Of a DNA stretch of 64,000 nt, positions 1 through 64,000 are shown in pieces. Where the stretch lies: positions 57,277-121,276 of the IMG/VR virus record IMGVR_UViG_3300023174_000078; one strand, written 5' to 3'. Positions within the stretch are counted from its first letter, which is position 1, and each line of letters opens with the position of its first letter. The position numbers were made by a program, and so were the translations under genes. The notes under the pieces were generated by a model that ran no database searches, had not been told where the DNA came from, and saw only the letters and a list, made by a program, of their open reading frames with translations. This stretch comes from a virus.

Positions 1-2
1 AG

Positions 3-140
3 TATACGGAAGTCCTTGCGAATATTTGCCATTGGAATAAGAAAAGTCACGATACGAGGACGATGGCGAACATTGTTTGTTCGGCCACCGCATCCCAACG
101 CGCCGAAGCATTCCTTAAAACATTAGGGCTTTGGAAATAA
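3..140 (+). CDS. C-terminal end of a gene entering from the left
   Basis: The frame is open from base 3 to the TAA at 138-140 and gives 45 codons ending in LKTLGLWK. An in-frame ATG at 63 could make a 25-residue peptide, but reading through from the left is simpler. No family is recognisable from this fragment. Confidence 0.5.
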   Translation, partial: YTEVLANICHWNKKSHDTRTMANIVCSATASQRAEAFLKTLGLWK

Positions 141-164
141 TAATTAACATACACAGTATCCCCC

Positions 165-539
165 ATGAACGAAACACTAGAACCCTACGTTAAGAAGATG
201 TTAGACGGCGGACTCAAAACCGCTGAAGATGTTGCTAAATTTATTGAAGTACAGACGCCCGAGTTGGGTAAAGAGATCATTGTATGGGGTGCCGCTTCCG
301 AAATGGTGGCACCTATCATCAGCTTAATAGCTATTGGGTTAACGGTGGTTGTGCATTTTAAATACAAGCGTGCTGACTGGTATTGTGACTGGACGGATGA
401 AATGCCGTTTGCCGTTGCTAATGGTATATTGTTTCTGATATCGAACATGATATTCTGGGTAAATATCATGGACGTTGTATACCCGCTTGTGGCACCTCGC
501 CTGTTTATCCTTGAAAAGGTTAGTTCATTAATTAAATAA
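165..539 (+). CDS. Small membrane protein with two predicted helices, paralogue of the next gene
   Basis: 124 residues. Hydrophobic segments at about residues 44-66 and 81-103 predict two membrane helices, with a charged Lys/Arg/Asp/Trp linker between them. The C-terminus reads APRLFILE followed by a short basic tail. The next gene has the same layout and a matching APKVFLLE ending, so the two are a tandem duplicate pair. Two-helix proteins of this size occur among phage holin-like and membrane-remodelling proteins, but a clearer holin lies in the minus-strand lysis cassette at 26031-26225, so a lysis role is not assumed. No SD sequence precedes the ATG. Confidence 0.75.
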   Translation: MNETLEPYVKKMLDGGLKTAEDVAKFIEVQTPELGKEIIVWGAASEMVAPIISLIAIGLTVVVHFKYKRADWYCDWTDEMPFAVANGILFLISNMIFWVNIMDVVYPLVAPRLFILEKVSSLIK

Positions 540-543
540 GCAC

Positions 544-972
544 ATGGCAAATCAAAATACACCGCCTCCGGCAATGGAATCCATTGATCAATTTGTTAAT
601 TGGGCTGTAGAGACAGCGCAAGTAAAAGGTCCCAAGATTGTGGACTGGCTTTATGCCGAGGTACCAGAAGTTGTTGCGCAATTTCTAGCATGGAGCTTTG
701 CGGAAAGTTTCATATCTTTCATTACAAGTGCATTCTTTATTTTCATTTATCCTATTTTGTATTTTTACATAGTTAAAAAAATCTATGTGCGATGTGAAGT
801 AGGTAAGATGCGGGATCAGTCAAACTTCTGGGGCGGCTGTGGCTTCCTCGGTATCAGTACCTTTGGTATTTCACAAATAGTAAGCTGGAATTCTATTAAT
901 TTGACTTGGTTACAGGTTTGGCTTGCGCCGAAGGTGTTTCTATTGGAAACGTTTGCGAACGTAGTCAAATAA
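544..972 (+). CDS. Small membrane protein, paralogue of the preceding gene
   Basis: 142 residues. A strong hydrophobic stretch at about residues 52-77 (rich in Phe, Ile and Tyr) and a weaker one at about 95-113 predict two membrane helices. The C-terminus has WLQVWLAPKVFLLE, matching the end of the previous protein. The N-terminus is Pro/Asn-rich and polar. The gene starts 4 bp after the previous stop, so they are probably co-transcribed. Function unknown. Confidence 0.75.
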   Translation: MANQNTPPPAMESIDQFVNWAVETAQVKGPKIVDWLYAEVPEVVAQFLAWSFAESFISFITSAFFIFIYPILYFYIVKKIYVRCEVGKMRDQSNFWGGCGFLGISTFGISQIVSWNSINLTWLQVWLAPKVFLLETFANVVK

Positions 973-973
973 C

Positions 974-1162
974 ATGAGCATATTTCAGAAACTGATATAC
1001 AATATATTTCTTAAGGTATTAAATCCGTACTTCACCAGACATCCCGGGGCGCTCATACCGATTATGTTCTCGCTGCAGGATCAACTTAAGAAAGCTGGAT
1101 TTACTGATGAGGAACTGAGCAGAATAAGGAAAGCATATGACCGCCGAAAAACATACAGGTAA
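974..1162 (+). CDS. Small basic protein of unknown function
   Basis: 62 residues with a hydrophobic N-terminal half (FQKLIYNIFLKVLNPYF) that could be a membrane anchor or amphipathic helix, then a charged C-terminal helix. It starts 1 bp after the preceding stop and its 3' end overlaps the next gene by 26 bp. No family recognised. Confidence 0.55.
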   Translation: MSIFQKLIYNIFLKVLNPYFTRHPGALIPIMFSLQDQLKKAGFTDEELSRIRKAYDRRKTYR

Positions 1163-1460
1163 AGTGACGAAATTTTTTGTTTCTCTCACTGCATTTTTAA
1201 TTATAACTGCAACAGCGTGTGCTTTTGTTTTTAGTTTGTATTCCGCTGCATACTTGACTGCTCGGCTCAAAGTAAACATCGACACGGGAAGTAAGGAGGA
1301 ACGCTTAGTAAGGGCTATTGAACAACTACCTGATTGCGCGTTAAAAAGTAATTGTTACGTTGTACTAGCCGCTGAATACGGCAAGGACAGTGATGAGTTG
1401 AATGACCTGTTAAACGCATATGCGGAGATGAAATTACAAGATTTGAAAGCGTCACAATGA
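1137..1460 (+). CDS. Single-pass membrane protein with exported C-terminal domain
   Basis: 107 residues. A polar, Lys-containing N-terminus of about 12 residues is followed by one long hydrophobic helix (about 13-40), then a charged domain with two Cys residues spaced C-x(4)-C (LPDCALKSNC) and a helical C-terminus. The positive-inside pattern suggests an N-in, C-out protein. The layout is reminiscent of an inner-membrane spanin, but a better spanin pair exists at 24.8-25.2 kb. Function unknown. Confidence 0.6.
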   Translation: MTAEKHTGKVTKFFVSLTAFLIITATACAFVFSLYSAAYLTARLKVNIDTGSKEERLVRAIEQLPDCALKSNCYVVLAAEYGKDSDELNDLLNAYAEMKLQDLKASQ

Positions 1461-1466
1461 TGCGGT

Positions 1467-2195
1467 ATGCGTGCTTTAAAGATTGAGTTACGGAATTATT
1501 GTGTTGAGATTGCTATACATGATTTGCCAGTGCCTAAAAAAGCGCAGTATCAAGGTGATATTCATGATGCTATGCACAAACAGATCAAAGGTTGGATGGA
1601 TCCAAATAGGTCCACGCCATGGTATGTGTGTGGTAATGTGGGTTACATACATGGAATATTGTTTGATAGTGATTTAGAGGTTGTTGTACGTAATGAGCGT
1701 GACGAAGTAATAGACAGCTTTAAGGGAGCTGATTGTTTTGAGCAGACATTCACAAAATACATATACTCCGCACAGCCATTTAAGTTACACCGTGGGTACA
1801 CCACAGGTGGAAGAGTTACAGGAATGGAAGTGAGGAAAGAAGGAGTAGCTAATTGCCTCATTAAATTACCCGCATACGCTCCCCCGTATTCCCGGGATAG
1901 CTTGCATTTATTATTAACGAAGGTAAGCAACATAGAGTCAGTTGATGAAAATTCATCTTACTATAAACGTGCCCATGCTTTTGTTGTTGATACGGGTGTG
2001 CTATCCTACAAAGGATCCGAATTTAATAATTACTTGATACCTTACGAAACAGACTTACAGGCGACAGAGCAAAAGCAACAACACCTATTTGCGGGCGCGT
2101 GGTTGCATGTAAAACCAAAGACATACACCGAAGCCAACCCAAAAGACTGTGATAGTTTGCGTAAATTGTATATTTCTAAAAAAGAATTTGTGTGA
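1467..2195 (+). CDS. Hypothetical protein
   Basis: 242 residues, soluble, no signal peptide or membrane segment. It contains two Tyr/Pro-rich stretches and three Cys but no motif I recognise. An ATG at 1457 overlaps the previous stop but its frame closes at once, so 1467 is the usable start. It is followed by a GC-rich hairpin and a 170-bp non-coding gap, so it probably ends the first transcription unit. Confidence 0.7.
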   Translation: MRALKIELRNYCVEIAIHDLPVPKKAQYQGDIHDAMHKQIKGWMDPNRSTPWYVCGNVGYIHGILFDSDLEVVVRNERDEVIDSFKGADCFEQTFTKYIYSAQPFKLHRGYTTGGRVTGMEVRKEGVANCLIKLPAYAPPYSRDSLHLLLTKVSNIESVDENSSYYKRAHAFVVDTGVLSYKGSEFNNYLIPYETDLQATEQKQQHLFAGAWLHVKPKTYTEANPKDCDSLRKLYISKKEFV

Positions 2196-2220
2196 ATAGC
2201 AGCTTCAGCATGCGCCTAAA

Positions 2221-2254
2221 TGTCCGGGGGCCGATTAATTTCTGCTCCCGGACA
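2221..2254 (+). terminator. Intrinsic-terminator-like hairpin
   Basis: TGTCCGGG (2221-2228) pairs perfectly with CCCGGACA (2247-2254) across an 18-nt loop, 26 bp after the stop of the preceding gene. There is no long T-run behind it (TATAATTTG follows), so it may be a weak terminator or an mRNA-stabilising hairpin. Confidence 0.5.
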
Positions 2255-2365
2255 TATAATTTGTTTGCGTGTGTATAATTTGTGTTTACTATGCTTTATT
2301 AATGGATAGCTAAAAAAGAGGCATAAACACTATTAGCGTATAAATATTTAACAGTAATTATTTTA

Positions 2366-3313
2366 ATGTCCGATTCATCTTTTGTTCAATCTTTACAGCA
2401 ACTAGTCCGCAAGAATGAAGGAAGACCTCATTCGCAGGCTGAAGTACTGCGGGAGCTGGATCAGCGTTACTTGGATACATTTAATTTGAGTGTAGAACCA
2501 TTGGGGAAGAAAAACCTGATTTACTTTACTCTTAATTATAATTTAGAGTATATTGATTTATTTATTTATTGTTTGCGTTCTATTGTTAATAAAGACAGAC
2601 CTGATTTATTTGATTTATTGATTATATGTCCTCCTTTGTTTGAAACAACGATTAATGAATTAATTGAGGCGCGTAACATAGACCTGAAAGGATTTAAATT
2701 AATGTTTCATCATGTGGATGAAGCGGTTGATGGTATCGAGGCTTCTATGAATAAACTGAAGATATACCAATTCAAAGATATAAACGCATACGGAAAGATA
2801 TTATTCCTTGATGTTGATATTATGGCTGTAGAACCAGTCAGTAATTTATTCAAACTTGATGTAGACCCGAATAAATTACACGCAGCTATTCATTCTACGA
2901 CCTTGCATTTACATAATACTAAGTACCACAGGCTAGTGGATTATGACGCTGGTAAGATGAATGAATTTAGGGATGCTGGTATATATGCCTTTAATGCTGG
3001 GCAGTTTTTATTTAACAATAGTGCGAGGATGCTGCAGCATATGCGTAATGTGGATTGGTTATCCTCCACATGGCCCGGTGAATATTTCTTCGAACAATCT
3101 TATTTAAACCACTATTTTAATTGGTACGGCATTTCTGATATAGACTTGCTAGATAACTGCGTTAAATTCGAGGCTGTCCATTTAAACAATAAAGTAGGAT
3201 TTAATTGGCAAATTAAATTGAATTACTCTATTATACACTTTGCTGGGCATGCATGTGATGCGGGCAAGAAAATAGAATACATTCGTAACTTTCATCTTGA
3301 ATTAATTAATTAA
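2366..3313 (+). CDS. GT8-like (GT-A fold) glycosyltransferase
   Basis: 315 residues. Residues 50-60 (NLIYFTLNYNL) look like the first beta strand of a GT-A fold. The nucleotide-sugar/metal motif is FLDVDIM with DVD at 149-151, and FNAGQFLFNN at 209-218 resembles the FNSG motif of glycogenin-like GT8 enzymes. A late His-containing strand (IIHFAGH) fits the metal-binding His of GT8 enzymes. It is first in a run with a sulfotransferase, a methyltransferase and an APS kinase, so it may build the glycan that is then sulfated or methylated. A TATAAT-like hexamer lies at 2274-2279 upstream. Donor and acceptor cannot be read from sequence. Confidence 0.8.
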   Translation: MSDSSFVQSLQQLVRKNEGRPHSQAEVLRELDQRYLDTFNLSVEPLGKKNLIYFTLNYNLEYIDLFIYCLRSIVNKDRPDLFDLLIICPPLFETTINELIEARNIDLKGFKLMFHHVDEAVDGIEASMNKLKIYQFKDINAYGKILFLDVDIMAVEPVSNLFKLDVDPNKLHAAIHSTTLHLHNTKYHRLVDYDAGKMNEFRDAGIYAFNAGQFLFNNSARMLQHMRNVDWLSSTWPGEYFFEQSYLNHYFNWYGISDIDLLDNCVKFEAVHLNNKVGFNWQIKLNYSIIHFAGHACDAGKKIEYIRNFHLELIN

Positions 3314-3319
3314 TTAATT

Positions 3320-3946
3320 ATGTCAAACTACATACTATCCCATTGTAACTTTATCCACATTCCTAAATGTGGAGGTTCAGCATTAAATAATACTTTCCAT
3401 AGGCTAGGTTTAGTTACCGATCCAGATAAACAGATGTTAAAGGAGCCGCATTACGGACATCTATTCCCATGTCAGATGCCTGAGAGCGAGAATCCGTACT
3501 TTGCATTTGTTAGGCATCCTGCTTCGTGGTGGTTGTCTTATTACCACTTCAACATGAACACAGAACATTCGCGGTTTTCAGCTGCGGAACTCTCCACGAC
3601 TTCATTTGATGAATGGGTGCGTGACTACGGTCCTTTTTGGTTGGGATTTTATTCTAAAATAGTGCAGCGCTATTTGGGCCGCGATCCCAATTTTCCGGCG
3701 AGTTCTAAAATAGAGTTAATCGGACGCACTGAGTATTTATTCAGTGATTTACGCCGCATCTTTAATGTTATAGGACAACCATACAATTCAAATGTACTGC
3801 GTGATTTAATTTCTGGTAAACTTAAACTAAATGATAAACAGGCAAACAGGCAGGACTATGATCATACAGACATGTCCCAAGCATCCCGGGAAATAATCTT
3901 TGAGTGTGAACAACCCGTTTACAGGATGTTCAGCTATAAAATGTAA
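3320..3946 (+). CDS. PAPS-dependent sulfotransferase
   Basis: 208 residues. FIHIPKCGGSAL at about 11-22 is the 5'-phosphosulfate-binding loop typical of the Sulfotransfer_2 class, and FAFVRHPASWWLSYYHF at 61-77 is the 3'-phosphate-binding motif with the R-x(3)-S pair (R65, S69). The family transfers a sulfuryl group from PAPS to a hydroxyl or amino group, usually on carbohydrate. No signal peptide or membrane anchor is seen, so it should act in the host cytoplasm. It starts 6 bp after the glycosyltransferase; three genes on, the same apparent operon encodes an APS kinase, which makes PAPS. Confidence 0.85.
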   Translation: MSNYILSHCNFIHIPKCGGSALNNTFHRLGLVTDPDKQMLKEPHYGHLFPCQMPESENPYFAFVRHPASWWLSYYHFNMNTEHSRFSAAELSTTSFDEWVRDYGPFWLGFYSKIVQRYLGRDPNFPASSKIELIGRTEYLFSDLRRIFNVIGQPYNSNVLRDLISGKLKLNDKQANRQDYDHTDMSQASREIIFECEQPVYRMFSYKM

Positions 3947-3948
3947 TT

Positions 3949-4677
3949 ATGGAAGCATATGATCCGTTATTAATGGGGAATTGGCATCATGATATTGTCA
4001 TTAATGCTGCTGTTAGAACGCGCGATTTATCGCCAGCATACAATGACAGATCTACAACCAGTAAAGAAGGCTTGGCTAAAGAAATAAAGGACATATACGG
4101 AGAAGCATTAAAAGATAAGAATGTATTGGATATTGCCTGTAATGCGGGCGGTCATTTGTATGCGTTAAACAGATTTGGTATTAATTCCGGGTTTGGCTTT
4201 GATGCGCGGTCCTTATGGATACAGCAAGCGCATTGGTTAAAAAGGAATATAGATATTCCGTGTGATAACCTGACATTCGTGGAAGGTAGCTTTGATGTAC
4301 TGCAAGACTTTGAAGACAGACATTTTCATTTGTCTTTGTTTAACGGGATATTCTATCACTTAGCCGATCCTATAACGCAGCTAGCTAAAGTAGCGGAAAA
4401 GACATCTGAGTTGCTTGTTATTAATACTGCTTATGCGCCTCAGCACTCTGCAGGTCCTCCTGCGTTAATATTCAAAATGGAGGATGCGTCTATTGAAACA
4501 GGTTTAAGTGGTCTGGATGGATTATCTTGGCTTCCTAGTGGTGAATATGTTCTTTACCGTATTCTTAAACATATGGGCTTTCCATATGCGCAGCTCATGT
4601 TCAAAAGTCCTAAGACCAATCGCCTAGCTGTTATTGCGGCACGCGAGGAAGGTTTACTAACTATTGCTGATGTATGA
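3949..4677 (+). CDS. Class I SAM-dependent methyltransferase
   Basis: 242 residues. SAM-binding motif I is VLDIACNAGGHL (about 59-70), followed by GFGFDARSLWIQQA, where the acidic residue would bind the ribose, and by LFNGIFYHLADP, a typical post-motif that resembles CmoB/Methyltransf_9-like enzymes. The target cannot be deduced; given the neighbours (glycosyltransferase, sulfotransferase, APS kinase), a sugar or small molecule is as likely as nucleic acid. It begins 2 bp after the sulfotransferase stop and overlaps the APS kinase by 4 bp (ATGA), so the four genes appear translationally coupled. Confidence 0.8.
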   Translation: MEAYDPLLMGNWHHDIVINAAVRTRDLSPAYNDRSTTSKEGLAKEIKDIYGEALKDKNVLDIACNAGGHLYALNRFGINSGFGFDARSLWIQQAHWLKRNIDIPCDNLTFVEGSFDVLQDFEDRHFHLSLFNGIFYHLADPITQLAKVAEKTSELLVINTAYAPQHSAGPPALIFKMEDASIETGLSGLDGLSWLPSGEYVLYRILKHMGFPYAQLMFKSPKTNRLAVIAAREEGLLTIADV

Positions 4678-5180
4678 CCCCGCCAGTGCTATGGTTGTAT
4701 GGTTTATCTGGGAGCGGTAAAACGACTGTTTCTCGCTATGCGCAGTATATCATTAACTCGTGGCACGCACCCGTGATTGTATTAGATGCAGATGTATTGA
4801 GAAAAGATTACTGGCCTGAGATAGGATTAACCAAGAGTGCCCGGCTAGAGAATACACGGCGTATCGCTAAATTAGCGAAGACTTATAAAGATCTGAATAT
4901 TGCTGTATTGGTAGCTGCGTGTGCGCCGTTCCAGGAACAAAGAGAGGATGTACTTCGTTTATTACCTGACACTAAGTTTGTTTACATGGACACACCATTA
5001 GACATATGCCGGGAGCGTAAACCTTACACATATAAAGATCCGGCGAGATCAGTTACTTCGGTAGAGCACACACCACCCCCTTGGGCAACTATAGACGGTA
5101 AACAAGATATCGACTCGATTCTTACCGCGACTTCAGTCATCTTAGAGCGATGGCTTCCCTTTCAAATTTCAAGTACCTAG
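4674..5180 (+). CDS. cysC: Adenylylsulfate (APS) kinase
   Basis: 168 residues, a little shorter than bacterial CysC (about 200). Walker A is GLSGSGKT (10-17). LDADVLRKD (37-45) matches the DGDNVR motif, SARLENTRRIAKLAK (55-69) matches the APS-binding segment with the ENxRR core, and MDTPLDICRERKP (105-117) matches the DTPLxxCExRDP stretch of CysC. The C-terminal lid is diverged and shortened. The enzyme phosphorylates APS to PAPS, the donor used by the sulfotransferase two genes upstream. No ATP sulfurylase is present in the window, so APS would have to come from the host or another phage locus. Confidence 0.82.
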   Translation: MTPPVLWLYGLSGSGKTTVSRYAQYIINSWHAPVIVLDADVLRKDYWPEIGLTKSARLENTRRIAKLAKTYKDLNIAVLVAACAPFQEQREDVLRLLPDTKFVYMDTPLDICRERKPYTYKDPARSVTSVEHTPPPWATIDGKQDIDSILTATSVILERWLPFQISST

Positions 5181-5202
5181 AGGTACGAACAAACAACAAA
5201 TA

Positions 5203-5445
5203 ATGAACTCACTGGTTAACTCTGTACCAGCTTTTAATGGTTGCTTTACGCATCAGATAAAAAGATTTGTATCCTACGGCGTGTTTACGCCTGTAATTCT
5301 AGCTTCATCCGCTGCTGTAACTGGCGATGTTTTAGGAGAGCTGTATAGCAAACTGTTTCAGCTCAGCCCTTTTTTCTCTGAATCACAATTGCAACTGAGA
5401 CATGTTATTAAAACCAAACTGTATGACGACACTGAATACGGGTGA
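5203..5445 (+). CDS. Array A member 1 (tetrapeptide-period small protein)
   Basis: 80 residues beginning MNSLVNSV. The N-terminal two thirds show a loose four-residue spacing of Val/Ile (for example RFVS-YGVF-TPVI), the same periodicity as the DSV-type repeats of array B at 14.0-16.1 kb. It heads a chain of overlapping small ORFs and its 3' end overlaps member 2 by 23 bp. No known family. Confidence 0.5.
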   Translation: MNSLVNSVPAFNGCFTHQIKRFVSYGVFTPVILASSAAVTGDVLGELYSKLFQLSPFFSESQLQLRHVIKTKLYDDTEYG

Positions 5446-5665
5446 ACGTCGCGAATTTGCTGCGTATCACCTACTGTACAAGCGGTCTGTATTTAATACA
5501 CAAGACGACGTGATTGACCTGTTTGATATTTTATCAAACTTCACGGATTGCGTGCATGGTGATGTATGGGATGTGATTTTAGTTAATCTACGAACGCCAA
5601 TATATCAAGCGGCAGGTAGCCATATAGCAAATTATGCGTCCGCAATCCTGAATGAGACAATATGA
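5423..5665 (+). CDS. Array A member 2
   Basis: 80 residues from the ATG at 5423 (an ATG at 5402 would add seven residues and a longer overlap). The C-terminal half is strictly periodic: TDCV HGDV WDVI LVNL RTPI YQAA GSHI. It ends ...LNETI, echoing the NETIT ending of every array B protein, and its stop overlaps the start of member 3 (ATGA). Confidence 0.5.
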   Translation: MTTLNTGERREFAAYHLLYKRSVFNTQDDVIDLFDILSNFTDCVHGDVWDVILVNLRTPIYQAAGSHIANYASAILNETI

Positions 5666-5874
5666 GAAGAAAAAAAGATTACTTAGGTGATTATGTCGCT
5701 GATAGTGTAAACGATATATGTTGGAGTTGTGTGATACACATTATCACGGATATCATTTTTATGGCGACATCTCGTCCTGTTTACAAGGAAATTTATGGAT
5801 TTATAGATACACATGTTTCTGATTCTGTAGGCAATATAGTTCATATAAAAATAAATAATGAATGCGATTTATAA
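5662..5874 (+). CDS. Array A member 3
   Basis: 70 residues. From residue 10 almost every fourth position is Val or Ile: ADSV NDIC WSCV IHII TDII, and later SDSV GNIV HIKI. The units ADSV and SDSV are of the array B type. The 3' end reads KINNE, like the KINE ending of array B, and overlaps a 16-residue vestigial member. Confidence 0.5.
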   Translation: MRRKKDYLGDYVADSVNDICWSCVIHIITDIIFMATSRPVYKEIYGFIDTHVSDSVGNIVHIKINNECDL

Positions 5875-5908
5875 ATCTGTTAACGCTACGTATAGCCGAA
5901 AAACATGA
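5858..5908 (+). CDS. Vestigial 16-residue array A member
   Basis: A short ORF starting MNAIYKSVNAT that fills the gap between members 3 and 4, with its start inside the end of member 3 and its TGA overlapping the next ATG. It preserves the chained start/stop architecture and one KSV unit. Probably a truncated member or coupling leader rather than a functional protein. Confidence 0.3.
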   Translation: MNAIYKSVNATYSRKT

Positions 5909-6108
5909 AAACACTTTCTGATACTGTCTGGTCTCAAACTTGGTATTGTATTCACATTTCTATATGGACCTCGATAGGCCGCGCGACTAATGCTGATACG
6001 GCGGTTTCTACGCACGAATTTGTTTCGGACGCAATTTTTGAACCTGTAGCTAAAGCTACTGGCACGCGTTACGTCGATTCAACAATATATGAAATTGTTA
6101 AATCCTAA
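5905..6108 (+). CDS. Array A member 4
   Basis: 67 residues, four-residue period throughout: SDTV WSQT WYCI HISI WTSI near the start and HEFV SDAI FEPV AKAT later. SDTV-W and SIW resemble SDSVW of array B. Unlike most members it does not directly overlap the next one; 22 bp lie between, including a four-codon mini-ORF. Confidence 0.5.
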   Translation: MKTLSDTVWSQTWYCIHISIWTSIGRATNADTAVSTHEFVSDAIFEPVAKATGTRYVDSTIYEIVKS

Positions 6109-6130
6109 AAAACAAATGAGTACACACTAA

Positions 6131-6364
6131 ATGATGAATGATAAAACTCTTTATAACTCTATAACGACGCTAGTGTCTGTTTTTGCGCTCGATGGTTTAG
6201 AAGATCATGTTTTTAGCGTTACTCGCGGCTCCTGCGCAGCTAGGTCTGTGTGGATAACTGTTATGCATCAAGTCTTTGACATTACGCACAGGGCTACAGC
6301 CGATCCTAATTATGGTATTACCTCACGTCTTGCCAAAGTATTAAATAAAAAAATAAATGAGTAA
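6131..6364 (+). CDS. Array A member 5
   Basis: 77 residues (an ATG at 6134 is an equal alternative start). Periodic units include LYNSI TTLV SVFA LDGL EDHV and WITV MHQV FDIT. It ends NKKINE, almost identical to the NKINE tail of array B, and the DNA at this junction (AATAAAAAAATAAATGA) closely matches the array B junction. Overlaps member 6 by 8 bp. Confidence 0.5.
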   Translation: MMNDKTLYNSITTLVSVFALDGLEDHVFSVTRGSCAARSVWITVMHQVFDITHRATADPNYGITSRLAKVLNKKINE

Positions 6365-6563
6365 TATTTACTACTCTATTTGGACATCTATTTGCGATAA
6401 TGTCTGTGGTGGCGTGGAGCGCAATGGGCTTGACACTTTATGGGATACAGCGCGCTATTCCGTAGAGGATACTGTTTGGTTTGCTATCAGCGCCAATATC
6501 TTCGGGATTATGCCCGACGCTGTAGAAAAAACTATTTGTAACCATCTTTATGCTAAAACTTGA
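6357..6563 (+). CDS. Array A member 6
   Basis: 68 residues with near-perfect four-residue register: YYSI WTSI CDNV CGGV, then WDTA RYSV EDTV WFAI SANI, then PDAV EKTI CNHL. Starts within the end of member 5 and overlaps member 7 by 14 bp. Confidence 0.5.
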   Translation: MSNIYYSIWTSICDNVCGGVERNGLDTLWDTARYSVEDTVWFAISANIFGIMPDAVEKTICNHLYAKT

Positions 6564-6978
6564 AAAATCCGTTTCACACTTCGCGCGTATTATGGTTCAG
6601 CCCAATATAATTGACCCCGTTAAACATAATGCGTGGCAGGCTATTAGTGAGCAAGATTGGGAAGACGTATGGCTAATTCCTGCCGAATCGATATATACCG
6701 CCGCACGTAATAACGTGAGTGAGCTGGTCAGGAGTTTTTTGTTACACACACACACAAACCTTATTAAAATGAGTACCGATAATGAATTAAGACGGGCTGT
6801 TAACGAGATTAGCGACGCGCTAGTTTGGAAAAATTTAAGGAGCGCAATATGGTCTCATATGGAAGCTGATAGATGGTGGAGTACCCGTTTTGCGCTGAGT
6901 GACAGCATGACGGCTAAAAATGTATGTACCGCTAACTTCTTCGTTAATTCTTACATGAATCAACAAAAATATGGATAA
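6550..6978 (+). CDS. Array A member 7, apparent fusion of two members
   Basis: 142 residues, twice the usual length. The first half is periodic (EKSV SHFA RIMV QPNI IDPV KHNA WQAI). An in-frame ATG at 6770 (MSTDNELRR) begins what looks like a second member, with RSAI WSHM and a Trp-rich stretch. The simplest reading is that the stop codon between two units was lost. The 3' end overlaps member 8 by 8 bp. Confidence 0.45.
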   Translation: MLKLEKSVSHFARIMVQPNIIDPVKHNAWQAISEQDWEDVWLIPAESIYTAARNNVSELVRSFLLHTHTNLIKMSTDNELRRAVNEISDALVWKNLRSAIWSHMEADRWWSTRFALSDSMTAKNVCTANFFVNSYMNQQKYG

Positions 6979-7183
6979 TGTTTTATACAGAACTATTTTT
7001 CACAATGTGTGGCGTCCTGTACACCGCTGTGTGTTGTACCGTATACAAGATAGCACAGCAAACGCTTTAATAGGCGATGTGTTTGAATCTGGATGGGTTG
7101 CTATCAGAGATGCTGCTTACATACCTGTGGAGGATATGCTTCATCCGTACGTTTCTTTAAAATTTAATTCAATATGCGTGTAG
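6971..7183 (+). CDS. Array A member 8
   Basis: 70 residues; begins MDNVLYRTIFHNVWRPV and keeps Val/Ile/Leu at about every fourth position, with Trp frequently opening a unit as in array B. The end overlaps a further 23-codon ORF (7174-7245) that looks like a truncated member, after which a 51-bp gap interrupts the chain. Confidence 0.5.
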   Translation: MDNVLYRTIFHNVWRPVHRCVLYRIQDSTANALIGDVFESGWVAIRDAAYIPVEDMLHPYVSLKFNSICV

Positions 7184-7245
7184 ACAATTCACCACACCCG
7201 GCAGTCATTCGCTGTATTGACGATAAACATAACGCTTCAAATTAG
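7174..7245 (+). CDS. Truncated array A member (23 residues)
   Basis: Short ORF starting MRVDNSPHPAVIRCIDD, overlapping the end of member 8 by 10 bp in the same manner as the other junctions. Too short and weakly periodic to be confident that it is expressed. Confidence 0.25.
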   Translation: MRVDNSPHPAVIRCIDDKHNASN

Positions 7246-7296
7246 ACACCGCCATCGCGGTCGTTTCCCTGCGGTGAAATCCAAATTCTGCACAAC

Positions 7297-7500
7297 ATGA
7301 CAATTCACGATTCTAGCGATACCCAGGTATACTACGCGATCAATAAGTACATCTGGTTCGATATCCGGGCTGCTATAAAGGATTTTATTTGTTACGACGC
7401 GTATCGCTACGTTGAGAACGAAATTTATGATAAAGCAGACAGTGTTACATACTATTCTGTATGCGAATATGTGGAGCTGAGCCTCAAAATTTATAAATGA
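7297..7500 (+). CDS. Array A member 9
   Basis: 67 residues with strict period: DTQV YYAI NKYI WFDI RAAI KDFI, then YRYV ENEI, then YYSV CEYV. It overlaps the last member by 4 bp (ATGA). Note the frequent Tyr/Trp at unit starts and acidic residues at position two, as in array B. Confidence 0.5.
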   Translation: MTIHDSSDTQVYYAINKYIWFDIRAAIKDFICYDAYRYVENEIYDKADSVTYYSVCEYVELSLKIYK

Positions 7501-7706
7501 ATAACCCGACACTTTTTGTTTCAGTCTATAACCCTCCCGGATTAATTCCCCTAGTTGGGCAGTTGCACTTAAGGTGTGCGATGAACTATAGAGACGAAGT
7601 ATGGACGGCTATGTCGAATAACGCCGCCCATATTAGCAAGCGTTTAGGCCATGCGTCTTATCATACTGATCGCAAGATAGCTGAGGATTTACACCAGTAC
7701 ACATAG
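7497..7706 (+). CDS. Array A member 10 (last of the chain)
   Basis: 69 residues. Only the C-terminal part from MNYRDEVWTAMSNNA resembles the family; the first 28 residues are Pro/Leu-rich, so translation may start internally at ATG 7581. Followed after 30 bp by an unrelated gene. Confidence 0.4.
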   Translation: MNNPTLFVSVYNPPGLIPLVGQLHLRCAMNYRDEVWTAMSNNAAHISKRLGHASYHTDRKIAEDLHQYT

Positions 7707-7736
7707 CTTATGAATTTATGATACAATACTGAAACT

Positions 7737-8087
7737 ATGAGCACAAATAAAGAAATCAAAGTCACACCAAGAGTCTGGAAAGCTATGCGCTACGCTGGAG
7801 ATGGCTATGACACATACGGTAAACAAAGAGATGGTAAAAATTATTGCGATCTCGAGACCGCAGTGACTCTAGAGACTGAATTACAGGCAGCTACAAAGGA
7901 ATTAAAACTTCTGCAAAAGCAGAACGATAAACTACTAAAAGCGCTGCGGGCCTTTACGCGATTCGGCAGCAGTCCCGGAGCAGGTGGCGGCGGAACTTTA
8001 GATTTATACACGCAAGGACAACGTGTAACCGAAAAGAATGTTCGTGACATAGCAAGGAAAGCACTAAAAGCATATGGCCCTAAATGA
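7737..8087 (+). CDS. Hypothetical protein with coiled-coil segment
   Basis: 116 residues. Residues about 42-72 are Leu/Lys/Glu-rich and predict a coiled coil, followed by a Gly-rich linker (SSPGAGGGG) and a basic C-terminal helix. An extended -10-like TGATACAAT sits at 7719-7727, ten bases before the ATG, which suggests a local promoter. Overlaps the GGQ protein by 14 bp. Confidence 0.6.
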   Translation: MSTNKEIKVTPRVWKAMRYAGDGYDTYGKQRDGKNYCDLETAVTLETELQAATKELKLLQKQNDKLLKALRAFTRFGSSPGAGGGGTLDLYTQGQRVTEKNVRDIARKALKAYGPK

Positions 8088-8331
8088 AGAATTCATAAAG
8101 GTAGAAACAGCATATCACACACCTCCTGGAGGTCAGCAGGTTGGTCCAGTTTCCGCAGGGGTTAAAGTGACACATGAGTTCGGTGGTATATCTGTGACAT
8201 GCGATTTAGGTAGGTCACAGAAACAGAATAAAGATATGGCTTTAGGAGCTATTGAATACTTATTAGTAGAAGCAGGATACACAGACGCCGTGTTATTTAA
8301 AAAAGATGAACATAATTCAAAAAGCAGCTGA
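8074..8331 (+). CDS. Peptide-chain-release-factor-like protein (RF-1/ArfB GGQ domain)
   Basis: 85 residues. The segment PPGGQQVGPVSAGVKVTHEF (17-36) and the later CDLGRSQKQNKDMAL match the RF-1 domain signature, in which GGQ is followed by V-N/G, VR/VK-x-TH and RSQ-x-NK-x-A. The GGQ loop (19-21) enters the ribosomal peptidyl-transferase centre and hydrolyses peptidyl-tRNA. Codon-recognition domains of RF1/RF2 are absent, and the basic tail of ArfB is weak or missing. Such a protein could rescue stalled ribosomes or modulate termination during infection. It overlaps both neighbours. Confidence 0.75.
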   Translation: MALNEEFIKVETAYHTPPGGQQVGPVSAGVKVTHEFGGISVTCDLGRSQKQNKDMALGAIEYLLVEAGYTDAVLFKKDEHNSKSS

Positions 8332-8776
8332 CTACGCGTTATTGGCGCATAATGGTCAGAAACGTAAAAATGGTAAGCCGTACTTCACACATGTTGAAGC
8401 TGTAGCGAACCTTGTGAACGATAACTGGTCCAGATTGATTCCGCCCACAGCGCAAGATAACTGGAACGATTATAAAGACCATGTGGTGGCTGCGGCATAT
8501 CTACATGATGTAATCGAAGATTGCGGTGTGACTAAAGATATGCTTATTGCATGCAGCTTCTCTGTGATGACTGTCGAAATTGTCGAAGCATTATCCAAGA
8601 AGCCCGGCGAGAATTACTTTGATTTCATTATGCGCATTCACGATAGTGGTGCGTTCCGTCCAGGTATAGTTGCAGTTAAACTTTGCGATCTAGAACACAA
8701 TATGAGTGACTTGGATAACGGTTCACTCAAGGATAAATACAGGCTAGCGCATTATATACTTAATTATTTTAACTGA
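8306..8776 (+). CDS. HD-domain (p)ppGpp-hydrolase-like protein (MESH1/SpoT-type)
   Basis: 156 residues. Metal-ligand and family motifs are all visible: GKPYFTHVEAVANLV (His 29), AAAYLHDVIEDCGVT (HD at 67-68 with the HDxxED signature of RSH hydrolases) and AVKLCDLEHNMSDL with the downstream Asp. Family members hydrolyse (p)ppGpp or related nucleotides with Mn2+. There is no synthetase, TGS or ACT domain, so it would only remove alarmone and could keep the host out of the stringent response. Substrate is inferred. Confidence 0.75.
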   Translation: MNIIQKAADYALLAHNGQKRKNGKPYFTHVEAVANLVNDNWSRLIPPTAQDNWNDYKDHVVAAAYLHDVIEDCGVTKDMLIACSFSVMTVEIVEALSKKPGENYFDFIMRIHDSGAFRPGIVAVKLCDLEHNMSDLDNGSLKDKYRLAHYILNYFN

Positions 8777-8790
8777 GCAGATCAAAAACA

Positions 8791-9135
8791 ATGACAACCG
8801 CTACTACACCTATGCCAAAGACAAGACAAGAACTGAAAAAATCATCGCATAAATCATTGCGTGCGATGTATAAAACTGTGTTGAGAGAATTAGTTCTTAA
8901 AAAGAATTACAGTATCTTTGACGCTGCCTTTAAGTTTGACATGGATGAGATTACCGCTATCGGTATTTTGTTTGATAAAAAACCAACGCAGGCACAAATC
9001 GATTACGCGTTGGAGATTTATAATAAAGGATTGTCTATGACTGTCGCTTGTGTGGCCGCGAGCGTTCCATTCAAGATATTTAAGAAAGCGCACGGCACAG
9101 CCCCCCGGAACGAATACAAACCCAAGCGGTGGTAA
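8791..9135 (+). CDS. Probable HTH DNA-binding small protein
   Basis: 114 residues, strongly basic. The C-terminal region QIDYALEIYNKGLSMTVACV... through FKIFKKA resembles a resolvase-type helix-turn-helix (growing-chain-of-helix pattern 'A-x-x-Y-x-x-G-x-S-x-x-x-A-A'). A similar helical pair lies earlier (KKNYSIFDAAFKFDMDE). No catalytic domain. Likely a small regulator or nucleoid-type protein. Confidence 0.5.
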   Translation: MTTATTPMPKTRQELKKSSHKSLRAMYKTVLRELVLKKNYSIFDAAFKFDMDEITAIGILFDKKPTQAQIDYALEIYNKGLSMTVACVAASVPFKIFKKAHGTAPRNEYKPKRW

Positions 9136-9137
9136 TT

Positions 9138-9536
9138 ATGACTCCAAATCGATTTAATGAGATTGTAGTAAATCGCGCCAAAGAGCGTGTGAAAGCTAAA
9201 GTAGCTAAATTTGAAGCTACTATTGCCAAAGCATTTAAGGATTTACATCCTTGCCTGGCGACAAGTAATTATTATAATAGATGGTCCTCAGGACCACAGA
9301 CGAAGCATGCTGTAGCTGTTATGCGCCTTCTATGTGGCGTGAAAGAAGAAAAGAATAAACCCGTTGGGTATCCCGAGGCCTTATGGCGGGACGAAGAAAA
9401 AGCAGTTGAAGAAGAATTGCTTGCTACTATGGATGAAATGGCTAAGGCTTTATTAGCCCCGCAAGATGACGAACCCTCCCCCATTGCAAAATATGACCCC
9501 ACTCCAGACGACTCCTTTATCCCCAGTGGCGTCTAA
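9138..9536 (+). CDS. Hypothetical phage protein
   Basis: 132 residues from ATG 9138; a GTG at 9129 would add three residues but lies within the previous gene. N-terminal half is helical and Lys/Ala-rich, the C-terminus is acidic and Pro-rich. The end overlaps the next gene. No family recognised. Confidence 0.6.
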   Translation: MTPNRFNEIVVNRAKERVKAKVAKFEATIAKAFKDLHPCLATSNYYNRWSSGPQTKHAVAVMRLLCGVKEEKNKPVGYPEALWRDEEKAVEEELLATMDEMAKALLAPQDDEPSPIAKYDPTPDDSFIPSGV

Positions 9537-9792
9537 CGAGAAATTTATCAGCTGTGATTGCCATAGCGAATTTATACGGTTGAATTACGACAAAGAAATC
9601 GAATGCTTTGATGTATCCATTTGGACTTTACAGGCAAGTAGTAAACCACACTGGCGCACAAAGCTTCGTTGGTTATGGCGTATTCTGACCAATGACTCAC
9701 CGTATGGTGATCAGGTTATTATTAATGAAGATAAGGCCAAAGAACTGGCTGATTATATACTAGAAAAGTTAGCGAGCAAAAGCGGGGCTTAA
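9493..9792 (+). CDS. Conserved phage protein with CDC motif
   Basis: 99 residues from ATG 9493 (ATG 9466 would add nine). Pattern: FISCDCHSEFIRLNYD, then FDVSIWTL, then LRWLWRILTNDSPYGDQVII and a C-terminal helix KAKELADYIL. This layout (Cys-x-Cys near the start, then a Trp/Arg helix and DxV/I strand) is one I know from small conserved phage proteins without assigned function. Confidence 0.65.
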   Translation: MTPLQTTPLSPVASNEKFISCDCHSEFIRLNYDKEIECFDVSIWTLQASSKPHWRTKLRWLWRILTNDSPYGDQVIINEDKAKELADYILEKLASKSGA

Positions 9793-9825
9793 CGCCCTAG
9801 TAGTACTAGTGCCAAATTCACAGCG

Positions 9826-10335
9826 ATGAAAACAACTGAAGAAATTCAAATTTTGGAATGCCGCACGTGTAAGCATAAGCCTATATTCGTACCTTTGCCT
9901 GCTGCGGAATTTCCTATTTCGTTTGTTTCGTTATGTGGGTGCAATTATGGTTCTCTGCATCATGGTATTCATTCTACGATGCGTGTTAATGCTGATATTA
10001 TAAAGAATAATTCCGTAATACGTAAAGCCTCTTTAACAGCCGCAATCAAAAAGTGGAATCGGCGCGTTGCGACGTATATCAAATCCAAACAAACACGATA
10101 TGACCCTGATTATGTGACCTGTCGTTACTGCAAACGAGACGGTTTGCTGCGCGGTCGTCGTCCTTACATTTCTAGATGGAAACCTTCTTCTAAATTTTTG
10201 TTATACGAAAAAGTTGAACAACCGCCTTCACCTGCTGGATCTTCCAACTGGCCAACGTTTCAGACACACAAATTCAAGATACACAGTTGTTTGTCACGAA
10301 AGAACATCGTATCAGAGAAAATTATAACAGACTAA
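9826..10335 (+). CDS. Zinc-ribbon protein, weakly Lar-like
   Basis: 169 residues with several Cys pairs (CRTC at about 12, CGC, CRYCKRDG) consistent with two small zinc-binding knuckles. The stretch AAIKKWNRRV resembles the A-x-x-x-WNRR ending of Lar-type restriction-alleviation proteins, but it is longer and the rest is not a clear match. Role therefore uncertain; a restriction-alleviation or nucleic-acid-binding function is only suggested. Confidence 0.45.
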   Translation: MKTTEEIQILECRTCKHKPIFVPLPAAEFPISFVSLCGCNYGSLHHGIHSTMRVNADIIKNNSVIRKASLTAAIKKWNRRVATYIKSKQTRYDPDYVTCRYCKRDGLLRGRRPYISRWKPSSKFLLYEKVEQPPSPAGSSNWPTFQTHKFKIHSCLSRKNIVSEKIITD

Positions 10336-10339
10336 AGTT

Positions 10340-10759
10340 ATGGCTAGAGATAAAACTGATGAAATTCTATGCGTTCTTTTCGATGAAGAATACATAAAGC
10401 GAGCTGCTGAATTCTTTGAATACACTTTACGTGGTTTAGGCAAGGACGATGAGTTTAGAATCGATATACTGTACAGTTACTCGTATGTAACCGAATCAGT
10501 TTATTACGTGGTCTCAGTACCCGGGCTATGTTTACCTGAAAACATCGCGGTCATATTGGATAAGCGATTTGACACCAAGTTGGAGGCTGTGAGGAATCTC
10601 GCACTGTGTGCTTGTATGTTCGCACAGCAACACGCTGAGAAGGAGCTAGCAACTCCTCCAGATGAGCAGGGCTGGATGTCAGAGTCAATGGCCTACTGGC
10701 ATAGGCTAAGAGAGGAAGTTAGCACGTACAAAAATCAATATTTATCCGATTTGACATGA
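10340..10759 (+). CDS. Hypothetical acidic protein
   Basis: 139 residues, mixed alpha/beta, no membrane segment. It overlaps the next gene by 4 bp (ATGA). No family recognised. Confidence 0.6.
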   Translation: MARDKTDEILCVLFDEEYIKRAAEFFEYTLRGLGKDDEFRIDILYSYSYVTESVYYVVSVPGLCLPENIAVILDKRFDTKLEAVRNLALCACMFAQQHAEKELATPPDEQGWMSESMAYWHRLREEVSTYKNQYLSDLT

Positions 10760-11010
10760 CAAAAAACACACGAATAGTTTTTGGCGACGATCTGGCGACT
10801 GATCAAAAAAACAGGTTGCGGTATATTAAAGATACTTTAGATAAAGGTAAAGTCGTCCGCTTTACCAATAATATTAATGGCATCACCAAAGATGTTAATA
10901 TCTGGAATTCTGATATCGAGGGAGATTTAACAGCTTTTAGGCATACAGGGCGTTCGCCTTATGTATGTTGGCGGGCAGAACAATACGATGTATCCGAACT
11001 AGATGAGTGA
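10756..11010 (+). CDS. Small hypothetical protein
   Basis: 84 residues, predicted mostly beta (VVRFTNNINGITKDVNIW). Its stop codon is embedded in the start of the next gene (ATGAGTGA), so the three genes from 10340 are probably translationally coupled. No known family. Confidence 0.55.
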   Translation: MTKNTRIVFGDDLATDQKNRLRYIKDTLDKGKVVRFTNNINGITKDVNIWNSDIEGDLTAFRHTGRSPYVCWRAEQYDVSELDE

Positions 11011-11485
11011 ACAATCCAATAACCAAGCTCCGCAACCTACTCGGCCCGATGGCTGGGTAGGTTGGTCGAAACACGCACTCGAAAATGAACTTCGGGCGCG
11101 TATGGCTCACTTTTATGGGCAGACGGATGGAACCATGAAATTTCCATCTTCTGCCGAAGGTGATCTATTAAAAATGGTGCATCGTCTTCTCGCGCAGAGT
11201 AATGATGCTCCTATTAAAGAAATAAAAGAAACAGATCCTTTTTATTATGTACTAAATCCCGATAAGGTAGTAACCAACCCAACTTGTGGTTGTCGTGAAT
11301 GTAATCCTAATGCCTGGTGGATGGTTGTGTGCTCTATATGTGGTAACAAACGATGTCCGCATGGTACGAGTCACGAATTCAAATGTACAAATAGCAATGA
11401 GCCGGGGCAACCAGGTAGTGTCTTTTCCCAAAAATTCTATCCGAATATTAAAGGCTCGACTGACAACGAAACACCAACAAAATAG
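11003..11485 (+). CDS. Conserved phage Cys-rich protein (GNKRCPH-type)
   Basis: 160 residues. The C-terminal part has CGCRECNP, then VVCSICGNKRCPHGTSHEF, then CTNSNEPGQPGS, a highly characteristic arrangement that I know from small conserved phage proteins of unknown role; two zinc sites are likely. The N-terminal part (RPDGWVGWSKHALENELRAR) is a short helical region. Confidence 0.7.
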   Translation: MSEQSNNQAPQPTRPDGWVGWSKHALENELRARMAHFYGQTDGTMKFPSSAEGDLLKMVHRLLAQSNDAPIKEIKETDPFYYVLNPDKVVTNPTCGCRECNPNAWWMVVCSICGNKRCPHGTSHEFKCTNSNEPGQPGSVFSQKFYPNIKGSTDNETPTK

Positions 11486-11496
11486 AAATTTACAAT

Positions 11497-12081
11497 ATGG
11501 GTCTTTACGATGATGTCTCTGTACCGATTGAGTTATTAAAAGCACAGGAAGATGAGCGCATAAAGAAATATGCGGCGCTACTAACTGGTGTGAATGTAGA
11601 TTTTCAAACCAAAAGCCTAGACTGCTGCATGCAGGAGTATGTGCTTAAAAAAATTGAAGATAAGTATGTGCTGCATAAAGAAAATGTTGAACGTGAGTGC
11701 GTAGAGTCTCCCGATTCTAAGTCTATATTTAAGTTCCATTTCGTAGAGAAATCCAGAACCACTACCCCGGAGTTAATTACCGCCACGCTGTCAATGTGTG
11801 ATTACTACAATAGCGATACCTTAGATATTTTTATAGATTTGAAAATGGAATTGGTTGCTGGTGTGGTCACGAGCATCGTCTGTGCGCTGTATGAAGAACG
11901 CGATCCAGCACCACGACTTCAAAGGAATAAGGAGATGGTGCAGAAAATGAAAGAGAGCGCTATCTATTACAAAAGCTTTCGGGGTAGAGCTGCGATTGTT
12001 TTAAGACGCGCGTTGTTCGCTATTCACAAAAAGATAGATAAATGCAACGGTTGGTTACAAAGATTGGCTTTTAAATTATGA
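11497..12081 (+). CDS. Hypothetical phage protein (MGLYDDV / FQTKSLDC type)
   Basis: 194 residues. The N-terminal MGLYDDVSVPIELL and the internal FQTKSLDCCMQEY match a pattern common in small phage proteins of unknown role. The C-terminus is basic and helical. The 3' end overlaps the next gene by 4 bp. Confidence 0.6.
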   Translation: MGLYDDVSVPIELLKAQEDERIKKYAALLTGVNVDFQTKSLDCCMQEYVLKKIEDKYVLHKENVERECVESPDSKSIFKFHFVEKSRTTTPELITATLSMCDYYNSDTLDIFIDLKMELVAGVVTSIVCALYEERDPAPRLQRNKEMVQKMKESAIYYKSFRGRAAIVLRRALFAIHKKIDKCNGWLQRLAFKL

Positions 12082-12464
12082 ATATCATTTTTTTAGATGA
12101 TGACTTAAATCGTTGGAAGAGTTTTCGTTCCAAGGTGCCGCAGGCTGTACATGTAGAGACAGCTGCGGCGTGCATTAAACTTATCAAAGACACACCTGTC
12201 ATTGATTGGTTATTTCTAGATCATGATTTAGGCGGTGAAGCTTATGTGAAATCTTATCGCGAAGATTGTGGTATGGAAGTTGTGCGTTATTTGTGTGCGG
12301 AAAATCGCAACCAAACTATACATAATATTGTTGTACATTCGCATAACGCCCCAGCCGCGCAGGAGATGTTTAATAAGTTACAAGATGCTGGCTATAAAAC
12401 GCAGCTATTGCCGTTTTATAGTTTAGTTGACGCAATATCTGTAAATCTTGATGCTACGACTTGA
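12078..12464 (+). CDS. Cyclic-phosphate-processing receiver (cREC) domain protein
   Basis: 128 residues. Starts IIFLDDDLNRWKSF (acidic triad of a receiver fold), then DWLFLDHDLGG with an Asp in the phospho-acceptor position, GMEVVRYL, and HNIVVHSHNAPAA, a His-containing motif typical of the cREC family rather than of true response regulators. The family is thought to act on cyclic phosphate ends or nucleotides in RNA-repair and conflict contexts; that role is predicted from family context, not shown here. No output domain or partner kinase is adjacent. Confidence 0.7.
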   Translation: MNIIFLDDDLNRWKSFRSKVPQAVHVETAAACIKLIKDTPVIDWLFLDHDLGGEAYVKSYREDCGMEVVRYLCAENRNQTIHNIVVHSHNAPAAQEMFNKLQDAGYKTQLLPFYSLVDAISVNLDATT

Positions 12465-12466
12465 GC

Positions 12467-13126
12467 ATGTTTGGGTCACCTTCATGTTACATCAAAAGTG
12501 CTAAACTTACTGCCTATCTATTAAATAAATTTAATATTACTAAAAGTGAAAACAATCAAGATATAGTTCTTCTGTCTTTATTCGCTAGCGTAAAATCCTT
12601 CAAACTTAACATGTTCTCTCGTTCCTTTACGGCCAAAGAAGTCGCCACAATGATCCTGAATGAAAATGATCCAAAAACAATGGATTATTTTTTTATGAAA
12701 TTACTAGATGTTCAATTAGAGAACACGCAGATTAATTATAGTGGTACTTTGACTGGTACTGTACGAAGTGCAAAGTCTAGAATTACTGAAGCTTTTGGTG
12801 TATTGAGTCGCATACGTAACTTTGCCCGTGGGCAAATCTATTTTGTTATGGATATTCATGAGCATCAGATTTTTCCAAAGTCTAGATCTTTCAGAATTTG
12901 CAGTCGCAGACTAATGCCAAGTAAGGTAATTAATCCTAATGCAGGGCAGAAGAAACAAATTACTTATGGTTCTGGTTATGTCTCGACTTACCTGGAGCCT
13001 AATGAGATTTTGATGTCGAAGCATCTCGTGCTTTACTGTCGAAATGCTTGGGAGCGTAAAGGAGAAGTTAAACCTTCGCGGGCAAACCAGGCTAAGCCTG
13101 TGGTAAATGTTGACGCAACAGCATAG
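12467..13126 (+). CDS. Hypothetical protein
   Basis: 220 residues from ATG 12467 (a TTG six bases upstream is less likely). Basic, mixed alpha/beta, with a region RSAKSRITEAFGVLSRIRNFARGQ that could bind nucleic acid. No family recognised. Followed by a 24-bp gap that contains the shared GTGTTATATAAT motif. Confidence 0.6.
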   Translation: MFGSPSCYIKSAKLTAYLLNKFNITKSENNQDIVLLSLFASVKSFKLNMFSRSFTAKEVATMILNENDPKTMDYFFMKLLDVQLENTQINYSGTLTGTVRSAKSRITEAFGVLSRIRNFARGQIYFVMDIHEHQIFPKSRSFRICSRRLMPSKVINPNAGQKKQITYGSGYVSTYLEPNEILMSKHLVLYCRNAWERKGEVKPSRANQAKPVVNVDATA

Positions 13127-13133
13127 GTACTTA

Positions 13134-13150
13134 GTGTTATATAATCATGT
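13134..13150 (+). promoter_or_regulatory. Shared TATATAAT motif, copy 1
   Basis: GTGTTATATAATCATGT fills the short gap between two genes and matches copies at 38532, 42472 and 50841. It resembles a -10 element with upstream TG, but lies directly against the ATG at 13151, so a transcript started here would be nearly leaderless unless it serves another purpose. Confidence 0.45.
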
Positions 13151-13417
13151 ATGGGTAAGTATATCAATCATACTCAAAATGGGCCGCTTCAGCAGAAACA
13201 CAAAGCGGCAGAATTGAATAAGGCAGGTGCAGAACTTCTGTTAGACACGCCTACAACGTGGGAAGAAGGACTGATCTGCGTGGTGAGTAATGGTATATTC
13301 GAAGCGGCGGCGTATGTCCAGGATGCCCGGGATCTCGAAGATTTCTCTGAGTTCGTGTGGGACACCAGGCCGCGTGTATGGCTCAAATGGGATAGGGCTA
13401 AAGAGTTCGCTAAATGA
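13151..13417 (+). CDS. Conserved small phage protein (MGKYI type)
   Basis: 88 residues. MGKYINHTQNGPLQQKHKA at the start, then LICVVSNGIFEAAAYVQDARDLEDF and TRPRVWLKWDRAKE, is a pattern widespread in phage genomes with no assigned role. It overlaps the next gene by 4 bp. Start at 13151 because the ATG at 13147 closes after three codons. Confidence 0.7.
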   Translation: MGKYINHTQNGPLQQKHKAAELNKAGAELLLDTPTTWEEGLICVVSNGIFEAAAYVQDARDLEDFSEFVWDTRPRVWLKWDRAKEFAK

Positions 13418-13989
13418 ACATCTTCGCAATTTACAGATGCCCGGTCACGTCGGCCCGGCATCTTGTAGATTCCCATGTCGTGAAAATGGTATTGGAATCT
13501 GCGCAGATGCTAGCTAATTGCTTTACGCCAGAACAACTTGCTGGTGCTGACTGTCCCAGAACGAAGGCAGGCACAGTACGCAAATATTCATATTACAATC
13601 ATCCATGTAGTAAATGGGTGCGCGTGTCGCAAGAGAATATGCGCTGGTTATGTCGACATGCGCTGGCTATGGACGTTGAAAGAATTCAACGCTCAACAAT
13701 CAGAATACAAGAACAACGACAATTAAGAGACCGTGGCTTACCGTATAGTGAAGCGATAGCGAACAGCACACCTGTTCCGCATCACAGCATTTCTTTTATT
13801 AATTGGGTAGTCGCTAATTTTCCGCGCAGTCTAATACCTGAAGGACCTTTGACAGAATTTGCACAGGCTATGCCAGATGAATTCAAATGTGCAGATTCTG
13901 TTCAAGCCTACCGCAACCTTTATACGATAGGTAAAAAACATTTACATATATGGACGCGCAACAAACCTGACTGGATTAACCTATGCTAG
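13414..13989 (+). CDS. Pyrimidine-dimer glycosylase (Pyr_excise)-like protein
   Basis: 191 residues. The N-terminus MNIFAIYRCPVTSARHLVDSHVVKMVLESAQML and the later HPCSKWVR, MRWLCRHALAMD and FAQAMPDEFK...AYRNLY motifs fit the phage family annotated as pyrimidine-dimer DNA glycosylase-like. In T4 DenV the N-terminal Thr is the nucleophile; here residue 2 is Asn, so activity is doubtful and the annotation is by family pattern only. Possibly DNA repair or another DNA-associated role. Confidence 0.55.
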   Translation: MNIFAIYRCPVTSARHLVDSHVVKMVLESAQMLANCFTPEQLAGADCPRTKAGTVRKYSYYNHPCSKWVRVSQENMRWLCRHALAMDVERIQRSTIRIQEQRQLRDRGLPYSEAIANSTPVPHHSISFINWVVANFPRSLIPEGPLTEFAQAMPDEFKCADSVQAYRNLYTIGKKHLHIWTRNKPDWINLC

Positions 13990-14028
13990 ACCTTAATGAT
14001 AGTTCACCCCTACTGCCCCGGCGTTTAA

Positions 14029-14241
14029 ATGAAACGATCACTTAATAATTCTGTCTGGCATTCTGTCCGTAATTCTGTCAATGAGTCTGTCCGTAATTCT
14101 GTCAGAAATTCTGCCCTGTATTCTGTCTGGGATTCTGTCTATAATTCTGTCTGGGATTCTGTCCGTAATTCTGTCAGTGGTTCTGTCTATAATTCTGTGT
14201 GGCATTCTGTCAGTAATAAAATAAATGAAACGATCACTTAA
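14029..14241 (+). CDS. Array B member 1
   Basis: 70 residues, 14 tetrapeptide units, the first member and the only one preceded by non-array DNA. Contains one unit with Val changed to Ala (RNSA) and an LYSV unit, so it is slightly more diverged than later copies. Confidence 0.7.
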   Translation: MKRSLNNSVWHSVRNSVNESVRNSVRNSALYSVWDSVYNSVWDSVRNSVSGSVYNSVWHSVSNKINETIT

Positions 14242-14436
14242 TAATTCTGTCTGGCATTCTGTCCGTGATTCTGTCAGTGATTCTGTCTATAATTCTGTCT
14301 GGGATTCTGTCCGTAATTCTGTCAGTGGTTCTGTCTATAATTCTGTGTGGCATTCTGTCAGTAATAAAATAAATGAAACGATCACTTAATAATTCTGTCT
14401 GGCATTCTGTCCGTGATTCTGTCAGTGATTCTGTCT
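14131..14436 (+). repeat. 148-bp perfect tandem duplication inside array B
   Basis: Bases 14131-14288 are identical to 14279-14436 (offset 148). The duplicated unit contains one whole junction, so the duplication created an additional complete ORF (member 2 or 3) instead of only lengthening one. Confidence 0.85.
14225..14389 (+). CDS. Array B member 2
   Basis: 54 residues, 10 units; the shortest intact member. Its DNA is a near-exact tandem copy of the end of member 1, produced by a 148-bp duplication. Confidence 0.65.
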   Translation: MKRSLNNSVWHSVRDSVSDSVYNSVWDSVRNSVSGSVYNSVWHSVSNKINETIT

Positions 14437-14561
14437 GGGATTCTGTCTATAATTCTGTCTGGAATTCTGTCAGTGGTTCTGTCAGGGATTCTGTCTATAA
14501 TCCTGTCAATGAGTCTGTCAGAGATTCTGTCAGTAATAAAATAAATGAAACAAGCACTTAA
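14373..14561 (+). CDS. Array B member 3
   Basis: 62 residues, 12 units, including one with Pro in place of Ser (YNPV). Ends NETST rather than NETIT because of one base change in the junction (ATC to AGC), which also gives member 4 the start MKQAL. Confidence 0.7.
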   Translation: MKRSLNNSVWHSVRDSVSDSVWDSVYNSVWNSVSGSVRDSVYNPVNESVRDSVSNKINETST

Positions 14562-14733
14562 TAATTCTGTCCATAGTTTTGTCAGTGATTCTGTCTTTAG
14601 TTCTGTCCGTAATTCTGTCAGAGATTTTGTCAGTAATTCTGTCCGGTATTCTGTCAGTGATTCTGTCTGGGATTCTGTCTTTAATTCTGTCAATAATTCT
14701 GTCAGTAATAAAATAAATGAAACGATCACTTAG
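14545..14733 (+). CDS. Array B member 4
   Basis: 62 residues, 12 units, starting MKQALNNSV. Richer in Phe at unit starts and in the variant HSFV/RDFV, where the Ser position is replaced by Phe. Confidence 0.7.
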   Translation: MKQALNNSVHSFVSDSVFSSVRNSVRDFVSNSVRYSVSDSVWDSVFNSVNNSVSNKINETIT

Positions 14734-14905
14734 TAGTTCTGTCCGTAGTTTTGTCAGTAATTCTGTCAGTAATTCTGTCAGTGGTTCTGTCTGGGATTCT
14801 GTCTGGCATTCTGTCCGGTATTCTGTCAGTGATTCTGTCTGGGATTCTGTCTTTAATTCTGTCAATGAGTCTGTCCGTAATAAAATAAATGAAACAATCA
14901 CTTAA
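14717..14905 (+). CDS. Array B member 5
   Basis: 62 residues, 12 units, starting MKRSLSSSV. Shares its last third with member 4. Same length as members 3 and 4, so these three are probably a triplication. Confidence 0.7.
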   Translation: MKRSLSSSVRSFVSNSVSNSVSGSVWDSVWHSVRYSVSDSVWDSVFNSVNESVRNKINETIT

Positions 14906-15089
14906 TAATTCTGTCAGTGGTTCTGTCTGGGATTCTGTCAGTAATTCTGTCAGTAATTCTGTCAATAATTCTGTCAGTGATTCTGTCAGTGGTTCTGTCT
15001 GGGATTCTGTCGGTGATTCTATCTGGGATTCTGTCTATGATTCTGTCCGTAATTCTGTCAGTAATAAAATAAATGAAACAATTACTTAA
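14889..15089 (+). CDS. Array B member 6
   Basis: 66 residues, 13 units. The first 123 bp, and 33 bp upstream, are identical to the start of member 10. One unit has Ile for Val (GDSI). Confidence 0.7.
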   Translation: MKQSLNNSVSGSVWDSVSNSVSNSVNNSVSDSVSGSVWDSVGDSIWDSVYDSVRNSVSNKINETIT

Positions 15090-15309
15090 TAATTCTGTCG
15101 ATGATTCTGTCTGGGATTCTGTCAGTAATTCTGTCGACGATTCTGTCTGGGATTCTGTCTGGGATTCTGTCTTTAGTTCTGTCTGGAATTCTGTCTGGGA
15201 TTCTGTCCGTAATTCTGTCAGTGGTTCTGTCTATAATTCTGTGTGGCATTCTGTCCGTGATTCTGTCAGTAATTCTGTCCGTAATAAAATAAATGAAACA
15301 ATCACTTAA
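15073..15309 (+). CDS. Array B member 7
   Basis: 78 residues, 16 units; starts MKQLLNNSV. Contains three WDSV units and its centre repeats the WDSVRNSVSGSVYNSV block of members 1 and 2. Confidence 0.7.
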   Translation: MKQLLNNSVDDSVWDSVSNSVDDSVWDSVWDSVFSSVWNSVWDSVRNSVSGSVYNSVWHSVRDSVSNSVRNKINETIT

Positions 15310-15541
15310 TAATTCTGTCAGCAATTCTGTCTGGAATTCTGTCCGTAATTCTGTCAGTGGTTCTGTCTATAATTCTATCAGTGATTCTGTCCGGTATCCT
15401 GTCAGTAATTCTATCAGTGATTCTGTCCGGTATCCTGTCAGTAATTCTGTCAATGATTCTGTCTGGTATTCTGTCTGGGATTCTGTCCGTAGTTTTGTCA
15501 GTAGTTTTGTCAGTAATAAAATAAATGAAACAATCATTTAG
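15293..15541 (+). CDS. Array B member 8
   Basis: 82 residues, 17 units. Carries an internal direct duplication of the block SDSVRYPVSNS, where RYPV has Pro instead of Ser. Ends NETII, a variant of the common tail. Confidence 0.7.
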   Translation: MKQSLNNSVSNSVWNSVRNSVSGSVYNSISDSVRYPVSNSISDSVRYPVSNSVNDSVWYSVWDSVRSFVSSFVSNKINETII

Positions 15542-15773
15542 TGATTCTGTCTGGGATTCTGTCAATAATTCCGTCCGTGATTCTGTCCGTAATTCTGTCC
15601 GTGGTTCTGCATATAATTATGTCGGTGATTCTGTCTGGCATTCTGTCTGGCATTCTGTCCGTGATTCTGTCCGTAGTTTTGTCTGGGATTCTGTCGGTGG
15701 TTTTGTCTGGGATCCTGTCAGTGATTCTGTCAATGAGTCTGTCCGTAATAAAATAAATGAAACAATCACTTAA
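15525..15773 (+). CDS. Array B member 9
   Basis: 82 residues, 17 units; starts MKQSFSDSV. The most diverse member, with RGSA, YNYV, GGFV and WDPV units. Confidence 0.7.
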   Translation: MKQSFSDSVWDSVNNSVRDSVRNSVRGSAYNYVGDSVWHSVWHSVRDSVRSFVWDSVGGFVWDPVSDSVNESVRNKINETIT

Positions 15774-15879
15774 TAATTCTGTCAGTGGTTCTGTCTGGGA
15801 TTCTGTCAGTAATTCTGTCAGTAATTCTGTCAATAATTCTGTCAGTGATTCTGTCAGTGGTTCTGTCTGGGATTCTGTC
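15724..15879 (+). repeat. 156-bp exact copy of 14856-15011
   Basis: Offset 868 bp, spanning the end of members 5/9, the junction, and the first eight units of members 6/10. Identity ends where GGTGAT (member 6) meets TGTAAT (member 10). Confidence 0.85.
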
Positions 15880-16017
15880 TGTAATTCTGTCTGGGATTCT
15901 GTCTGGAATTTTGTCTATAATTCTGTCTGGAATTCTGTCAGTGGTTCTGTCAGGGATTCTGTCTGGCATTCTGTCTGGGCTTCTGTCAGTAATAAAATAA
16001 ATGAAACAATCACTTAA
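15757..16017 (+). CDS. Array B member 10
   Basis: 86 residues, 18 units; the longest member. The 156 bp at 15724-15879 is an exact copy of 14856-15011, so unequal recombination within the array has happened recently. Confidence 0.7.
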   Translation: MKQSLNNSVSGSVWDSVSNSVSNSVNNSVSDSVSGSVWDSVCNSVWDSVWNFVYNSVWNSVSGSVRDSVWHSVWASVSNKINETIT

Positions 16018-16150
16018 TAATTCTGTCCATAGTTTTGTCAGAGATTCTGTCAGAGATTCTGTCTGGGATTCTGTCTGTCATTCTGTCTATAATTCTGTCC
16101 GTAATAAAATAAATGAAACTACACGATTACAAATTAGAACCTCAAAATGA
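16001..16150 (+). CDS. Array B member 11 (last, with altered tail)
   Basis: 49 residues, 8 units. After the common NKINET it runs on for nine residues into the next gene and stops at TGA 16148-16150, overlapping that gene by 38 bp. The C-terminus is therefore not the normal NETIT. Confidence 0.6.
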   Translation: MKQSLNNSVHSFVRDSVRDSVWDSVCHSVYNSVRNKINETTRLQIRTSK

Positions 16151-16541
16151 AACATTAGCTGTACTACGTAAACATGGTTTCAATTTGTCGCGCATGATTG
16201 CCTACAGCAAATCTACATACTTATCAATGCATCCGGAGCATCAAGTAGTGTTCAATGCCAATATTTTTACTCCGCAAGGTAAAGCTTGGTGGGGTGACTT
16301 GGATCTAACGAAAGATTCAGAAAATCTACAGCTTGCAGCTGCCGATATCGGTTCCACTTTATACGTGCTACGTGAATCGGATGGTCGCTTTGGCAATGAG
16401 CAGCGTACTGTGTCAGAATTAGAAAAATTAGCCGTCAAGAAATTTGAAGTTAAGTCAAAACAAAAAAAATCAATTCAAACATGTCTACAATCTTTAGCAT
16501 CCAAGGTAACACAATTTTTCTCCGCGACCCGGAGGCGATGA
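16113..16541 (+). CDS. Hypothetical protein started by an array B junction
   Basis: 142 residues. The ATG is set in the same AATAAAATAAATGAAAC context as every array member and lies 112 bp (12 x 9 + 4) from the previous array ATG, so this gene inherits the array's start signal; after MKLHDY the protein is unrelated to the repeats. Soluble, no recognised domain. The 3' end overlaps the following AAA ATPase gene by 61 bp, so its last 20 residues may be incidental. Confidence 0.65.
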   Translation: MKLHDYKLEPQNETLAVLRKHGFNLSRMIAYSKSTYLSMHPEHQVVFNANIFTPQGKAWWGDLDLTKDSENLQLAAADIGSTLYVLRESDGRFGNEQRTVSELEKLAVKKFEVKSKQKKSIQTCLQSLASKVTQFFSATRRR

Positions 16542-17581
16542 ATTTCCACGATAAGCTTCCACCGGAAGTTTACGCGATTAAAGAGCACCCTATCACTGAG
16601 GAGTTGTTTTTAGATAAGATTGATTGTTTTAATATACCGCACAAGAGATACGGTAATAATGACAGGTACGCCCAACGTATCTTGAACAGCTTCAAGCTAC
16701 GCAATCAAGCGACCGGTGTTCTCTTGTGTGGGGAGAAGGGGTCCGGTAAGTCGCTACTTGCCAAAACTCTAGCCAATATCGCGCAAGCAGAGGGGTTGCC
16801 AGTTATCGTGGTTAACACACCACGCACTGGTGACGCTTTCTTCCAGCTTATTCAGCGGATTGAGCAGCCCGCTATTATTCTCTTTGATGAGTTCGAGAAG
16901 GTGTACGACTCAGACAAACAGAAAGAAGTTCTGACGCTGCTTGACGGCATCTATCCGTCCAATAAATTGTATGTCTTCACGGTCAACGATAAGTGGAAGC
17001 TGGATGTGAACATGCGCAACCGCCCCGGACGTATTTTCTATTCCATTGACTACAAAGGCATCGAAGAAAAGTTTATTCGTGAGTACTGCGAAGACAATTT
17101 GAATGATAAGTCGCAGGTCGACCATATCGTTCGTATCAACACACTGTTCAGTGCGTTTAATTTTGATATGCTGCAGGCTTTGGTTGAGGAAATGAATCGT
17201 TATAATGAAGATCCATTTGAGGCGATTCAGTTGCTGAATATCAAACCCGAGTACGAAGATGCCACAACCTTCACTACGTTTATTTCCGTCGATGGTACGC
17301 CTGATTCGCATATCACATGTGACCGGGACTTTAATGGTAAGCCTTTGGGCGACCGTGTGAAAATCTATTACCATAAGTATAGGCGTCTGGATATTTCCAA
17401 GGAACACTGTGATAACGAAGCCGACTGGCTGTCCGCTGAGTTTGTTCCAACGGATTTGGTTTCCGTCAGTAAGGACGGTAAAACTTTCTTGTTTAAGAAT
17501 AGCAAAGGCGAATCTGTTACGCTGCAAGCTAAAAAGAGTGATACCGCATTCGATTACCGCACTTTCGCTTACGCGAGCTAG
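16481..17581 (+). CDS. AAA+ ATPase
   Basis: 366 residues. Walker A GEKGSGKS (84-91), Walker B IILFDEFEK (132-140), a sensor-1-like YVFTVNDK, then VNMRNRPGRIFYSIDYKG, in which the Arg/Pro/Gly motif resembles the second region of homology of FtsH-like and related AAA proteins. About 100 C-terminal residues form an additional basic beta-rich domain. Substrate unknown; remodelling of a protein or nucleoprotein complex is the general family role. Codon use is more GC-rich than in the small genes around it. It precedes a DUF6745-like gene and a GC-rich gene and may function with them. Confidence 0.85.
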   Translation: MSTIFSIQGNTIFLRDPEAMNFHDKLPPEVYAIKEHPITEELFLDKIDCFNIPHKRYGNNDRYAQRILNSFKLRNQATGVLLCGEKGSGKSLLAKTLANIAQAEGLPVIVVNTPRTGDAFFQLIQRIEQPAIILFDEFEKVYDSDKQKEVLTLLDGIYPSNKLYVFTVNDKWKLDVNMRNRPGRIFYSIDYKGIEEKFIREYCEDNLNDKSQVDHIVRINTLFSAFNFDMLQALVEEMNRYNEDPFEAIQLLNIKPEYEDATTFTTFISVDGTPDSHITCDRDFNGKPLGDRVKIYYHKYRRLDISKEHCDNEADWLSAEFVPTDLVSVSKDGKTFLFKNSKGESVTLQAKKSDTAFDYRTFAYAS

Positions 17582-17628
17582 TGTGCATTAAAAACAAATC
17601 AAACAAATTAAACAAAAGTCATACAATC

Positions 17629-18666
17629 ATGGACGCGAAACAGCAAAAAGAAAAGATCTCCGAACTCACTCCTGAGCAAAAGGCTAAGATGCCAGAATAT
17701 GTTAAGAAGTGGATTGCTATCGGCAACGACACTTCCCGGTTGAATTATGATCGTACTGTCGACATCATTCATGCGGTTCAGAAGCACATCCTGAAGAAAG
17801 AACCTACTCCGGTTTTGATCTTTGATAACCCCATGGAGGCCTGGGTAGCGTGTAACTATGCCGCACACGGTCACAAGGTTAATGAACTCAAGAACTGTGT
17901 GGAGGAGTTCTTCAGTGGAAAGAAACCCAAGTGGAAACTTGGTCAGTATGTTTCACCCTATCTCAATGGGTCATTCGCAGCACCAACGTTCGCCTTCTAC
18001 GACTTTTTCAAGTTCGAGTTGGGCGTTTCGTTTGACACTACCGGTACGCCAGTCGCAGCTGCGCAAGACAACAGCGCGCTTAGCGTGGATGAACTGTATG
18101 AGATCTGGAAGAGCACCACAGAGCTTGGACTGATCTATCCAATTCACGACGTCCAAGGTGCAGCACAGGATATGTGTATCGTGTCTCAAAAACCATCGCG
18201 GGTAAAAGTTAATGAAGCCGGTGTCGTACACTGCGATGGCGCTGTTGCCATTGAGTACGAGGGGCATGGCGATATCAAGATTTATGCGCTCAATGGTGTG
18301 ACTGTTCCTGATTGGTTGGCTTTGACGCCAGCCCAGAACATCCCCGTCGAGCGGATACACGAAATTAAAAATGCAGACATTAAAGCCGAGTTTGTTCGCA
18401 AGATCGGTGTTGAGCGTTTGCTTGACATGGGAAGCAAAGTGGACTCTTATGAGGCTCATTCTGATGAGTGGTGGCACAAGTCGCAATACGAGCTTTGGGA
18501 TATGCACAACCTGTTTCCTAATGTTGAGTACGCCCCACACCTCAAGATGCTGAATCAGACGACCAAAATCTGGCACGTTGAGGCTGTATCTCCTAGTTGC
18601 AGAACAATCGAAGATGCGTTGAAAGACCGGTATGGTCGCAATGTTGACATCATTGAAATCGCCTAA
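17629..18666 (+). CDS. DUF6745-like protein
   Basis: 345 residues from ATG 17629, behind an A/C-rich leader; a GTG at 17581 is rejected because it lies against the previous stop. Features of the family are the N-terminal KWIAIGNDTSRLNYDRTVD, a Trp-rich middle, and VVHCDGAVAIEYEGHGDIKIYALNGVTVPDW, which matches the 'GP-A-x-x-Y-x-D-G...Y-x-x-H/N-G-x-x-VP' segment. Domain function unknown. A terminator-like hairpin follows, so the ATPase and this gene probably form one unit. Confidence 0.65.
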   Translation: MDAKQQKEKISELTPEQKAKMPEYVKKWIAIGNDTSRLNYDRTVDIIHAVQKHILKKEPTPVLIFDNPMEAWVACNYAAHGHKVNELKNCVEEFFSGKKPKWKLGQYVSPYLNGSFAAPTFAFYDFFKFELGVSFDTTGTPVAAAQDNSALSVDELYEIWKSTTELGLIYPIHDVQGAAQDMCIVSQKPSRVKVNEAGVVHCDGAVAIEYEGHGDIKIYALNGVTVPDWLALTPAQNIPVERIHEIKNADIKAEFVRKIGVERLLDMGSKVDSYEAHSDEWWHKSQYELWDMHNLFPNVEYAPHLKMLNQTTKIWHVEAVSPSCRTIEDALKDRYGRNVDIIEIA

Positions 18667-18676
18667 ATAAATTACG

Positions 18677-18700
18677 GGGCAATAAATAAACCTATTGCCC
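18677..18700 (+). terminator. Intrinsic terminator
   Basis: GGGCAATA (18677-18684) pairs with TATTGCCC (18693-18700) across an 8-nt loop, 11 bp after the preceding stop; TATTTAAAAA follows. Ends the ATPase/DUF6745 unit. Confidence 0.6.
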
Positions 18701-18746
18701 TATTTAAAAAAACAAAGCACCGTAACACAAATCAGACGCTAACAAC

Positions 18747-19115
18747 ATGTCAAAATCCAAAGCAACCAAGTCCAAAGTCAATTCCAACGCCGCGCGCGCA
18801 ATCCTTCACGGCGAGTGCGGTATCGTACAATCCCCCATCCCCGAGGATGCCACCGCCGTCAAGATCAAGGACAACTGCTTGATCCTGGCCGACTCCGAAA
18901 CCACGGGTAACCACCACGTTCTCGACGTCTTGCCGGGCGTTGAAGTCCTGGAGAAGGAAGGGAAGCGTTTTATGCGCAATTCCGTCCCCGCCCAGGTCCG
19001 CTGCTTACACACGGACCGGCACGATGCCCTCGTCGTACCCCCCGGTGAATGGGAGTTCATCATCGCTCAGGAGTTCGACTACTTCGAAATGAGCAAGCGC
19101 AATGTCCGCGACTAA
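18747..19115 (+). CDS. Conserved phage protein, GC-rich and probably highly expressed
   Basis: 122 residues. The Lys/Ser-rich start is followed by a beta-rich domain with AILHGECGIVQSPIPEDATAVKI, ETTGNHHVLD and RCLHTDRHDALVVPPGEWEF, a pattern I associate with a conserved phage hypothetical. No catalytic motif is assigned. Codons are strongly C/G-ending (ATC, AAG, GTC, CCC), unlike the surrounding AT-rich genes; this suggests high expression or recent acquisition. It has its own A/C-rich leader between two hairpins. Confidence 0.7.
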   Translation: MSKSKATKSKVNSNAARAILHGECGIVQSPIPEDATAVKIKDNCLILADSETTGNHHVLDVLPGVEVLEKEGKRFMRNSVPAQVRCLHTDRHDALVVPPGEWEFIIAQEFDYFEMSKRNVRD

Positions 19116-19272
19116 GCTCCTGGACTCGCTCTTGCTCGAGCTTGAGGATACTTGGGGATATACCCGGGAAGAACTCAGTGATATTCAAGATAAGCTGCTA
19201 GTGTTTGCTAGCACTGTTTCTATTAGTACGACTATGTCCGAAGAAGTGCAGAAATTAGCTGAAGACTTATAA
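19102..19272 (+). CDS. Small acidic protein
   Basis: 56 residues (MSATKLLDSLLLELED...), overlapping the previous gene by 14 bp and ending 10 bp before a strong hairpin. Leu/Glu/Asp-rich, predicted helical. No family recognised. The overlap and the terminator support it as a genuine second cistron. Confidence 0.55.
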   Translation: MSATKLLDSLLLELEDTWGYTREELSDIQDKLLVFASTVSISTTMSEEVQKLAEDL

Positions 19273-19282
19273 TTGATTATGC

Positions 19283-19314
19283 GCCCAGGTGTTGTGTAAA
19301 TGCAGCACCTGGGC
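19283..19314 (+). terminator. Terminator-like hairpin
   Basis: GCCCAGGTG (19283-19291) pairs with CACCTGGGC (19306-19314); the stem can be extended inward through a G-bulge. It closes the 18747-19272 unit. The following bases (CTTATC) are not T-rich. Confidence 0.55.
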
Positions 19315-19371
19315 CTTATCAAATAGTGCTTGCGTCTATTTTTTTATTTATTAGCAGCCTTCTGTTCCGTT

Positions 19372-19635
19372 ATGAGTAGTAATGTAATCAAAAAAGAAAC
19401 TAAATTTGCGTACAGACACAGGCCCACAGGTAATTGGGTAGTGTTTGATTTTTTTATTTTTAATGAACCATACCTCTTTTTGGTTGATGAATTTGTTCCG
19501 GCGGCTGCTTACAGCGCGAGGAATGTCATCGAAGAAGACTTTGATCGTAGCATATTACGCGCGCTTACGTTACAATCCAAAAATAAAGAAGATTTTGACT
19601 TGTTAGAGATCGAAGTTCAATATACTATTAATTGA
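19372..19635 (+). CDS. Conserved small phage protein
   Basis: 87 residues from ATG 19372. A TTG at 19330 would add a hydrophobic N-terminus but is a weaker choice. Pattern FAYRHRPTGNWVVFDFF...EPYLFLVDEF, then DFDLLEIEVQYTI is one seen in conserved phage hypotheticals. Beta-rich, function unknown. Confidence 0.6.
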   Translation: MSSNVIKKETKFAYRHRPTGNWVVFDFFIFNEPYLFLVDEFVPAAAYSARNVIEEDFDRSILRALTLQSKNKEDFDLLEIEVQYTIN

Positions 19636-19636
19636 T

Positions 19637-19915
19637 ATGACTGAAAAAGAATTCATTGTGTGGTTGCATGGCTATTTAGAAATTAGTGGTGCAAAGACCT
19701 TAGGCGAAAAAGAATTACAGGTGATTCGAGATCATCTGGATAAATTCTTTGTTAAAGTTACACCTGACCGCAGTACCCCAACGGATATCCCAGATTCCCC
19801 CGGTATTAATTTACCGCATGTTACGTGGCCGCAACCTTCGACTACACCGTTACCTTATATTTACACCGTTACCTTATATTCCAACTCTGCCTTTCCAACC
19901 TTGGCCTTGGGCTGA
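19637..19915 (+). CDS. Conserved small phage protein with a frameshifted C-terminus
   Basis: 92 residues. The start MTEKEFIVWLHGYLE and LGEKELQVIRDHLDKF is a common phage pattern. A perfect 19-bp tandem duplication (19843-19880) shifts the frame; with one copy removed, the frame would continue as PTLPFQPWPWADPTKIICT to the TGA at 19968-19970, a Pro/Trp-rich ending. The present ending (LALG-stop) is thus probably mutant, unless the duplication is a sequencing or assembly artefact. Confidence 0.65.
   Translation: MTEKEFIVWLHGYLEISGAKTLGEKELQVIRDHLDKFFVKVTPDRSTPTDIPDSPGINLPHVTWPQPSTTPLPYIYTVTLYSNSAFPTLALG
19843..19880 (+). repeat. Perfect 19-bp tandem duplication
   Basis: TACACCGTTACCTTATATT at 19843-19861 is repeated exactly at 19862-19880. 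Because 19 is not a multiple of three it changes the frame of the surrounding gene. Confidence 0.95.
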
Positions 19916-19984
19916 TCCGACAAAAATTATTTGCACGACCGCAACTGACGGGACTCAAACCTATTGTTGATTTGTATCTAGCGT

Positions 19985-20875
19985 ATGGCCATTGTTTTTT
20001 ACATCAGAGGGTTGTTTCATGAGAACAACCTCACGACTCATTCTGGTGTAGATAACAAAATATATTATGATATCTTTAATAAGATATACAACTACGATAT
20101 TCTGCAGTACAGAAGAGAAGTAAATGAAATACAAAGAATAAATTTAGCGCAAATTGGATGCCGTGTTATCGTGAACGCACATCCGTATGCGCCTCAGCCA
20201 TTGGCGCAGCGTCCGTCTTATGTCGTGATTCCGAGTTATGTGCATGACCAGCTCATGTCATTAGCTGACGATGATATACTCATTCCTTTAGATGATGACG
20301 ATTGGATTTCGCCTGCTATCCTAGATTATCCTTTTGACGTTGACGCGCTTAATATTTGGGGTGCTGGTTGTGTAATGAAAAAAGCGCCACATTACAGCCC
20401 TATATCTATTTGTGATCCTTTAAGTGTCGATGCTGATTTGCGGGATCCTGAAAACATAAAAATATGTCGCAGTCTTTTATCTAATTGTTACGGTGTACCG
20501 GCCAAATTCATTAAATCTCTAATTACAAATACACATATTCGTGAACGTAATTACAGATTGAAAGAGATACTACAGCGGCATTCATTGGTGCGGTCAACTA
20601 TCCGCACGCATAAAATTATCAGTAAAGAAAATATACAGCCTGTTCATTTGGCTGTATATGTGCGCCACCTTGGTAACATCACATCATTAAAACAGTGGGT
20701 AACATTGGGTACAGACATTGATCAGATAAAAGCTTTGGTTACTGCTCAACTCGGTAAGCATATACTTAATACAGTGACTGATAGCAGTCTGTGGTTTTCC
20801 GAATATCAGAATAAACTAATTGATTTGAACACGTATGTAATAAACAATATGCGAAACAATATGCGCCTGTCATAA
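19985..20875 (+). CDS. GT2-like glycosyltransferase
   Basis: 296 residues. The core motif ADDDILIPLDDDDWISPAILD carries the acidic cluster typical of GT-A enzymes (metal/nucleotide-sugar DxD). Upstream segments include QRINLAQIGCRVIVNAHPY and YVVIPSYVHDQLM. The protein resembles rhamnosyltransferase-type GT2 proteins, but the donor is unknown. It precedes a tRNA cluster. Confidence 0.65.
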   Translation: MAIVFYIRGLFHENNLTTHSGVDNKIYYDIFNKIYNYDILQYRREVNEIQRINLAQIGCRVIVNAHPYAPQPLAQRPSYVVIPSYVHDQLMSLADDDILIPLDDDDWISPAILDYPFDVDALNIWGAGCVMKKAPHYSPISICDPLSVDADLRDPENIKICRSLLSNCYGVPAKFIKSLITNTHIRERNYRLKEILQRHSLVRSTIRTHKIISKENIQPVHLAVYVRHLGNITSLKQWVTLGTDIDQIKALVTAQLGKHILNTVTDSSLWFSEYQNKLIDLNTYVINNMRNNMRLS

Positions 20876-20880
20876 TAATT

Positions 20881-20955
20881 GCCTTCGTAGCTCAGTGGTA
20901 GAGCGGCTACTTTGTAAGTAGCGGGTCGGGGGTTCGAATCCCTCCGCAGGCTCCA
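20881..20955 (+). tRNA. tRNA-Thr (anticodon UGU)
   Basis: 75 nt with encoded CCA. Acceptor GCCTTCG/CGCAGGC (one mismatch at 5-68), anticodon loop TTTGTAA giving TGT, T-arm GGGGG-TTCGAAT-CCCTC. It is separated from tRNA-Lys by a single base. Confidence 0.9.
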
Positions 20956-20956
20956 T

Positions 20957-21031
20957 GCTCCGGTAGCTCAATGGTAGAGCAGTACCCTTTTAAGGTATTT
21001 GTTGCAGGTTCGAGCCCTTCCCGGAGTACCA
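20957..21031 (+). tRNA. tRNA-Lys (anticodon UUU)
   Basis: 75 nt with encoded CCA. Acceptor GCTCCGG/CCGGAGT, anticodon stem GTACC/GGTAT with loop CTTTTAA giving TTT. T-stem has one mismatch. Part of a three-tRNA cluster. Confidence 0.88.
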
Positions 21032-21074
21032 TTTTTCATTGGCGTATCGCCAAGAACAAAGTAGAGTAACATAT

Positions 21075-21149
21075 TCCCGGGTAGCTCAGCGGTAGAGCGA
21101 ACGGCTGTTAACCGTTAAGTCGTAGGTTCAAGCCCTACCCTGGGAGCCA
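21075..21149 (+). tRNA. tRNA-Asn (anticodon GUU)
   Basis: 75 nt with encoded CCA. Acceptor TCCCGGG/CCTGGGA, anticodon stem AACGG/CCGTT with loop CTGTTAA giving GTT, T-arm GTAGG-TTCAAGC-CCTAC. Confidence 0.9.
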
Positions 21150-21167
21150 ATAATTTATTTTAATTTT

Positions 21168-21629
21168 ATGCCTGCAATCAAAACATACGATAGAAACCAT
21201 GTATTAAAGACCATTGGCGCGCACGGTATTAGGTTAAATGGTGTTTGCTTAATGGACGCCGAATATGTTTACCTGGATGCAAACAAAGTGGAGCAATTTT
21301 TTTGGGAGTTATCCATGCAGGTGATTTCTACGTTGCAAAGCTGGCAGGAAAACTACCGAGATTGCGACAAGTATTCTCGTGTCGTGCAGGCATTAGGACA
21401 AATGTCCCACGCATTACAATGGGGCGATAAACAGAGTAAACCAGCCGGACTAGCGTTGGGTGTGTTTAACTATGTAGATAAAAAAATAGGCCCGCACTCC
21501 ATTAATTGTGCCATTGTCAAAACGCCCGACAAAGATGAATTTAAATTAAAGTTTTTCGAACCACAATCCGCTAAAGAGATAGCGCTGACACCCGCAGAAA
21601 TTCAAAGCACCTTTTTAATTTTGTTATGA
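21168..21629 (+). CDS. Hypothetical protein
   Basis: 153 residues, soluble, mixed alpha/beta, with a central Trp/Gln-rich helix (EQFFWELSMQVISTLQSWQ). Its TGA overlaps the ATG of a lipoprotein gene (ATGA). No known family, though fold order (helix then five short strands) is compatible with a small papain-like or adaptor domain; this is speculative. Confidence 0.6.
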   Translation: MPAIKTYDRNHVLKTIGAHGIRLNGVCLMDAEYVYLDANKVEQFFWELSMQVISTLQSWQENYRDCDKYSRVVQALGQMSHALQWGDKQSKPAGLALGVFNYVDKKIGPHSINCAIVKTPDKDEFKLKFFEPQSAKEIALTPAEIQSTFLILL

Positions 21630-21790
21630 AAAAGTATATCATTTCCTTGTTGTGTTTATTTACCGTCGCATCCTGCGTGCAGAGAGAAGAGGTTAAGTTC
21701 AAGTTACCTAATGTTCCTTACGCTATATCCGGAAAAGCAGCTATGAGTAAACATGAGTTTACGTTTCCGGTTGTACCTTATGCCAAATAA
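21626..21790 (+). CDS. Small lipoprotein
   Basis: 54 residues. Lys-Lys start, hydrophobic core YIISLLCLFTVASC with a good lipobox (VASC; Cys 17), then a short polar mature part of 38 residues rich in Pro and Val. Expected to be lipid-anchored to the inner or outer membrane. Overlaps both neighbours (4 bp and 11 bp). Could be an o-spanin-like or superinfection-exclusion lipoprotein; the sequence does not decide. Confidence 0.65.
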   Translation: MKKYIISLLCLFTVASCVQREEVKFKLPNVPYAISGKAAMSKHEFTFPVVPYAK

Positions 21791-22199
21791 AAATAATAAA
21801 GAGCTGATACAAGATTTAAGTATGCAAGTGCAGCAGTTGCTTGCTGCGTTAAATGAGAGCCGCCGCTATGCGGATAAGTTAGTTGAACACATTCCTTACT
21901 TACCGGCGGACATAGAAAATTTGAGGGCTGCTAATTTACAGTTTTCCAACGAGCTAGCCGATCTAAAAAAAGAAAATGAAGAGCTTTGTCTTTTAATTAA
22001 GCCCGCACTGGAAGTAGCCAGGCAGTTTACATTATCAGACGAGTTTCCCGGGCCCTATAGGTTGGAGATCACGCCTACAATTTATCAGATATACAGTCAG
22101 TCCGGTGATATTGTAGCCTCCACGCGTTATTCTGATTTTGCTACGTTCATTTTGAACATGCTGAATGCGGTGGACAAACATATCGCTTTAGGCGATTAG
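21780..22199 (+). CDS. Coiled-coil hypothetical protein
   Basis: 139 residues from ATG 21780 (MPNKNNKELIQDL). Residues about 5-80 are predicted coiled coil (Leu/Glu/Lys/Asn heptads, NELADLKKENEEL); the C-terminal 60 residues form a small mixed domain. The longer frame from 21753 is less likely since it begins within the lipoprotein gene. Confidence 0.6.
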   Translation: MPNKNNKELIQDLSMQVQQLLAALNESRRYADKLVEHIPYLPADIENLRAANLQFSNELADLKKENEELCLLIKPALEVARQFTLSDEFPGPYRLEITPTIYQIYSQSGDIVASTRYSDFATFILNMLNAVDKHIALGD

Positions 22200-22291
22200 T
22201 ACACCACATCTCGGTAGGCCTCTCCAAGACGCCCACTTTATCGGGTCCTTTAAAAATAGGGTAAGCTACAAATAAACAAAAAGCTGAACCG

Positions 22292-22362
22292 CCTCGCATT
22301 TATATATTCCCTGCGGCCTGATCAACCGAATACAGTATATGCTTGCGAGGTTTTTTATTTTT
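22292..22362 (+). terminator. Intrinsic terminator with long loop
   Basis: CCTCGCA (22292-22298) pairs with TGCGAGG (22344-22350), directly followed by TTTTTTATTTTT. The 45-nt loop contains A/T-rich complementary stretches that may shorten it. It lies in the 207-bp non-coding gap 22200-22406, in which nothing else but the hairpin before the next start is seen. Confidence 0.65.
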
Positions 22363-22371
22363 GCTCTTTAC

Positions 22372-22406
22372 AAGGTCTGACTTTTCTCTATAGAAGGTAA
22401 GACCTT
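22372..22406 (+). promoter_or_regulatory. Hairpin immediately before a start codon
   Basis: AAGGTCT (22372-22378) pairs with AGACCTT (22400-22406), with an inner TTCT/AGAA stem, and the ATG of the double glycosyltransferase follows at once. A structure in this place could control initiation or be an mRNA 5' stabiliser. Confidence 0.4.
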
Positions 22407-24161
22407 ATGAGCTATAAAATATCCCTCTTACATGCGACGCGTGGTCGCGCCCTGCAAGCTAAAGAATGTCGTGATGCGTGGATGAGCGCCGCAAAGCATC
22501 CTGAAGACATTGAGCATATCTTTGGTATAGACGATGATGACATCGACAGTCTAACCAACATTAATACGCAAAGAGTTATTGCGGAACGCGGTAAGGGCTG
22601 CGTCGCAGCTTGGAACGCTTGCGCGAAAGCCAGTAAGGGTGATATCCTAATTCAGTTGTCGGATGACTGGGAACCCACAAAGAATTGGGATGTGGATATT
22701 CTGCGCGAATTTGAGGATGCTAAGGGGGAGCGTGTGCTAGCCATATCGGACGGGCATCGTACTGATGACCTGCTGTGTATGGCAATACTGAATAGGGCGC
22801 GGTACGAAAAGCAGGGATACCTGTTTCACCCTGAATTCTTCAGTGTTTACAGCGATAATTATTTTACTTGGGCGGCTACCAAGGACGGTGTCATAAAAGA
22901 TTCTAGACATATTGTTTTCGAGCACAAACATCCTGTGTTCAACAAGGCAGAATGGGATCCTACATATTTAGCAAGTAACGCGCAGCAAAATTATGTGCAG
23001 GGGCATGGTAAATTCTTGGAACTTACACGCCCGGCAGGATCTAAGATTTGCTTGGCGATGATTGTAAAGAATGAAATGCATAACATGCGTAAGTGTTTGG
23101 AGTCTGTTAAAGACGTCATTAATTACTGGGTAATTTGCGATACAGGATCTACAGATGGTACACAGCAATTCATTAAAGATCTGATGACCGAATGGAATAT
23201 TCCGGGGGAGCTTCATGAGAGACCCTGGGTAGACTTCGCAACGAACAGAACAGAATCTTTGCAGCTCGCCCGCGATAAGGGCGATTACACACTGGTAATG
23301 GACGCTGATGATTATCTGGAAGTACAGGGGGACATAAGTGCACTGCGTAATTTAAAGTTTGATCAGTATCACCTCAAGATCACGCATGGTGCGCTTGCGT
23401 ACAGCCGCGTGCAGCTAGTACGTAACGAATATGAATGGAAGTATGTAGGTGTGCTGCATGAGTATCTAGACGGTCCTAAAGACATTAAGCTGTTTCCTGC
23501 TGTTGTTCTTAACAATGTTATTATTCGTGCGTCGGCATCTGATACCAGGAACGGATTTTCAGGGTCTAAAAAGTATATTAGTGATGCTTTAATTTTAGAG
23601 AAAGCATTACTCGATGACTCCATTGACCCCGGTCTCCGCTCACGTTATTTCTTTTACTTAGCGCAAAGTTACAGAGACGCGGGCGCGCATGAGCGTGCTA
23701 TTGTAGCGTATAAGCAGCGCGTAGATCTGGGTGGTTGGGATGAAGAGGTATACTACTCTAATTACATGATTGCGCGTCTTAAGGTTTTAATGAATTATAA
23801 GGAGGAAGAAATCATCAACTCTTTCTTGAAGGCCTGGGAAAGCCGACCTGGTCGCGTAGACGCTTTATTTGACCTGATAATTTATTTAAGAGGACAAGAG
23901 CGATTCGCGCTTGCGTGGGCGCTTGTTTCCATAGGTGTTAAAATTCCGCCGACCAACGACAATTTATTCGTGCGATTTGAGATTCAACAATGGAGAATGT
24001 TAGATGAGTATTCTATTTTAGCCGCGCGTACAGGAAATAAGGAAGAGGCAATTCGTGCCGCTAAAACCTTGCTAGAAAGTCCGTTGTCTGCCAAGCTAAT
24101 TCCAGAGAATGAAAGAGAAAGAATAGATAAGAACTTAATAGAGTTTAACAAACTACCATGA
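22407..24161 (+). CDS. Double GT2 glycosyltransferase with TPR-like C-terminus
   Basis: 584 residues. Domain 1 (about 1-200) begins ISLLHATRGR, with FGIDDDDID and LIQLSDDWEPTKNWD, which are GT-A acidic motifs. Domain 2 (about 211-380) is a typical GT2: ICLAMIVKNEMHNMRKCLES, VICDTGSTDGTQQF and LVMDADDYLEV (DAD). The C-terminal 190 residues are helical with TPR-like spacing (YFFYLAQSYRDAGAHERAIVAYKQRV), as in SunS-like and phage GT2-TPR proteins. Likely adds two sugars in sequence, or one domain binds acceptor. The next gene overlaps by 4 bp. Confidence 0.82.
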   Translation: MSYKISLLHATRGRALQAKECRDAWMSAAKHPEDIEHIFGIDDDDIDSLTNINTQRVIAERGKGCVAAWNACAKASKGDILIQLSDDWEPTKNWDVDILREFEDAKGERVLAISDGHRTDDLLCMAILNRARYEKQGYLFHPEFFSVYSDNYFTWAATKDGVIKDSRHIVFEHKHPVFNKAEWDPTYLASNAQQNYVQGHGKFLELTRPAGSKICLAMIVKNEMHNMRKCLESVKDVINYWVICDTGSTDGTQQFIKDLMTEWNIPGELHERPWVDFATNRTESLQLARDKGDYTLVMDADDYLEVQGDISALRNLKFDQYHLKITHGALAYSRVQLVRNEYEWKYVGVLHEYLDGPKDIKLFPAVVLNNVIIRASASDTRNGFSGSKKYISDALILEKALLDDSIDPGLRSRYFFYLAQSYRDAGAHERAIVAYKQRVDLGGWDEEVYYSNYMIARLKVLMNYKEEEIINSFLKAWESRPGRVDALFDLIIYLRGQERFALAWALVSIGVKIPPTNDNLFVRFEIQQWRMLDEYSILAARTGNKEEAIRAAKTLLESPLSAKLIPENERERIDKNLIEFNKLP

Positions 24162-24799
24162 CAAAACAGGACATTCACAAAATTCGCAAGTGCGTAGGTA
24201 TCTACGATAAATTAATTAAGTATTTAGAAATCAAAGGTTTGTTGTACAAGCGCCCAGAAGCTGAAACGCTAAAAGGGTGGCGCAGCTGGAAGAGTAAAGT
24301 TAAGGCCCAGTATCCCATTCAATACTTCATCCGCGAATCATTTGATTCTGTGAAGTATTATATTGCACACAGGTTTACAAATATAAAATACTATGTGAGA
24401 ACTTTTTTGTTTCCAGAGAATCAGATGATCCGAAAAACCATCCCTAAGCGGGGACATGATTTAGTATACTTAATTCCTCTGATGAATTTCGCGGCTATTA
24501 CGCAGTTCAAAGAAGAAGCGGATAAGTCATGCGTAGATTGGGATGCGCATGAGGAGCATAGGGAATTTAAACAATGGTTAGACGCCTCTGCTTTATGGAT
24601 TCAAGAAGGCAAAAACAGACTAGAAAAAGAATTATCTGCCGCGTATCCTGAAATGGATATAGATAAAATTTTCTCAGGCGAAGTAATCAATTACGAAGAG
24701 ACTTACCGCGAAGTAAATCGCATAGAAGCTGTAATTGCGCAGACTGAAGAAGATATTCTTTTGCAGATGGTGAAGTACAGAAATTACTTCTGGACTTAA
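24158..24799 (+). CDS. Conserved phage protein
   Basis: 213 residues, Tyr/Phe/Lys-rich, helical. WRSWKSKVKAQYPIQYFIRESFDSVKYYI and KYYVRTFLFPENQMIRKTIPKRGHDL match a pattern I know from phage hypotheticals. No catalytic motif seen. Its stop abuts the minus-strand o-spanin stop, so plus and minus transcription converge here without an intervening terminator hairpin. Confidence 0.6.
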   Translation: MTKQDIHKIRKCVGIYDKLIKYLEIKGLLYKRPEAETLKGWRSWKSKVKAQYPIQYFIRESFDSVKYYIAHRFTNIKYYVRTFLFPENQMIRKTIPKRGHDLVYLIPLMNFAAITQFKEEADKSCVDWDAHEEHREFKQWLDASALWIQEGKNRLEKELSAAYPEMDIDKIFSGEVINYEETYREVNRIEAVIAQTEEDILLQMVKYRNYFWT

Positions 24800-25039
24800 T
24801 TATTTGAAAGACAGCCGCACCTCCAATTCCCGGTAGCGACGATCAGAGTGCCATACTTCATCTTTCTCCGCTGTATACAGCCCTTCTTTAGTCAGAACTT
24901 TTGTTCCTGCTCGTATAGCTAAAATAGGTGGCTGATGCACGCTCCCAAGCACGTTCCCTCTCTTGAAGTGCGAGCAGGAGACCATCGGCACGATCTGTAG
25001 CAACAGTAGTAGCCTGGTTACGTAATTGTGTGATTTCAT
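24800..25039 (-). CDS. Outer-membrane lipoprotein spanin (Rz1-like)
   Basis: 79 residues. N-terminus MKSHNYVTRLLLLLQIVPMVSC is a lipoprotein signal with a lipobox-like MVSC (Cys 22; Met at -3 is unusual). The mature part is short and basic. It begins inside the i-spanin gene in another frame and extends 88 bp beyond it, the overlapping Rz/Rz1 arrangement. Together with the i-spanin it would fuse inner and outer membranes after the endolysin has degraded the wall, and so implies a host with an outer membrane. Confidence 0.72.
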   Translation of the reverse strand: MKSHNYVTRLLLLLQIVPMVSCSHFKRGNVLGSVHQPPILAIRAGTKVLTKEGLYTAEKDEVWHSDRRYRELEVRLSFK

Positions 25040-25175
25040 AGCGTGTCTTGTCTTTGTACTCTAAATGTTTCGCAGTAGCTTCTAGGAAATTGGTTTCTCT
25101 TTTTAATTCTAGGAACGCTACGACGGCTTTGAGTGTGTACTTTAACAGATCAATTATAGATATGATCGCATTCAT
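24888..25175 (-). CDS. Inner-membrane spanin (Rz-like)
   Basis: 95 residues from the ATG at 25175, which overlaps the endolysin stop (ATGA); an ATG seven codons earlier (25196) is possible. One N-terminal hydrophobic helix (NAIISIIDLLKYTLKAVVAFLEL), then a long charged helix predicted to be coiled coil in the periplasm (YKDKTRYEITQLRNQATTVA). Position after the endolysin and overlap with a lipoprotein gene make the spanin assignment strong although sequences of spanins are poorly conserved. Confidence 0.75.
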   Translation of the reverse strand: MNAIISIIDLLKYTLKAVVAFLELKRETNFLEATAKHLEYKDKTRYEITQLRNQATTVATDRADGLLLALQERERAWERASATYFSYTSRNKSSD

Positions 25176-25942
25176 TTCTTTGGAGCTATTGCGCAAAGTT
25201 CTTTGATCGGGGCTACGGTAGCTTTCTGCGTATTATCGTAATAAGCATTTTCCAGCCACTCTGTACCGAAATAGAATAAGTTGTCTTCATCTTTTTTTAG
25301 TAATTTCGTGATGTCCTCAGAACTATAATGTTTAACATCCTGAAGATACTCAGCAACTTTGACGAATTGCATTTCAAGTACTGGGTTTTGAACTGGCTTA
25401 ATATCTAGCGTCTTTGTATCAGCGGCGCGTATAAGATCTAGAACCCAAGGCTTTTGCACCTGCCTTCCAGGGCAAGTCTTTGATGTTTTTGGATCATCTC
25501 TATGAAATAGAACTGTATTGTAATTCGGTTCCAGATTTAACCAGCGCAGGATTTTTGCAGTAGCTGCTGCAGTAGTTTTCCAGCATTCTAGCCCGCGTCC
25601 TTTGTTAGGCAATTCTGTATCGTAATCTCCAAGCACTTCTATGCCTATAGTGCTGCGATTGAATGAAACAGCATGAACGCCTTTTAGATTAGGTGGCGTC
25701 ATACCGAAAATTTCATTTTCATCAATAAAGAAATGAGGACCTGCGCTCCACTCTTTATTTTTGTAAAAAGCTTCTATGTTGCGGATATGCTGGCCGAGTA
25801 ACCCCTGGGGTCGCATAGATAATGAAGGGGCCGCAGTATGATGCAGGCATACGCCTTTACACCAGCTAGGCTTCTCGACACTGTTTAAGTAAGCATCAAA
25901 ACTCTCTAACGACCACACTTTACCTACATTCGCGTAACTCAT
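25172..25942 (-). CDS. Endolysin: N-acetylmuramoyl-L-alanine amidase (Amidase_2/PGRP)
   Basis: 256 residues. Zn ligands and active-site motifs of Amidase_2: VCLHHTAAPS (His 34/35), SAGPHFFID, STIGIEVLGDYD, and LFHRDDPKTSKTCPGR with His and the CPG Cys. It cleaves the amide bond between MurNAc and L-Ala of peptidoglycan. The C-terminal 85 residues are helical, with a possible wall-binding or regulatory part. No signal peptide, so export needs the holin. Second gene of the minus-strand lysis cassette. Confidence 0.9.
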   Translation of the reverse strand: MSYANVGKVWSLESFDAYLNSVEKPSWCKGVCLHHTAAPSLSMRPQGLLGQHIRNIEAFYKNKEWSAGPHFFIDENEIFGMTPPNLKGVHAVSFNRSTIGIEVLGDYDTELPNKGRGLECWKTTAAATAKILRWLNLEPNYNTVLFHRDDPKTSKTCPGRQVQKPWVLDLIRAADTKTLDIKPVQNPVLEMQFVKVAEYLQDVKHYSSEDITKLLKKDEDNLFYFGTEWLENAYYDNTQKATVAPIKELCAIAPKK

Positions 25943-25979
25943 ATAGCCGCTAATTTACATCTGCGTCGGTGTGTGTAAA

Positions 25980-26014
25980 CAAAAAAGCTGCGTCACCTTT
26001 CGATGACGCAGCTT
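25980..26014 (-). terminator. Strong intrinsic terminator between holin and endolysin
   Basis: Read on the minus strand, AAGCTGCGTCA (26014-26004) and TGACGCAGCTT (25995-25985) form an 11-bp perfect stem with an 8-nt loop, followed by TTTTTTGT. It lies downstream of the holin and upstream of the endolysin, so it should attenuate or separate endolysin expression from holin expression. The sequence also forms the hairpin on the plus strand but without a T-run. Confidence 0.75.
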
Positions 26015-26030
26015 GTGGATATTTTGTATC

Positions 26031-26225
26031 TTATTTACCGGTCTGTTTAGCTTTGCCGATATTCAGCGCGAGAAAGTCGATGACGGCATAGAATTTGGCC
26101 CATACGGTCCCGGCTTTAGGGGTAGGCGTAACAGCTGCGATAGCAGAAGCCAGCGTGACAACAGCAGTAGCCACTTTGACCCAAGAATTATCGATATAAG
26201 GAGTGAGTAAGGTTATGAAGTCCAT
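26031..26225 (-). CDS. Holin
   Basis: 64 residues. One hydrophobic helix (VKVATAVVTLASAIAAV) followed by TPTPKAGTVWAKFYAVIDFLALNIGKAK, a pattern familiar from small phage holins. It would form inner-membrane lesions to release the endolysin. First gene of the minus-strand cassette; promoter-like hexamers lie at 26248-26275. Confidence 0.8.
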   Translation of the reverse strand: MDFITLLTPYIDNSWVKVATAVVTLASAIAAVTPTPKAGTVWAKFYAVIDFLALNIGKAKQTGK

Positions 26226-26236
26226 AATATTTCAGG

Positions 26237-26265
26237 TTGACAAAAACATTGTATTCATTTAATGC
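26237..26265 (+). promoter_or_regulatory. Candidate plus-strand promoter overlapping the lysis promoter
   Basis: TTGACA (26237-26242), 17-bp spacer, TAATGC (26260-26265). The -35 is perfect, the -10 weak. It would drive the gene at 26298. Confidence 0.35.
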
Positions 26266-26275
26266 GTGAATGCAA
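26248..26275 (-). promoter_or_regulatory. Candidate promoter for the lysis cassette
   Basis: On the minus strand TTGCAT (26275-26270) and TACAAT (26253-26248) are separated by 16 bp, 23 bases upstream of the holin ATG. A sigma70-like match; overlaps a plus-strand candidate. Confidence 0.4.
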
Positions 26276-26297
26276 GCAAATAAACATATACAATTGT

Positions 26298-26921
26298 ATG
26301 AACGTCAAAAAAGTATTGATCAACAAAAACGACGCCGGGTTCGGGCTATCTAAAGAAGCTCATGAGTTATTTCTAAAGAAGGCCAACATACCTTTTAACA
26401 AAAGAATTGAAAATTTTAAAACTATACTAATTAAAAGCAGCGAACTAGACTATGTCGCAGCAGTTAACAACGCCAAAGGTAGTGCGGATTTAGAAGAAAT
26501 TAGGAAAACACACATTCACCACAGCTGCGAAATTCCCCGGGATCATCCTGCTTTGTGGGAAGTGGCTGATCTTCTTGGTATGGAGCGCATGAATGATCGT
26601 TTTTCCAAGCTAGAATTTGCTGAGGTTCCCGAAGACAAGCAGTGGAGTATCAAACAAATTAACGGAGTTGAGTATATTTCTATAAATCCTAATACAATTG
26701 CTAAATTTAATGGGAAATGCGAGCATTGGTACGCTTCTGATTTTCGCCCGCCTTGGATGGAGGACACAAAAGATATCGTTGTTGTCGCGGGTATTGACAA
26801 AAACGACACTGTAACTTGCATGATTTGTGCTTGGGGTGCTATTTCAGCACACACCTCGGATTGGGCAACTTATAAGTGGTATCCTCTCACCAAACTTTGT
26901 TCTTTCTACACCACAAAATAA
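26298..26921 (+). CDS. Conserved phage protein (INDxxGFxLS type)
   Basis: 207 residues from ATG 26298; the ATG at 26262 would add 12 unrelated residues. The start KKVLINKNDAGFGLSKEAHELFLKK and the middle FAEVPEDKQWSIKQINGVEYI match a conserved phage family of unknown role. The rest adds a domain with CEHWYASDF and CMICAWGA, possibly metal-binding. Confidence 0.65.
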   Translation: MNVKKVLINKNDAGFGLSKEAHELFLKKANIPFNKRIENFKTILIKSSELDYVAAVNNAKGSADLEEIRKTHIHHSCEIPRDHPALWEVADLLGMERMNDRFSKLEFAEVPEDKQWSIKQINGVEYISINPNTIAKFNGKCEHWYASDFRPPWMEDTKDIVVVAGIDKNDTVTCMICAWGAISAHTSDWATYKWYPLTKLCSFYTTK

Positions 26922-26977
26922 GCAATAAATGCTTGCGCATGCCTACATGCTATCGGATAGCATGAAGTTACGCACAA

Positions 26978-27190
26978 ATGAAATCAAAAAAGAATCTAGA
27001 AACATCTATAGGGTTCTTGGATAACCTATTAAGTCAGATAAGTCCAGAACATCCGAGTTACGACAACTACATAAAAGCGGTAAATACAGCCGTAGCAGCT
27101 ATAAAAGCGTTTCGTGCGCTGGAATTAAAGAAACAAAACAAACACAGATTAACAAAAATCGAAAAAACCAAATCAACTGATGCAGACTGA
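26978..27190 (+). CDS. Small basic protein
   Basis: 70 residues, helical, very Lys-rich C-terminus (KKQNKHRLTKIEKTK). Overlaps the metallophosphoesterase gene by 11 bp. Might bind nucleic acid; no family recognised. Confidence 0.55.
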   Translation: MKSKKNLETSIGFLDNLLSQISPEHPSYDNYIKAVNTAVAAIKAFRALELKKQNKHRLTKIEKTKSTDAD

Positions 27191-27755
27191 ACACGATACG
27201 TTTATTATTTCAGATACGCATTTCTCGCACGAGAATATTTTGAAATTTGACCGCGATGACGGCCAAAAAGTACGTCCCGGGTTCTCGTGTTTCGAGGAAA
27301 TGGACGAATATATTGTAAATAAATGGAATTCCGTCGTTAAACCAAACGATAAAGTTTATCATTTAGGTGACGTTGTGATGAAAAAGCGCTACATAGACGT
27401 TGTTAAGCGACTTAACGGTAAAAAGCGGCTAATTATGGGTAACCATGACATATTTGGCTTCCAATTTTATGCCGATTACTTTGACGAAGTGTACGCAATG
27501 CGTATTTTACCGAAAGAAAGGGTTATGATGACCCATATTCCGTTACATTTGAATTCCATCAAACGTGGATTCATCAATATACACGGGCATATTCACGAAA
27601 GAATCATCGGACAAGACACTCAGATGGTTTTAGGGCATATTTCTGACCAACATCCATTTTATTTCAATGCTTGCGTTGAGCATCACGACTACACACCCGT
27701 AGCTATGGACATCATTTGCGATAAAATCAAAAATCTAGACCAAATTAGTACTTAA
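27180..27755 (+). CDS. Calcineurin-like metallophosphoesterase
   Basis: 191 residues. All motifs of the fold are visible: ISDTHFSHEN (D-x-H), YHLGDV (GD), LIMGNHDIF (GNHD), MTHIPLHL (H) and NIHGHIHE (GHxH). These bind two metal ions and hydrolyse phosphodiesters or phosphomonoesters. Such short phage and plasmid enzymes have varied substrates (cyclic nucleotides, nucleic acid ends), so none is assigned. Confidence 0.88.
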   Translation: MQTEHDTFIISDTHFSHENILKFDRDDGQKVRPGFSCFEEMDEYIVNKWNSVVKPNDKVYHLGDVVMKKRYIDVVKRLNGKKRLIMGNHDIFGFQFYADYFDEVYAMRILPKERVMMTHIPLHLNSIKRGFINIHGHIHERIIGQDTQMVLGHISDQHPFYFNACVEHHDYTPVAMDIICDKIKNLDQIST

Positions 27756-27756
27756 T

Positions 27757-27867
27757 ATGTGGAAATATGTAGATAAACTGCTTTGTTACATAGGATGCCA
27801 CAATTGGCGCAATGGCCCCGGCACACCTTGCGCTAGTTGTGGTAAAGAAGACGATTTTTGGAGCTAA
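27757..27867 (+). CDS. Tiny Cys-containing protein
   Basis: 36 residues, MWKYVDKLLCYIGCHNWRNGPGTPCASCGKEDDFWS. The C-x(3)-C and CASC spacing suggests a single zinc knuckle; Trp/Cys-rich miniproteins of this kind are frequent in phages. Starts 1 bp after the phosphoesterase stop and ends 3 bp before the next ATG. Confidence 0.55.
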   Translation: MWKYVDKLLCYIGCHNWRNGPGTPCASCGKEDDFWS

Positions 27868-27870
27868 TTT

Positions 27871-28836
27871 ATGCCTGAACTCACTTGGTATTTTATAGGG
27901 CCTGATAAAACTGGGTTCAATTGCACGGATTGCTGCGCTGGATTTTCTTTCTCTGGCGAATCTTGCTTACCTTACGCTTGTCCCACTTCTCCTTCAAAGT
28001 TCAGAAAATATCTGTGTCCAAATTCAGAGTTTCCTACTCCGCATCATATGTATAAGTGGAATGGTAATCCTGATTCAAGTGCGACTATTGCTGTAAATCC
28101 AATAGTGTGTCCTAATTCGTCTACGACATGTTGGAGCTACACACCTTCCGGTGGTTTAAACGCGGCGGGACGTATTGGCTCTAATTGTTCGCAATCATAT
28201 GTTACGTCTAGCAACATATGTATGACTTCTATTACACCATGCACGCCAGGCCCCTGCGCAATGGTCTCGGGAAATATTTTCTATCCTAAGAGCTGCATCA
28301 CCACCGCTTCGGGATGTATTTGTTCTTCAGGTTCTTCTTATAACACTTGCACGGCTACCTGTGATGATTCTGATCCAGAATGCGATCCATGTGAAAGATG
28401 TTACCATACATGTCCTTCCGGGGAGATAGTAGAATACGATTGTGGTTATAGTTATGAATGTTCGTGTGATTCTGCATCGGAACCCACATGTCCTGGCGGT
28501 TGCAGTCCTGACTGCGACGGAAACGGAAACTGGTTTTGCCCTCCTGTTTCTTGTACGCCTGCCTGTTCTTCGGGTTATTCCTGCAACTGCGGCATATGTT
28601 CATGCGTCGAACAAGCGTGCTGTAGCGGCATCTCTGCGGGCTGGACTTGGAACTCGGGACTTAATACGTGTGAGCCTTGTTACCAGGGGTATTGGTCGAG
28701 GTCAGATTGCTGCTATAAACGTTATAAACAAAAACACTGCTCAAATGAAAATGATACATGCTGCAATGACGGGCGTTGTTACTCGCAAAGTACCGTACTT
28801 TGTCAAATTCCAACTGGCAATCAACCTCCTCCGTAA
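27871..28836 (+). CDS. Extremely Cys-rich protein, possibly secreted or virion surface
   Basis: 321 residues with 45 Cys (14%), including CC, CxC and CxxC pairs, many Ser/Thr/Gly/Pro and few charged residues; C-terminal third alternates Cys-rich knots (SCTPACSSGYSCNC, CCNDGRCYS). It resembles disulfide-knotted extracellular proteins (EGF/TIL-like) more than zinc proteins. It lacks a clear signal peptide (starts MPELTWYFIGP), so it may be exported in some other way or be assembled in virions and oxidised after lysis. Followed by a gene with another extracellular-type motif. No homologous family identified. Confidence 0.75.
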   Translation: MPELTWYFIGPDKTGFNCTDCCAGFSFSGESCLPYACPTSPSKFRKYLCPNSEFPTPHHMYKWNGNPDSSATIAVNPIVCPNSSTTCWSYTPSGGLNAAGRIGSNCSQSYVTSSNICMTSITPCTPGPCAMVSGNIFYPKSCITTASGCICSSGSSYNTCTATCDDSDPECDPCERCYHTCPSGEIVEYDCGYSYECSCDSASEPTCPGGCSPDCDGNGNWFCPPVSCTPACSSGYSCNCGICSCVEQACCSGISAGWTWNSGLNTCEPCYQGYWSRSDCCYKRYKQKHCSNENDTCCNDGRCYSQSTVLCQIPTGNQPPP

Positions 28837-28847
28837 TATATAGGCAT

Positions 28848-29060
28848 ATGAACAGACCCGTCCCATCTAATAACGCCGAATTGAGAAAGGCGGTTGATGT
28901 CGCTAATAATATCTTTGAGAATATAGCGTCTATGCCTGAAACCTTTGAAATGTATCCTTTTTTACTAGCGAGCTACAATAGTCTGTGTAAAGGATGTACA
29001 GATCCTCGCGCCTTTAATTATGACCCAAATGCGGAAGTAGACGATAATTCTTGTTTATGA
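28848..29060 (+). CDS. Small protein with GCTDPxAxNYxP motif
   Basis: 70 residues from ATG 28848. The C-terminus KGCTDPRAFNYDPNAEVDDNSCL is the Cys/Asp/Asn-rich repeat found in many exported or surface proteins of marine and Bacteroidota-type bacteria and in phage structural proteins, usually as several copies; here there is one. The N-terminal part is helical. Overlaps the GT25 gene by 4 bp. Confidence 0.65.
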   Translation: MNRPVPSNNAELRKAVDVANNIFENIASMPETFEMYPFLLASYNSLCKGCTDPRAFNYDPNAEVDDNSCL

Positions 29061-30667
29061 ACTTACCCTTCAAGAAAAGTTTATTCCTGGAACTGATACG
29101 CTATCCGCTGTTCGTTGATTTCGTCCGAAACACGGCAGCATTGGATATTCCTGATAATATTGAAGATAAGCATTTCCGAGGCCACAATCTGAAAAATTAT
29201 AAGGCTTATTTACAAAGCAACATAACTGTAGTTGAAGACTTACTGACGTTGTTTTTAGAGAGCTATCCTGTTTTTTGGGGGGTGGTTTTTACCATAAACG
29301 CAATGGCGGCGGAATATAGTATCTGGCAAGCGAGTGACGTGCGCAAAGCATCGCGCAGGCAGGATCATGCTATTGCAAAAATATATATTATTATTGATTG
29401 TGTTTTCCAGGCTAAGCTAGGCGACTACGACGCTGCTCGGCTGCATCACAGAATCGATAAATTAGTTCTTGGTGCTTTGACTAGTTTCGATTTTAAGCAG
29501 CATTTGAAAGACAAGATAGGCACGTACAAAGACCAAACCCTAAGTAATTTATATAATTATGTGGTGAGTATTACTTATAGATTTGTGCCGACCGTTAAAG
29601 ACTATATTATGCAAAAATTAGATTCCATTATGAGTGCTGACGATGTATTAAAGAATTATTTTGATCGTGTTGTTGTTATCAACTTAGATCGTCGGACAGA
29701 CAGATGGGAGGCGATACAAGAAAAGTTCGCTAAGATTAATTGGCCATTCAAGGAGCCTGAGCGGTTCTCTGCTTACGACGGGGACAGGTTACCAGAGCCT
29801 ATTGGTTGGACACACGGCAGAGGCACATGGGGTTGTCTGCTGTCCCACAGAGAGGTACTGAGTCGCGCGATACAAGACGGACTCAATAGCGTGTTAATTT
29901 TAGAAGACGACATTTTCTTCGCGCCAGACTTTGAAACTCGAGTCATTAATTTCATCCAGGGGCTACCTGTAAATTGGGATCAGATAATGCTGGGCGGTCA
30001 ATTTTTCGATAACTCTAAAGCATACGACATTTCCCCGGAAGTAAGGAAGGTCTCTCTTTGCCACCGGTCGCACGCGTACGCCGTTAAGGGAGCATTCATG
30101 CATTACATGTATTCTAAACTGTGTGCATCTTATGGGCACGTAGACCACATCATGAACACGTTTCAGGAGCGATTTAATGTGTACACGCCAAGACACTTTC
30201 TGATAGGACAAGACGGATCTCCTAGCGACATATCCGGGGCGCAGGGTAGCCCGGATCTGCTGCGAAATCCGCCGGATAAAGATACGCCTGTGTTCGTGAT
30301 AGCTCCAGATCTTGATTTGCATAAGCAAGTATTTGAATCAGATTTGCCGTTACACTTCGGTACCCTTGCACCGTCTGGAGCAAACGCACAGTTACAACAT
30401 TTTGTGGACCATCCAGTTCCTAATCTAAAATTCGCGATTTTTGAATTTTTGAATTCTAGTATCTGGTACGCTAGATCTGTGTACCCTTCTAAATACAGCA
30501 CCATATTAAATCCGGAAGGATTGTTAATGGATGAGGTAATGCAGGCCAAAGGAAATCTTAATTTGATATACATTGAATCGATGGCGCAACTGCAAGAAGC
30601 GATTGCTAAATATCCCTTTGGTGAGGATTTACCATCCCAGTTTCCAGAAGACAAACGTGAAATTTAA
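29057..30667 (+). CDS. GT25-family glycosyltransferase with N-terminal extension
   Basis: 536 residues from ATG 29057. The first 200 residues are helical and unassigned. From about 201, DRVVVINLDRRTDRWEAI, then GTWGCLLSHREVL, then VLILEDDIFFAPDF (EDD at about 283-285) are the three hallmarks of GT25 (LOS galactosyltransferase / procollagen galactosyltransferase-like). A further 200 residues follow. It probably transfers a hexose from a UDP-sugar; the acceptor might be LPS, a virion glycan or a protein. Confidence 0.82.
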   Translation: MNLPFKKSLFLELIRYPLFVDFVRNTAALDIPDNIEDKHFRGHNLKNYKAYLQSNITVVEDLLTLFLESYPVFWGVVFTINAMAAEYSIWQASDVRKASRRQDHAIAKIYIIIDCVFQAKLGDYDAARLHHRIDKLVLGALTSFDFKQHLKDKIGTYKDQTLSNLYNYVVSITYRFVPTVKDYIMQKLDSIMSADDVLKNYFDRVVVINLDRRTDRWEAIQEKFAKINWPFKEPERFSAYDGDRLPEPIGWTHGRGTWGCLLSHREVLSRAIQDGLNSVLILEDDIFFAPDFETRVINFIQGLPVNWDQIMLGGQFFDNSKAYDISPEVRKVSLCHRSHAYAVKGAFMHYMYSKLCASYGHVDHIMNTFQERFNVYTPRHFLIGQDGSPSDISGAQGSPDLLRNPPDKDTPVFVIAPDLDLHKQVFESDLPLHFGTLAPSGANAQLQHFVDHPVPNLKFAIFEFLNSSIWYARSVYPSKYSTILNPEGLLMDEVMQAKGNLNLIYIESMAQLQEAIAKYPFGEDLPSQFPEDKREI

Positions 30668-30672
30668 ATGCT

Positions 30673-30903
30673 ATGAATGGAGAAGCAGGCAAAGGTTCAG
30701 CTATTCGCCAGTCCTCGGACTGGAAAAAATATGAGTCAAACTATGACCAGATATTTAAAAAAGAGACTACGATAACTGACGGGCACACTACATGGAATAG
30801 ATGTGATAGAAAACATTGTGATCTGCATGTGGTGAGGCCGGGTAAAGTGCAATGCTGGTGTGACGAGCTGAAGGACCATTACACAAATGAAAGCCTTAAT
30901 TAA
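30673..30903 (+). CDS. Small conserved phage protein (GKGSxxR type)
   Basis: 76 residues. GEAGKGSAIRQSSDWKKYESNYDQIF is a start found in many small phage proteins; the C-terminal half has a Cys/His set (CDRKHC, CWC) that could bind zinc. Function unknown. Confidence 0.65.
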   Translation: MNGEAGKGSAIRQSSDWKKYESNYDQIFKKETTITDGHTTWNRCDRKHCDLHVVRPGKVQCWCDELKDHYTNESLN

Positions 30904-31024
30904 ATTTTTATATCGCTGGGTAATAAATAAACTTTATTTTTCTACCTGTAAAAAGAAAATGAATAGTGCTAGGCGGCGATACCAGCGAGCCAAAGAAAAA
31001 CTTAATAGCGATATGTTTACATGA
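30887..31024 (+). CDS. Very small basic protein
   Basis: 45 residues, MKALIKFLYRWVINKLYF then Lys/Arg-rich. The hydrophobic-basic start could be an amphipathic membrane-associated helix. It overlaps the previous gene by 17 bp and the next by 4 bp (ATGA), which supports it being translated. Confidence 0.45.
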   Translation: MKALIKFLYRWVINKLYFSTCKKKMNSARRRYQRAKEKLNSDMFT

Positions 31025-31230
31025 GTGCCGCCTTACCCCCTAGTTCAGCCATCATTTCCCGGATCACGCAGTATCTCATGACAGGTGGTAATTTTAATCC
31101 CGAATTAGCAGATCACATCGCTGTCAGAGATTTATTGATTGATTGTCGTGATGTTTTGATTGCAATACAAAAACGCGACGGTAAATACTCAAGTCCGTCA
31201 TTACCACTTGTACCGAATGAGCGGCTATAA
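31021..31230 (+). CDS. Small hypothetical protein
   Basis: 69 residues, helical, no known motif. Start overlaps the preceding stop. Confidence 0.5.
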   Translation: MSAALPPSSAIISRITQYLMTGGNFNPELADHIAVRDLLIDCRDVLIAIQKRDGKYSSPSLPLVPNERL

Positions 31231-31254
31231 TCCCGCAATCGTACCCGATAATTT

Positions 31255-32010
31255 ATGCGCATAATTCATACCCATAACGGGTTAAGACTTGGGGATAACT
31301 TAATACAACTGAATTTTCTCAGACGAGCAAGTCAGATAAATAAGGATGTGCAGTTCATTCATTACTACAATCCGCATTTTTGTAATGGTGCGGAGCTTCT
31401 ACCTTTTGTTGAGGGCTTTGAAACGCAGATTACAATTTCGCCAGCTTCCCCGCCAGCGCACAGTATAGATTCTTGGCGCGGACCTATGTGGTATTCGCAC
31501 GCGGATAGATTAGACTTTGCGAAGTTTCATTTATTCTGGTTCGCTCATTTGGCGGCAGTAATGCAGATTGTAAATCCAATTAATGACACAGAGCATTTAC
31601 TTATCGACTACCCGTTACTGTACAATAATGACGTACCGTCTTTTGACGCAGTAATCATTAATTCCCCTGCGCTGTCAGGACAGTATCATGCTTATAACGA
31701 GGACGACTACAGGCATCTTATTATTGCGTTGCTCGCTCGCGGTTACTCTGTGCTGACTACAAAGCCTACAGATTTATGTCCTTCTGCGGTAGGGCATAAC
31801 GTGGCCTGGATTGGCGCTGTAGCGGCAAATGCCAAATTGATTATAGGTACTAGCACCGGACCTAGCTGGCCTTGTTTGAATGTGAGAAATAGAGATGCTA
31901 AACACATTTTATGTCTAGATACTGAAAATGTTATCTTGACACCACGAGGTAGCGTGGCTAGGAATGTGCCGCAAGTTATCGATATTTTGGCTAAAGAAAA
32001 TTTTTTATGA
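31255..32010 (+). CDS. GT-B-like protein, possible GT9-type glycosyltransferase
   Basis: 251 residues. THNGLRLGDNLIQLNFLRRAS near the start resembles the G-x-GD motif of heptosyltransferase-like proteins, and LIIGTSTGPSWPCLNV near the end resembles the nucleotide-sugar loop of GT-B folds. Overall similarity cannot be judged by eye. It overlaps the radical SAM gene by 4 bp and opens the glycan gene run 31.2-37.2 kb. Confidence 0.5.
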   Translation: MRIIHTHNGLRLGDNLIQLNFLRRASQINKDVQFIHYYNPHFCNGAELLPFVEGFETQITISPASPPAHSIDSWRGPMWYSHADRLDFAKFHLFWFAHLAAVMQIVNPINDTEHLLIDYPLLYNNDVPSFDAVIINSPALSGQYHAYNEDDYRHLIIALLARGYSVLTTKPTDLCPSAVGHNVAWIGAVAANAKLIIGTSTGPSWPCLNVRNRDAKHILCLDTENVILTPRGSVARNVPQVIDILAKENFL

Positions 32011-33098
32011 AGCAGAACAAATATAGTGATTTTAAGATATTTGCTTTTCCTGAGAAAGTGCAAAGTTTCAGAGATAACGTCTTAACTGCGCCCATTTATG
32101 TACGCATTAAGCCTATTAATCGTTGTAATCATGCTTGTCACTGGTGCGTGTATTCGGATGGTACACTACGACCTAAGGATCGCCCAGACAAGCATTTGAA
32201 AGCGGGTATGCACGAGACCATGCGCGAGCAGGACATCATGCCTACGGATGCCGCGCTCGGCCTCATCGATGACCTGGCTGATATTGGTACTAAAGCCGTG
32301 ACATTCTCTGGCGGTGGAGAACCTCTACTTCATAAAGACATAGCTTCTATCATGCAGAGAACTTTGGATAAGAATGTAGCATTATCCATCATTACCAACG
32401 GGCAGTTACTTCAAGGGGCCCGCGCAGAGACTTTAGCGCACGCCAAATGGGTTCGTATTTCTATGGATTACACTAGCGAGAAGCAGATGGTGGAATCGCG
32501 TAATGTACCGGGGCGCTTCTTTACTGGTGTGCTGGATAATATTAAGACCTTCGCTAAAATCAAAGATAGCAATTGTGATCTGGGCATTAATTTTATTATT
32601 ACTAGAGACAATTATGAAGGTATTGTAGACTTTGCAAAACAGCTAAAGGATTGCGGCGTCGAGAACATTCGGTTCAGTCCTGTTTATGTTAGCGGTTTCA
32701 AAGAGTATCACACACCTATCGCTGCGCGCGTTGTTGAGCAGCTTTTAGAATGTCAGACTTTTTGTGATGCCAATTTTTCTATCAATACTACATACGATTT
32801 AGACAGCCCATCCAAGTCCCCGGTCAGACCGTTTAACCGTTGCTTATATGCGCAGACAACATGTGTCGTTGGTGCTGATCTGAATATCTACGCCTGCCAC
32901 AATACCGCATATAGTAAGCACGGACTGATCGCGGGTATGCAGAATAGAAAGTTTTCAGAGGCGTGGTTCTCTGATGAAGTTAAGGAGTGGCACGCCAAGT
33001 TTAGACCTTGCAACGTGTGTCACCATGAGTGCGCTAATCATAACAAGGTTGCGCTATACGAACAATTAGCGACAGATAGTGTAGATTCATTTGTATAA
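32007..33098 (+). CDS. Radical SAM enzyme with SPASM-like C-terminus
   Basis: 363 residues. INRCNHACHWCVYSDG gives C-x3-C-x2-C (Cys 40, 44, 47) for the 4Fe-4S cluster and SAM; TFSGGGEPLLHKDI is the SAM-binding GGE motif. The C-terminus has CLYAQTTCVVGADLNIYACHN and CNVCHHECANHN, a Cys set typical of SPASM/twitch auxiliary clusters. Such enzymes modify peptides, sugars or alcohols. Its position between a GT-B-like and a GT2-like gene, and near a ThDP enzyme, suggests modification of a sugar or glycan precursor, but no substrate can be assigned. Confidence 0.85.
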   Translation: MKQNKYSDFKIFAFPEKVQSFRDNVLTAPIYVRIKPINRCNHACHWCVYSDGTLRPKDRPDKHLKAGMHETMREQDIMPTDAALGLIDDLADIGTKAVTFSGGGEPLLHKDIASIMQRTLDKNVALSIITNGQLLQGARAETLAHAKWVRISMDYTSEKQMVESRNVPGRFFTGVLDNIKTFAKIKDSNCDLGINFIITRDNYEGIVDFAKQLKDCGVENIRFSPVYVSGFKEYHTPIAARVVEQLLECQTFCDANFSINTTYDLDSPSKSPVRPFNRCLYAQTTCVVGADLNIYACHNTAYSKHGLIAGMQNRKFSEAWFSDEVKEWHAKFRPCNVCHHECANHNKVALYEQLATDSVDSFV

Positions 33099-33104
33099 AT
33101 TTTT

Positions 33105-33911
33105 ATGAGTAAACAAACAAACAGCATGCCTAGAGTTGCATTTACAATTATATTTAATGGATTAAGACATTTAATCCATAATGACTACTATAAATTTATG
33201 GTCGAAAATTTCGACCTGTGGGTTATAGCTGAAGGGGTCTCTAAAAATACAGGGTCTACAGCTTGGTGTAATGTGTTACCTGACACTATCCATGATAATT
33301 TTCTATCTAAAGACGGAACGACTCAGTTTTTAGATGAGTTAGCAAAACAACATTCTAATGTTAAAATAGTTAGAAGTCCTACACGATATTGGCCTAACAA
33401 GGATCATCAAGTAAATGCGGCAATCGAGGAGATTAAGAAGCATTATAGTAACTGTCTATTATGGGAAGTTGATATAGATGAGCAGTGGAATAAAGAAAGT
33501 TTGGAAAAATCAGAATCTGAGCTAATAGAAAGTAACGCTAAAACTGGTTGTTTTTTAGCCAACTATTACGTAGGTAAAGATTTAGTAGCCCGTGGTGTTT
33601 GGGGTGAAGGCAGTCATACACCATATATGCGTTTGTGGAATTGGAATGGCGAACTATTCAGTACGCACGAACCTCCAAATTTAGCCGGGGGAAACGGACA
33701 TACAGTATTATTGACCCCTAGGTTCAATCATTATTCATACTTTTTTGAAGAAGATGTTCTTTTTAAAGAGTTATATTATGGTGGTTACACGGGATTACAT
33801 AGCAGGTGGAGTGCCGTGCAAACATCACCGACATTCCCTATTCATATTAGGAGTCTGCTTGGTAACAATACAGGATGGGCCAATACAGATACGTTTATTC
33901 ACAAGATTTAA
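33105..33911 (+). CDS. GT2-like glycosyltransferase
   Basis: 268 residues. The N-terminal strand VAFTIIFNGLRHLI, FDLWVIAEG and the acidic motif LLWEVDIDEQW (DID) fit a GT-A glycosyltransferase of the non-processive GT2 type or a GT17-like relative. Phe/Tyr/Trp-rich C-terminal half. Donor and acceptor unknown. Confidence 0.6.
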   Translation: MSKQTNSMPRVAFTIIFNGLRHLIHNDYYKFMVENFDLWVIAEGVSKNTGSTAWCNVLPDTIHDNFLSKDGTTQFLDELAKQHSNVKIVRSPTRYWPNKDHQVNAAIEEIKKHYSNCLLWEVDIDEQWNKESLEKSESELIESNAKTGCFLANYYVGKDLVARGVWGEGSHTPYMRLWNWNGELFSTHEPPNLAGGNGHTVLLTPRFNHYSYFFEEDVLFKELYYGGYTGLHSRWSAVQTSPTFPIHIRSLLGNNTGWANTDTFIHKI

Positions 33912-33919
33912 TTAAGCAT

Positions 33920-34576
33920 ATGCAAAGTGAAATACATCTAGGAGAAGAATTCGGACAAATGATACACAGGTATGTTAGTCTGTATAAGTTGAGAAATAAT
34001 CTTGAGATAGGTTCTTGGGATGGCGCGGGTTCCACGCGCTGCTTTGTTGATGCGCAGCAGGCCCTAGACGGGCCTAAAAGGTTGATATGTGTGGAAGCGC
34101 TAAAAGACAGGTATGATGTCCTGGTAGATAGGTATAAGGACGTAGATTGGGTGGATTGCAGGCATTGCACAAGTTTGTCCTATGATCAATTAATCTATAA
34201 AGATTTTGAAGATATATGGACATCGCCTTATAACAAAATATCAGGGTACAGTAAAGCTCTCGTTAAGAGCTGGTTTGATAATGGTGTGGAGTTGATAAAG
34301 AATTCCGTCTCACTACAATTGGAGACACTGGGTCCGTTTGACTCAGTCCTACTGGATGGGTGTGAGTTCTCTGGCTACTCTGAGTTTGTCCTTTTGAAAG
34401 ACAAGACTAACGTGTTCTTCCTAGACGATGTACACTCCGCCTTCAAATGTTACCAAGTATACGAAGAGTTAAAAAACAATACGGATTGGGTGCTGACAGC
34501 GGAAAACGCGAGTACCAGAAATGGCTACGCTATATTCGTTAGACGTCATTTGCACCTTTGCAACGCAACGCTATAA
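33920..34576 (+). CDS. Class I SAM methyltransferase-like protein
   Basis: 218 residues from ATG 33920, chosen because an earlier ATG at 33875 would overlap the previous gene by 37 bp. LRNNLEIGSWDGAGSTRCF is motif I (E-x-G-x-x-x-G), KRLICVEALKDRYDVL follows, and FDSVLLDGCE...VFFLDDVH resemble the CmcI/Methyltransf_24 group. A methyltransferase for a sugar is plausible from context. Confidence 0.65.
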   Translation: MQSEIHLGEEFGQMIHRYVSLYKLRNNLEIGSWDGAGSTRCFVDAQQALDGPKRLICVEALKDRYDVLVDRYKDVDWVDCRHCTSLSYDQLIYKDFEDIWTSPYNKISGYSKALVKSWFDNGVELIKNSVSLQLETLGPFDSVLLDGCEFSGYSEFVLLKDKTNVFFLDDVHSAFKCYQVYEELKNNTDWVLTAENASTRNGYAIFVRRHLHLCNATL

Positions 34577-34590
34577 CCAGTAAATAATTC

Positions 34591-35796
34591 ATGAGCAAAA
34601 CAGCACTAACAAAAGAGGATCTTATATCGTTTGAAAAACGTATTTGTGATTTGTACTTAGATAACAAACTTCCATTCCTATTCCATTTGTCTGGTGGTAA
34701 TGAAGACCAGTTGCTCGATATTTTTAGCAATATAGAAAAGGATGATTATGTGTTGTCTAATCACAGAAGTCATTATCATGCCTTACTGCACGGTATTCCA
34801 CCGGCTGAGCTGGAACAGAAGATCCTTGATGGGCAGAGTATGTTTATATACGACCGCGCCCGTAATTTCTTTTGTTCGGCTATTATTGGCGGTACGCCAG
34901 GCATTGCCGTTGGGATTGCGTGGGCATTGAAACAAAAAGGATCCAAACAAAAGGTATGGTGTTTTGTTGGTGACGGTACAGAAGATTCTGGACATTTGTT
35001 TGAGGCCGTGCGTTACGCAGAAGGGCTGGAGCTTCCATGTACTTTTGTAATTGAGAATAATAACCGCTCGGTGGAAACGCCTAATGAAGAGCGTTGGGGT
35101 TCTACGGGCGACATCACTTGGGAATCTCCCAGTGTGCTAAAGTATTACTACGACATCACATATCCCCACGCGCGTATGCCTGGTAAGATTGATCTCAGTA
35201 AAGCGGTCAAGAAAACTGACGAGGAGTATTTCCCACTTCTTCAAAATCCGGATTACGTGGATAGAACACAAGCGGATGAAATGAATTTATCTTATAAGGA
35301 TGCTGTGGCTCTTGCCATGAAAGAAATATCCACGCATAACGCAGTCTTTATTGGTTACAATGTGCGCAGAGGGGATGCGATGGGCACGTTGAAAGATGTG
35401 CCTATGTCTCAGAAGCTGGAGACGCCCGTGGCAGAGAACTTGATGGCGGGCTTAGCGATTGGTATGTCTTTTGAAGGTTTTATACCTGTGCTTTACTATG
35501 AACGGCATGACTTCATGCTTGTAGCCATGGACGCGATTGTTAATCATATTGATAAGATTGAGAGAATTTCGCACGGGCAATATAAAGTACCTGTTATTAT
35601 TCGCGCAGTTGTCGCGGATGGTGGGCCTTTCTACTCAGGGCCTACACATTCACAGGACTTTACTAGCGCCTTCAAATCCCTCGTCTCATTCCCGGTGCTG
35701 GATCCTGTTACAGGTAAAGATGTTTTGAATGCTTTCCGCAACGCACTAGCTAGTGGTAAACCTGCTATGATTGTAGAACGTAAAAGCAGATATTAA
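34591..35796 (+). CDS. Thiamine-diphosphate enzyme (dehydrogenase-E1/transketolase-like)
   Basis: 401 residues that combine two modules. Residues about 50-200 carry the ThDP motif GDGTEDSGHLFEAV (GDG at 127-129) ending in NNN (156-158), and the downstream YSNHRS-like VLSNHRSHYHAL as in E1-alpha chains. From about 230, a pyrimidine-binding domain (ETPVAENLMAGLAIGMSFEG with the catalytic Glu; VADGGPFYSGPTHSQDF) as in E1-beta or transketolase. The C-terminal third domain usual for these enzymes is absent. It would make or cleave a C-C bond at a keto group, for example in a branched or unusual sugar. Confidence 0.8.
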   Translation: MSKTALTKEDLISFEKRICDLYLDNKLPFLFHLSGGNEDQLLDIFSNIEKDDYVLSNHRSHYHALLHGIPPAELEQKILDGQSMFIYDRARNFFCSAIIGGTPGIAVGIAWALKQKGSKQKVWCFVGDGTEDSGHLFEAVRYAEGLELPCTFVIENNNRSVETPNEERWGSTGDITWESPSVLKYYYDITYPHARMPGKIDLSKAVKKTDEEYFPLLQNPDYVDRTQADEMNLSYKDAVALAMKEISTHNAVFIGYNVRRGDAMGTLKDVPMSQKLETPVAENLMAGLAIGMSFEGFIPVLYYERHDFMLVAMDAIVNHIDKIERISHGQYKVPVIIRAVVADGGPFYSGPTHSQDFTSAFKSLVSFPVLDPVTGKDVLNAFRNALASGKPAMIVERKSRY

Positions 35797-35824
35797 CGCA
35801 ATGAAAATTTTGAGAGATAGTTTA
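35794..35824 (+). repeat. 31-bp direct repeat, left copy
   Basis: Matches 37207-37237 at 30 of 31 positions. It covers the sequence TAACGCAATGAAAATTTTG and GAGAGATAGTTTA. In this copy an ORF MKILRDSL... runs 21 codons and stops in the ATG of the GT11 gene. Confidence 0.9.
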
Positions 35825-35862
35825 TCTGTATTATGCTTAAATAATTACGGAATATTCGAAAC

Positions 35863-36603
35863 ATGATAACAAGTGTATACAGCGGAGGTCTAGGCAATCA
35901 GTTATTTCAAGTAGTAGCTGGTTATTTTTTAGCAAAAGACAACAACGATGAGTACGGTATAAACCCGGATCTAAGTAAAGGCCTGGGGCAAGGAAGCGCT
36001 ATCACCGCTTATACAGATTCGATATTTAAAAATGTAAAGAAAACAAAGCACGCAGGATTAAATCTTTACACAGAACCGCAGTTTAACTACACGGCTATAG
36101 AATATTCAGAAGATTTATTATTAGAAGGCTACTTTCAATCTGAAAAATACTTCTTAAATAAGCGAGACGCGATAAACGAATTATTAGATTTCCGATGCGA
36201 CGAAGCGCCGACAAATGTTTGTGTCATTCATGTAAGGACGGGTGATTATTTGAATCGCACAGAGTTTGATGTAGTTACACCTCGATATTTTCAAAATGCA
36301 ATAAATTACGTTTTATCTATTAATCCGGCTGTAGTATTTAAAGTTGTGGCTGACAACGATAGTCACGCGTTGAGATATATACCTTCGGATATCAAATATG
36401 AATTTGTTTCATCGGATGATGAGCTGCGAGACTTAAGAACTATTTCACAATGTGATTACTCTATAATCTCCAATAGCTCGTTTGCTTGGTGGGGTAGCTA
36501 TTTAGGTAAAGGTAAAATGACACTAGCTCCCAGTACATGGTTTAATGTGAACTATAGTGTTGCGGATGTATATCGGAACGATATGATACAAATAGAAATA
36601 TGA
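35863..36603 (+). CDS. GT11 fucosyltransferase (alpha-1,2-type)
   Basis: 246 residues, short for the family (about 290). Contains SGGLGNQLFQ (8-16), the HxRxGDY motif as IHVRTGDYL (122-130, essential for GDP-fucose binding), and SNSSFAWWGSYL. These three blocks define GT11. It transfers fucose (or a related GDP-sugar) to galactose or similar. The gene overlaps the FkbM methyltransferase by 4 bp and the pair is bracketed by a 31-bp direct repeat. Confidence 0.9.
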   Translation: MITSVYSGGLGNQLFQVVAGYFLAKDNNDEYGINPDLSKGLGQGSAITAYTDSIFKNVKKTKHAGLNLYTEPQFNYTAIEYSEDLLLEGYFQSEKYFLNKRDAINELLDFRCDEAPTNVCVIHVRTGDYLNRTEFDVVTPRYFQNAINYVLSINPAVVFKVVADNDSHALRYIPSDIKYEFVSSDDELRDLRTISQCDYSIISNSSFAWWGSYLGKGKMTLAPSTWFNVNYSVADVYRNDMIQIEI

Positions 36604-37217
36604 TATTTGATTTCAAACATCTAATAACTAAATACAATATGAATTTACGTAATGTTATTCATATTGGCGGACATCACGGACATGAAGTGAAATTGTATAA
36701 AGAAATTAATCCTAATTGCACAGTTGAAATTTTTGAACCGCATCCTAATACGTTTTCGATAATGAAGAATAACGTGGCGTCATTCGCACAAATAAACTGT
36801 CATAATGTGGCATTAGGACCCCGGGAAACGGTTATGGAGCTTTACGTAGAAACGGATAATCAAGGACAGAGTAATTCCCTCTTAAAACCCAAATATCATG
36901 TTGAGCAGTATCCGTATATAAGATTTCAAAATGTAATTGAAGTGCCGGTTAAAACATTAGATAGCTTCCAATTAGATGAAAGCTACAATTTTATATCAAT
37001 TGATGTTCAAGGTTTTGAATTAGAGGTACTGAAAGGAGCAGTTTCTACGCTTAAAAATATAGAATATTTAATAGCCGAAGTTAACAATAAGGAGTTGTAT
37101 GAAGGCTGTTGTTTGGTTGAAGAATTGGATCAATTTTTAGAACAATTTAATTTACATCGTGTAGAAACAAATTGGGAGGGCGGAACCTGGGGAGACGGTT
37201 TTTATATAACGCAATGA
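36600..37217 (+). CDS. FkbM-family methyltransferase
   Basis: 205 residues. VIHIGGHHGHEVKLY (motif I), VEIFEPHPNTFSIMKNNV, LDSFQ and YNFISIDVQGFELEVLKGA (acidic motif) are the FkbM signature. The family O-methylates hydroxyls in natural products and sugars. Adjacent to a GT11 fucosyltransferase, methylation of fucose or of the same glycan is a fair guess. Ends inside the right direct repeat. Confidence 0.88.
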   Translation: MIFDFKHLITKYNMNLRNVIHIGGHHGHEVKLYKEINPNCTVEIFEPHPNTFSIMKNNVASFAQINCHNVALGPRETVMELYVETDNQGQSNSLLKPKYHVEQYPYIRFQNVIEVPVKTLDSFQLDESYNFISIDVQGFELEVLKGAVSTLKNIEYLIAEVNNKELYEGCCLVEELDQFLEQFNLHRVETNWEGGTWGDGFYITQ

Positions 37218-37237
37218 AAATTTCGAGAGATAGTTTA
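37207..37237 (+). repeat. 31-bp direct repeat, right copy
   Basis: Copy of 35794-35824 with one change (C for T at 37224, the first base of the tRNA-like acceptor stem). It includes the last codons of the FkbM gene and the first 14 bases of the tRNA-like gene. Confidence 0.9.
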
Positions 37238-37298
37238 AGTGGTCAGAACACGAGCAGACGTGCTGCAGGTCCAGGTTCGAGTCCTGGTCTCTCGACCA
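37224..37298 (+). tRNA. tRNA-like gene with aberrant anticodon arm
   Basis: 75 nt with encoded CCA. Perfect acceptor CGAGAGA/TCTCTCG, D-arm GTTT/GAAC with GG in the loop, T-arm CCAGG-TTCGAGT-CCTGG. But no canonical 5-bp stem with 7-nt loop fits between: the best pairing is CACG/CGTG with a six-base loop AGCAGA, or GCAG/CTGC with loop ACGTG. The anticodon cannot be assigned (GCA would be conceivable). Either a degenerate tRNA or a tRNA mimic. Confidence 0.55.
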
Positions 37299-37484
37299 AA
37301 TCTAAAACAAAGCTTTGGCAAAAATTGCGAAAGCTCGACGCGTTATGCGCAAAGCATAAAGTTTTATACTTTAGCGACATCCCTTTTTGTATGTCGCTTA
37401 GGTCTTTAAGCAATACAGAAAAACACGAGCGCGCATTCGCTAAGTATGACAAACAAAGAAAAGATGTTCGACAGCAATTAAAGG

Positions 37485-38507
37485 CTATCGCAGCGCCATG
37501 CTCATGAGCATTTGTCGTTGTAAGTCTCTGTCTTGATTTTTTTGAATTAATGGATCGGCTTCGTAATCTCGAAGTGTAGCACCGCGAGGTAATCTACGCA
37601 TAATTTCTTCGATATTAGAATTCTCTTGTGAACGCTTTAAATAAGCTATGAGTGCGGCTATACCGCCCACGCCTAAACCTCCAATTAGTGAGCCTGCTGT
37701 TTCATTACCTTTTAGCTTGCCTATGGCTTTGCCCGCTAGAGCACCGCCAGCACCACCCAGCGCTCCTGCGGCTAACGCAGGCATCAAAGGGCTATACATG
37801 TTAGCTGCAGGCGAATCCGAATAGTTAGGGAAGAAAGTAGGTAGTAAAGCTCTCTTTCTTTTTTCGACAGCTTTAGCCTCATCCTCTCCCAGTTCCCGGC
37901 GAGGATTTTGACCCATAAACTGCTGAATATTCATGAGCTGTTTAGCCATCTCTGCTTCGTCGGCTTTTTTAACTGCGTCGGCTTTACCGGCGCTAATAGG
38001 ACGGCAACTACCTTTAGACTTTGGCTTTTTACCGGGAACTGGTTCATAGCCTTTCCAGCAGCGTCCAGCCGCTTCCTTTTCGGATTCTTTAGTAACTTTC
38101 TTCCACTGCTTCGCGTCTGGAAAATCAGCATCTCCGGGTTTAGCTGGAGTTTCTCCGCGTTCGCGTTTCGCATGAATATTCGCCCACAAACCCTTTCTTT
38201 TTGCGGCAGCTTCTTTTATTTCGCTCATGTCGAACGAGCACTTCCACTTACGAAGTGACTTGTTAATACGTGAATCAGGATCTCTGGCAGTTTCTGCGCT
38301 AGTCAGTTTAGCCTTCATACCTTTCATACGCGCGCAGAATGAATCTCTTCTGCTGCCACCTTCAGGTTGTGGACGTTTGAGATTTCCGCCTGTTTCTCTG
38401 TTGTAAGCCTTACGTCCAGCTTCGCTAAGTCCTCCTTCTGGATTTTTGTGTTTAGCTTTAAATTGAAAGTCTTCTTTTGCTCTCTTGTTGCTGGAAACTA
38501 GATTCAT
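37485..38507 (-). CDS. DUF6321-like basic protein with Gly/Ala-rich membrane region
   Basis: 340 residues, extremely basic N-terminal half. GGLSEAGRKAYNRETGGNLK...SFCARMKGMK matches the DUF6321-type start; a second block, KRKGLWANIHAKRERGE and GRCWKGYEPVPGKKP, is a further phage repeat motif. The C-terminal half has a Gly/Ala hydrophobic stretch (ALAAGALGGAGGALAG, IGGLGVGGIAALIAYL). These features occur in phage proteins close to structural genes, and it may be packaged. On the minus strand with the Dps-like gene. Confidence 0.7.
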   Translation of the reverse strand: MNLVSSNKRAKEDFQFKAKHKNPEGGLSEAGRKAYNRETGGNLKRPQPEGGSRRDSFCARMKGMKAKLTSAETARDPDSRINKSLRKWKCSFDMSEIKEAAAKRKGLWANIHAKRERGETPAKPGDADFPDAKQWKKVTKESEKEAAGRCWKGYEPVPGKKPKSKGSCRPISAGKADAVKKADEAEMAKQLMNIQQFMGQNPRRELGEDEAKAVEKRKRALLPTFFPNYSDSPAANMYSPLMPALAAGALGGAGGALAGKAIGKLKGNETAGSLIGGLGVGGIAALIAYLKRSQENSNIEEIMRRLPRGATLRDYEADPLIQKNQDRDLQRQMLMSMALR

Positions 38508-38531
38508 AATTTAGCAAGCGGGTATGTTTGT

Positions 38532-38548
38532 GTGTTATATAATAATGA
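38532..38548. promoter_or_regulatory. Shared TATATAAT motif, copy 2
   Basis: GTGTTATATAATAATGA in the 51-bp gap between two minus-strand genes. The core TTATATAA is palindromic, so it could act for the minus-strand gene starting at 38507, 25 bases away. Confidence 0.45.
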
Positions 38549-38558
38549 GGAGTTAAGC

Positions 38559-39050
38559 TTATTTCTTGCTAGTAAGAAGCTTAAACACTGTAGCCTTACT
38601 TTTATCTGTTGCTTCTTTAGTTTCTGAAGCAGCCTCGGCAGAAGAGGACTTACTAATACGTTGCTTGAGTTTGTATTGGCGTGTTTCTGAATCGTTGCAC
38701 ATAGCCTGCAGCAGGTCTTGTGTTCCGAGTGACGCGCCTTCATTAGCTTCTGATATAAGCTTACATAAATCCTCCTCACAAGTCAGGACAGCAGAAAAAG
38801 CAGCGTTGAATGCTGTTGGCGTTGTTTCGCCTTCTAGCATTTTAACAGCCTCGCTTTGAACTTTTATTAGGTCTACAGCTTGACCTAACCCAATCATACG
38901 CTCAATTACATTGTCGTATAGCCCCTCATAAACACCGTAAAGAGCACCAAGCTCTTCGTGGTCAGAATAAAAGGTTTCACCCTTACATGCGTTGTGTGCG
39001 TTGTGCGCGTAGAACTGCATGTAACGCAACTTTGTGGCTAATTTAGTCAT
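38559..39050 (-). CDS. Dps/ferritin-like protein
   Basis: 163 residues. YMQFYAHNAHNACKGETFYSDHEELGALYGVYEGLYDNVIERMIGLG follows the Dps pattern H-x(n)-G-x-x-F-x-x-x-H-x-x-L/E-x(n)-D-x-x-x-ER, in which His, His, Asp and Glu form the ferroxidase site. The four-helix length fits; the last 40 residues are a charged tail, as in DNA-binding Dps. It could protect packaged or host DNA, or act as a virion protein. Confidence 0.7.
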   Translation of the reverse strand: MTKLATKLRYMQFYAHNAHNACKGETFYSDHEELGALYGVYEGLYDNVIERMIGLGQAVDLIKVQSEAVKMLEGETTPTAFNAAFSAVLTCEEDLCKLISEANEGASLGTQDLLQAMCNDSETRQYKLKQRISKSSSAEAASETKEATDKSKATVFKLLTSKK

Positions 39051-39083
39051 AATTTGATAATTCTATGTACCGAATAACTTAAT

Positions 39084-39749
39084 ATGCAAATACAATTACT
39101 TCAAGACAAACACGTGGAATATATTGATAATATTCTACTAAAAGACGGCGAATTGCAAGTTTTACCTGCAGTTGAGCTTTTACAAATCAATAATTACGAT
39201 CTTCGTCTTTGGTGTCATCACAAAGGCATATATGGTATTCCTTCTCAGGAACTTATAGACATTATTAATTCGCACTTGGTTGCGTATAAAAGTATAGAAG
39301 TCGGCGCTGGTTGCGGGGTATTTGGTCGTGCGCTGAATATACCTAGCACTGATTCCATGATTCAGAGCAATCCGGCAGTCGCTGCCTATTACGCGGCGCT
39401 GCAACAGCCTGTTGTTTCGTACGGTAAAGATGTCATAGAATTGGAAGCTTCAGCTGCGATTAACAAGTTTAAAGCTGATGTAGTATTTGGATCCTGGGTA
39501 ACACAGTATCACTCGTCGTTAGATACTGAAACGCTGGTTGGTGGCGGCTCTGTGCATGGCCTCCGGGAATCGGAGTTTATGCCGCGTATCAAGAAATATA
39601 TTGTTTATGGTAACGATCTCATTCACGGACAAAAAGAAATATTTATGAACCCTAAATACAAAGTCGAACGCATTTACAATGTACAAGACTTCTTTTCCCG
39701 GGCATCCAAACCGGAATTGAATTGTCTGTACATTGTCACACACGCTTAA
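39084..39749 (+). CDS. Methyltransferase-like protein
   Basis: 221 residues. KSIEVGAGCGVFGRALNI fits motif I of class I SAM methyltransferases and ADVVFGSWVTQYH the following strand. No base-specific motif (DPPY/NPPY) is seen. Divergent from the Dps-like gene across a 33-bp gap. Confidence 0.6.
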   Translation: MQIQLLQDKHVEYIDNILLKDGELQVLPAVELLQINNYDLRLWCHHKGIYGIPSQELIDIINSHLVAYKSIEVGAGCGVFGRALNIPSTDSMIQSNPAVAAYYAALQQPVVSYGKDVIELEASAAINKFKADVVFGSWVTQYHSSLDTETLVGGGSVHGLRESEFMPRIKKYIVYGNDLIHGQKEIFMNPKYKVERIYNVQDFFSRASKPELNCLYIVTHA

Positions 39750-39757
39750 ATAACAAT

Positions 39758-40369
39758 ATGGAAGAAGATTTTGAATCACTATTGATGCGCAGTTATCCTG
39801 CTTTGTTTGCTAAAAATGGAAAAGGCGAGTCCTATTGTATATGCGGGGCGGACGTACCTAAAGGTTGGCGCTCCATAGTTTTCGAACTGTGTGGCGCTAT
39901 TGATTATTATATCAAGAGCACGTATGTATTGAAATTTCAAGCGACCAGTAAGAAATACTACTTCTGGCACTTCCTACAATCAGCTACGCAAACGTTGCAT
40001 CACTTTATAATTAAGACGCTTTGTAAAAAGCTAAACAAACATGAATTCAATAAACCCTGGTTTGAATTGAATCGCAAATTAATAGGGCAAGTGACGCGGT
40101 ATGTCAAATATGACAGAATCCATCCGCCAGAAATTAATATTGAACAAATCAAACAAAAATTTGGCGGCCTAAGATTTTATTATTCTGGAGGTGATACGAC
40201 TGTAGCTGGTATGATTTATTTCGCTGAGCACCTTTGTAAGCAAACTTGCGAAGTATCTGGCGAAAAAGGAGAATTACATCGCAGAGCAGCGTGGTATAAA
40301 ACTTTGTCGCATACCGTAGCGAATACCATGCCTCATGTCGGTTACACACCAGTTAAACCAAATGAATAA
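39758..40369 (+). CDS. Conserved phage protein (IKxKFGGLRFYYSGG type)
   Basis: 203 residues from ATG 39758. An N-terminal Cys region (SYCICGADVPKGW) and the block IEQIKQKFGGLRFYYSGGD with CKQTCEVSGEKGELHRRAAWYKTL are a very widespread phage pattern; the Cys/His set may bind zinc. Role unknown. Confidence 0.7.
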   Translation: MEEDFESLLMRSYPALFAKNGKGESYCICGADVPKGWRSIVFELCGAIDYYIKSTYVLKFQATSKKYYFWHFLQSATQTLHHFIIKTLCKKLNKHEFNKPWFELNRKLIGQVTRYVKYDRIHPPEINIEQIKQKFGGLRFYYSGGDTTVAGMIYFAEHLCKQTCEVSGEKGELHRRAAWYKTLSHTVANTMPHVGYTPVKPNE

Positions 40370-40727
40370 GAACAGAGCAATTCTAATTGACGCAGAAAAT
40401 CGTATTATTAAAGAAGTTGAAATTGGCGCGGGACTTGAAGACATTTACAAAAACATAGGATGTGATCTTTTCACCGTGGCCGGTAATTTCAATGAGGATG
40501 TTAACGCTAATTTACTCGATTCATTGCTAGTCGATGATGAAGGGTTACTAACACCAGGCAAACCTATATTCTCATTCAATCCGCCCGGATGGGACATGCA
40601 AACAGAGTTTGCCGGTAACGGATTGATTACTGGTGTTGATTATAATAACGGAGAAACTATTTCTTGTAGAATTCCATTGTATGATCTAGCGACATATGTG
40701 GACTGGACTAATAAATTAACAAATTAA
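40362..40727 (+). CDS. DUF3846-like protein
   Basis: 121 residues from ATG 40362. ILIDAENRIIKEVEI, LEDIYKNIGCDLFTV, LVDDEGLLTPGKPIF and FAGNGLITGVDYNNGE match the phage/plasmid DUF3846 layout. Starts within the end of the previous gene (8-bp overlap). Confidence 0.65.
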   Translation: MNKNRAILIDAENRIIKEVEIGAGLEDIYKNIGCDLFTVAGNFNEDVNANLLDSLLVDDEGLLTPGKPIFSFNPPGWDMQTEFAGNGLITGVDYNNGETISCRIPLYDLATYVDWTNKLTN

Positions 40728-40744
40728 TCTTTACAAAATTTAAT

Positions 40745-41080
40745 ATGGCTAATAAAAAATATCCTATACGCTTAAAACGCGTCGGCGTTTCTGAAATATT
40801 TAAGATCAGCGCAACACAAATAATTGTGACGCATTCGCCTGATAAATGTAAAGGACATTTCTGTTGTCTTCATAACCCTTCTAAGCATCATATGCGGGAT
40901 TGGACGCTAGTTTGGCGCGACGATAAGGGTGTGATGGAGCGCCTGTGTCCTGAGCATGGCGTAGGACACCCCGATCCTGATGATGCTGCGTATAACGAAA
41001 GAATAGGTAAAGCCTACAACAACATCCATGGTTGCTGTGGTTGTTGTCATGAACAACCGGTTAAACTTGTTGAAGCTTAA
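40745..41080 (+). CDS. Conserved phage Cys/His protein
   Basis: 111 residues. KCKGHFCCLHNPSKHHMRDW...WRDDKGVMERLCPEHGVGHPDPDD is a well-recognised phage hypothetical pattern with multiple Cys/His (zinc likely). The stop overlaps the stop of the minus-strand gene by 4 bp (convergent, TTAA). Confidence 0.72.
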   Translation: MANKKYPIRLKRVGVSEIFKISATQIIVTHSPDKCKGHFCCLHNPSKHHMRDWTLVWRDDKGVMERLCPEHGVGHPDPDDAAYNERIGKAYNNIHGCCGCCHEQPVKLVEA

Positions 41081-41409
41081 TTGGATTTTTCTAACCACTT
41101 CATTCCTAGCTGGACTAGAAATGTAAGTGCTGTTGATATGAGTGACGCAGCTACGCCGATCTTATACTTAATTAGTGTAATGTCCGTAGCCTGCGTTACA
41201 GAGCTTTGCTCAAATTGTTTTATTTGTTTAGATAATTCTTTGATAGACTCTGTGTTTTGATTTAACACTGCTGACATGTTGGCCACTAGCAAACGAAGGT
41301 CGGTCAGGTCTTTTGAGAGCTGATCTTGCTTTTCTTCGTGTCTTTCAAGTTCGGATAATACCATTTTTTGGTAGTGTGTCCAAGAATCTGGAATTGGCGT
41401 GTCAGGCAT
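41077..41409 (-). CDS. Coiled-coil protein with C-terminal membrane helix
   Basis: 110 residues. A long charged coiled coil (residues about 10-75, ELERHEEKQDQLSKDLTDLR) is followed by one hydrophobic segment (GVAASLISTALTFLVQLGM) and a short basic tail. The layout is like XhlA-type phage proteins, which assist lysis, but the strand position is away from the lysis cassette. Overlaps the PAS gene by 8 bp. Confidence 0.6.
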   Translation of the reverse strand: MPDTPIPDSWTHYQKMVLSELERHEEKQDQLSKDLTDLRLLVANMSAVLNQNTESIKELSKQIKQFEQSSVTQATDITLIKYKIGVAASLISTALTFLVQLGMKWLEKSN

Positions 41410-41872
41410 TTTGTGTTAAGAAGGGACAGTCGTTACATTTTTTGAGTAATGGCCACCCCGTACAGAATATGGAGTCGGAGCCCGAGTCATAAGATAAACT
41501 CATATGTATGAAGGTCCACTCATCTTTTTCGTAATGCTTGCATCTTGCGATGACTGTTTGTGTTTTATTGATTGTTTTAAGTTGAGTTAGGACAGTACTG
41601 ATTTTTTCTTTGTCCTGCTCGTGTATTAATTCGCATAGCTCTTTGTGTTCGATATGCTCTTGCGAATAGCCAAAATATTCTTCCCAAGCTGGATTAATTC
41701 GAGATATTCGATTGTCTCTTATTAGTACCAGTAATGCAGGATTCAGTTTCCAAAATAGAATCATGTCGGACTCAACTTCTTCTAGTCGTTTAGAAAGCGC
41801 ACGGAGCTCAGGTAAGAGACTTCGTTTTTCTTTCTTGACTGGGCGGCAATTCTCTTCAAGTATAGCAGGCAT
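41402..41872 (-). CDS. PAS-domain protein
   Basis: 156 residues. After a short coiled coil, LNPALLVLIRDNRISRINPAWEEYFGYSQEHIEHKELCELIHEQDKE is a typical PAS start; the rest (VIARCKHYEKDEWTFIHMSLSYD) completes the beta-sheet. A C-terminal CNDCPF adds two Cys. No kinase, GGDEF or HTH output domain is attached, so it might sense a ligand and interact with a host signalling protein. Confidence 0.72.
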   Translation of the reverse strand: MPAILEENCRPVKKEKRSLLPELRALSKRLEEVESDMILFWKLNPALLVLIRDNRISRINPAWEEYFGYSQEHIEHKELCELIHEQDKEKISTVLTQLKTINKTQTVIARCKHYEKDEWTFIHMSLSYDSGSDSIFCTGWPLLKKCNDCPFLTQNA

Positions 41873-41917
41873 GGCGGAGCTTCGGTAGTAACGTCATTAA
41901 CTTATATCATTAAATCT

Positions 41918-42391
41918 ATGTATTGGCAAAGTCCTAATCACATCGTTCTGGGCGGTAACATCACTTTTGATCCTTCGATCAGAGAAGTTAAAGTTTCAGA
42001 AGGTACTTCTAAGGTAATTGATTTTTCAATTGCTAACAACTTAAAATCTTCAGGTTCTCCTGCTGGAAAAGCACATTTTTTTAAATGTGAAGCCTGGGGC
42101 AAAACTGCGGAACTCATTAACGAATATTTTAAGAAGGGAGACCCTATCACTGTAGTGGGCTCGCTGCATTGGCATTCGTGGGAAGACAGCAAAACAAATG
42201 AGAAGCGGGAAGCCGTAAAGGTGCGTGTGGAATCTTTCTATTTCCCCGCATCCGCTTCGCGCAAAGGAGCAGATGAGCGCGCCGCTGCGCCCGTCATTAA
42301 TAATCGCCCACCACCACTACCAACACCAGCACCAGCGCAGAAGGGCGTGTCGCTATACCAAGGCACTAGCACCGATGACATCCCTTTTTAA
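41918..42391 (+). CDS. ssb: Single-stranded DNA-binding protein (SSB)
   Basis: 157 residues. OB-fold motifs HIVLGGNITFDPSIREV, VIDFSIANN and FFKCEAWGKTAELINEYFKKGDPITVVGSLHWHSWED match bacterial SSB; the Pro/Ala-rich linker ends in the acidic tip DDIPF that recruits partner proteins. Binds ssDNA in replication and repair. Terminator-like hairpins follow. Confidence 0.92.
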   Translation: MYWQSPNHIVLGGNITFDPSIREVKVSEGTSKVIDFSIANNLKSSGSPAGKAHFFKCEAWGKTAELINEYFKKGDPITVVGSLHWHSWEDSKTNEKREAVKVRVESFYFPASASRKGADERAAAPVINNRPPPLPTPAPAQKGVSLYQGTSTDDIPF

Positions 42392-42418
42392 TTGACCCGC
42401 GCTAAATTTCGCGTGTCA
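42392..42418 (+). terminator. Hairpin directly behind ssb
   Basis: TTGAC-C-CGCG and CGCG-T-GTCAA form a stem with one internal mismatch and an 8-nt loop, starting 1 bp after the ssb stop. No T-run; might stabilise the mRNA or help termination. Confidence 0.4.
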
Positions 42419-42471
42419 AAGATTGTTACACGGTTACACAAACGTAGTTGTCTGCTATGGGCTAGTTTCTT

Positions 42472-42488
42472 GTGTTATATAAATTTGA
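42472..42488 (+). promoter_or_regulatory. Shared TATATAAT motif, copy 3
   Basis: GTGTTATATAAATTTGA in the 230-bp non-coding gap between ssb and 42622, upstream of a terminator hairpin. Apart from this, the two hairpins and an A/C-rich leader, nothing is seen in the gap. Confidence 0.4.
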
Positions 42489-42513
42489 TACGCCTATCAA
42501 AGGCTGTCACATG

Positions 42514-42539
42514 AACACCCGGAGTAATGTCCGGGTGTT
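42514..42539 (+). terminator. Intrinsic-terminator-like hairpin
   Basis: AACACCCGG (42514-42522) pairs with CCGGGTGTT (42531-42539), 8-nt loop, followed by TCGTGTT. It is similar in sequence to the hairpin at 2221-2254 (CCGG core). Confidence 0.6.
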
Positions 42540-42621
42540 TCGTGTTAGTGTTATTTATTATAAGCAGCAAAAGCAAAAGAAATAGAATCAGTTACAAATC
42601 CACACAAACGCAAACAAAACA

Positions 42622-43005
42622 ATGGCTAAAGTTATTATTACTATCAACGACGGTGAAGAATCAGGCAGTATCCACGTAGACTACGTTTTCGATCCCGAAA
42701 TTCCTCGCACAGCTACTGAGGCTGAAGCCTCAGAAATTCCTCTAACTCCCGCGCAAACTATGGCGTTGCATTTATATAACCAAATACAGGAAGCGGCCCA
42801 GGCTGTTATTGACGAAGATTATGAAGAACAAACAACCTCAGGCGAAGCTGAAGGCGAAAAAGATGAAGATACCTGCTGTGGTGGTAATTGTCACGCATCC
42901 GCAGCCGTTATTTCTGAGATCGAGCAAGACGATCCATTCGCAGGAGAAACGCTTACGCCGCGCCCGTGCAGCGTAGAAGACCCCAGCTGTGATTCATGTC
43001 AGTAA
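42622..43005 (+). CDS. Acidic protein with C-terminal Cys cluster
   Basis: 127 residues. Beta-rich N-terminus (KVIITINDGEESGSIHVDYVF), a helix starting LTPAQTMALHLYNQI, then an acidic stretch and eight Cys in the last 45 residues (CCGGNC, CSVEDPSCDSCQ). Preceded by a long A/C-rich leader without SD, like other apparently well-expressed genes here. Function unknown. Confidence 0.6.
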   Translation: MAKVIITINDGEESGSIHVDYVFDPEIPRTATEAEASEIPLTPAQTMALHLYNQIQEAAQAVIDEDYEEQTTSGEAEGEKDEDTCCGGNCHASAAVISEIEQDDPFAGETLTPRPCSVEDPSCDSCQ

Positions 43006-43011
43006 GCTGCT

Positions 43012-43269
43012 ATGACTGGTGCTTATTTGCGCGCAAAAAGAAATGGTAAGTGGGATAATGTAGAAGTTGAGCATCTCACTGAAGAAGAGTTAATAGCTAA
43101 ATTTATTACCCGCCCTCCTGAGGAGCTGGTAAATTGGATGTCCATGCTTTGTGCTAAACTGCGGCAGATTGAACCTGTCCTGAACGGTTTAGTTGCAGAT
43201 GGTATTCTTGTGTTAGCTGATCCGTGTAGTGCTACGAACGACAATTCTGAAAATGAGAACGAATCCTGA
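43012..43269 (+). CDS. Small hypothetical protein
   Basis: 85 residues, helical, ending in an Asn/Glu-rich tail. Overlaps the next gene by 17 bp. No family recognised. Confidence 0.5.
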   Translation: MTGAYLRAKRNGKWDNVEVEHLTEEELIAKFITRPPEELVNWMSMLCAKLRQIEPVLNGLVADGILVLADPCSATNDNSENENES

Positions 43270-43822
43270 TTACTGTTCTGCCATTAATTTTGCAGAACCA
43301 AAGGCCGCACCTACGGCACCTGTCCCTGAAGCACAATATTTAAGCCTTATAATTGAATTTACTAAGGTAGTATTTATGCATAAGCATACTATTGTGCCTG
43401 TTTTTATTTATGAAAAAGATGGGAACCTTCAGCACGTAAATATTCCGGCGTCCTTAATGGAGCCAGGCAGTAAAGAAGATCTGTACGGGTTGATTGGTTC
43501 TGCGGTGCAGGCGTTCCAACCTGATAGCTACTGCTTTGTTGCAGAGGCTTGGGCGTATAAGATGGATAATTTTACAAACGCCGAAGCAACCGCAAAAGCT
43601 CTTTCTGATTTTAAGAAAGGTATGCCAGATACCGGTATTACGCGCGAAGAGGTTGTTTCGTTGACGTTTACTAAAGTTAATGCCGACAAAAGCGTAGAAC
43701 GCTGGACCGGTACTGTACCGTTCTCGCGCGACGATGATGACGCAATAAACAGTTTTGGTTCTGAAAGATGGATCAAAGAAACTGCAAGTATGAAATTCAA
43801 AGGAGGCTTGGTAGTTCCATGA
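43253..43822 (+). CDS. Hypothetical phage protein
   Basis: 189 residues from ATG 43253; an ATG at 43229 would deepen the overlap. A beta-rich region with FVAEAWAYKM and REEVVSLTFTKVNADKS is a pattern seen in small conserved phage proteins. Overlaps the HTH gene by 4 bp (ATGA). Confidence 0.55.
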   Translation: MRTNPDYCSAINFAEPKAAPTAPVPEAQYLSLIIEFTKVVFMHKHTIVPVFIYEKDGNLQHVNIPASLMEPGSKEDLYGLIGSAVQAFQPDSYCFVAEAWAYKMDNFTNAEATAKALSDFKKGMPDTGITREEVVSLTFTKVNADKSVERWTGTVPFSRDDDDAINSFGSERWIKETASMKFKGGLVVP

Positions 43823-44448
43823 CGGAGACAAAAACAAGTGAAAACCATGCGTTTGAAATCTTAGCGCAAGAAGTAGATAAAGTGTTCAGCGACATGCCTC
43901 CTAATAGGATCAAGCTCGCCGCTAACGCTTTGAATTTTTTAAACAAAAATGGTGGTAATGTCACTGAGGCGGCTAAAAAGTTTAAAATTACACGCCCTGC
44001 ACTAACAGCCTGGGTTAACTGGTTTAATGCTAAAGCGGACAGCGCGCACCATGTGGCGGTTAAAAAGAGAAATAATTATAGCGCTGTGTTTATGCGCAAA
44101 GTTGTAGACGCGTATAATAACGGCACCCCCGTAGATACCTTAAGTGTAGATTTTGGAGTCCCGGCGGCTTCTGTTTATAACTGGATAAGAGCCAGTAATA
44201 ACGGAAAACCGCAGAAGCGTGGTCGTAAACCAGGCGTTCCCAATTCTTTAGTGCGGCGTGTTATGCAGGATATTAAACACGAATATGATACTGAACAATC
44301 ATACAGTCTCGCAACCGATTTCACCGCTACCCCGGCAATATCGAAACCAGAGGCTAATACAGAATTAAATTTCTGTCCTTGCTGCGGTACCAATATCAAA
44401 GCGGTACGTGTAGCATTAGAAACGTGTCAGGAAATGAGCATCTCGTAG
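43819..44448 (+). CDS. Double HTH DNA-binding protein with Zn knuckle
   Basis: 209 residues from ATG 43819. Two helix-turn-helix segments: GGNVTEAAKKFKITRPALTAWVNWF and GTPVDTLSVDFGVPAASVYNWIRAS, the type found in transposase OrfA and HTH_23-like proteins, separated by a basic linker. An AT-hook-like RGRKPG follows the second, and the end has FCPCCGTNI. Probably a DNA-binding regulator; no transposase catalytic domain is nearby. Confidence 0.7.
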   Translation: MTETKTSENHAFEILAQEVDKVFSDMPPNRIKLAANALNFLNKNGGNVTEAAKKFKITRPALTAWVNWFNAKADSAHHVAVKKRNNYSAVFMRKVVDAYNNGTPVDTLSVDFGVPAASVYNWIRASNNGKPQKRGRKPGVPNSLVRRVMQDIKHEYDTEQSYSLATDFTATPAISKPEANTELNFCPCCGTNIKAVRVALETCQEMSIS

Positions 44449-44450
44449 AT

Positions 44451-44822
44451 ATGCAAAAAAGCAAATTAACACTACCGATTGTGCGCGTGAGATCAACCGG
44501 TCTCACAGACAACTACACTTCGAAGGAAGATAGTTATATTAACTATGAAGTTATTAGATTAATATTATACGGCTTCGCAACGACAGCTGTTGCGCATAGA
44601 ACAGGCTTGACGTTTTCGCAGGTTCAAAACCGTGTGCGGATGTATAACCTGCAGGGTATGCGATCTATGTTTCGTATGGGTCATACGGAGCACTCGCAAC
44701 AAGTCATGAAATTGGCTATGCGCGTCCCTGCGCAGCGGGTAAACCAAGAGAAGGACTTGTATCAGACCATTCGTAATGGTGTACTAGAAACCTTTAGACA
44801 AAGAAAACAGCATCACCAATGA
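44451..44822 (+). CDS. Small HTH protein
   Basis: 123 residues from ATG 44451. INYEVIRLILYGFATTAVAHRTGLTFSQVQNRVRMYNL is a helix-turn-helix, similar in type to the preceding gene's. The remainder is basic and helical. Possibly a partner or paralogue of that gene. Overlaps the next gene by 4 bp. Confidence 0.6.
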   Translation: MQKSKLTLPIVRVRSTGLTDNYTSKEDSYINYEVIRLILYGFATTAVAHRTGLTFSQVQNRVRMYNLQGMRSMFRMGHTEHSQQVMKLAMRVPAQRVNQEKDLYQTIRNGVLETFRQRKQHHQ

Positions 44823-45181
44823 GTACAGCTGTTTATGATGATATATATGATCGTATTAACGATCTAATCGACAGAGAGAAAAGTCTGAAAGCTGAAATTG
44901 CTGCTGTTCGTAATGAACGCTCGCGGCTTAAATCACAGCTAAACTTTTCCGATGCGTCAAAGCCTAAGTGGGTATCAGAATTACCTAAAGAATTCTGGTA
45001 TCCTTCGTTTTATACATCTAAAGTAATTAATGACTTGTATCCCAACTTGGAATACAGGAATGTGCCGCCTGACCTTGAAGACTGGGCGAAAGGAGGAGGA
45101 GTGAAAGAATTCATTATAAACACAGCGCTAGGTATTGGTGTTGTGATCATAGCGCTGCAGTTATTTTTCTTTTTGTTGTGA
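44819..45181 (+). CDS. Coiled-coil protein with C-terminal anchor
   Basis: 120 residues. Residues 8-45 form a coiled coil (RINDLIDREKSLKAEIAAVRNE); the last 22 are a hydrophobic helix (FIINTALGIGVVIIALQLFFFLL), giving a tail-anchored layout. The stop is contained in the GTG start region of the next gene. Confidence 0.6.
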   Translation: MSTAVYDDIYDRINDLIDREKSLKAEIAAVRNERSRLKSQLNFSDASKPKWVSELPKEFWYPSFYTSKVINDLYPNLEYRNVPPDLEDWAKGGGVKEFIINTALGIGVVIIALQLFFFLL

Positions 45182-45717
45182 ATACTGCGTCTACGGCATT
45201 GACTGATTTTGTCAGCGCTATAGCGAAATGTCGCCGTGGTATGTGTAGTGTATCGGGGGAAGAAATTCCCCCGATATCTATGTCTACGCCGCTGCAGGAA
45301 GTAGCAAAAGAGCGAGGACTAGAGGCGTTGTATGTGCCGTTTGATAAAATAAATCACACGCACAAGTATAAAGGTAAATTGGGATTCTGCTACCGGGAAG
45401 CTTATAAGCTAGCCATAGGCGACCCAATTTTTATTTATTGCGAAGGCTACGCTACCAGTGAAAAACTGAGTATTCCGTTGATGCATGCTTGGTGCGTTAA
45501 TAGAGAAACCCAAGAAGTCTATGACCCGGTGTGGAATACTAAAAGGATTCGAGGTAGCGCGTATTGTGGGTTACCTTTGAGCTTGGACTTTGTGAACAAG
45601 GTTATGCTACAGCGAGAATGTTACGGAGTAATAGATCAATTATGGCTGTGTAAAAACCTTTTTGATGTATCATTCAGTGCCGTAATTCATCCAGACTATC
45701 ACACCATAATCTTATGA
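45178..45717 (+). CDS. Conserved phage protein with Cys-His-Asp arrangement
   Basis: 179 residues, with a GTG start overlapping the previous stop. GFCYREAYKLA, MHAWCVNRETQEVYDPVW and YCGLPLSLDFV place Cys, His and Asp in the order of papain-like/transglutaminase-like folds, and the family is frequent in phages. A cysteine-peptidase-like activity is possible but unproven. Overlaps the next gene by 4 bp. Confidence 0.6.
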   Translation: MNTASTALTDFVSAIAKCRRGMCSVSGEEIPPISMSTPLQEVAKERGLEALYVPFDKINHTHKYKGKLGFCYREAYKLAIGDPIFIYCEGYATSEKLSIPLMHAWCVNRETQEVYDPVWNTKRIRGSAYCGLPLSLDFVNKVMLQRECYGVIDQLWLCKNLFDVSFSAVIHPDYHTIIL

Positions 45718-46088
45718 TTGATTTTGATAACGAAAACTTCATTAGCTACAAAACTCAGCTTAAAGACAATTTTATGTTTTTTCGTATGTTTCTTGCGGAT
45801 GACGTGGACGCTATCATAACTTATTTTATTTCGACGGGCGAAATTAGCTATACGGATTTATCTAAAATTTATGAAGGATTGTACCAGGCGCTTGTGCAGC
45901 TTATGGCGGCATATCCAAATAAAACTGCTAAATCACTTGATTCTATTCTTAAACTACCAAAAGGTAAGAACATTAATACTTGCGACACATTTAATTACCA
46001 TATAGTATTTAGATTATCACAAGTGCTGATGCATCTTTTAGCTGAAACCTCTTATATATTATCCGGAATAGATCCTGATGCTCCTTAA
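45714..46088 (+). CDS. Hypothetical helical protein
   Basis: 124 residues, all-helical, no known motif. Overlaps the next gene by 11 bp. Confidence 0.55.
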   Translation: MIDFDNENFISYKTQLKDNFMFFRMFLADDVDAIITYFISTGEISYTDLSKIYEGLYQALVQLMAAYPNKTAKSLDSILKLPKGKNINTCDTFNYHIVFRLSQVLMHLLAETSYILSGIDPDAP

Positions 46089-46662
46089 CTCTATAATCTG
46101 TGCAGACTGCGAAGAGATCATGGCCGTATACGAGCTGCATGACTTCTACTGCGAGAAGAGTAAGTTAGTGTTACAGATCGAAGAGCGTTTATGTTTGCAA
46201 TGCAGTAGCGCTGTATGGCAAATAGTTAATGTGTTTCCAGCCGATCATAACTTAGAGGTGGGGCGCAGCGAATCATTGGAAGTCAGCCTGACAAGTGACA
46301 GAGTCTCGCGCGCGCTTTCCGCTGCGCAGATAAACAGTCTGACCAAAGTATACTTCTTGGAAAAACTGAAAAATCTATGCCTAAATAAAAAAAATCACAT
46401 TTGGTACGACAAATTTGAAATAGAATTATGGGAGTCGCTATTAGGATTATCTGATAGTATTGAATTAGCTAAAGAAGAAATTTTCTTTTTAAAAAGCATA
46501 AGCGAGAGCCTTAATGTATGGGGGATTAACCCATCAAATTGGGCGGGCTTGGAAAAACAGCCCAGTCCACTTATAAATTTAAAAGCTTGGAAAGAGCTTT
46601 ACAACAACAGAAAACAACTCTTCAAAAAATCATTCTTGCATGAGCCGCAATCCAGTTCTTGA
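46078..46662 (+). CDS. Hypothetical protein with N-terminal zinc motif
   Basis: 194 residues. ICADCEEIM and LCLQCSSAVW give two CxxC pairs in the first 45 residues, a likely zinc ribbon; the rest is helical, Leu/Glu/Lys-rich. Overlaps the MoxR-type ATPase gene by 23 bp. Confidence 0.55.
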   Translation: MLLNSIICADCEEIMAVYELHDFYCEKSKLVLQIEERLCLQCSSAVWQIVNVFPADHNLEVGRSESLEVSLTSDRVSRALSAAQINSLTKVYFLEKLKNLCLNKKNHIWYDKFEIELWESLLGLSDSIELAKEEIFFLKSISESLNVWGINPSNWAGLEKQPSPLINLKAWKELYNNRKQLFKKSFLHEPQSSS

Positions 46663-47791
46663 AACACTAAGGAAAACACCGGATCTTAAAAATAAGATCA
46701 ATAGCATTCTCAAAAATAAATTTGTATATACAGAGCCTATCGCTGACATCTTGGCGTCGGCAATCTACAGCAAGCAAAACGTCATTCTTTATGGGCCTGG
46801 CGGGCATGGTAAGTCTGAGATGGTCGAGGAGGTTCTTTGCGGTCTCGGTCTGTGGGATCGTCACAATCCTGTTAATTCCGCAACTTTGATTCAATCCTTC
46901 GGTGAAGGTTTGACGGAAGATGCACTCTGGGGCGGTATTGATTTCCGCAAACTCAACTCTCCCACAGATCCGGAGATGTGGTTTAACGTTGAGAATAGTT
47001 TCCTCAAATACCCGGTTGCGGTATTCGAAGAATTATTTGACGCTCCAGCATTTTGTTTGTTGCCGCTGAAGCACACCATTCAGGCCGGGTTCCTGGCAAA
47101 GAACGGTAAGTCTTATCCCATGCAGACGGAGCTGATCATCGCTTGTACGAACCGTGATCCTTCCGAGATTGCCGAGATGGGCGAGACCTATCGCGCACTT
47201 CTGGAACGTTTTGTTCTGCGGCAAGAGGTAGCCTGGCCTGAATACAGCGCTGATACTTACTACAATCTGCTGGGTAAACATCCAAAAGTCCAGGAGCGCA
47301 TGAGCGACGAAACCCGTGGTGCGCTCGCCGGTATCTTGCAGGAATGCTTTGAGAATGGCGATTTCGTTTCTCCGCGTACCGCGATGAAGTGTGTCGATAT
47401 TATTTATGGTGCGGCAATCTCTCGTGGCTCTGACAGGATCGAGCCGCAAGATTTTCACGCCCTGCGCAATGTGGCTGGCTTCGGACAGACTGCGGATAAA
47501 TTCCAGGAAGATATCGAACGGCGTGTCGCGGAATCTGCCGCACAGCAGGCGCTTGCGGCGTACACGACTGAAATCATGGCGGAGATTAATAAAATCAAAC
47601 AAGGTACCATCAGTAAAGTTATCGACTGGTGTATACTGTCTCGGCGGTTGCTGGATCTTAAAGCTAAAGTTGGCGATGTCAGCGTGCCTGATTCGTTGTT
47701 TAATAAGCGAGATACCTTGATGGCTAACGCAGACGAGTTTTCGACAAAATGCTTGTTCGCGGCACGAGACGCAGTTCGACTTTCAAATTAA
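46640..47791 (+). CDS. MoxR-type AAA+ ATPase (pair 1)
   Basis: 383 residues. Walker A GPGGHGKSE (about 52-60), Walker B AVFEELFDAP, sensor-1 IIACTNRDPSEIAE, then RALLERFVLRQEVAWP (arginine finger region) are as in MoxR/RavA AAA proteins. Members act with VWA-domain partners in metal insertion or complex remodelling. It is followed 1 bp later by a VWA gene. Higher GC content and codon bias than the small genes before it. Confidence 0.85.
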   Translation: MSRNPVLETLRKTPDLKNKINSILKNKFVYTEPIADILASAIYSKQNVILYGPGGHGKSEMVEEVLCGLGLWDRHNPVNSATLIQSFGEGLTEDALWGGIDFRKLNSPTDPEMWFNVENSFLKYPVAVFEELFDAPAFCLLPLKHTIQAGFLAKNGKSYPMQTELIIACTNRDPSEIAEMGETYRALLERFVLRQEVAWPEYSADTYYNLLGKHPKVQERMSDETRGALAGILQECFENGDFVSPRTAMKCVDIIYGAAISRGSDRIEPQDFHALRNVAGFGQTADKFQEDIERRVAESAAQQALAAYTTEIMAEINKIKQGTISKVIDWCILSRRLLDLKAKVGDVSVPDSLFNKRDTLMANADEFSTKCLFAARDAVRLSN

Positions 47792-47792
47792 A

Positions 47793-49232
47793 ATGCAAAT
47801 CACAGTAGCTCCCGGCTACTTGCCGCCGTCTGATCGCGAGATTCAGACGGCGGCAGATACAGCCGAGTTAAAACTTAAGGTGCCTAGCTTTGTTAGGGAC
47901 GTATGTAATATAGCGGCAGGCGGTCAGTTTTTGTCGCAAGCAGAAATAGCGGGTAGCATCCAAGAAGAGTGGATGTCTACTAAAATAAAGAAAGATTACT
48001 GCAACGGGCAACACAAATTCATAAGAGGCGATAACAATAAAGCTTATACTAATTTTGCGGCAGCAAGATCTGATTTCTTTAAAGACAAAGAAAAATTGGC
48101 ACGCCGCACGCAAGATTCTATTAATGCCATGCCGCGTCTAGATGTTCCCGGGAATACTCCGTTGGAGCGGTCGGTAAATCTTATTAACCTGCTGGTGCGG
48201 CAACGTTATGGTAAGAAAGGCCCACCTGCTAACGGTCATTCTGATGACATACTGCGAGACTTGTTGTCGCAAGAAAACGTTGCTAAAGCCAAGCAAAATT
48301 TGGATACTGCTCGTAATCTGTCTGACGATGAGCAGGACTTACTTAGCCAGATAGCAGATCTTAAAAATAAACCAGAGCCAGAAGAAGGGCAAGATCCTAA
48401 TAGCGGCAAATTCGGTACTGGTATATCCGCCGGTACTGACACTAATTTTACAGCCAAGGGTAAACGTATCCTCGAGAACGCTATGCACCTTACCGACTCG
48501 CGACTCGCTGAGATTCTTGCTGTCAGCAGGAAAATGAAATCGTTTTCTAAATTACGGACATCTAAAATTCAGGAATTTACGCCAGATGTCGAAGGTAGTC
48601 AGGTGCGTAATCGCGCCATGCAGAATTATGGCGAATTAGCCAGAATGAAAGCATCGCAGTACGCTGATAAAGTCTATACTCCTCATCTATTTAATTATAG
48701 ATCTGTAACTCAGCAATACATGATTCGTGAGCGTGGTCGTTTCCTTGAAAAGAAACAACTGCTATACTTGTTGGTTGATTGCTCTGGCTCTATGACGGAA
48801 GACGATTCTTCTCGTATTAACATGGCGGCAGGTATTTTGATAAACAGACTTATGGCTGTTACTAAAGGTGACGCCAATGTTTACTGGCGTTTCTTCGATA
48901 CTGTAGCGCATGATGTTACTTTTGTGGATGATAAATTTAAGGCGCAAGCGTCTATCTCTAAGATCCTCGAGCAGGGACAGTACGAGGGCGGTGGGACAAA
49001 TTTTGATAACGCTATCCTTAGTGCCGTCGAGCATATTGAGAGTCTTAAGGAAACTATGAAATACGCTAAACCAGAAATCTTCATGGTTACTGATGGCGGC
49101 TGTCATTGTTCTCTCAGCCGTAAGGACCTGAAGGGTACTAAGCTGCATGTGGGTGTCGTGGCCGCCGAGCAGCCGCACCAGCTAAAAGCTTTAGCTGGTG
49201 CTACTGGTGGTGCGTATATTGATTTTTGTTAA
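47793..49232 (+). CDS. VWA-domain protein (CoxE/ViaA-like; pair 1)
   Basis: 479 residues. The first 300 are helical with Gln/Lys-rich parts; at about 329 LLVDCSGSM gives the MIDAS motif DxSxS, followed by the Thr (GGGTNFDNA) and Asp (MVTDGG) metal-ligand positions. The protein thus should bind a metal and a partner through it, and the preceding MoxR ATPase is the expected partner. A strong terminator follows. Confidence 0.85.
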   Translation: MQITVAPGYLPPSDREIQTAADTAELKLKVPSFVRDVCNIAAGGQFLSQAEIAGSIQEEWMSTKIKKDYCNGQHKFIRGDNNKAYTNFAAARSDFFKDKEKLARRTQDSINAMPRLDVPGNTPLERSVNLINLLVRQRYGKKGPPANGHSDDILRDLLSQENVAKAKQNLDTARNLSDDEQDLLSQIADLKNKPEPEEGQDPNSGKFGTGISAGTDTNFTAKGKRILENAMHLTDSRLAEILAVSRKMKSFSKLRTSKIQEFTPDVEGSQVRNRAMQNYGELARMKASQYADKVYTPHLFNYRSVTQQYMIRERGRFLEKKQLLYLLVDCSGSMTEDDSSRINMAAGILINRLMAVTKGDANVYWRFFDTVAHDVTFVDDKFKAQASISKILEQGQYEGGGTNFDNAILSAVEHIESLKETMKYAKPEIFMVTDGGCHCSLSRKDLKGTKLHVGVVAAEQPHQLKALAGATGGAYIDFC

Positions 49233-49249
49233 TCCTCGTGGTATGTGTA

Positions 49250-49291
49250 TTAAGGTGGTGGTATAGTCAAATACCACCACCTTAATTTTTT
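49250..49291 (+). terminator. Strong intrinsic terminator
   Basis: TTAAGGTGGTGGTAT (49250-49264) pairs with ATACCACCACCTTAA (49271-49285), 15 bp with a 6-nt loop, then TTTTTTA. Ends the MoxR/VWA unit. Confidence 0.85.
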
Positions 49292-49315
49292 ATTAGTTAG
49301 CGCTAGTTAAATAAT

Positions 49316-49396
49316 GCGGGTATGCGCAGAGAGGCCGAATGCACCTGTGTTACATACAGGAAATCACCGTTGGTTCGAATCCAACTACCCGTACCA
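49316..49396 (+). tRNA. tRNA-Val (anticodon UAC)
   Basis: 81 nt with encoded CCA. Acceptor GCGGGTA/TACCCGT, anticodon stem CCTGT/ACAGG with loop GTTACAT, T-arm GTTGG-TTCGAAT-CCAAC. The D-loop (AGAGAGGCCGAAT) is long and resembles class II tRNAs, and the variable region is eight bases, so the identity is less certain than for the others. Confidence 0.7.
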
Positions 49397-49411
49397 TTTT
49401 AGAATTACAAC

Positions 49412-49651
49412 ATGAGAAAACCCAAGTTGACATACATACATGTCAATCAGCATAAGATTCGCGCTAATAAAACTAAGGGCGCGAATGAACCTGTTATTAC
49501 CGTCAAGCAAGGTAGAAAAAATACATATTGCTACAGAGTAAAAATTCACGGACCTAGTGAAGTTGTTTACTCTGGAAACGATACTACTTTACTGGCTTGC
49601 GGTGCTAGAGTAGCTATCGTAACAGAAAGTGCAGTTGAGATTTTAGAGTAA
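49412..49651 (+). CDS. Small basic hypothetical protein
   Basis: 79 residues, beta-rich, basic (KLTYIHVNQHKIRANKTKG). Perhaps nucleic-acid binding; no family recognised. Follows the tRNA by 15 bp. Confidence 0.55.
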   Translation: MRKPKLTYIHVNQHKIRANKTKGANEPVITVKQGRKNTYCYRVKIHGPSEVVYSGNDTTLLACGARVAIVTESAVEILE

Positions 49652-49699
49652 GTTTTTATTTAGCTTATACGGCGTACACAATCTTTTTGTAAAAACAAT

Positions 49700-50017
49700 A
49701 TGAGTAAAAAAACACAGACTGATATTAGCGAAATGGTGGCGGTCAATCGCGTAGGTTGGGAGGCTATCAGACATAAAGATGGTTGGTGGGTTGGTACTGA
49801 CAAAGGTGTAACTTGCTACGGCGATCACCAAATTGCCCGGATGGCCCTAACTATGATTTGGCAACGTGATGGTGGTGGTCCGCTAAAGTTTAAGATTGAA
49901 AAATATACACATGTAGCCGATAAGCAAGCAACGCCTGATTACGTGCCAAAATATGGCGCTGTTGAAGCTTTACGTAATTACGAGCGACGGAAGACACGTA
50001 CGCGCGTTAAATCATGA
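49700..50017 (+). CDS. Hypothetical protein
   Basis: 105 residues, Trp/Gly/Lys-rich centre (WEAIRHKDGWWVGTDKG) and basic tail. Overlaps the next gene by 4 bp. Confidence 0.55.
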   Translation: MSKKTQTDISEMVAVNRVGWEAIRHKDGWWVGTDKGVTCYGDHQIARMALTMIWQRDGGGPLKFKIEKYTHVADKQATPDYVPKYGAVEALRNYERRKTRTRVKS

Positions 50018-50220
50018 TACATGAATTTAATAATCCTATTCTGGCGCATACGCCTCTCGGCGTAGGGTATGTTTGGTATGTGCGAGATACAGGCATGCAT
50101 GAAAATGATCAGTTCGCTGTTATTTTAAAAGATGGTGGTAAGATTGTGCACTTATTAAGTCATCAAATCCGAATTCATTCTAATAATACGTTTGACATTA
50201 CCAAAGACGAGTCTAATTGA
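50014..50220 (+). CDS. Small hypothetical protein
   Basis: 68 residues, predicted beta-barrel-like (GVGYVWYVRDTG...FAVILKDGG...LLSHQIRIH). The stop is 6 bp before tRNA-Ser. Confidence 0.5.
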   Translation: MIHEFNNPILAHTPLGVGYVWYVRDTGMHENDQFAVILKDGGKIVHLLSHQIRIHSNNTFDITKDESN

Positions 50221-50226
50221 TAATAT

Positions 50227-50314
50227 GGGAAGGTGGTAGAGCGGTTTATTGCACTGGTCTTGAAAACCGGAGTGCTGCAAGGCACCGTGGGTTCGAATCC
50301 CACCCTTCCCGCCA
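50227..50314 (+). tRNA. tRNA-Ser (anticodon UGA)
   Basis: 88 nt, class II, with encoded CCA. Acceptor GGGAAGG/CCTTCCC, anticodon stem CTGGT/ACCGG with loop CTTGAAA giving TGA, long variable arm with GTGC/GCAC stem, T-arm GTGGG-TTCGAAT-CCCAC. Confidence 0.93.
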
Positions 50315-50323
50315 ATTTTAAAT

Positions 50324-50399
50324 CACAGGGTGGACAAGTGGTTAAGTCGCTTGGCTCATAACCAAGAGATCGAGGGTTCGACTCCCTCCCCTGTAACCA
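50324..50399 (+). tRNA. tRNA-Met (anticodon CAU), initiator-like
   Basis: 76 nt with encoded CCA. Acceptor positions 2-7 pair (ACAGGG/CCCTGT) while position 1 C faces position 72 A, the unpaired C1.A72 of bacterial initiator tRNA. D-stem has A11-T24 (purine-pyrimidine), also an initiator mark. Anticodon stem CTTGG/CCAAG has two, not three, consecutive G-C pairs next to the loop CTCATAA. Two of three initiator determinants are thus present. Confidence 0.85.
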
Positions 50400-50407
50400 A
50401 TTCAAGT

Positions 50408-50830
50408 ATGAGCGAAAAAGAAACACATCCACCATATCCCCCTTATGAAATTCTTCCGATAGATCCGGAAAAAAATCCGCCCGAAACAATTGAAGAATTA
50501 GAAATTCTTATAGATAAGCTGCAGGGTAAGTCTGCAAGTATTAAGCAGCAATTAGAAGTGATTGCGATTCGCGAGAAGCAGGGGCTAGCAGTAGACTATT
50601 CCAGAGTAAAACGCGCGATGTTTGCCAGGACGCAGACTAACAGATCGATTGCAGCTTTACAACGTATTGTTAAAAACAAGCGCCAGCAAGCAGCGCTTAA
50701 GTCAGGAAGCCCGTTCGAGAAATTCTTTTTCGAGGTTGCAAAGGCAAAACTTTCGGCGGATATGCTGACTGCCCTTATGGACGATGCGTTCCTTAAAATG
50801 CGAGAAGCCGAAAGATCAAACAGCGATTAA
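50408..50830 (+). CDS. Helical hypothetical protein
   Basis: 140 residues from ATG 50408, 8 bp behind the tRNA. Pro-rich N-terminus, then all helical with a coiled-coil region (IEELEILIDKLQGKSASIKQQL) and basic segments. No family recognised. Confidence 0.6.
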   Translation: MSEKETHPPYPPYEILPIDPEKNPPETIEELEILIDKLQGKSASIKQQLEVIAIREKQGLAVDYSRVKRAMFARTQTNRSIAALQRIVKNKRQQAALKSGSPFEKFFFEVAKAKLSADMLTALMDDAFLKMREAERSNSD

Positions 50831-50840
50831 TTATTCTTTT

Positions 50841-50857
50841 GTGCTATATAATTATGT
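50841..50857 (+). promoter_or_regulatory. Shared TATATAAT motif, copy 4
   Basis: GTGCTATATAATTATGT, ten bases after a stop codon in the 117-bp gap before 50948. Two TTGACA hexamers (50857 and 50906) follow in the same gap but lack convincing -10 partners. Confidence 0.45.
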
Positions 50858-50947
50858 TGACAAAACTTATTAATCAGATATTTTTATAAGTCTGAAAGTT
50901 TTACGTTGACAAGTTGTTTAATTAATTAACTATTAAGAAATATAACC

Positions 50948-51238
50948 ATGCACACAGAACTCATCGCACAATCCCTTGTGGCACGGCTTCATGCCGATGG
51001 CCTGAAAATTCAACAAGTCGAGCAAAGTGAAGTCGACGGTAACCTGGAAATTACCATCACTACACAACAACTCAATGGCTTAAAATCGCTAACGGTCCGT
51101 ATGCAAGAGGTTGAGGTTTCTCATCCGCTGACTGCAGACTTTGGTTTACTAGGTCCTGATGAGGGCTTTGTAGATCATGAAGACCACAGCCCAGATCAAC
51201 TTAGAGAGCTGGCGCTGGCGGCAGACGAAGAAATGTGA
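50948..51238 (+). CDS. Hypothetical acidic protein
   Basis: 96 residues. The first 60 form a small alpha/beta domain (IAQSLVARLHADGLKIQQVEQ...LEITITTQQL), the rest is acidic. Preceded by an AT-rich regulatory gap, so probably first in its unit. Function unknown. Confidence 0.55.
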   Translation: MHTELIAQSLVARLHADGLKIQQVEQSEVDGNLEITITTQQLNGLKSLTVRMQEVEVSHPLTADFGLLGPDEGFVDHEDHSPDQLRELALAADEEM

Positions 51239-51271
51239 TTGTCAGTCGCCCATACCTGTGTAACATACAGT

Positions 51272-51736
51272 ATGGGCGACGATCAATTCTCTAGATTAAA
51301 AGGTAGAAGTTTAGTTAACTCGCTAAACGCGCATATTATTTTCAGCTTATTTTTAGCTGGTATAAGCATAGCAATCGCAGCTATTTCTTTCATAGGCTTA
51401 CTATTCAGCCCTGCTTTTATTTTACTTATTGTATTATTCACAGGCATAAGTTTGCAGCTTTTCAGACATTTGAAAAAAGTCAGCGAGGCGCGGCAAAAGT
51501 TAAGTAGAGCTCTTTATACCATAGACGACAAAGCGTACGTCTGGGACTTAGAAAACGTCAGAGATAAACTGATGGCGCGAATTATTCAAGAAGGCAAGTG
51601 TCCCTGGAACGAAGGACTTTGCAATTCGCCTAACCCATGTTTTTGTACCCAGCAAAAAGAGCATCTAAAGGATATGAATTTAGATACCGACAAAAAACAA
51701 AAGATACTATTGAATGAGTACGACGCAGGAACGTGA
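51272..51736 (+). CDS. Two-helix membrane protein with Cys-rich tail
   Basis: 154 residues from ATG 51272. Two adjacent hydrophobic helices (about 25-47 and 50-71), then a soluble domain with CPWNEGLCNSPNPCFC, four Cys that may bind metal. Overlaps the next gene by 23 bp. Confidence 0.6.
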   Translation: MGDDQFSRLKGRSLVNSLNAHIIFSLFLAGISIAIAAISFIGLLFSPAFILLIVLFTGISLQLFRHLKKVSEARQKLSRALYTIDDKAYVWDLENVRDKLMARIIQEGKCPWNEGLCNSPNPCFCTQQKEHLKDMNLDTDKKQKILLNEYDAGT

Positions 51737-52973
51737 CAGGGAGTTTCAACAGCAAGTTACCGCTTTGCTAAAGTGTTTTAAATACCTAGAGCTTTATGAA
51801 AAAACGCAGATTGATTCCACAGGATTTTTCATCAAGCAATTAAATAGGCGAGTTACCATCCAAAGAAAAACAAACATTACCCCGGATAATAAATCGGATG
51901 TAATAATTAAAAATAAATTACAATTAGTACCTGCTGTTTTAGATTTAGCTTTTACTACTGATAGTGCTAAAGATTTTAAGAGTGCATTATTTTCTTGTCC
52001 GTTTGATTCCGATGTCTTAAACAACGTGGAAGCCAGAATTTCTGGAGTAGATTTAGATGATACTATGGGCGTGTGGTATCAGAATAAAGAAAGAGGGCAA
52101 CAGACTTACGATCTATTAAACGCCGATCAAAAGGTTGCGCGTACATCGCTACAGCAGCTGCGCTGGAAAGCGTATCATTCTAAAAATGAGCACGAAGATA
52201 TTATTTACGTACATTTTCCCGGAAACGATTCTTGGTTAGCTGTGTACTTTGCTTCTTTATCAAGTGATTCGGACGCAATACAAATTCTGGATAAGCACAA
52301 TGGTTTTATTGTTGATACACACGATTTAAAATATGATAGGTATGCGGAAACTTTTTCTTCTGAGTACTCCATAAGCTCTACAACTTATAGTATTGAGCCG
52401 TCTCTAGATAAAGATTCTTTCTTTGACTTGTCGGAAATGGCGTGTGCTTTAGATTTTGTAGCAGATGCGTTCAAAGAAGATCAAGACGATCCGTATATTG
52501 ATGCTGATCTGTTAGATTCTGAGGCGTTAAACTTCTTGAGCGGATCGGAAGATGAGCTTGAGAGGTTATTAATTTTAATTTGTCACGCAGCAATACCTAT
52601 GCAGCATTGGGACGAGCTAGAGCCGTTTGAGATTCTCGCGGATAGTGCGATGAATGATGGCGAATCCGCGTCTATAAATTATGATTCAATGAGTTATGAC
52701 ACCTGGGCGCATGTAAAAGATCGCTTGGGTGATAAGCTAGTATTTGTAGAACGCGCCTTTGACGCTGCGTTAGATCAAAATCAACCATGCGGCCATACAT
52801 GGGAGTACAACGATGGACCTTATGACAGGCGGTCTGGGTATGACTGCAGCCCGTGCCGCTTAAGTTTTCAGATACCTGCTCCATCTGCGCACGAACAGAT
52901 TTGTGCAAAAATTGAAATTAAGAAGCTAGCGCACATACTAAGCAAAGACACAATTGATGGATTGTTAAAATAG
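51714..52973 (+). CDS. Large hypothetical protein
   Basis: 419 residues, acidic (many Asp, Ser), soluble. It contains a His/Cys-containing C-terminal segment (CGHTWEYNDGPYDRRSGYDCSPCRL) that may bind zinc. I see no known catalytic motif. The location before the second MoxR/VWA pair is the only hint of function. Confidence 0.65.
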   Translation: MSTTQERDREFQQQVTALLKCFKYLELYEKTQIDSTGFFIKQLNRRVTIQRKTNITPDNKSDVIIKNKLQLVPAVLDLAFTTDSAKDFKSALFSCPFDSDVLNNVEARISGVDLDDTMGVWYQNKERGQQTYDLLNADQKVARTSLQQLRWKAYHSKNEHEDIIYVHFPGNDSWLAVYFASLSSDSDAIQILDKHNGFIVDTHDLKYDRYAETFSSEYSISSTTYSIEPSLDKDSFFDLSEMACALDFVADAFKEDQDDPYIDADLLDSEALNFLSGSEDELERLLILICHAAIPMQHWDELEPFEILADSAMNDGESASINYDSMSYDTWAHVKDRLGDKLVFVERAFDAALDQNQPCGHTWEYNDGPYDRRSGYDCSPCRLSFQIPAPSAHEQICAKIEIKKLAHILSKDTIDGLLK

Positions 52974-52986
52974 AAATATACAAACA

Positions 52987-53460
52987 ATGAATGGTTACGA
53001 GGACACAGAAGCTCTAAAATATAATAAAGAATTATCTAATCTGGCTGCCCCTACATTGGAGGAGCGGGAAGAGTTTATTAAATGGCTAGACTACATTCAG
53101 ACTGTTTGTATGAATGTATTTTATGCTACGGCTCCCGCTACACTGTGGGAGTCTAACGATGTATTTAACTTTGTATTAGTCGGGCAAACCGATAAACGTA
53201 ATACAGAAATTGCTAGAGGGTTATACTGCATCGATTTGCATTCTGCATTTGATGAAACATTTAGAAATCCTATTGCTTTAGCTTTTGCACATCTAGCTAA
53301 AGCGCCAGAGCATTTTACGTATGTGCCTAGCATTCTAAGTGTGGTTTTACCAAAGCCTACTGCGCATGAGATTTTCTCGGCCAAAATGTTTTTTAGAAAA
53401 CTGATTAATGATAATGTAGAAAATCAAGAATTGTGCGACTGGGCCTCTAAACTTAAATAA
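52987..53460 (+). CDS. Hypothetical protein
   Basis: 157 residues, helical, no motif recognised. Ends 2 bp before the second MoxR-type ATPase. Confidence 0.6.
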   Translation: MNGYEDTEALKYNKELSNLAAPTLEEREEFIKWLDYIQTVCMNVFYATAPATLWESNDVFNFVLVGQTDKRNTEIARGLYCIDLHSAFDETFRNPIALAFAHLAKAPEHFTYVPSILSVVLPKPTAHEIFSAKMFFRKLINDNVENQELCDWASKLK

Positions 53461-53462
53461 AA

Positions 53463-54572
53463 ATGTCAAACCTAAACATCGACTCTGTGAGCCCCAAGCG
53501 GGCATATGACCTAGCAAATGAAATGGTTAAACTACGGACGATTCCGTTCTTTTTCCACGGCAGACCTGGAATTGGTAAATCTGATATTGTGGAGCAGTTG
53601 GCGCAGGCCAACAATATGAAATTGGAAATTCTGATGTTAACACAGATCGATTCACAAGATCTGCGTGGTATTCAGTATCCAGACGCAGCCAGCAAACGAA
53701 TGGTCTACTATCCTCCAGAATTTCTGCCGGGGCCTGAATCGCCGCCGACTCTTCTGTTTCTGGATGAGTTGACCGGCGCGGAGCCGCGTTTGCAAGTTTC
53801 AGCGTACCAGCTCCTCCTATCCCGGCGAATTGGTAGTTACCATCTGCCAGATAACTGCTATGTTTGTGCTGCGGGTAATGGACCTGCTGACGGGGCGATT
53901 GCTTACGAAATGGGTACTGCCTTAGCTTCCCGCTTGCTGCACATTGCCGTGCAAGCAGAACCTCGTTCGTGGATTGCGTGGGCATTAGCCAATAATATTC
54001 ACAGTAGTATTATTACGTTGATTCAACTTAAGGGCGACCTGTTGGAGCAAACAGATTCGCAACTTGATCGTGGCGATTTAATTGGTCCCAACCCTCGGGC
54101 TTGGGCTCGTGCTTCTTCTATTATGCATAGTGTGGGTGCGCAAAACCGTTCTATCGCTGAGCCTCTCATCGAGGGCTTAGTCGGCAAATCGGCGGCAGCT
54201 GATCTTTTTCTCACTGCTGAGGAAATGAAAGACTTACCGTCTCCGGAAAAAATTCTAGCAATGGATGAGAAGGAATTTGGCAAGATTGTGCCTAAATCCA
54301 TTCCCAGCCTTTACGGGCTGACATACTCGCTTGTAGCGTACGCCTCTGATTTGGCGGATATGCGCAAAGCTATTAAATTCTTAGACATAACGGTTGAACG
54401 TGCCAAGGATTTACCTGCCGCAGACTGTATGTCATTGGGCATGGAACTTCTGATGGAGAAAGCCATAAAATCACGTCTTGATAATGAGCTCATGGAAAGT
54501 AAAGAATTCATTGATAATTACGACAGGGTCAAAGATGTGTATTCTGTTTCATCCAACGGTAAAGACAAATAA
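53463..54572 (+). CDS. MoxR-type AAA+ ATPase (pair 2)
   Basis: 369 residues. Walker A HGRPGIGKSD (32-41), Walker B TLLFLDELTGAEP, sensor-1 CYVCAAGNGPAD, then an Arg-containing region (LASRLLHIAVQA) typical of MoxR proteins. Quite different from the ATPase at 46640, so the pairs are not simple duplicates. Stop and start of the next gene share a base. Confidence 0.85.
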   Translation: MSNLNIDSVSPKRAYDLANEMVKLRTIPFFFHGRPGIGKSDIVEQLAQANNMKLEILMLTQIDSQDLRGIQYPDAASKRMVYYPPEFLPGPESPPTLLFLDELTGAEPRLQVSAYQLLLSRRIGSYHLPDNCYVCAAGNGPADGAIAYEMGTALASRLLHIAVQAEPRSWIAWALANNIHSSIITLIQLKGDLLEQTDSQLDRGDLIGPNPRAWARASSIMHSVGAQNRSIAEPLIEGLVGKSAAADLFLTAEEMKDLPSPEKILAMDEKEFGKIVPKSIPSLYGLTYSLVAYASDLADMRKAIKFLDITVERAKDLPAADCMSLGMELLMEKAIKSRLDNELMESKEFIDNYDRVKDVYSVSSNGKDK

Positions 54573-55915
54573 TGTCTGTAAAAACACTCACTACGGGACA
54601 TAAGCTGTATACGGATCTAGACCGTGTTAGAAAATACTGCATTACCAAAAGTCCCGGTTTTGCTGGTGTAGCGCTGTTACCGCAATATTACATAGTCGAT
54701 CCAAAGGACCAGCACGGTAAGGAATTTGGCTTTACTGATGGTAAATCAATCTGGCTGGGTACTAGACTTTTCAAGGAAAGTCCAAAGGCTCAAGCATTTG
54801 TGTTAATCCATGAAGTTCTCCACGTTGCGTTGCGTCATCCGCAACGTGGCTTGGCACTGCGTAAGGCCAGACAAGCTGCCGGGTTACCTTGGTCTGGTGA
54901 GGTATTTAATTGGGCTGCTGATGCAATTATTCATTTCAGTATGGAAAACTTGCAGTCATGGGTCAATAAACCTGACATAGGTATTATAACATTTAGTAAT
55001 CTATTGAAAGCAGAAACGCTTGCCGTCAAACCGCCACACAAGTGGAATGTGGAAAGTCTATTTGCGCATTTGATGGATAATGAGATTATGCCCGCTATCG
55101 CTAACGGTACAATAAGCTCAATAGACGCATTCGGGGAAGGCTTACCACGTAACGGTAAAGGTATGCTGGACATCGAGTTACCAGAAAAACCTGGAGCTGC
55201 TACCAGCGGTAAAGACCCCATCAAACCAGATACTCGCGAAGAAACGCGCAACTGGGAAAACAGAGTTAAGCGTGCTGCGGCTGGTGATAGGCCTGGCGGT
55301 ATCATGAAAGAGATTCTGTTTGATATTCCAGTAACGCGCACGCCTTGGCAGCATATATTACGTAGGTTTATTAGTGATGCCGTTATGCCTGTGACGCATG
55401 TACAACCATATAGACCATCCAGACATTCTATAATTTTAGACTCTTTCTACAAGGAAACTTGTAGTGACTGTCCAGTTCCATTCTTCCCTGCATTCCGCCC
55501 TAAGCCCGGGATCAGGAAAATTGTGGTTGTCATAGATACTTCCGGTTCTATTGATGACGCTATGTGTGAGTATTTTGCAGGTGAGATTCAAACAATCCGC
55601 AAAAAGGTGGGTTGTGATCTGACGCTAATTACATGCGACACAGAGGTACATCAAACGATTGACGTCCGTCCTTTTGATAATTTCCATTCCGTGATTAAAC
55701 GTAGTGGTGGTTTTAAAGGGAGGGGTGGGACAGATTTTGTCCCAGGTGTAGCTGCTGCGGAGAAAGTTCCTGGTGCTGCAGTCATCATTTATTTGACTGA
55801 CATGATGGGTCCATATCCTAGTAAGTGTCGTTTGCCTCTTTTGTGGGCATCGACATCTACAGATTATCAGAAGCCACCAGTTGGTAAAGTGTTTGTACTG
55901 AAAAAAGACGACTAA
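54572..55915 (+). CDS. VWA/metallopeptidase-like protein (DUF2201 type; pair 2)
   Basis: 447 residues. N-terminal part has FVLIHEVLHVALRHPQR with the zinc-peptidase HExxH at about 80-84 (HEVLH) and a third His; the C-terminal part (from about 310) is VWA-like, VVVIDTSGSIDD with MIDAS DxSxS, LITCDTEVHQ, GGRGGTD-like FKGRGGTDFVPG. The combination of predicted metallopeptidase with VWA is as in DUF2201 proteins, which co-occur with MoxR ATPases. Peptidase activity is predicted only. Confidence 0.82.
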   Translation: MSVKTLTTGHKLYTDLDRVRKYCITKSPGFAGVALLPQYYIVDPKDQHGKEFGFTDGKSIWLGTRLFKESPKAQAFVLIHEVLHVALRHPQRGLALRKARQAAGLPWSGEVFNWAADAIIHFSMENLQSWVNKPDIGIITFSNLLKAETLAVKPPHKWNVESLFAHLMDNEIMPAIANGTISSIDAFGEGLPRNGKGMLDIELPEKPGAATSGKDPIKPDTREETRNWENRVKRAAAGDRPGGIMKEILFDIPVTRTPWQHILRRFISDAVMPVTHVQPYRPSRHSIILDSFYKETCSDCPVPFFPAFRPKPGIRKIVVVIDTSGSIDDAMCEYFAGEIQTIRKKVGCDLTLITCDTEVHQTIDVRPFDNFHSVIKRSGGFKGRGGTDFVPGVAAAEKVPGAAVIIYLTDMMGPYPSKCRLPLLWASTSTDYQKPPVGKVFVLKKDD

Positions 55916-56515
55916 ATGGGAGATCCACTTCAACACAGCAAATCGTCTGCGGCACGTTTCGGCGGCACCGCAGACGATTATCTGCACATTCATACAGTCA
56001 TGGACAGCTCTAAATTATTTCTGGCTGACTGGCGACATCGTGCATTATTGCATAACACTTTCGGCATCCATGTATTTGAGCAACTTATGGGTTCATCGTT
56101 CAGGCGTAAGTCTGACGGAATCGATGTTTGCACTAGAACGGTTATCACGCAGCATATCATGGAAGATTTGGGAGCAGTTCCAACTCCGGGTGAATTTCTG
56201 CGTGAGATGCCTATCAGATACTGGATGTCCGGAATTAAAGAAAAAGATAAACAGAGGATGCAGACACTGACAATTGAGGGAGACAGTAATAAAGAAGCTT
56301 ATATTACCTCTTCTCTTCGGTGGGTCTTATATAAAAATGATAAGCCAGAAAAAGATGGCTACTACATCGTGACTGTAGAAAACGCTACTGAGCCAGCTGT
56401 TTTATACTACGACACCCGTAAAAAAGAATGGCTGGACACAGGGAAAATATTTGTTATTAGCGACATCCGTTTTCAATATTGGGCTGAATTACCAATTAAC
56501 CCGGTGGAGAAATAA
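55916..56515 (+). CDS. DUF6915-like protein with C-terminal DUF551-like region
   Basis: 199 residues. HSKSSAARFGGTADDYLHIHTVMDSSKLFLADWRHRALLHNTFGI...VFEQLMG is the DUF6915 pattern, with many His. From about 140, WVLYKNDKPEKDGYYIVTVENATEPAVLYYD...W resembles the short DUF551 fold. An apparent fusion; function unknown. Confidence 0.6.
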   Translation: MGDPLQHSKSSAARFGGTADDYLHIHTVMDSSKLFLADWRHRALLHNTFGIHVFEQLMGSSFRRKSDGIDVCTRTVITQHIMEDLGAVPTPGEFLREMPIRYWMSGIKEKDKQRMQTLTIEGDSNKEAYITSSLRWVLYKNDKPEKDGYYIVTVENATEPAVLYYDTRKKEWLDTGKIFVISDIRFQYWAELPINPVEK

Positions 56516-56516
56516 T

Positions 56517-56729
56517 ATGAATGTGATTGATATAATAGAACAAAGAAATAAATACTTAGACGAAGTAGCTCAGTTTTTGATTAAGCACGTGCCTGATTAC
56601 ACTGAGTTGCCTGATGATAGCATCCGTGCGCTAGAGCATGTTTGGCTTGCGATTGGTGATAACAGAATGGAGTTTATTTCCATTCTAAATAATCTGCGTA
56701 AAGCGCGTAAAAAAAAGAGTTGCGCCTAA
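56517..56729 (+). CDS. Small helical protein
   Basis: 70 residues from ATG 56517, all helical, basic end (RKARKKKSC). No family recognised. Confidence 0.5.
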   Translation: MNVIDIIEQRNKYLDEVAQFLIKHVPDYTELPDDSIRALEHVWLAIGDNRMEFISILNNLRKARKKKSCA

Positions 56730-56763
56730 GCCCTGATTCTATTAGTCTGGCGCACATTAATTT

Positions 56764-57096
56764 ATGCAATTTGAATCAGATCCCGAGTACCGCCTTTATG
56801 TTGGTAACTTAAGTTTTAAAATAACTGAAGAAGACGTGCGCAGCATGTTTAGTACTACGGGAAAAGTGATAGATGTGTATTTACCACGAATTTACAAAAC
56901 TACAAAGCATAAAGGTTTTGGTTTTGTAGAAATGGAAAGCTATGAAGACGCGAAAAATAGTATTGCGCAACTTCACGAGCGTCCTGATTTGTTTGGTAGA
57001 AACATGGTCGTTCGATTTGCGGATGCGCGACGCTCCAGCGAAGAACAAGCGGAGCGGCGTAAAAGGTCATATCAAATTAATAAAGACAATGAGTAA
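56764..57096 (+). CDS. RRM-type RNA-binding protein
   Basis: 110 residues. RNP2 LYVGNL (at about 9-14) and RNP1 KGFGFVEM (at about 46-53), with the ITEEDVRSMFSTTGKV helix, define a single RNA recognition motif. A Lys/Arg/Glu tail follows. Similar single-RRM proteins in cyanobacteria and Bacteroidota bind RNA and are often linked to cold response. In a phage it could affect host or phage mRNA stability. Overlaps the next gene by 8 bp. Confidence 0.85.
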   Translation: MQFESDPEYRLYVGNLSFKITEEDVRSMFSTTGKVIDVYLPRIYKTTKHKGFGFVEMESYEDAKNSIAQLHERPDLFGRNMVVRFADARRSSEEQAERRKRSYQINKDNE

Positions 57097-57466
57097 TCCT
57101 TCTCCTGTAAAAAGAAAACAAGTTTTAGCGGGTTCGGCAGCAGCGCAGCCGTGGCGCGTACTTCTTCAAGTGCGCCCGAGTCTACTTGCGACTGACTTAG
57201 TTCCCGTAATTTATTATGTTAGAGGGCGCGTGGATGAGGTAGGTAACATTGCTTACTTAATGTGGAAACGCTGGGAGAAAAACGATATTGGTTTAGGCGA
57301 CCAGCAATATCCTGATATTGAAGAAAACGGAGTCATTGAGTGTATTGATGAGGACGACTTCAAGAAAGCTTACGCGGCGGCAAAAAAGTATAAGTTACCG
57401 CACGCAGTTGCTGGCGACCCAAAAAATCCTACTGTGTTTACATGTTTTAAACGTACTAATTTATAA
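57089..57466 (+). CDS. Hypothetical protein
   Basis: 125 residues from ATG 57089; basic start followed by PWRVLLQVRPSLLATDLVPVIYYVRG and an acidic middle. Shares a base with the next start. Function unknown. Confidence 0.55.
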   Translation: MSNPSPVKRKQVLAGSAAAQPWRVLLQVRPSLLATDLVPVIYYVRGRVDEVGNIAYLMWKRWEKNDIGLGDQQYPDIEENGVIECIDEDDFKKAYAAAKKYKLPHAVAGDPKNPTVFTCFKRTNL

Positions 57467-57729
57467 TGCAGACAAGCTTTGATTTTATCGCTACGCAGCC
57501 GGATGCTTTGACAGTATTGGCTGCTCTGTGTTTGTACGAAGATAAGTGCGCTACGCGTGCACAACTTGAGAATAGATTAACATTAGATACTGACGCTATC
57601 GAAGACGCCTTGTCATTCCTAAAAGAACACGAGTACGTAATTGAGAATATTAATTCAGTATTATATATAATGCAAAAAGGAGTAGACTGCGTTAATCAAC
57701 AAACATACTCAGATTTTAAACTAATATGA
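57466..57729 (+). CDS. Winged-helix-like small protein
   Basis: 87 residues. ALTVLAALCLYEDKCATRAQLENRLTLDTDAIEDALSFLKEHEYVIE looks like a winged helix (three helices plus wing) and might bind DNA. Overlaps the next gene by 4 bp. Confidence 0.5.
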   Translation: MQTSFDFIATQPDALTVLAALCLYEDKCATRAQLENRLTLDTDAIEDALSFLKEHEYVIENINSVLYIMQKGVDCVNQQTYSDFKLI

Positions 57730-58112
57730 ATATCAGCGACACTGCTTCCGAAATAGTAGATCTTGTTCAGACAGAACTATCAAACAAGACAAATGTCGGT
57801 AAAATAAACAGGCAGGTCGCTAATATACTATCTAAGATAGTTCGTAATTTTTCAGACGCCGAGGATGACGCTAGTTATGTGGTAGTGATGAATCTTTTCC
57901 AGGGTGTTCCTGAGTCAGTCGTATCCAATCACCCCGGGTTAAGTGGGGCGTTGGTTGTATGCACTGATAGTATAACTGTAGCGGATGATGAAGAAAATGC
58001 TGTAATAGTTCATGATGATGTCATCGTTATAGCCGTTTCCCAAGTGGAAGCCCATGATGACATGGCGCAGCATGTAAAAGCTGCGCGAAAGTTCGAAAGA
58101 CTTAATTCGTAA
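57726..58112 (+). CDS. Hypothetical acidic protein
   Basis: 128 residues, Asp/Val-rich, a beta-rich C-terminal half. No family recognised. Confidence 0.5.
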   Translation: MNISDTASEIVDLVQTELSNKTNVGKINRQVANILSKIVRNFSDAEDDASYVVVMNLFQGVPESVVSNHPGLSGALVVCTDSITVADDEENAVIVHDDVIVIAVSQVEAHDDMAQHVKAARKFERLNS

Positions 58113-58142
58113 ATAAATCTTGTTTGAGTAAAGTTATTTGTA

Positions 58143-58952
58143 ATGGAACCAAATCAAAGCGGAACCTTAGAGGCCGCACAAGTGGAAAGCACGTCTGCAG
58201 ACGCATATAACATTGACGTTATTAGCACTGAAGAAACAACTGATATACCAGAAATTCATAGAGGAACCGTAGATAATCCATTTTTATATGATGCGGGTAT
58301 TCCTGAACTGGAGAAGTTCATTCTAGTTAATATGTTTGTGGCTGGTAAAAATGCCAGCATTCAGCAGCTTAAGCTAGACCAATTTGTAGACCGCGTGCGT
58401 CGCGATTTAGGCGACTACGTCGTTGATACGTTAGGCGTTCTTAGCGCTATTAATAACTGCCTAACTAGCGCCACACTTAATGACACAGTGCTGGGTTGGT
58501 TAAAAGAAGTTAAGGCAGGACAATACACAAGATTAACTACCGGTATTATCCAGCTAGCCGAGTATATAGGTGCTGGTAAGATCGATCTAAAAAAGTGTAC
58601 GCGAAACGACCTTGTTCGCGTGAAAGGTATTGGCTGGAAAACAGCCTCTATGTTCCTGCTGTACACAAGACGTAATGCAAAGACAGCGTGTTTAGATACG
58701 CACATTTTGAAATATCTCAGAGAAGAAGCAGCAATTCCTGATGTGCCTCTTACGACGCCTACTGTTAAAAATGATTATCTACGGCTGGAAGCAGCTTTCA
58801 TAGAAATCGTGCGTTTGTCTGGCAAGACGGTTGCGGAGTTTGACTTCGAGATTTGGAGTCGGTATAGACAAAAGGTTGATAACGCCGATACTACTAGTGT
58901 TCAGAAATCTACTGTGGTTATTACTGAAGAAGTAGCCACAGCTTCAGCGTAA
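58143..58952 (+). CDS. HhH-GPD DNA glycosylase (EndoIII/OGG-like)
   Basis: 269 residues. DLVRVKGIGWKTASMFLLYTR (157-177) is the helix-hairpin-helix, and TACLDTHILKYLRE (181-194) carries the catalytic Asp 185; Lys 166 of GWKTAS is in the position of the beta-lyase Lys of EndoIII. No C-terminal Fe-S cysteines are seen. Enzymes of this type excise oxidised bases, and phages of several groups encode one. The N-terminal 50 residues are low-complexity. Confidence 0.8.
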   Translation: MEPNQSGTLEAAQVESTSADAYNIDVISTEETTDIPEIHRGTVDNPFLYDAGIPELEKFILVNMFVAGKNASIQQLKLDQFVDRVRRDLGDYVVDTLGVLSAINNCLTSATLNDTVLGWLKEVKAGQYTRLTTGIIQLAEYIGAGKIDLKKCTRNDLVRVKGIGWKTASMFLLYTRRNAKTACLDTHILKYLREEAAIPDVPLTTPTVKNDYLRLEAAFIEIVRLSGKTVAEFDFEIWSRYRQKVDNADTTSVQKSTVVITEEVATASA

Positions 58953-58962
58953 ACTTAATCTA

Positions 58963-59124
58963 ATGCTACGTCGCGTATGTTGTTTAGCCATAGTTCCGCT
59001 GGGAATCTTAATTAGCATTAATTCATTTTTTAGGAACTGGAATAATGGACGTATATGGTGGCAACTATGGCGCGATTTGTGGTTTGATAAACAGCCATCT
59101 GTTTGTTATAGATTTGATGAGTAA
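58963..59124 (+). CDS. Small membrane protein
   Basis: 53 residues. MLRRVCCLAIVPLGILISINSFF is one N-terminal hydrophobic helix with basic start, followed by a Trp-rich part (NNGRIWWQLWRDLWF). It could be an anchored or signal-carrying peptide. Confidence 0.45.
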   Translation: MLRRVCCLAIVPLGILISINSFFRNWNNGRIWWQLWRDLWFDKQPSVCYRFDE

Positions 59125-59133
59125 AACCTGATC

Positions 59134-59439
59134 ATGAATAGAATCCCTGTATACGCCGAGGATAAACCGCATCGTCGTTTCCTGCATGAAATCAGGAAGT
59201 GGTTGAAGGATCGTGGAATAAAAGCTTCAGCTCTATTGGTGTCAAAATCCAATCTTGTTATAGCCATTATCCCGGGTATACATGGATCGTCATTAATATG
59301 TTTTTACATACAAAAATTATGCTCGTTAGGCACTGGAGGTATCATTGTATACTACGATCTGCACGCGATGAGTACTAGATTAAGAATGAATGTTGAAAAT
59401 ACCTTTACTAACTGGTTAGCACAAAACGCATTTGTATAG
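59134..59439 (+). CDS. Hypothetical protein
   Basis: 101 residues, mixed alpha/beta, no motif recognised. Confidence 0.5.
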   Translation: MNRIPVYAEDKPHRRFLHEIRKWLKDRGIKASALLVSKSNLVIAIIPGIHGSSLICFYIQKLCSLGTGGIIVYYDLHAMSTRLRMNVENTFTNWLAQNAFV

Positions 59440-59457
59440 AGCAGTACACATTTTTAA

Positions 59458-60204
59458 ATGTCCGAACCCGAAACCCGTCCATTGTTAAAATTTAACTTTG
59501 GAGGAAACGCAAAACTATCGAAAGAGATAGTTACATTTTCTTTACCCTCAGGATATTCTTGTCCAGGAGCCAAAGATTGTTTAGCCAAAGCAGATAGAGA
59601 AACCGGTAAGATCATTGACGGAAAGCATCAAAAGTTTCGATGTTTTTCAGCTGTCAGCGAAACACGCCCGGCAGTTCGTTTGCAGCGTTGGCATAATTAC
59701 GCACTTCTAAAGCAGGCTAAGACTAAAGCCGGAATGGAAGAATTAATTACAGAATCATTTCCACGCGGAGCTAAAATATTAAGGCTGCATGTGGGTGGTG
59801 ACTTTTTCAGTCAGGCGTATTTTGACGCCTGGGCTGCCGTAGCTAAAAGATTCTATCATTGTATCATATACGCTTACACCAAAAGCATTCATTATGTAAA
59901 AGCGCATAAAGATAAACTTCCTGATAACTTTAGAATCACTCTTAGCAAAGGCGGTAAGTATGATCATCTTATTGAAGAATCAGACGATGAGGATGCTGTT
60001 CAGTACGGGATTGCTGAAGTACTTGGACATCCTGAAGAAGCCGAAGCATTAGAATTAGAAGTTGATCATGATGATTCACATGCTATAGCTGGTAAGCAGC
60101 ACTTTGCATTACTTCTACATAGTATGCAGCCCGCCGGATCGGAAGCTGCAGAAAAAGTAAAGCGCATGCGCAAAGAAGGCGTTAAATTCTCATACCCTAG
60201 TTAG
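59458..60204 (+). CDS. GP88-like conserved phage protein
   Basis: 248 residues. TFSLPSGYSCPGAKDCLAKADRETGKI, FRCFSAVSETRPAVRLQRWHN, LHVGGDFFSQAYFDAW and AYTKSIHYV match the conserved gene-product-88-like phage family; late VDHDDSHAIAG...FALLLHSMQPAGS also fits. Three conserved Cys near the N-terminus may bind a metal. The order of motifs (HVGGDFFS, KS) has been compared to radical-SAM-like barrels, but the function is unknown. Confidence 0.75.
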   Translation: MSEPETRPLLKFNFGGNAKLSKEIVTFSLPSGYSCPGAKDCLAKADRETGKIIDGKHQKFRCFSAVSETRPAVRLQRWHNYALLKQAKTKAGMEELITESFPRGAKILRLHVGGDFFSQAYFDAWAAVAKRFYHCIIYAYTKSIHYVKAHKDKLPDNFRITLSKGGKYDHLIEESDDEDAVQYGIAEVLGHPEEAEALELEVDHDDSHAIAGKQHFALLLHSMQPAGSEAAEKVKRMRKEGVKFSYPS

Positions 60205-60208
60205 TAAT

Positions 60209-60574
60209 ATGGCAAGACCTAAAAAGAATACAGACACGACGGAAGAGCCAGTTGTGGAAGAAGTTCAAACTATTCCAGCAGCTGAGGCGGCTACCGAAAC
60301 AAAAGTTATAGAAAATCCTCCAGCGCCATCGCCAGAAGTAATTCTTCCGGAAGCTGATAGGATTGAAATGGATAGGTATTTTTGTGTTATAAATACTAGT
60401 AACCAAGCTAGTCGTATCTCCCAAGCAATATCGCATCAACGAGACCTGCAGATGTGGGGAGTACATCAATACGATAACAACACTAGTCGCAATTCTTTCT
60501 CTCGGAGTTTTTACTTCAAGAATAGAGATAATGCGGTGAAGGCGCTTGAACACGCAAATAGTCTGCTAGGCTAG
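60209..60574 (+). CDS. Hypothetical protein with low-complexity N-terminus
   Basis: 121 residues. Lys/Thr/Glu/Pro/Ala-rich N-terminal half, then a small alpha/beta domain (RYFCVINTSNQASRISQAIS...SFYFKNRDNAVKALEHAN). Ends before a strong terminator. Confidence 0.55.
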   Translation: MARPKKNTDTTEEPVVEEVQTIPAAEAATETKVIENPPAPSPEVILPEADRIEMDRYFCVINTSNQASRISQAISHQRDLQMWGVHQYDNNTSRNSFSRSFYFKNRDNAVKALEHANSLLG

Positions 60575-60604
60575 TCTGCTTAGCGTGCTACATGAAAAGA
60601 TACG

Positions 60605-60639
60605 GCAGCGCCGAGGTTCCCCGCCTCGGCGCTGCTCTT
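60605..60639 (+). terminator. Strong intrinsic terminator
   Basis: GCAGCGCCGAGG (60605-60616) pairs perfectly with CCTCGGCGCTGC (60624-60635), 7-nt loop, followed by TCTTTTAA. Ends the unit upstream. Confidence 0.85.
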
Positions 60640-60674
60640 TTAACAACACTCCGGGGATAAGAAAAATAAAGCAA

Positions 60675-61568
60675 ATGAAAAAGAATACTGAAATTCAGAA
60701 CGGCATCTTCGGTGGCTCCGCCGCCGCCCAGCTGCAGAAGTTGGTCATTAAAGACAGTCGCATCAGACTCTGCTCTTCTCTGATGACCGCGAGTCGGGAA
60801 ATCGTTCCCATCGCAGAAGCGTTGGTGGCGTACGACACGCGGACGGACTTGATTGTCAAGTTCATCTCGGCGTTCATTCCGCCGCCCCTGGACGGGAAGC
60901 ACAAGGGTATCAAGTACCTCATTTCAAAAGACCACAAAACCGGCGAGCACAAGCCGGTGGTGATCGCATGGAACGGGCAGAAAAAGGAGGGGGCCTTCTG
61001 GAACCCTCACTTCCTGACCGGGTTTCTGGACTACTCCAAGCTCCCCATGACATGCGAACATGCGGAATTCCGCGTGCTCCGCGCCTATCGTGCCGGACTG
61101 CGCGCTCCCGCGCGGTTTGAGCTCCTGTCGTTCGAAACTCCTGCCGCAGGGCAGGATGTTGACAAGCACACGATGGCGGTCGAGTGCCCATTCAATTCTG
61201 TGCCGCCAATCCAACTCGCCCGGTGCTACAAGCACCTGTTCTGGTGGCAGAAACAGATCGTTAACGAACTCGGCCTCTTTTCAGGGGTCGATCTCATGGC
61301 AGCTCTCGGTCTCGGCATCAAGCGGAAGCTTGACCAGGCCGTCGCGGAGGGGACCATGTCCCCGGCCATGGAGGAGGAGATCCTCCACGACCACTCGGAA
61401 GATCCAGTGGAAATGGAAGAGCCACTGGGCGTTTCCTTCGACCTCCCGGCAGAACACATGATAAAAGCGGAGGATGGCAAGGACTTCTATGTCCCGCCCA
61501 ATCCTCTGGCGCAGACCATGCCGGAAGCGGAAGTGACCGAAGAAGAGACGGTAGAGCTCTTCGACTAA
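60675..61568 (+). CDS. GC-rich, probably highly expressed protein of unknown function
   Basis: 297 residues from ATG 60675; frames starting further upstream would run through the terminator. Mixed alpha/beta N-terminal 200 residues (IRLCSSLMTASREIVPIAEALVAYD, PVVIAWNGQKKEGAFW), acidic C-terminal tail. Codons strongly prefer G/C at position three, and the gene sits alone between two strong terminators, which suggests a dedicated, abundant transcript. No family recognised; a structural or host-takeover protein is possible. Confidence 0.75.
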   Translation: MKKNTEIQNGIFGGSAAAQLQKLVIKDSRIRLCSSLMTASREIVPIAEALVAYDTRTDLIVKFISAFIPPPLDGKHKGIKYLISKDHKTGEHKPVVIAWNGQKKEGAFWNPHFLTGFLDYSKLPMTCEHAEFRVLRAYRAGLRAPARFELLSFETPAAGQDVDKHTMAVECPFNSVPPIQLARCYKHLFWWQKQIVNELGLFSGVDLMAALGLGIKRKLDQAVAEGTMSPAMEEEILHDHSEDPVEMEEPLGVSFDLPAEHMIKAEDGKDFYVPPNPLAQTMPEAEVTEEETVELFD

Positions 61569-61577
61569 AGAATCAGG

Positions 61578-61609
61578 CAAGGCGCAGTAAAATGCGCCTT
61601 GTCTTTTTT
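61578..61609 (+). terminator. Strong intrinsic terminator
   Basis: CAAGGCGCA (61578-61586) pairs with TGCGCCTTG (61593-61601), 6-nt loop, followed by TCTTTTTTTT. A degenerate copy of the TATATAAT motif (ATGTTATATTGAT) lies 25 bp downstream. Confidence 0.85.
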
Positions 61610-61662
61610 TTAGCTATCGGGCACTTGAAAACATGTTATATTGATGATTATATTACTTAATT

Positions 61663-62826
61663 ATGTTCACGGTCGAAAAAGTTCAGTTTATTAAGGCTGC
61701 GCATGAAACAGCGACTTCTATTAATTTGGAAGCTCGACGGGAATGTGAAGATATCATGAAAAAGATTTATGAAGAAAATCCTTCATTCTGGCCTTATGGC
61801 TTGGACATGGCCGCACATGACGGCGGTGTGTATATGATTAGAGAAGCCAGCACTAAAAAACCAATAGGTTTTACTGGCTGGCAGGAAAGAATGGATGGTA
61901 CTACCAAAGTCGGTTTTTATTCTATAGGCATTCTACCAGAGTATAGACATAACGGTTATGCTAAGCAGGCTGTAGCGAAATTAATTTCTATTAAAGCAGC
62001 TAATGTGGATCGTGTACAAGCGCTGGTGATGAAGCATAATAAACCTTCTTTAGCTTTGGCTGATGCATTACATATTCCTGTTGTGAAAGCGGGGTCAGAA
62101 AAGAAGGCTTCATCTGCTAAACAGTTATTGAAAATGTTAGCAGGCGGTGCAGGAGCAGCGGGCTTTATGGATGCCTACACTTATGGGCGCGATAAAAGTC
62201 TAGATGAGTATTTAAATACTCCATTTAGTATGAGTCGCGGAGCTCAAGCTCTTGCTAATACAATATTTGGTGGTGCTGCCGCAGCTGCTCCTTCTTTTGC
62301 TTCCGCCTTACCCGCTTTAGCTGCTATACCCGCTAAGGATGTTGCGGTAGCTGCAATTCCCGCGATTCCTTCTATAACTGAAAGCGTAAAAGCTATTTCG
62401 GAAAATAAAAGCAGAAGTATGGCTGACTTGTTGAGCGCGCTGAGCCCTACTCAAAAAGCTTTAGGTGTTGGAGCTGGCGCTGCAGGTTTATTAGGCGGTG
62501 GTTATTTGGGTTACAAGGCTATAAAAGCTATGCGTGAAATGGCCAAAGCGCAGGAACAATCTGCCCGGGGTAAAGTACGTGTAGCTCTTCCTACTAAAGA
62601 TCCAAATGACCAAGAAACTATTATTGAGTTACCTATAGATGATCTTGACGTGTCGAGATCTCAATTTGAAAAATTACAAAGAGATCTGAGACGTAGAATT
62701 CGTAGAGAAACAAAAGAACGTACTGTTCAACGCACGCTAGGCGGTTTAATGGAACCTAAAGAAGCTTCTGTTAAAACAGGATCGTTACAGAAAGTAAACT
62801 ATTTACTTAATATTTTAAATGCATAA
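61663..62826 (+). CDS. GNAT acetyltransferase fused to Gly/Ala-rich virion-type region
   Basis: 387 residues. The first 140 form a GNAT domain: KPIGFTGWQERMDGTTKVGFYSIGILPEYRHNGYAKQAVAKLI has motif A with the R/Q-x-x-G-x-G/A-like loop (RHNGYA). The rest is Ala/Gly-rich with hydrophobic stretches (GGAGAAGFMDA, ALGVGAGAAGLLGGGYLGYKAI) and a basic C-terminal helix. The combination suggests a virion or membrane-associated protein that carries an acetyltransferase. Overlaps the next gene by 8 bp. Confidence 0.7.
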   Translation: MFTVEKVQFIKAAHETATSINLEARRECEDIMKKIYEENPSFWPYGLDMAAHDGGVYMIREASTKKPIGFTGWQERMDGTTKVGFYSIGILPEYRHNGYAKQAVAKLISIKAANVDRVQALVMKHNKPSLALADALHIPVVKAGSEKKASSAKQLLKMLAGGAGAAGFMDAYTYGRDKSLDEYLNTPFSMSRGAQALANTIFGGAAAAAPSFASALPALAAIPAKDVAVAAIPAIPSITESVKAISENKSRSMADLLSALSPTQKALGVGAGAAGLLGGGYLGYKAIKAMREMAKAQEQSARGKVRVALPTKDPNDQETIIELPIDDLDVSRSQFEKLQRDLRRRIRRETKERTVQRTLGGLMEPKEASVKTGSLQKVNYLLNILNA

Positions 62827-64000
62827 TTCTGCTTATAAACTTTTAAAGCATATTAAAAATGCTGCAGCTATGGGTTCTGGATCTTTTATGCCTCCAGAGC
62901 CCTTGCCCAATTCTGTCAAAGCCAACCAGATAGAACAGCAAGAACTAGCAGAGCAACAAGGCGCTGCCTCTGCGGGAGCAGGCAATGAGCAAATGATGCA
63001 GATGCAAAAGGCTCAAGAGGATGCTGTTAATGAATTACAGCAAACGAAGCAACAGTTAGCGCAGATGCAAGGTGAATTGCAGAATGTTCAAGCGCAAGCG
63101 CAGCAGCAGCAACAAGCTATGCAAATGAGCGCGCAACAAGAAATTCAAAAAGCACAGATGGACGCGCAATATGAGCTTCAATCTGAGAAGATTAAGAATC
63201 AGCAAAAGTTGCTTAGTGTGCAAGAGAAGTCTATGCGCACTGCAGGCAAAGCAAAGCCTGACCAAAATCATATTCTTTCTAATCAACTCAAACGTGTCGT
63301 TAGGAAAGTTAATAGTTTAAAGTCAGCTAGTGCGCCTCCGATCATTGACGCCGCGACTGGTAAAGTTATTGGCAGCACCGCAAACACGGCATTATCTACC
63401 GCTACTCGTGCAGCTCCTCAGGCTGGTCTTAAAGCGACAGGCATGGCTGCGGGCAAGGGCTTAAGTCGGGCTATACCATTTGCGGGTGCTGCAATTAGCG
63501 GCGGTCTCGCTCTTAATAATTTAAGAAAAGGCAATTATCTTTCTGCGGGTGTGGACGTTGCGGGTGGTGTACTAAGTCAAATTCCTTTAGTTGGTATTCC
63601 TTTGGCGGTCGGCTCGAGTTTCTTATCTTCAGCTCTCGAAAATAAACCAAAGCAACCTACGCAGGCTGCGACTCCTACGCAGTATCCAGATATGAATACA
63701 GAACAAAGTCCTAACCAGTCTGTAGTTGGCGGCTCATCATTTCCTGGTGGTTTTTATGCGCCACAACCACAACAACAAAGATGGGATGCCGGTTTAAGCC
63801 CCTCAGAAAGATTTTCAGTTATGAACCAGGCGATGGGCAAACGGGGATCTGAGTTCAATCCCCTGGCGGCAGGAGGTCCTCAGCTTTATCAACAATGGAC
63901 ACCTGATGCGTTAGATGGTATTAAAAAACGCATGCCGCAGCTTCCTCCTAATTTCAATCCCCTGGCGGCAGGAGGTCCTCAGCTTTATCAAAAGATGCGC
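62819..64000 (+). CDS. Gln/Ala-rich probable virion-associated protein (runs off the edge)
   Basis: At least 394 residues with no stop before the window end. Residues about 35-140 are a Gln/Met/Ala-rich coiled coil (QAQAQQQQQAMQMSAQQEIQ), followed by a Gly/Ala-rich hydrophobic region (AIPFAGAAISGGLAL; SQIPLVGIPLAVGSSF) like that of the preceding protein, then a Pro/Gln-rich part. The repeated peptide FNPLAAGGPQLYQ occurs twice 33 residues apart. Resembles phage internal virion or DNA-ejection-type proteins in composition only. Confidence 0.65.
   Translation, partial: MHNSAYKLLKHIKNAAAMGSGSFMPPEPLPNSVKANQIEQQELAEQQGAASAGAGNEQMMQMQKAQEDAVNELQQTKQQLAQMQGELQNVQAQAQQQQQAMQMSAQQEIQKAQMDAQYELQSEKIKNQQKLLSVQEKSMRTAGKAKPDQNHILSNQLKRVVRKVNSLKSASAPPIIDAATGKVIGSTANTALSTATRAAPQAGLKATGMAAGKGLSRAIPFAGAAISGGLALNNLRKGNYLSAGVDVAGGVLSQIPLVGIPLAVGSSFLSSALENKPKQPTQAATPTQYPDMNTEQSPNQSVVGGSSFPGGFYAPQPQQQRWDAGLSPSERFSVMNQAMGKRGSEFNPLAAGGPQLYQQWTPDALDGIKKRMPQLPPNFNPLAAGGPQLYQKMR
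63854..63991 (+). repeat. 39-bp direct repeat within the last gene
   Basis: 63854-63892 and 63953-63991 are identical (offset 99 bp, in frame), encoding FNPLAAGGPQLYQ. A third copy may follow beyond the window. Confidence 0.9.

What the first reader, a model, noticed from the sequence alone, without database searches (positions are those of the whole stretch)
50324..50399. Initiator-like tRNA encoded by the phage
The CAU tRNA has the C1.A72 mismatch and A11-U24 pair which distinguish bacterial initiator tRNA, though only two of three G-C pairs at the base of the anticodon stem. In a genome whose genes lack SD sites, a private initiator tRNA could help initiation on leaders of A-rich type.
Basis: partly seen in the sequence, partly recalled or inferred. 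Interest (0 to 1): 0.65.

Follow-up and report, generated by a model that had tools for sequence, protein, structure and literature searches.

The report
Phage-encoded initiator-type tRNA (fMet)
This virus of bacteria carries its own copy of the special tRNA that starts protein synthesis; the gene looks real and maintained, but many phages carry such a gene, and nothing found here ties it in general to this phage's lack of ribosome-binding sites.

Summary
Window 50324-50399 is an intact CAU tRNA with C1.A72, A11-U24, C3-G70, A73, G30-C40 and G31-C39. Position 29-41 is U-A, so two of the three G-C pairs are present; 2-71 is A-U. It scores as an initiator (37.3 against 27.9 bits); the phage's second CAU tRNA scores as an elongator (19.4 against 42.4). 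In nine distinct sequences (window plus eight relatives), 1:72 never pairs (C.A, U.U, A.A), while five of the other six acceptor pairs change in a compensatory way. That indicates selection for an initiator. Initiator-type tRNAs are widespread in phages (Mycobacterium, Caulobacter, Lak, Erwinia jumbo phages, many IMG/VR contigs), so this is a new member of a known kind. The phage does lack Shine-Dalgarno (SD) sites, but the proposed link is not supported in general: initiator-tRNA contigs range from SD-poor to SD-rich (pooled 34% against 13% control). The window's own group is SD-poor, but a shared host type would explain that too. More likely the tRNA tops up fMet-tRNA when host tRNAs are cleaved or depleted. 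U29-A41 was in 21 of 89 distinct viral initiators, none of 96 bacterial ones, and none of about 790 further genomes.

The parts
50324..50399 (+). Initiator-type tRNA(CAU), CCA encoded; C1.A72, A2-U71, C3-G70, A11-U24, C12-G23, A13.A22, U29-A41, G30-C40, G31-C39, A73
50227..50314 (+). tRNA-Ser(UGA) directly upstream, 9 nt gap; probably co-transcribed
   Evidence: co-transcription inferred from spacing
50408..50830 (+). Downstream ORF (140 aa from ATG 50408), starts 8 nt after the tRNA's CCA; no Pfam match, no match in the 14 related contigs searched
49316..49396 (+). tRNA-Val(UAC), about 0.9 kb upstream in the same orientation
49249..49286 (+). Terminator-like hairpin (16 pairs) just upstream of tRNA-Val
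   Evidence: consensus match only

Best explanation
Window 50324-50399 encodes a working initiator-type tRNA. Inferred course: the host methionyl-tRNA synthetase charges it through the CAU anticodon; host formyltransferase formylates it because 1:72 does not pair and A11-U24 and C3-G70 are present; host IF2 and the 30S P site accept it through the formyl group and the two remaining G-C pairs. It raises or restores the fMet-tRNA pool for viral translation, most likely when host tRNAs are degraded or cleaved during infection, together with the phage's other tRNAs. Shown here: gene, structure, determinants, conservation of the 1:72 mismatch, SD-poor context. Inferred: expression, charging, formylation, initiation, and the benefit during infection.
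For: Determinants from the sequence, matching the published list C1xA72, G2:C71, C3:G70, A11:U24 and three G-C pairs (PMC7949028) except 2:71 and 29:41. Sequence profiles built from cellular tRNAs: 37.3 initiator against 27.9 elongator/Ile2 bits, while the phage's other CAU tRNA gives 19.4 against 42.4. Window plus eight relatives: 1:72 unpaired in 9/9 with three different mismatches; the other acceptor pairs stay paired, 5 of 6 with two-sided changes; A11-U24, G30-C40 and G31-C39 invariant (the search patterns fixed A11-U24 and the GG/CC pairs but not the acceptor stem). The same class recurs in isolates: Phox A1.C72, Lak-B3 U1.U72, BI-TP1 C1.A72, PA5oct C1.A72. No deformylase or formyltransferase was detected in the contig, so host enzymes would be needed.
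Against: A2-U71 replaces G2-C71, which assists formylation and is G-C in 96/96 sampled bacterial initiators; U29-A41 replaces one of the three G-C pairs; A13.A22 is unpaired (C-G in 96/96 bacterial). These could lower formylation or P-site acceptance. No expression, charging or infection data. No other component of a private initiation system was seen.
Confidence: 0.72

Rival explanations
1. One reading: the private initiator tRNA specifically compensates for the absence of Shine-Dalgarno sites by promoting initiation on A-rich leaders.
For: The phage lacks SD sites and has A-rich leaders. The closest initiator relatives with a complete predicted tRNA (same D arm, mostly U29-A41) all come from SD-poor contigs, 15/120 starts against 52/351 control.
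Against: Viral initiator tRNAs are common in SD-rich contigs, and L389, L393 and L394, with the same D-stem type but three G-C pairs, are SD-rich. The closest relative of this phage (G004) is also SD-poor, but its contig ends before the tRNA region, so it cannot test the link. Shared host type explains the correlation as well. No mechanism is known.
Confidence: 0.1
2. Counter-defence variant: the tRNA is kept mainly because its altered anticodon stem (U29-A41) resists host nucleases that cut initiator tRNA (VapC type), restoring initiation after abortive cleavage.
For: VapC toxins of several bacteria cut tRNA-fMet between anticodon stem and loop (PMC8522696), and phage tRNAs have been proposed to evade such nucleases through anticodon-loop changes (PMC10264068). 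U29-A41 is in 21/89 distinct viral initiators and 0/96 bacterial ones, with none in 395 Bacteroidota and 398 Pseudomonadota genomes searched by pattern.
Against: The loop itself (CUCAUAA) is unchanged from E. coli. Whether VapC reads 29:41 was not found in the papers read. PMC10264068 reports that phages generally avoided encoding tRNA-fMet where its nuclease (VapC-LT2) is present. No RNA ligase of family PF09414 was found (the PF09511 search had no working positive control). Relaxed selection could also give U29-A41.
Confidence: 0.12
3. It is an elongator Met tRNA, or an Ile tRNA with a lysidine-modified CAU anticodon, whose 1:72 pair was lost by chance.
For: The CAU anticodon and CUCAUAA loop are shared by all three classes. 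The D loop (one base before GG, two after) resembles elongators. The profile margin, 9.4 bits, is modest.
Against: 1:72 is unpaired in 9/9 sequences with different bases. A11-U24 and the two G-C pairs are initiator marks. The phage already has a CAU tRNA that scores as elongator/Ile2.
Confidence: 0.04
4. It is a passenger: a remnant of a captured host tRNA gene or attachment site without function.
For: Several viral-contig hits sit at contig ends and look like host fMet genes used as integration sites. The 2:71, 13:22 and 29:41 changes depart from bacterial initiators.
Against: The gene is complete with CCA, lies 9 nt from tRNA-Ser and 8 nt from the next ORF in a same-strand gene set, and compensatory changes in relatives show maintenance. 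A D-arm pattern for this type had no match in 84,980 genomes.
Confidence: 0.05

Closest known systems
Bacterial initiator tRNA, tRNA-fMet (E. coli metZ/W/V)
   Same: CAU anticodon, C1.A72, C3-G70, A11-U24, G30-C40, G31-C39, A73, encoded CCA
   Different: A2-U71 for G2-C71, U29-A41 for G29-C41, C12-G23 and A13.A22 for G12-C23 and C13-G22, shorter D loop of another shape
Initiator-type tRNAs of other phages (Phox, Lak-B3, BI-TP1, PA5oct, CcrColossus, pEa_SNUABM_44; IMG/VR contigs)
   Same: Viral genome, initiator marks, often within tRNA arrays; tRNA-fMet is named in Erwinia jumbo phages (PMC7760394) and in a wastewater huge phage (PMC10747093)
   Different: 1:72 is A.C, U.U or U-A in some; 29:41 G-C or A-U in others; most are annotated only as tRNA-Met or not annotated
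L010/L011/L099/L118/L390/L397 initiator group in IMG/VR contigs
   Same: Same D arm, U29-A41, unpaired 1:72, SD-poor contigs
   Different: All keep G2-C71; only the window has A2-U71

Membership tests
Bacterial initiator tRNA (tRNA-fMet) | CAU anticodon in an intact cloverleaf | tested here: met
Bacterial initiator tRNA (tRNA-fMet) | No Watson-Crick pair at 1:72 | tested here: met
   C1.A72; unpaired in 9/9 sequences of the group
Bacterial initiator tRNA (tRNA-fMet) | Purine 11 - pyrimidine 24 (A11-U24) | tested here: met
Bacterial initiator tRNA (tRNA-fMet) | Accessory formylation pairs G2-C71 and C3-G70 | tested here: inconclusive
   C3-G70 present; 2-71 is A-U, against G-C in 96/96 of the bacterial sample
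Bacterial initiator tRNA (tRNA-fMet) | Three G-C pairs 29-41, 30-40, 31-39 | tested here: inconclusive
   Two of three. 20/96 bacterial initiators also lack G29-C41 (all A-U), so it is not a strict requirement
Bacterial initiator tRNA (tRNA-fMet) | Formylation and use in initiation complexes | not testable with these tools
   needs infected cells or a purified system
Elongator tRNA-Met / tRNA-Ile2 | Paired 1:72 and best match to elongator profile | tested here: not met
   C1.A72; 27.9 elongator against 37.3 initiator bits

The most novel reading that the evidence does not exclude
Large phages share a virus-specific lineage of initiator tRNAs, marked by U29-A41 and here by C12-G23/A13.A22, that departs from cellular initiators at the P-site-read anticodon stem, either to escape initiator-tRNA nucleases or to bias initiation in infected cells of SD-independent hosts.
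Probability: 0.15. Interest if true: 0.65.

Novelty: new member of a known kind. Interest (0 to 1): 0.35.

Why it matters
Phage tRNAs are usually explained by codon usage, which cannot explain an initiator tRNA that reads only start codons. Its recurrence in many phages, with a kept 1:72 mismatch of changing identity, makes phage control or rescue of initiation directly testable. The excess of U29-A41 in viral initiators gives a concrete marker to test nuclease escape against relaxed selection.

Tried and rejected
Absence of the tRNA in the closest relative (G004) was considered as evidence of recent gain and dropped: that contig is collinear only up to about window 38.5 kb. Two flanking proteins were searched in 14 related contigs without matches. 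A D-arm pattern in 84,980 genomes found no host or donor. Searches for deformylase, formyltransferase and RNA ligase were empty; PF09511 had no working positive control. Two phylum searches failed on argument form and were repeated with handles. A sigma-70 promoter scan gave fewer sites than shuffles. The host was not identified.

Full report
What is there. The window is positions 57277-121276 of a 121,276-base IMG/VR virus record with linear ends, possibly a fragment. ARAGORN and Rfam both find a tRNA(CAU) at 50324-50399. The sequence is CACAGGG TG GACA AGTGGTTA AGTC G CTTGG CTCATAA CCAAG AGATC GAGGG TTCGACT CCCTC CCCTGTA A CCA. The gene sits 9 nt after tRNA-Ser and 8 nt before an ATG.

Is it an initiator? 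Published determinants are the 1:72 mismatch, G2:C71, C3:G70, A11:U24 and the three anticodon-stem G-C pairs (PMC7949028). The tRNA scored 37.3 against 27.9 bits; the phage's second CAU tRNA (record position 49780) scored 19.4 against 42.4; E. coli metZ/W/V scored 83.7 against 26.5. All other ARAGORN tRNAs of this phage pair at 1:72.

Comparative test. Patterns confined to the D arm and anticodon arm found relatives in virus contigs. In nine distinct sequences (the window and eight others), 1:72 is unpaired in all (C.A, U.U, A.A). Five of the other six acceptor pairs show compensatory two-sided changes and the sixth is invariant. Because acceptor positions were not part of the patterns, this is an unbiased sign that an unpaired 1:72 is maintained. 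The pattern did fix A11-U24 and the two G-C pairs, so their invariance is no independent evidence.

How common. E. coli tRNA-fMet matches 608 of 50,697 phage records at E up to 0.1 (not all are initiators, and some hits are partial). Those fetched and read include Phox (A1.C72), Lak-B3 (U1.U72), BI-TP1 (C1.A72), pEa_SNUABM_44 (U1-A72), phiAS5 (A1-U72), CcrColossus (U1-A72), PA5oct (C1.A72) and the uncultured LR756511 (A1.A72). tRNA-fMet genes are named in papers on Erwinia jumbo phages (PMC7760394) and wastewater huge phages (PMC10747093). The kind is therefore known, though little studied in the papers I could search.

Viral against bacterial initiators. 29:41 is G-C 30, A-U 38, U-A 21 in viruses; G-C 76, A-U 20, U-A 0 in bacteria (Fisher p about 5e-8; sequences are not fully independent). 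2:71 is G-C in 96/96 bacterial ones. 13:22 is C-G in 96/96 bacterial ones and A.A in 7 viral ones. Searching 398 Pseudomonadota genomes for U29-A41 initiators found none. In 395 Bacteroidota genomes with position 29 left open, 110 genomes matched and all listed matches have G at 29. So two of three G-C pairs is ordinary, but U29-A41 is typical of viruses. Some viral hits are probably host genes at prophage ends, which would dilute rather than create this difference.

The SD idea. This phage does lack SD sites. Viral loci with initiator tRNAs range from 0 to 83% SD (pooled 34% against 13% control), so carriage of an initiator is not special to SD-less phages. Within the window's own group, the contigs with a complete predicted tRNA are all SD-poor (15/120 starts against 52/351 control); three contigs with a similar D stem but three G-C pairs and an unusual core are SD-rich. 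A shared host type is the simpler reason. ORFs were called mechanically, so start sites carry error.

Mechanism. Most likely the tRNA supplements fMet-tRNA during infection using host charging, formylation and IF2; no deformylase or formyltransferase was found in this contig, and the contig may be incomplete. Codon compensation in its usual sense is unlikely because the phage also has an elongator-type CAU tRNA. Replacement of cleaved host tRNA is a proposed role of phage tRNAs (PMC10264068; PMC7824862), and VapC toxins are known to cut tRNA-fMet (PMC8522696). That U29-A41 blocks such cleavage is untested. The host is unknown.

Noticed in passing
L018:9780-9855 (record position 49780-49855, outside the window): Second CAU tRNA, elongator-like, with C4-G69 and C5-G68, so possibly the lysidine-type Ile2 tRNA; AUA codons are frequent in the phage (17.5 per 1000).
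   Followed up: partly
window 37224-37295 +: tRNA-like match (Rfam 43.8 bits) not called by ARAGORN, with a good acceptor and T arm but an anticodon arm that does not fit the model; it overlaps an ORF.
   Followed up: partly
L389, L393, L394, L392: Initiator-like tRNAs with a reduced core (AG at 8-9, short variable region), missed by ARAGORN; nearly identical in three SD-rich contigs.
   Followed up: partly
L016:1383-2981; L017:16526-18229; L018:905-3673: Long ORFs in which the close relative G004 matches only part; the first is a thymidylate synthase with an HNH endonuclease domain inside, suggesting intein-like insertions absent from G004.
   Followed up: no
window 34591-35796: Transketolase-like protein, 67% identical to one in Prochlorococcus phage P-TIM68 and widespread in environmental virus contigs.
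   Followed up: no
L011:4791-5244 -: A tmRNA gene is predicted next to the initiator-type tRNA in a 45 kb virus contig.
   Followed up: no
L219 (Bacteroides phage BI-TP1), L221 (Aeromonas phage phiAS5): Initiator-type tRNA genes not annotated in the deposited records.
   Followed up: no
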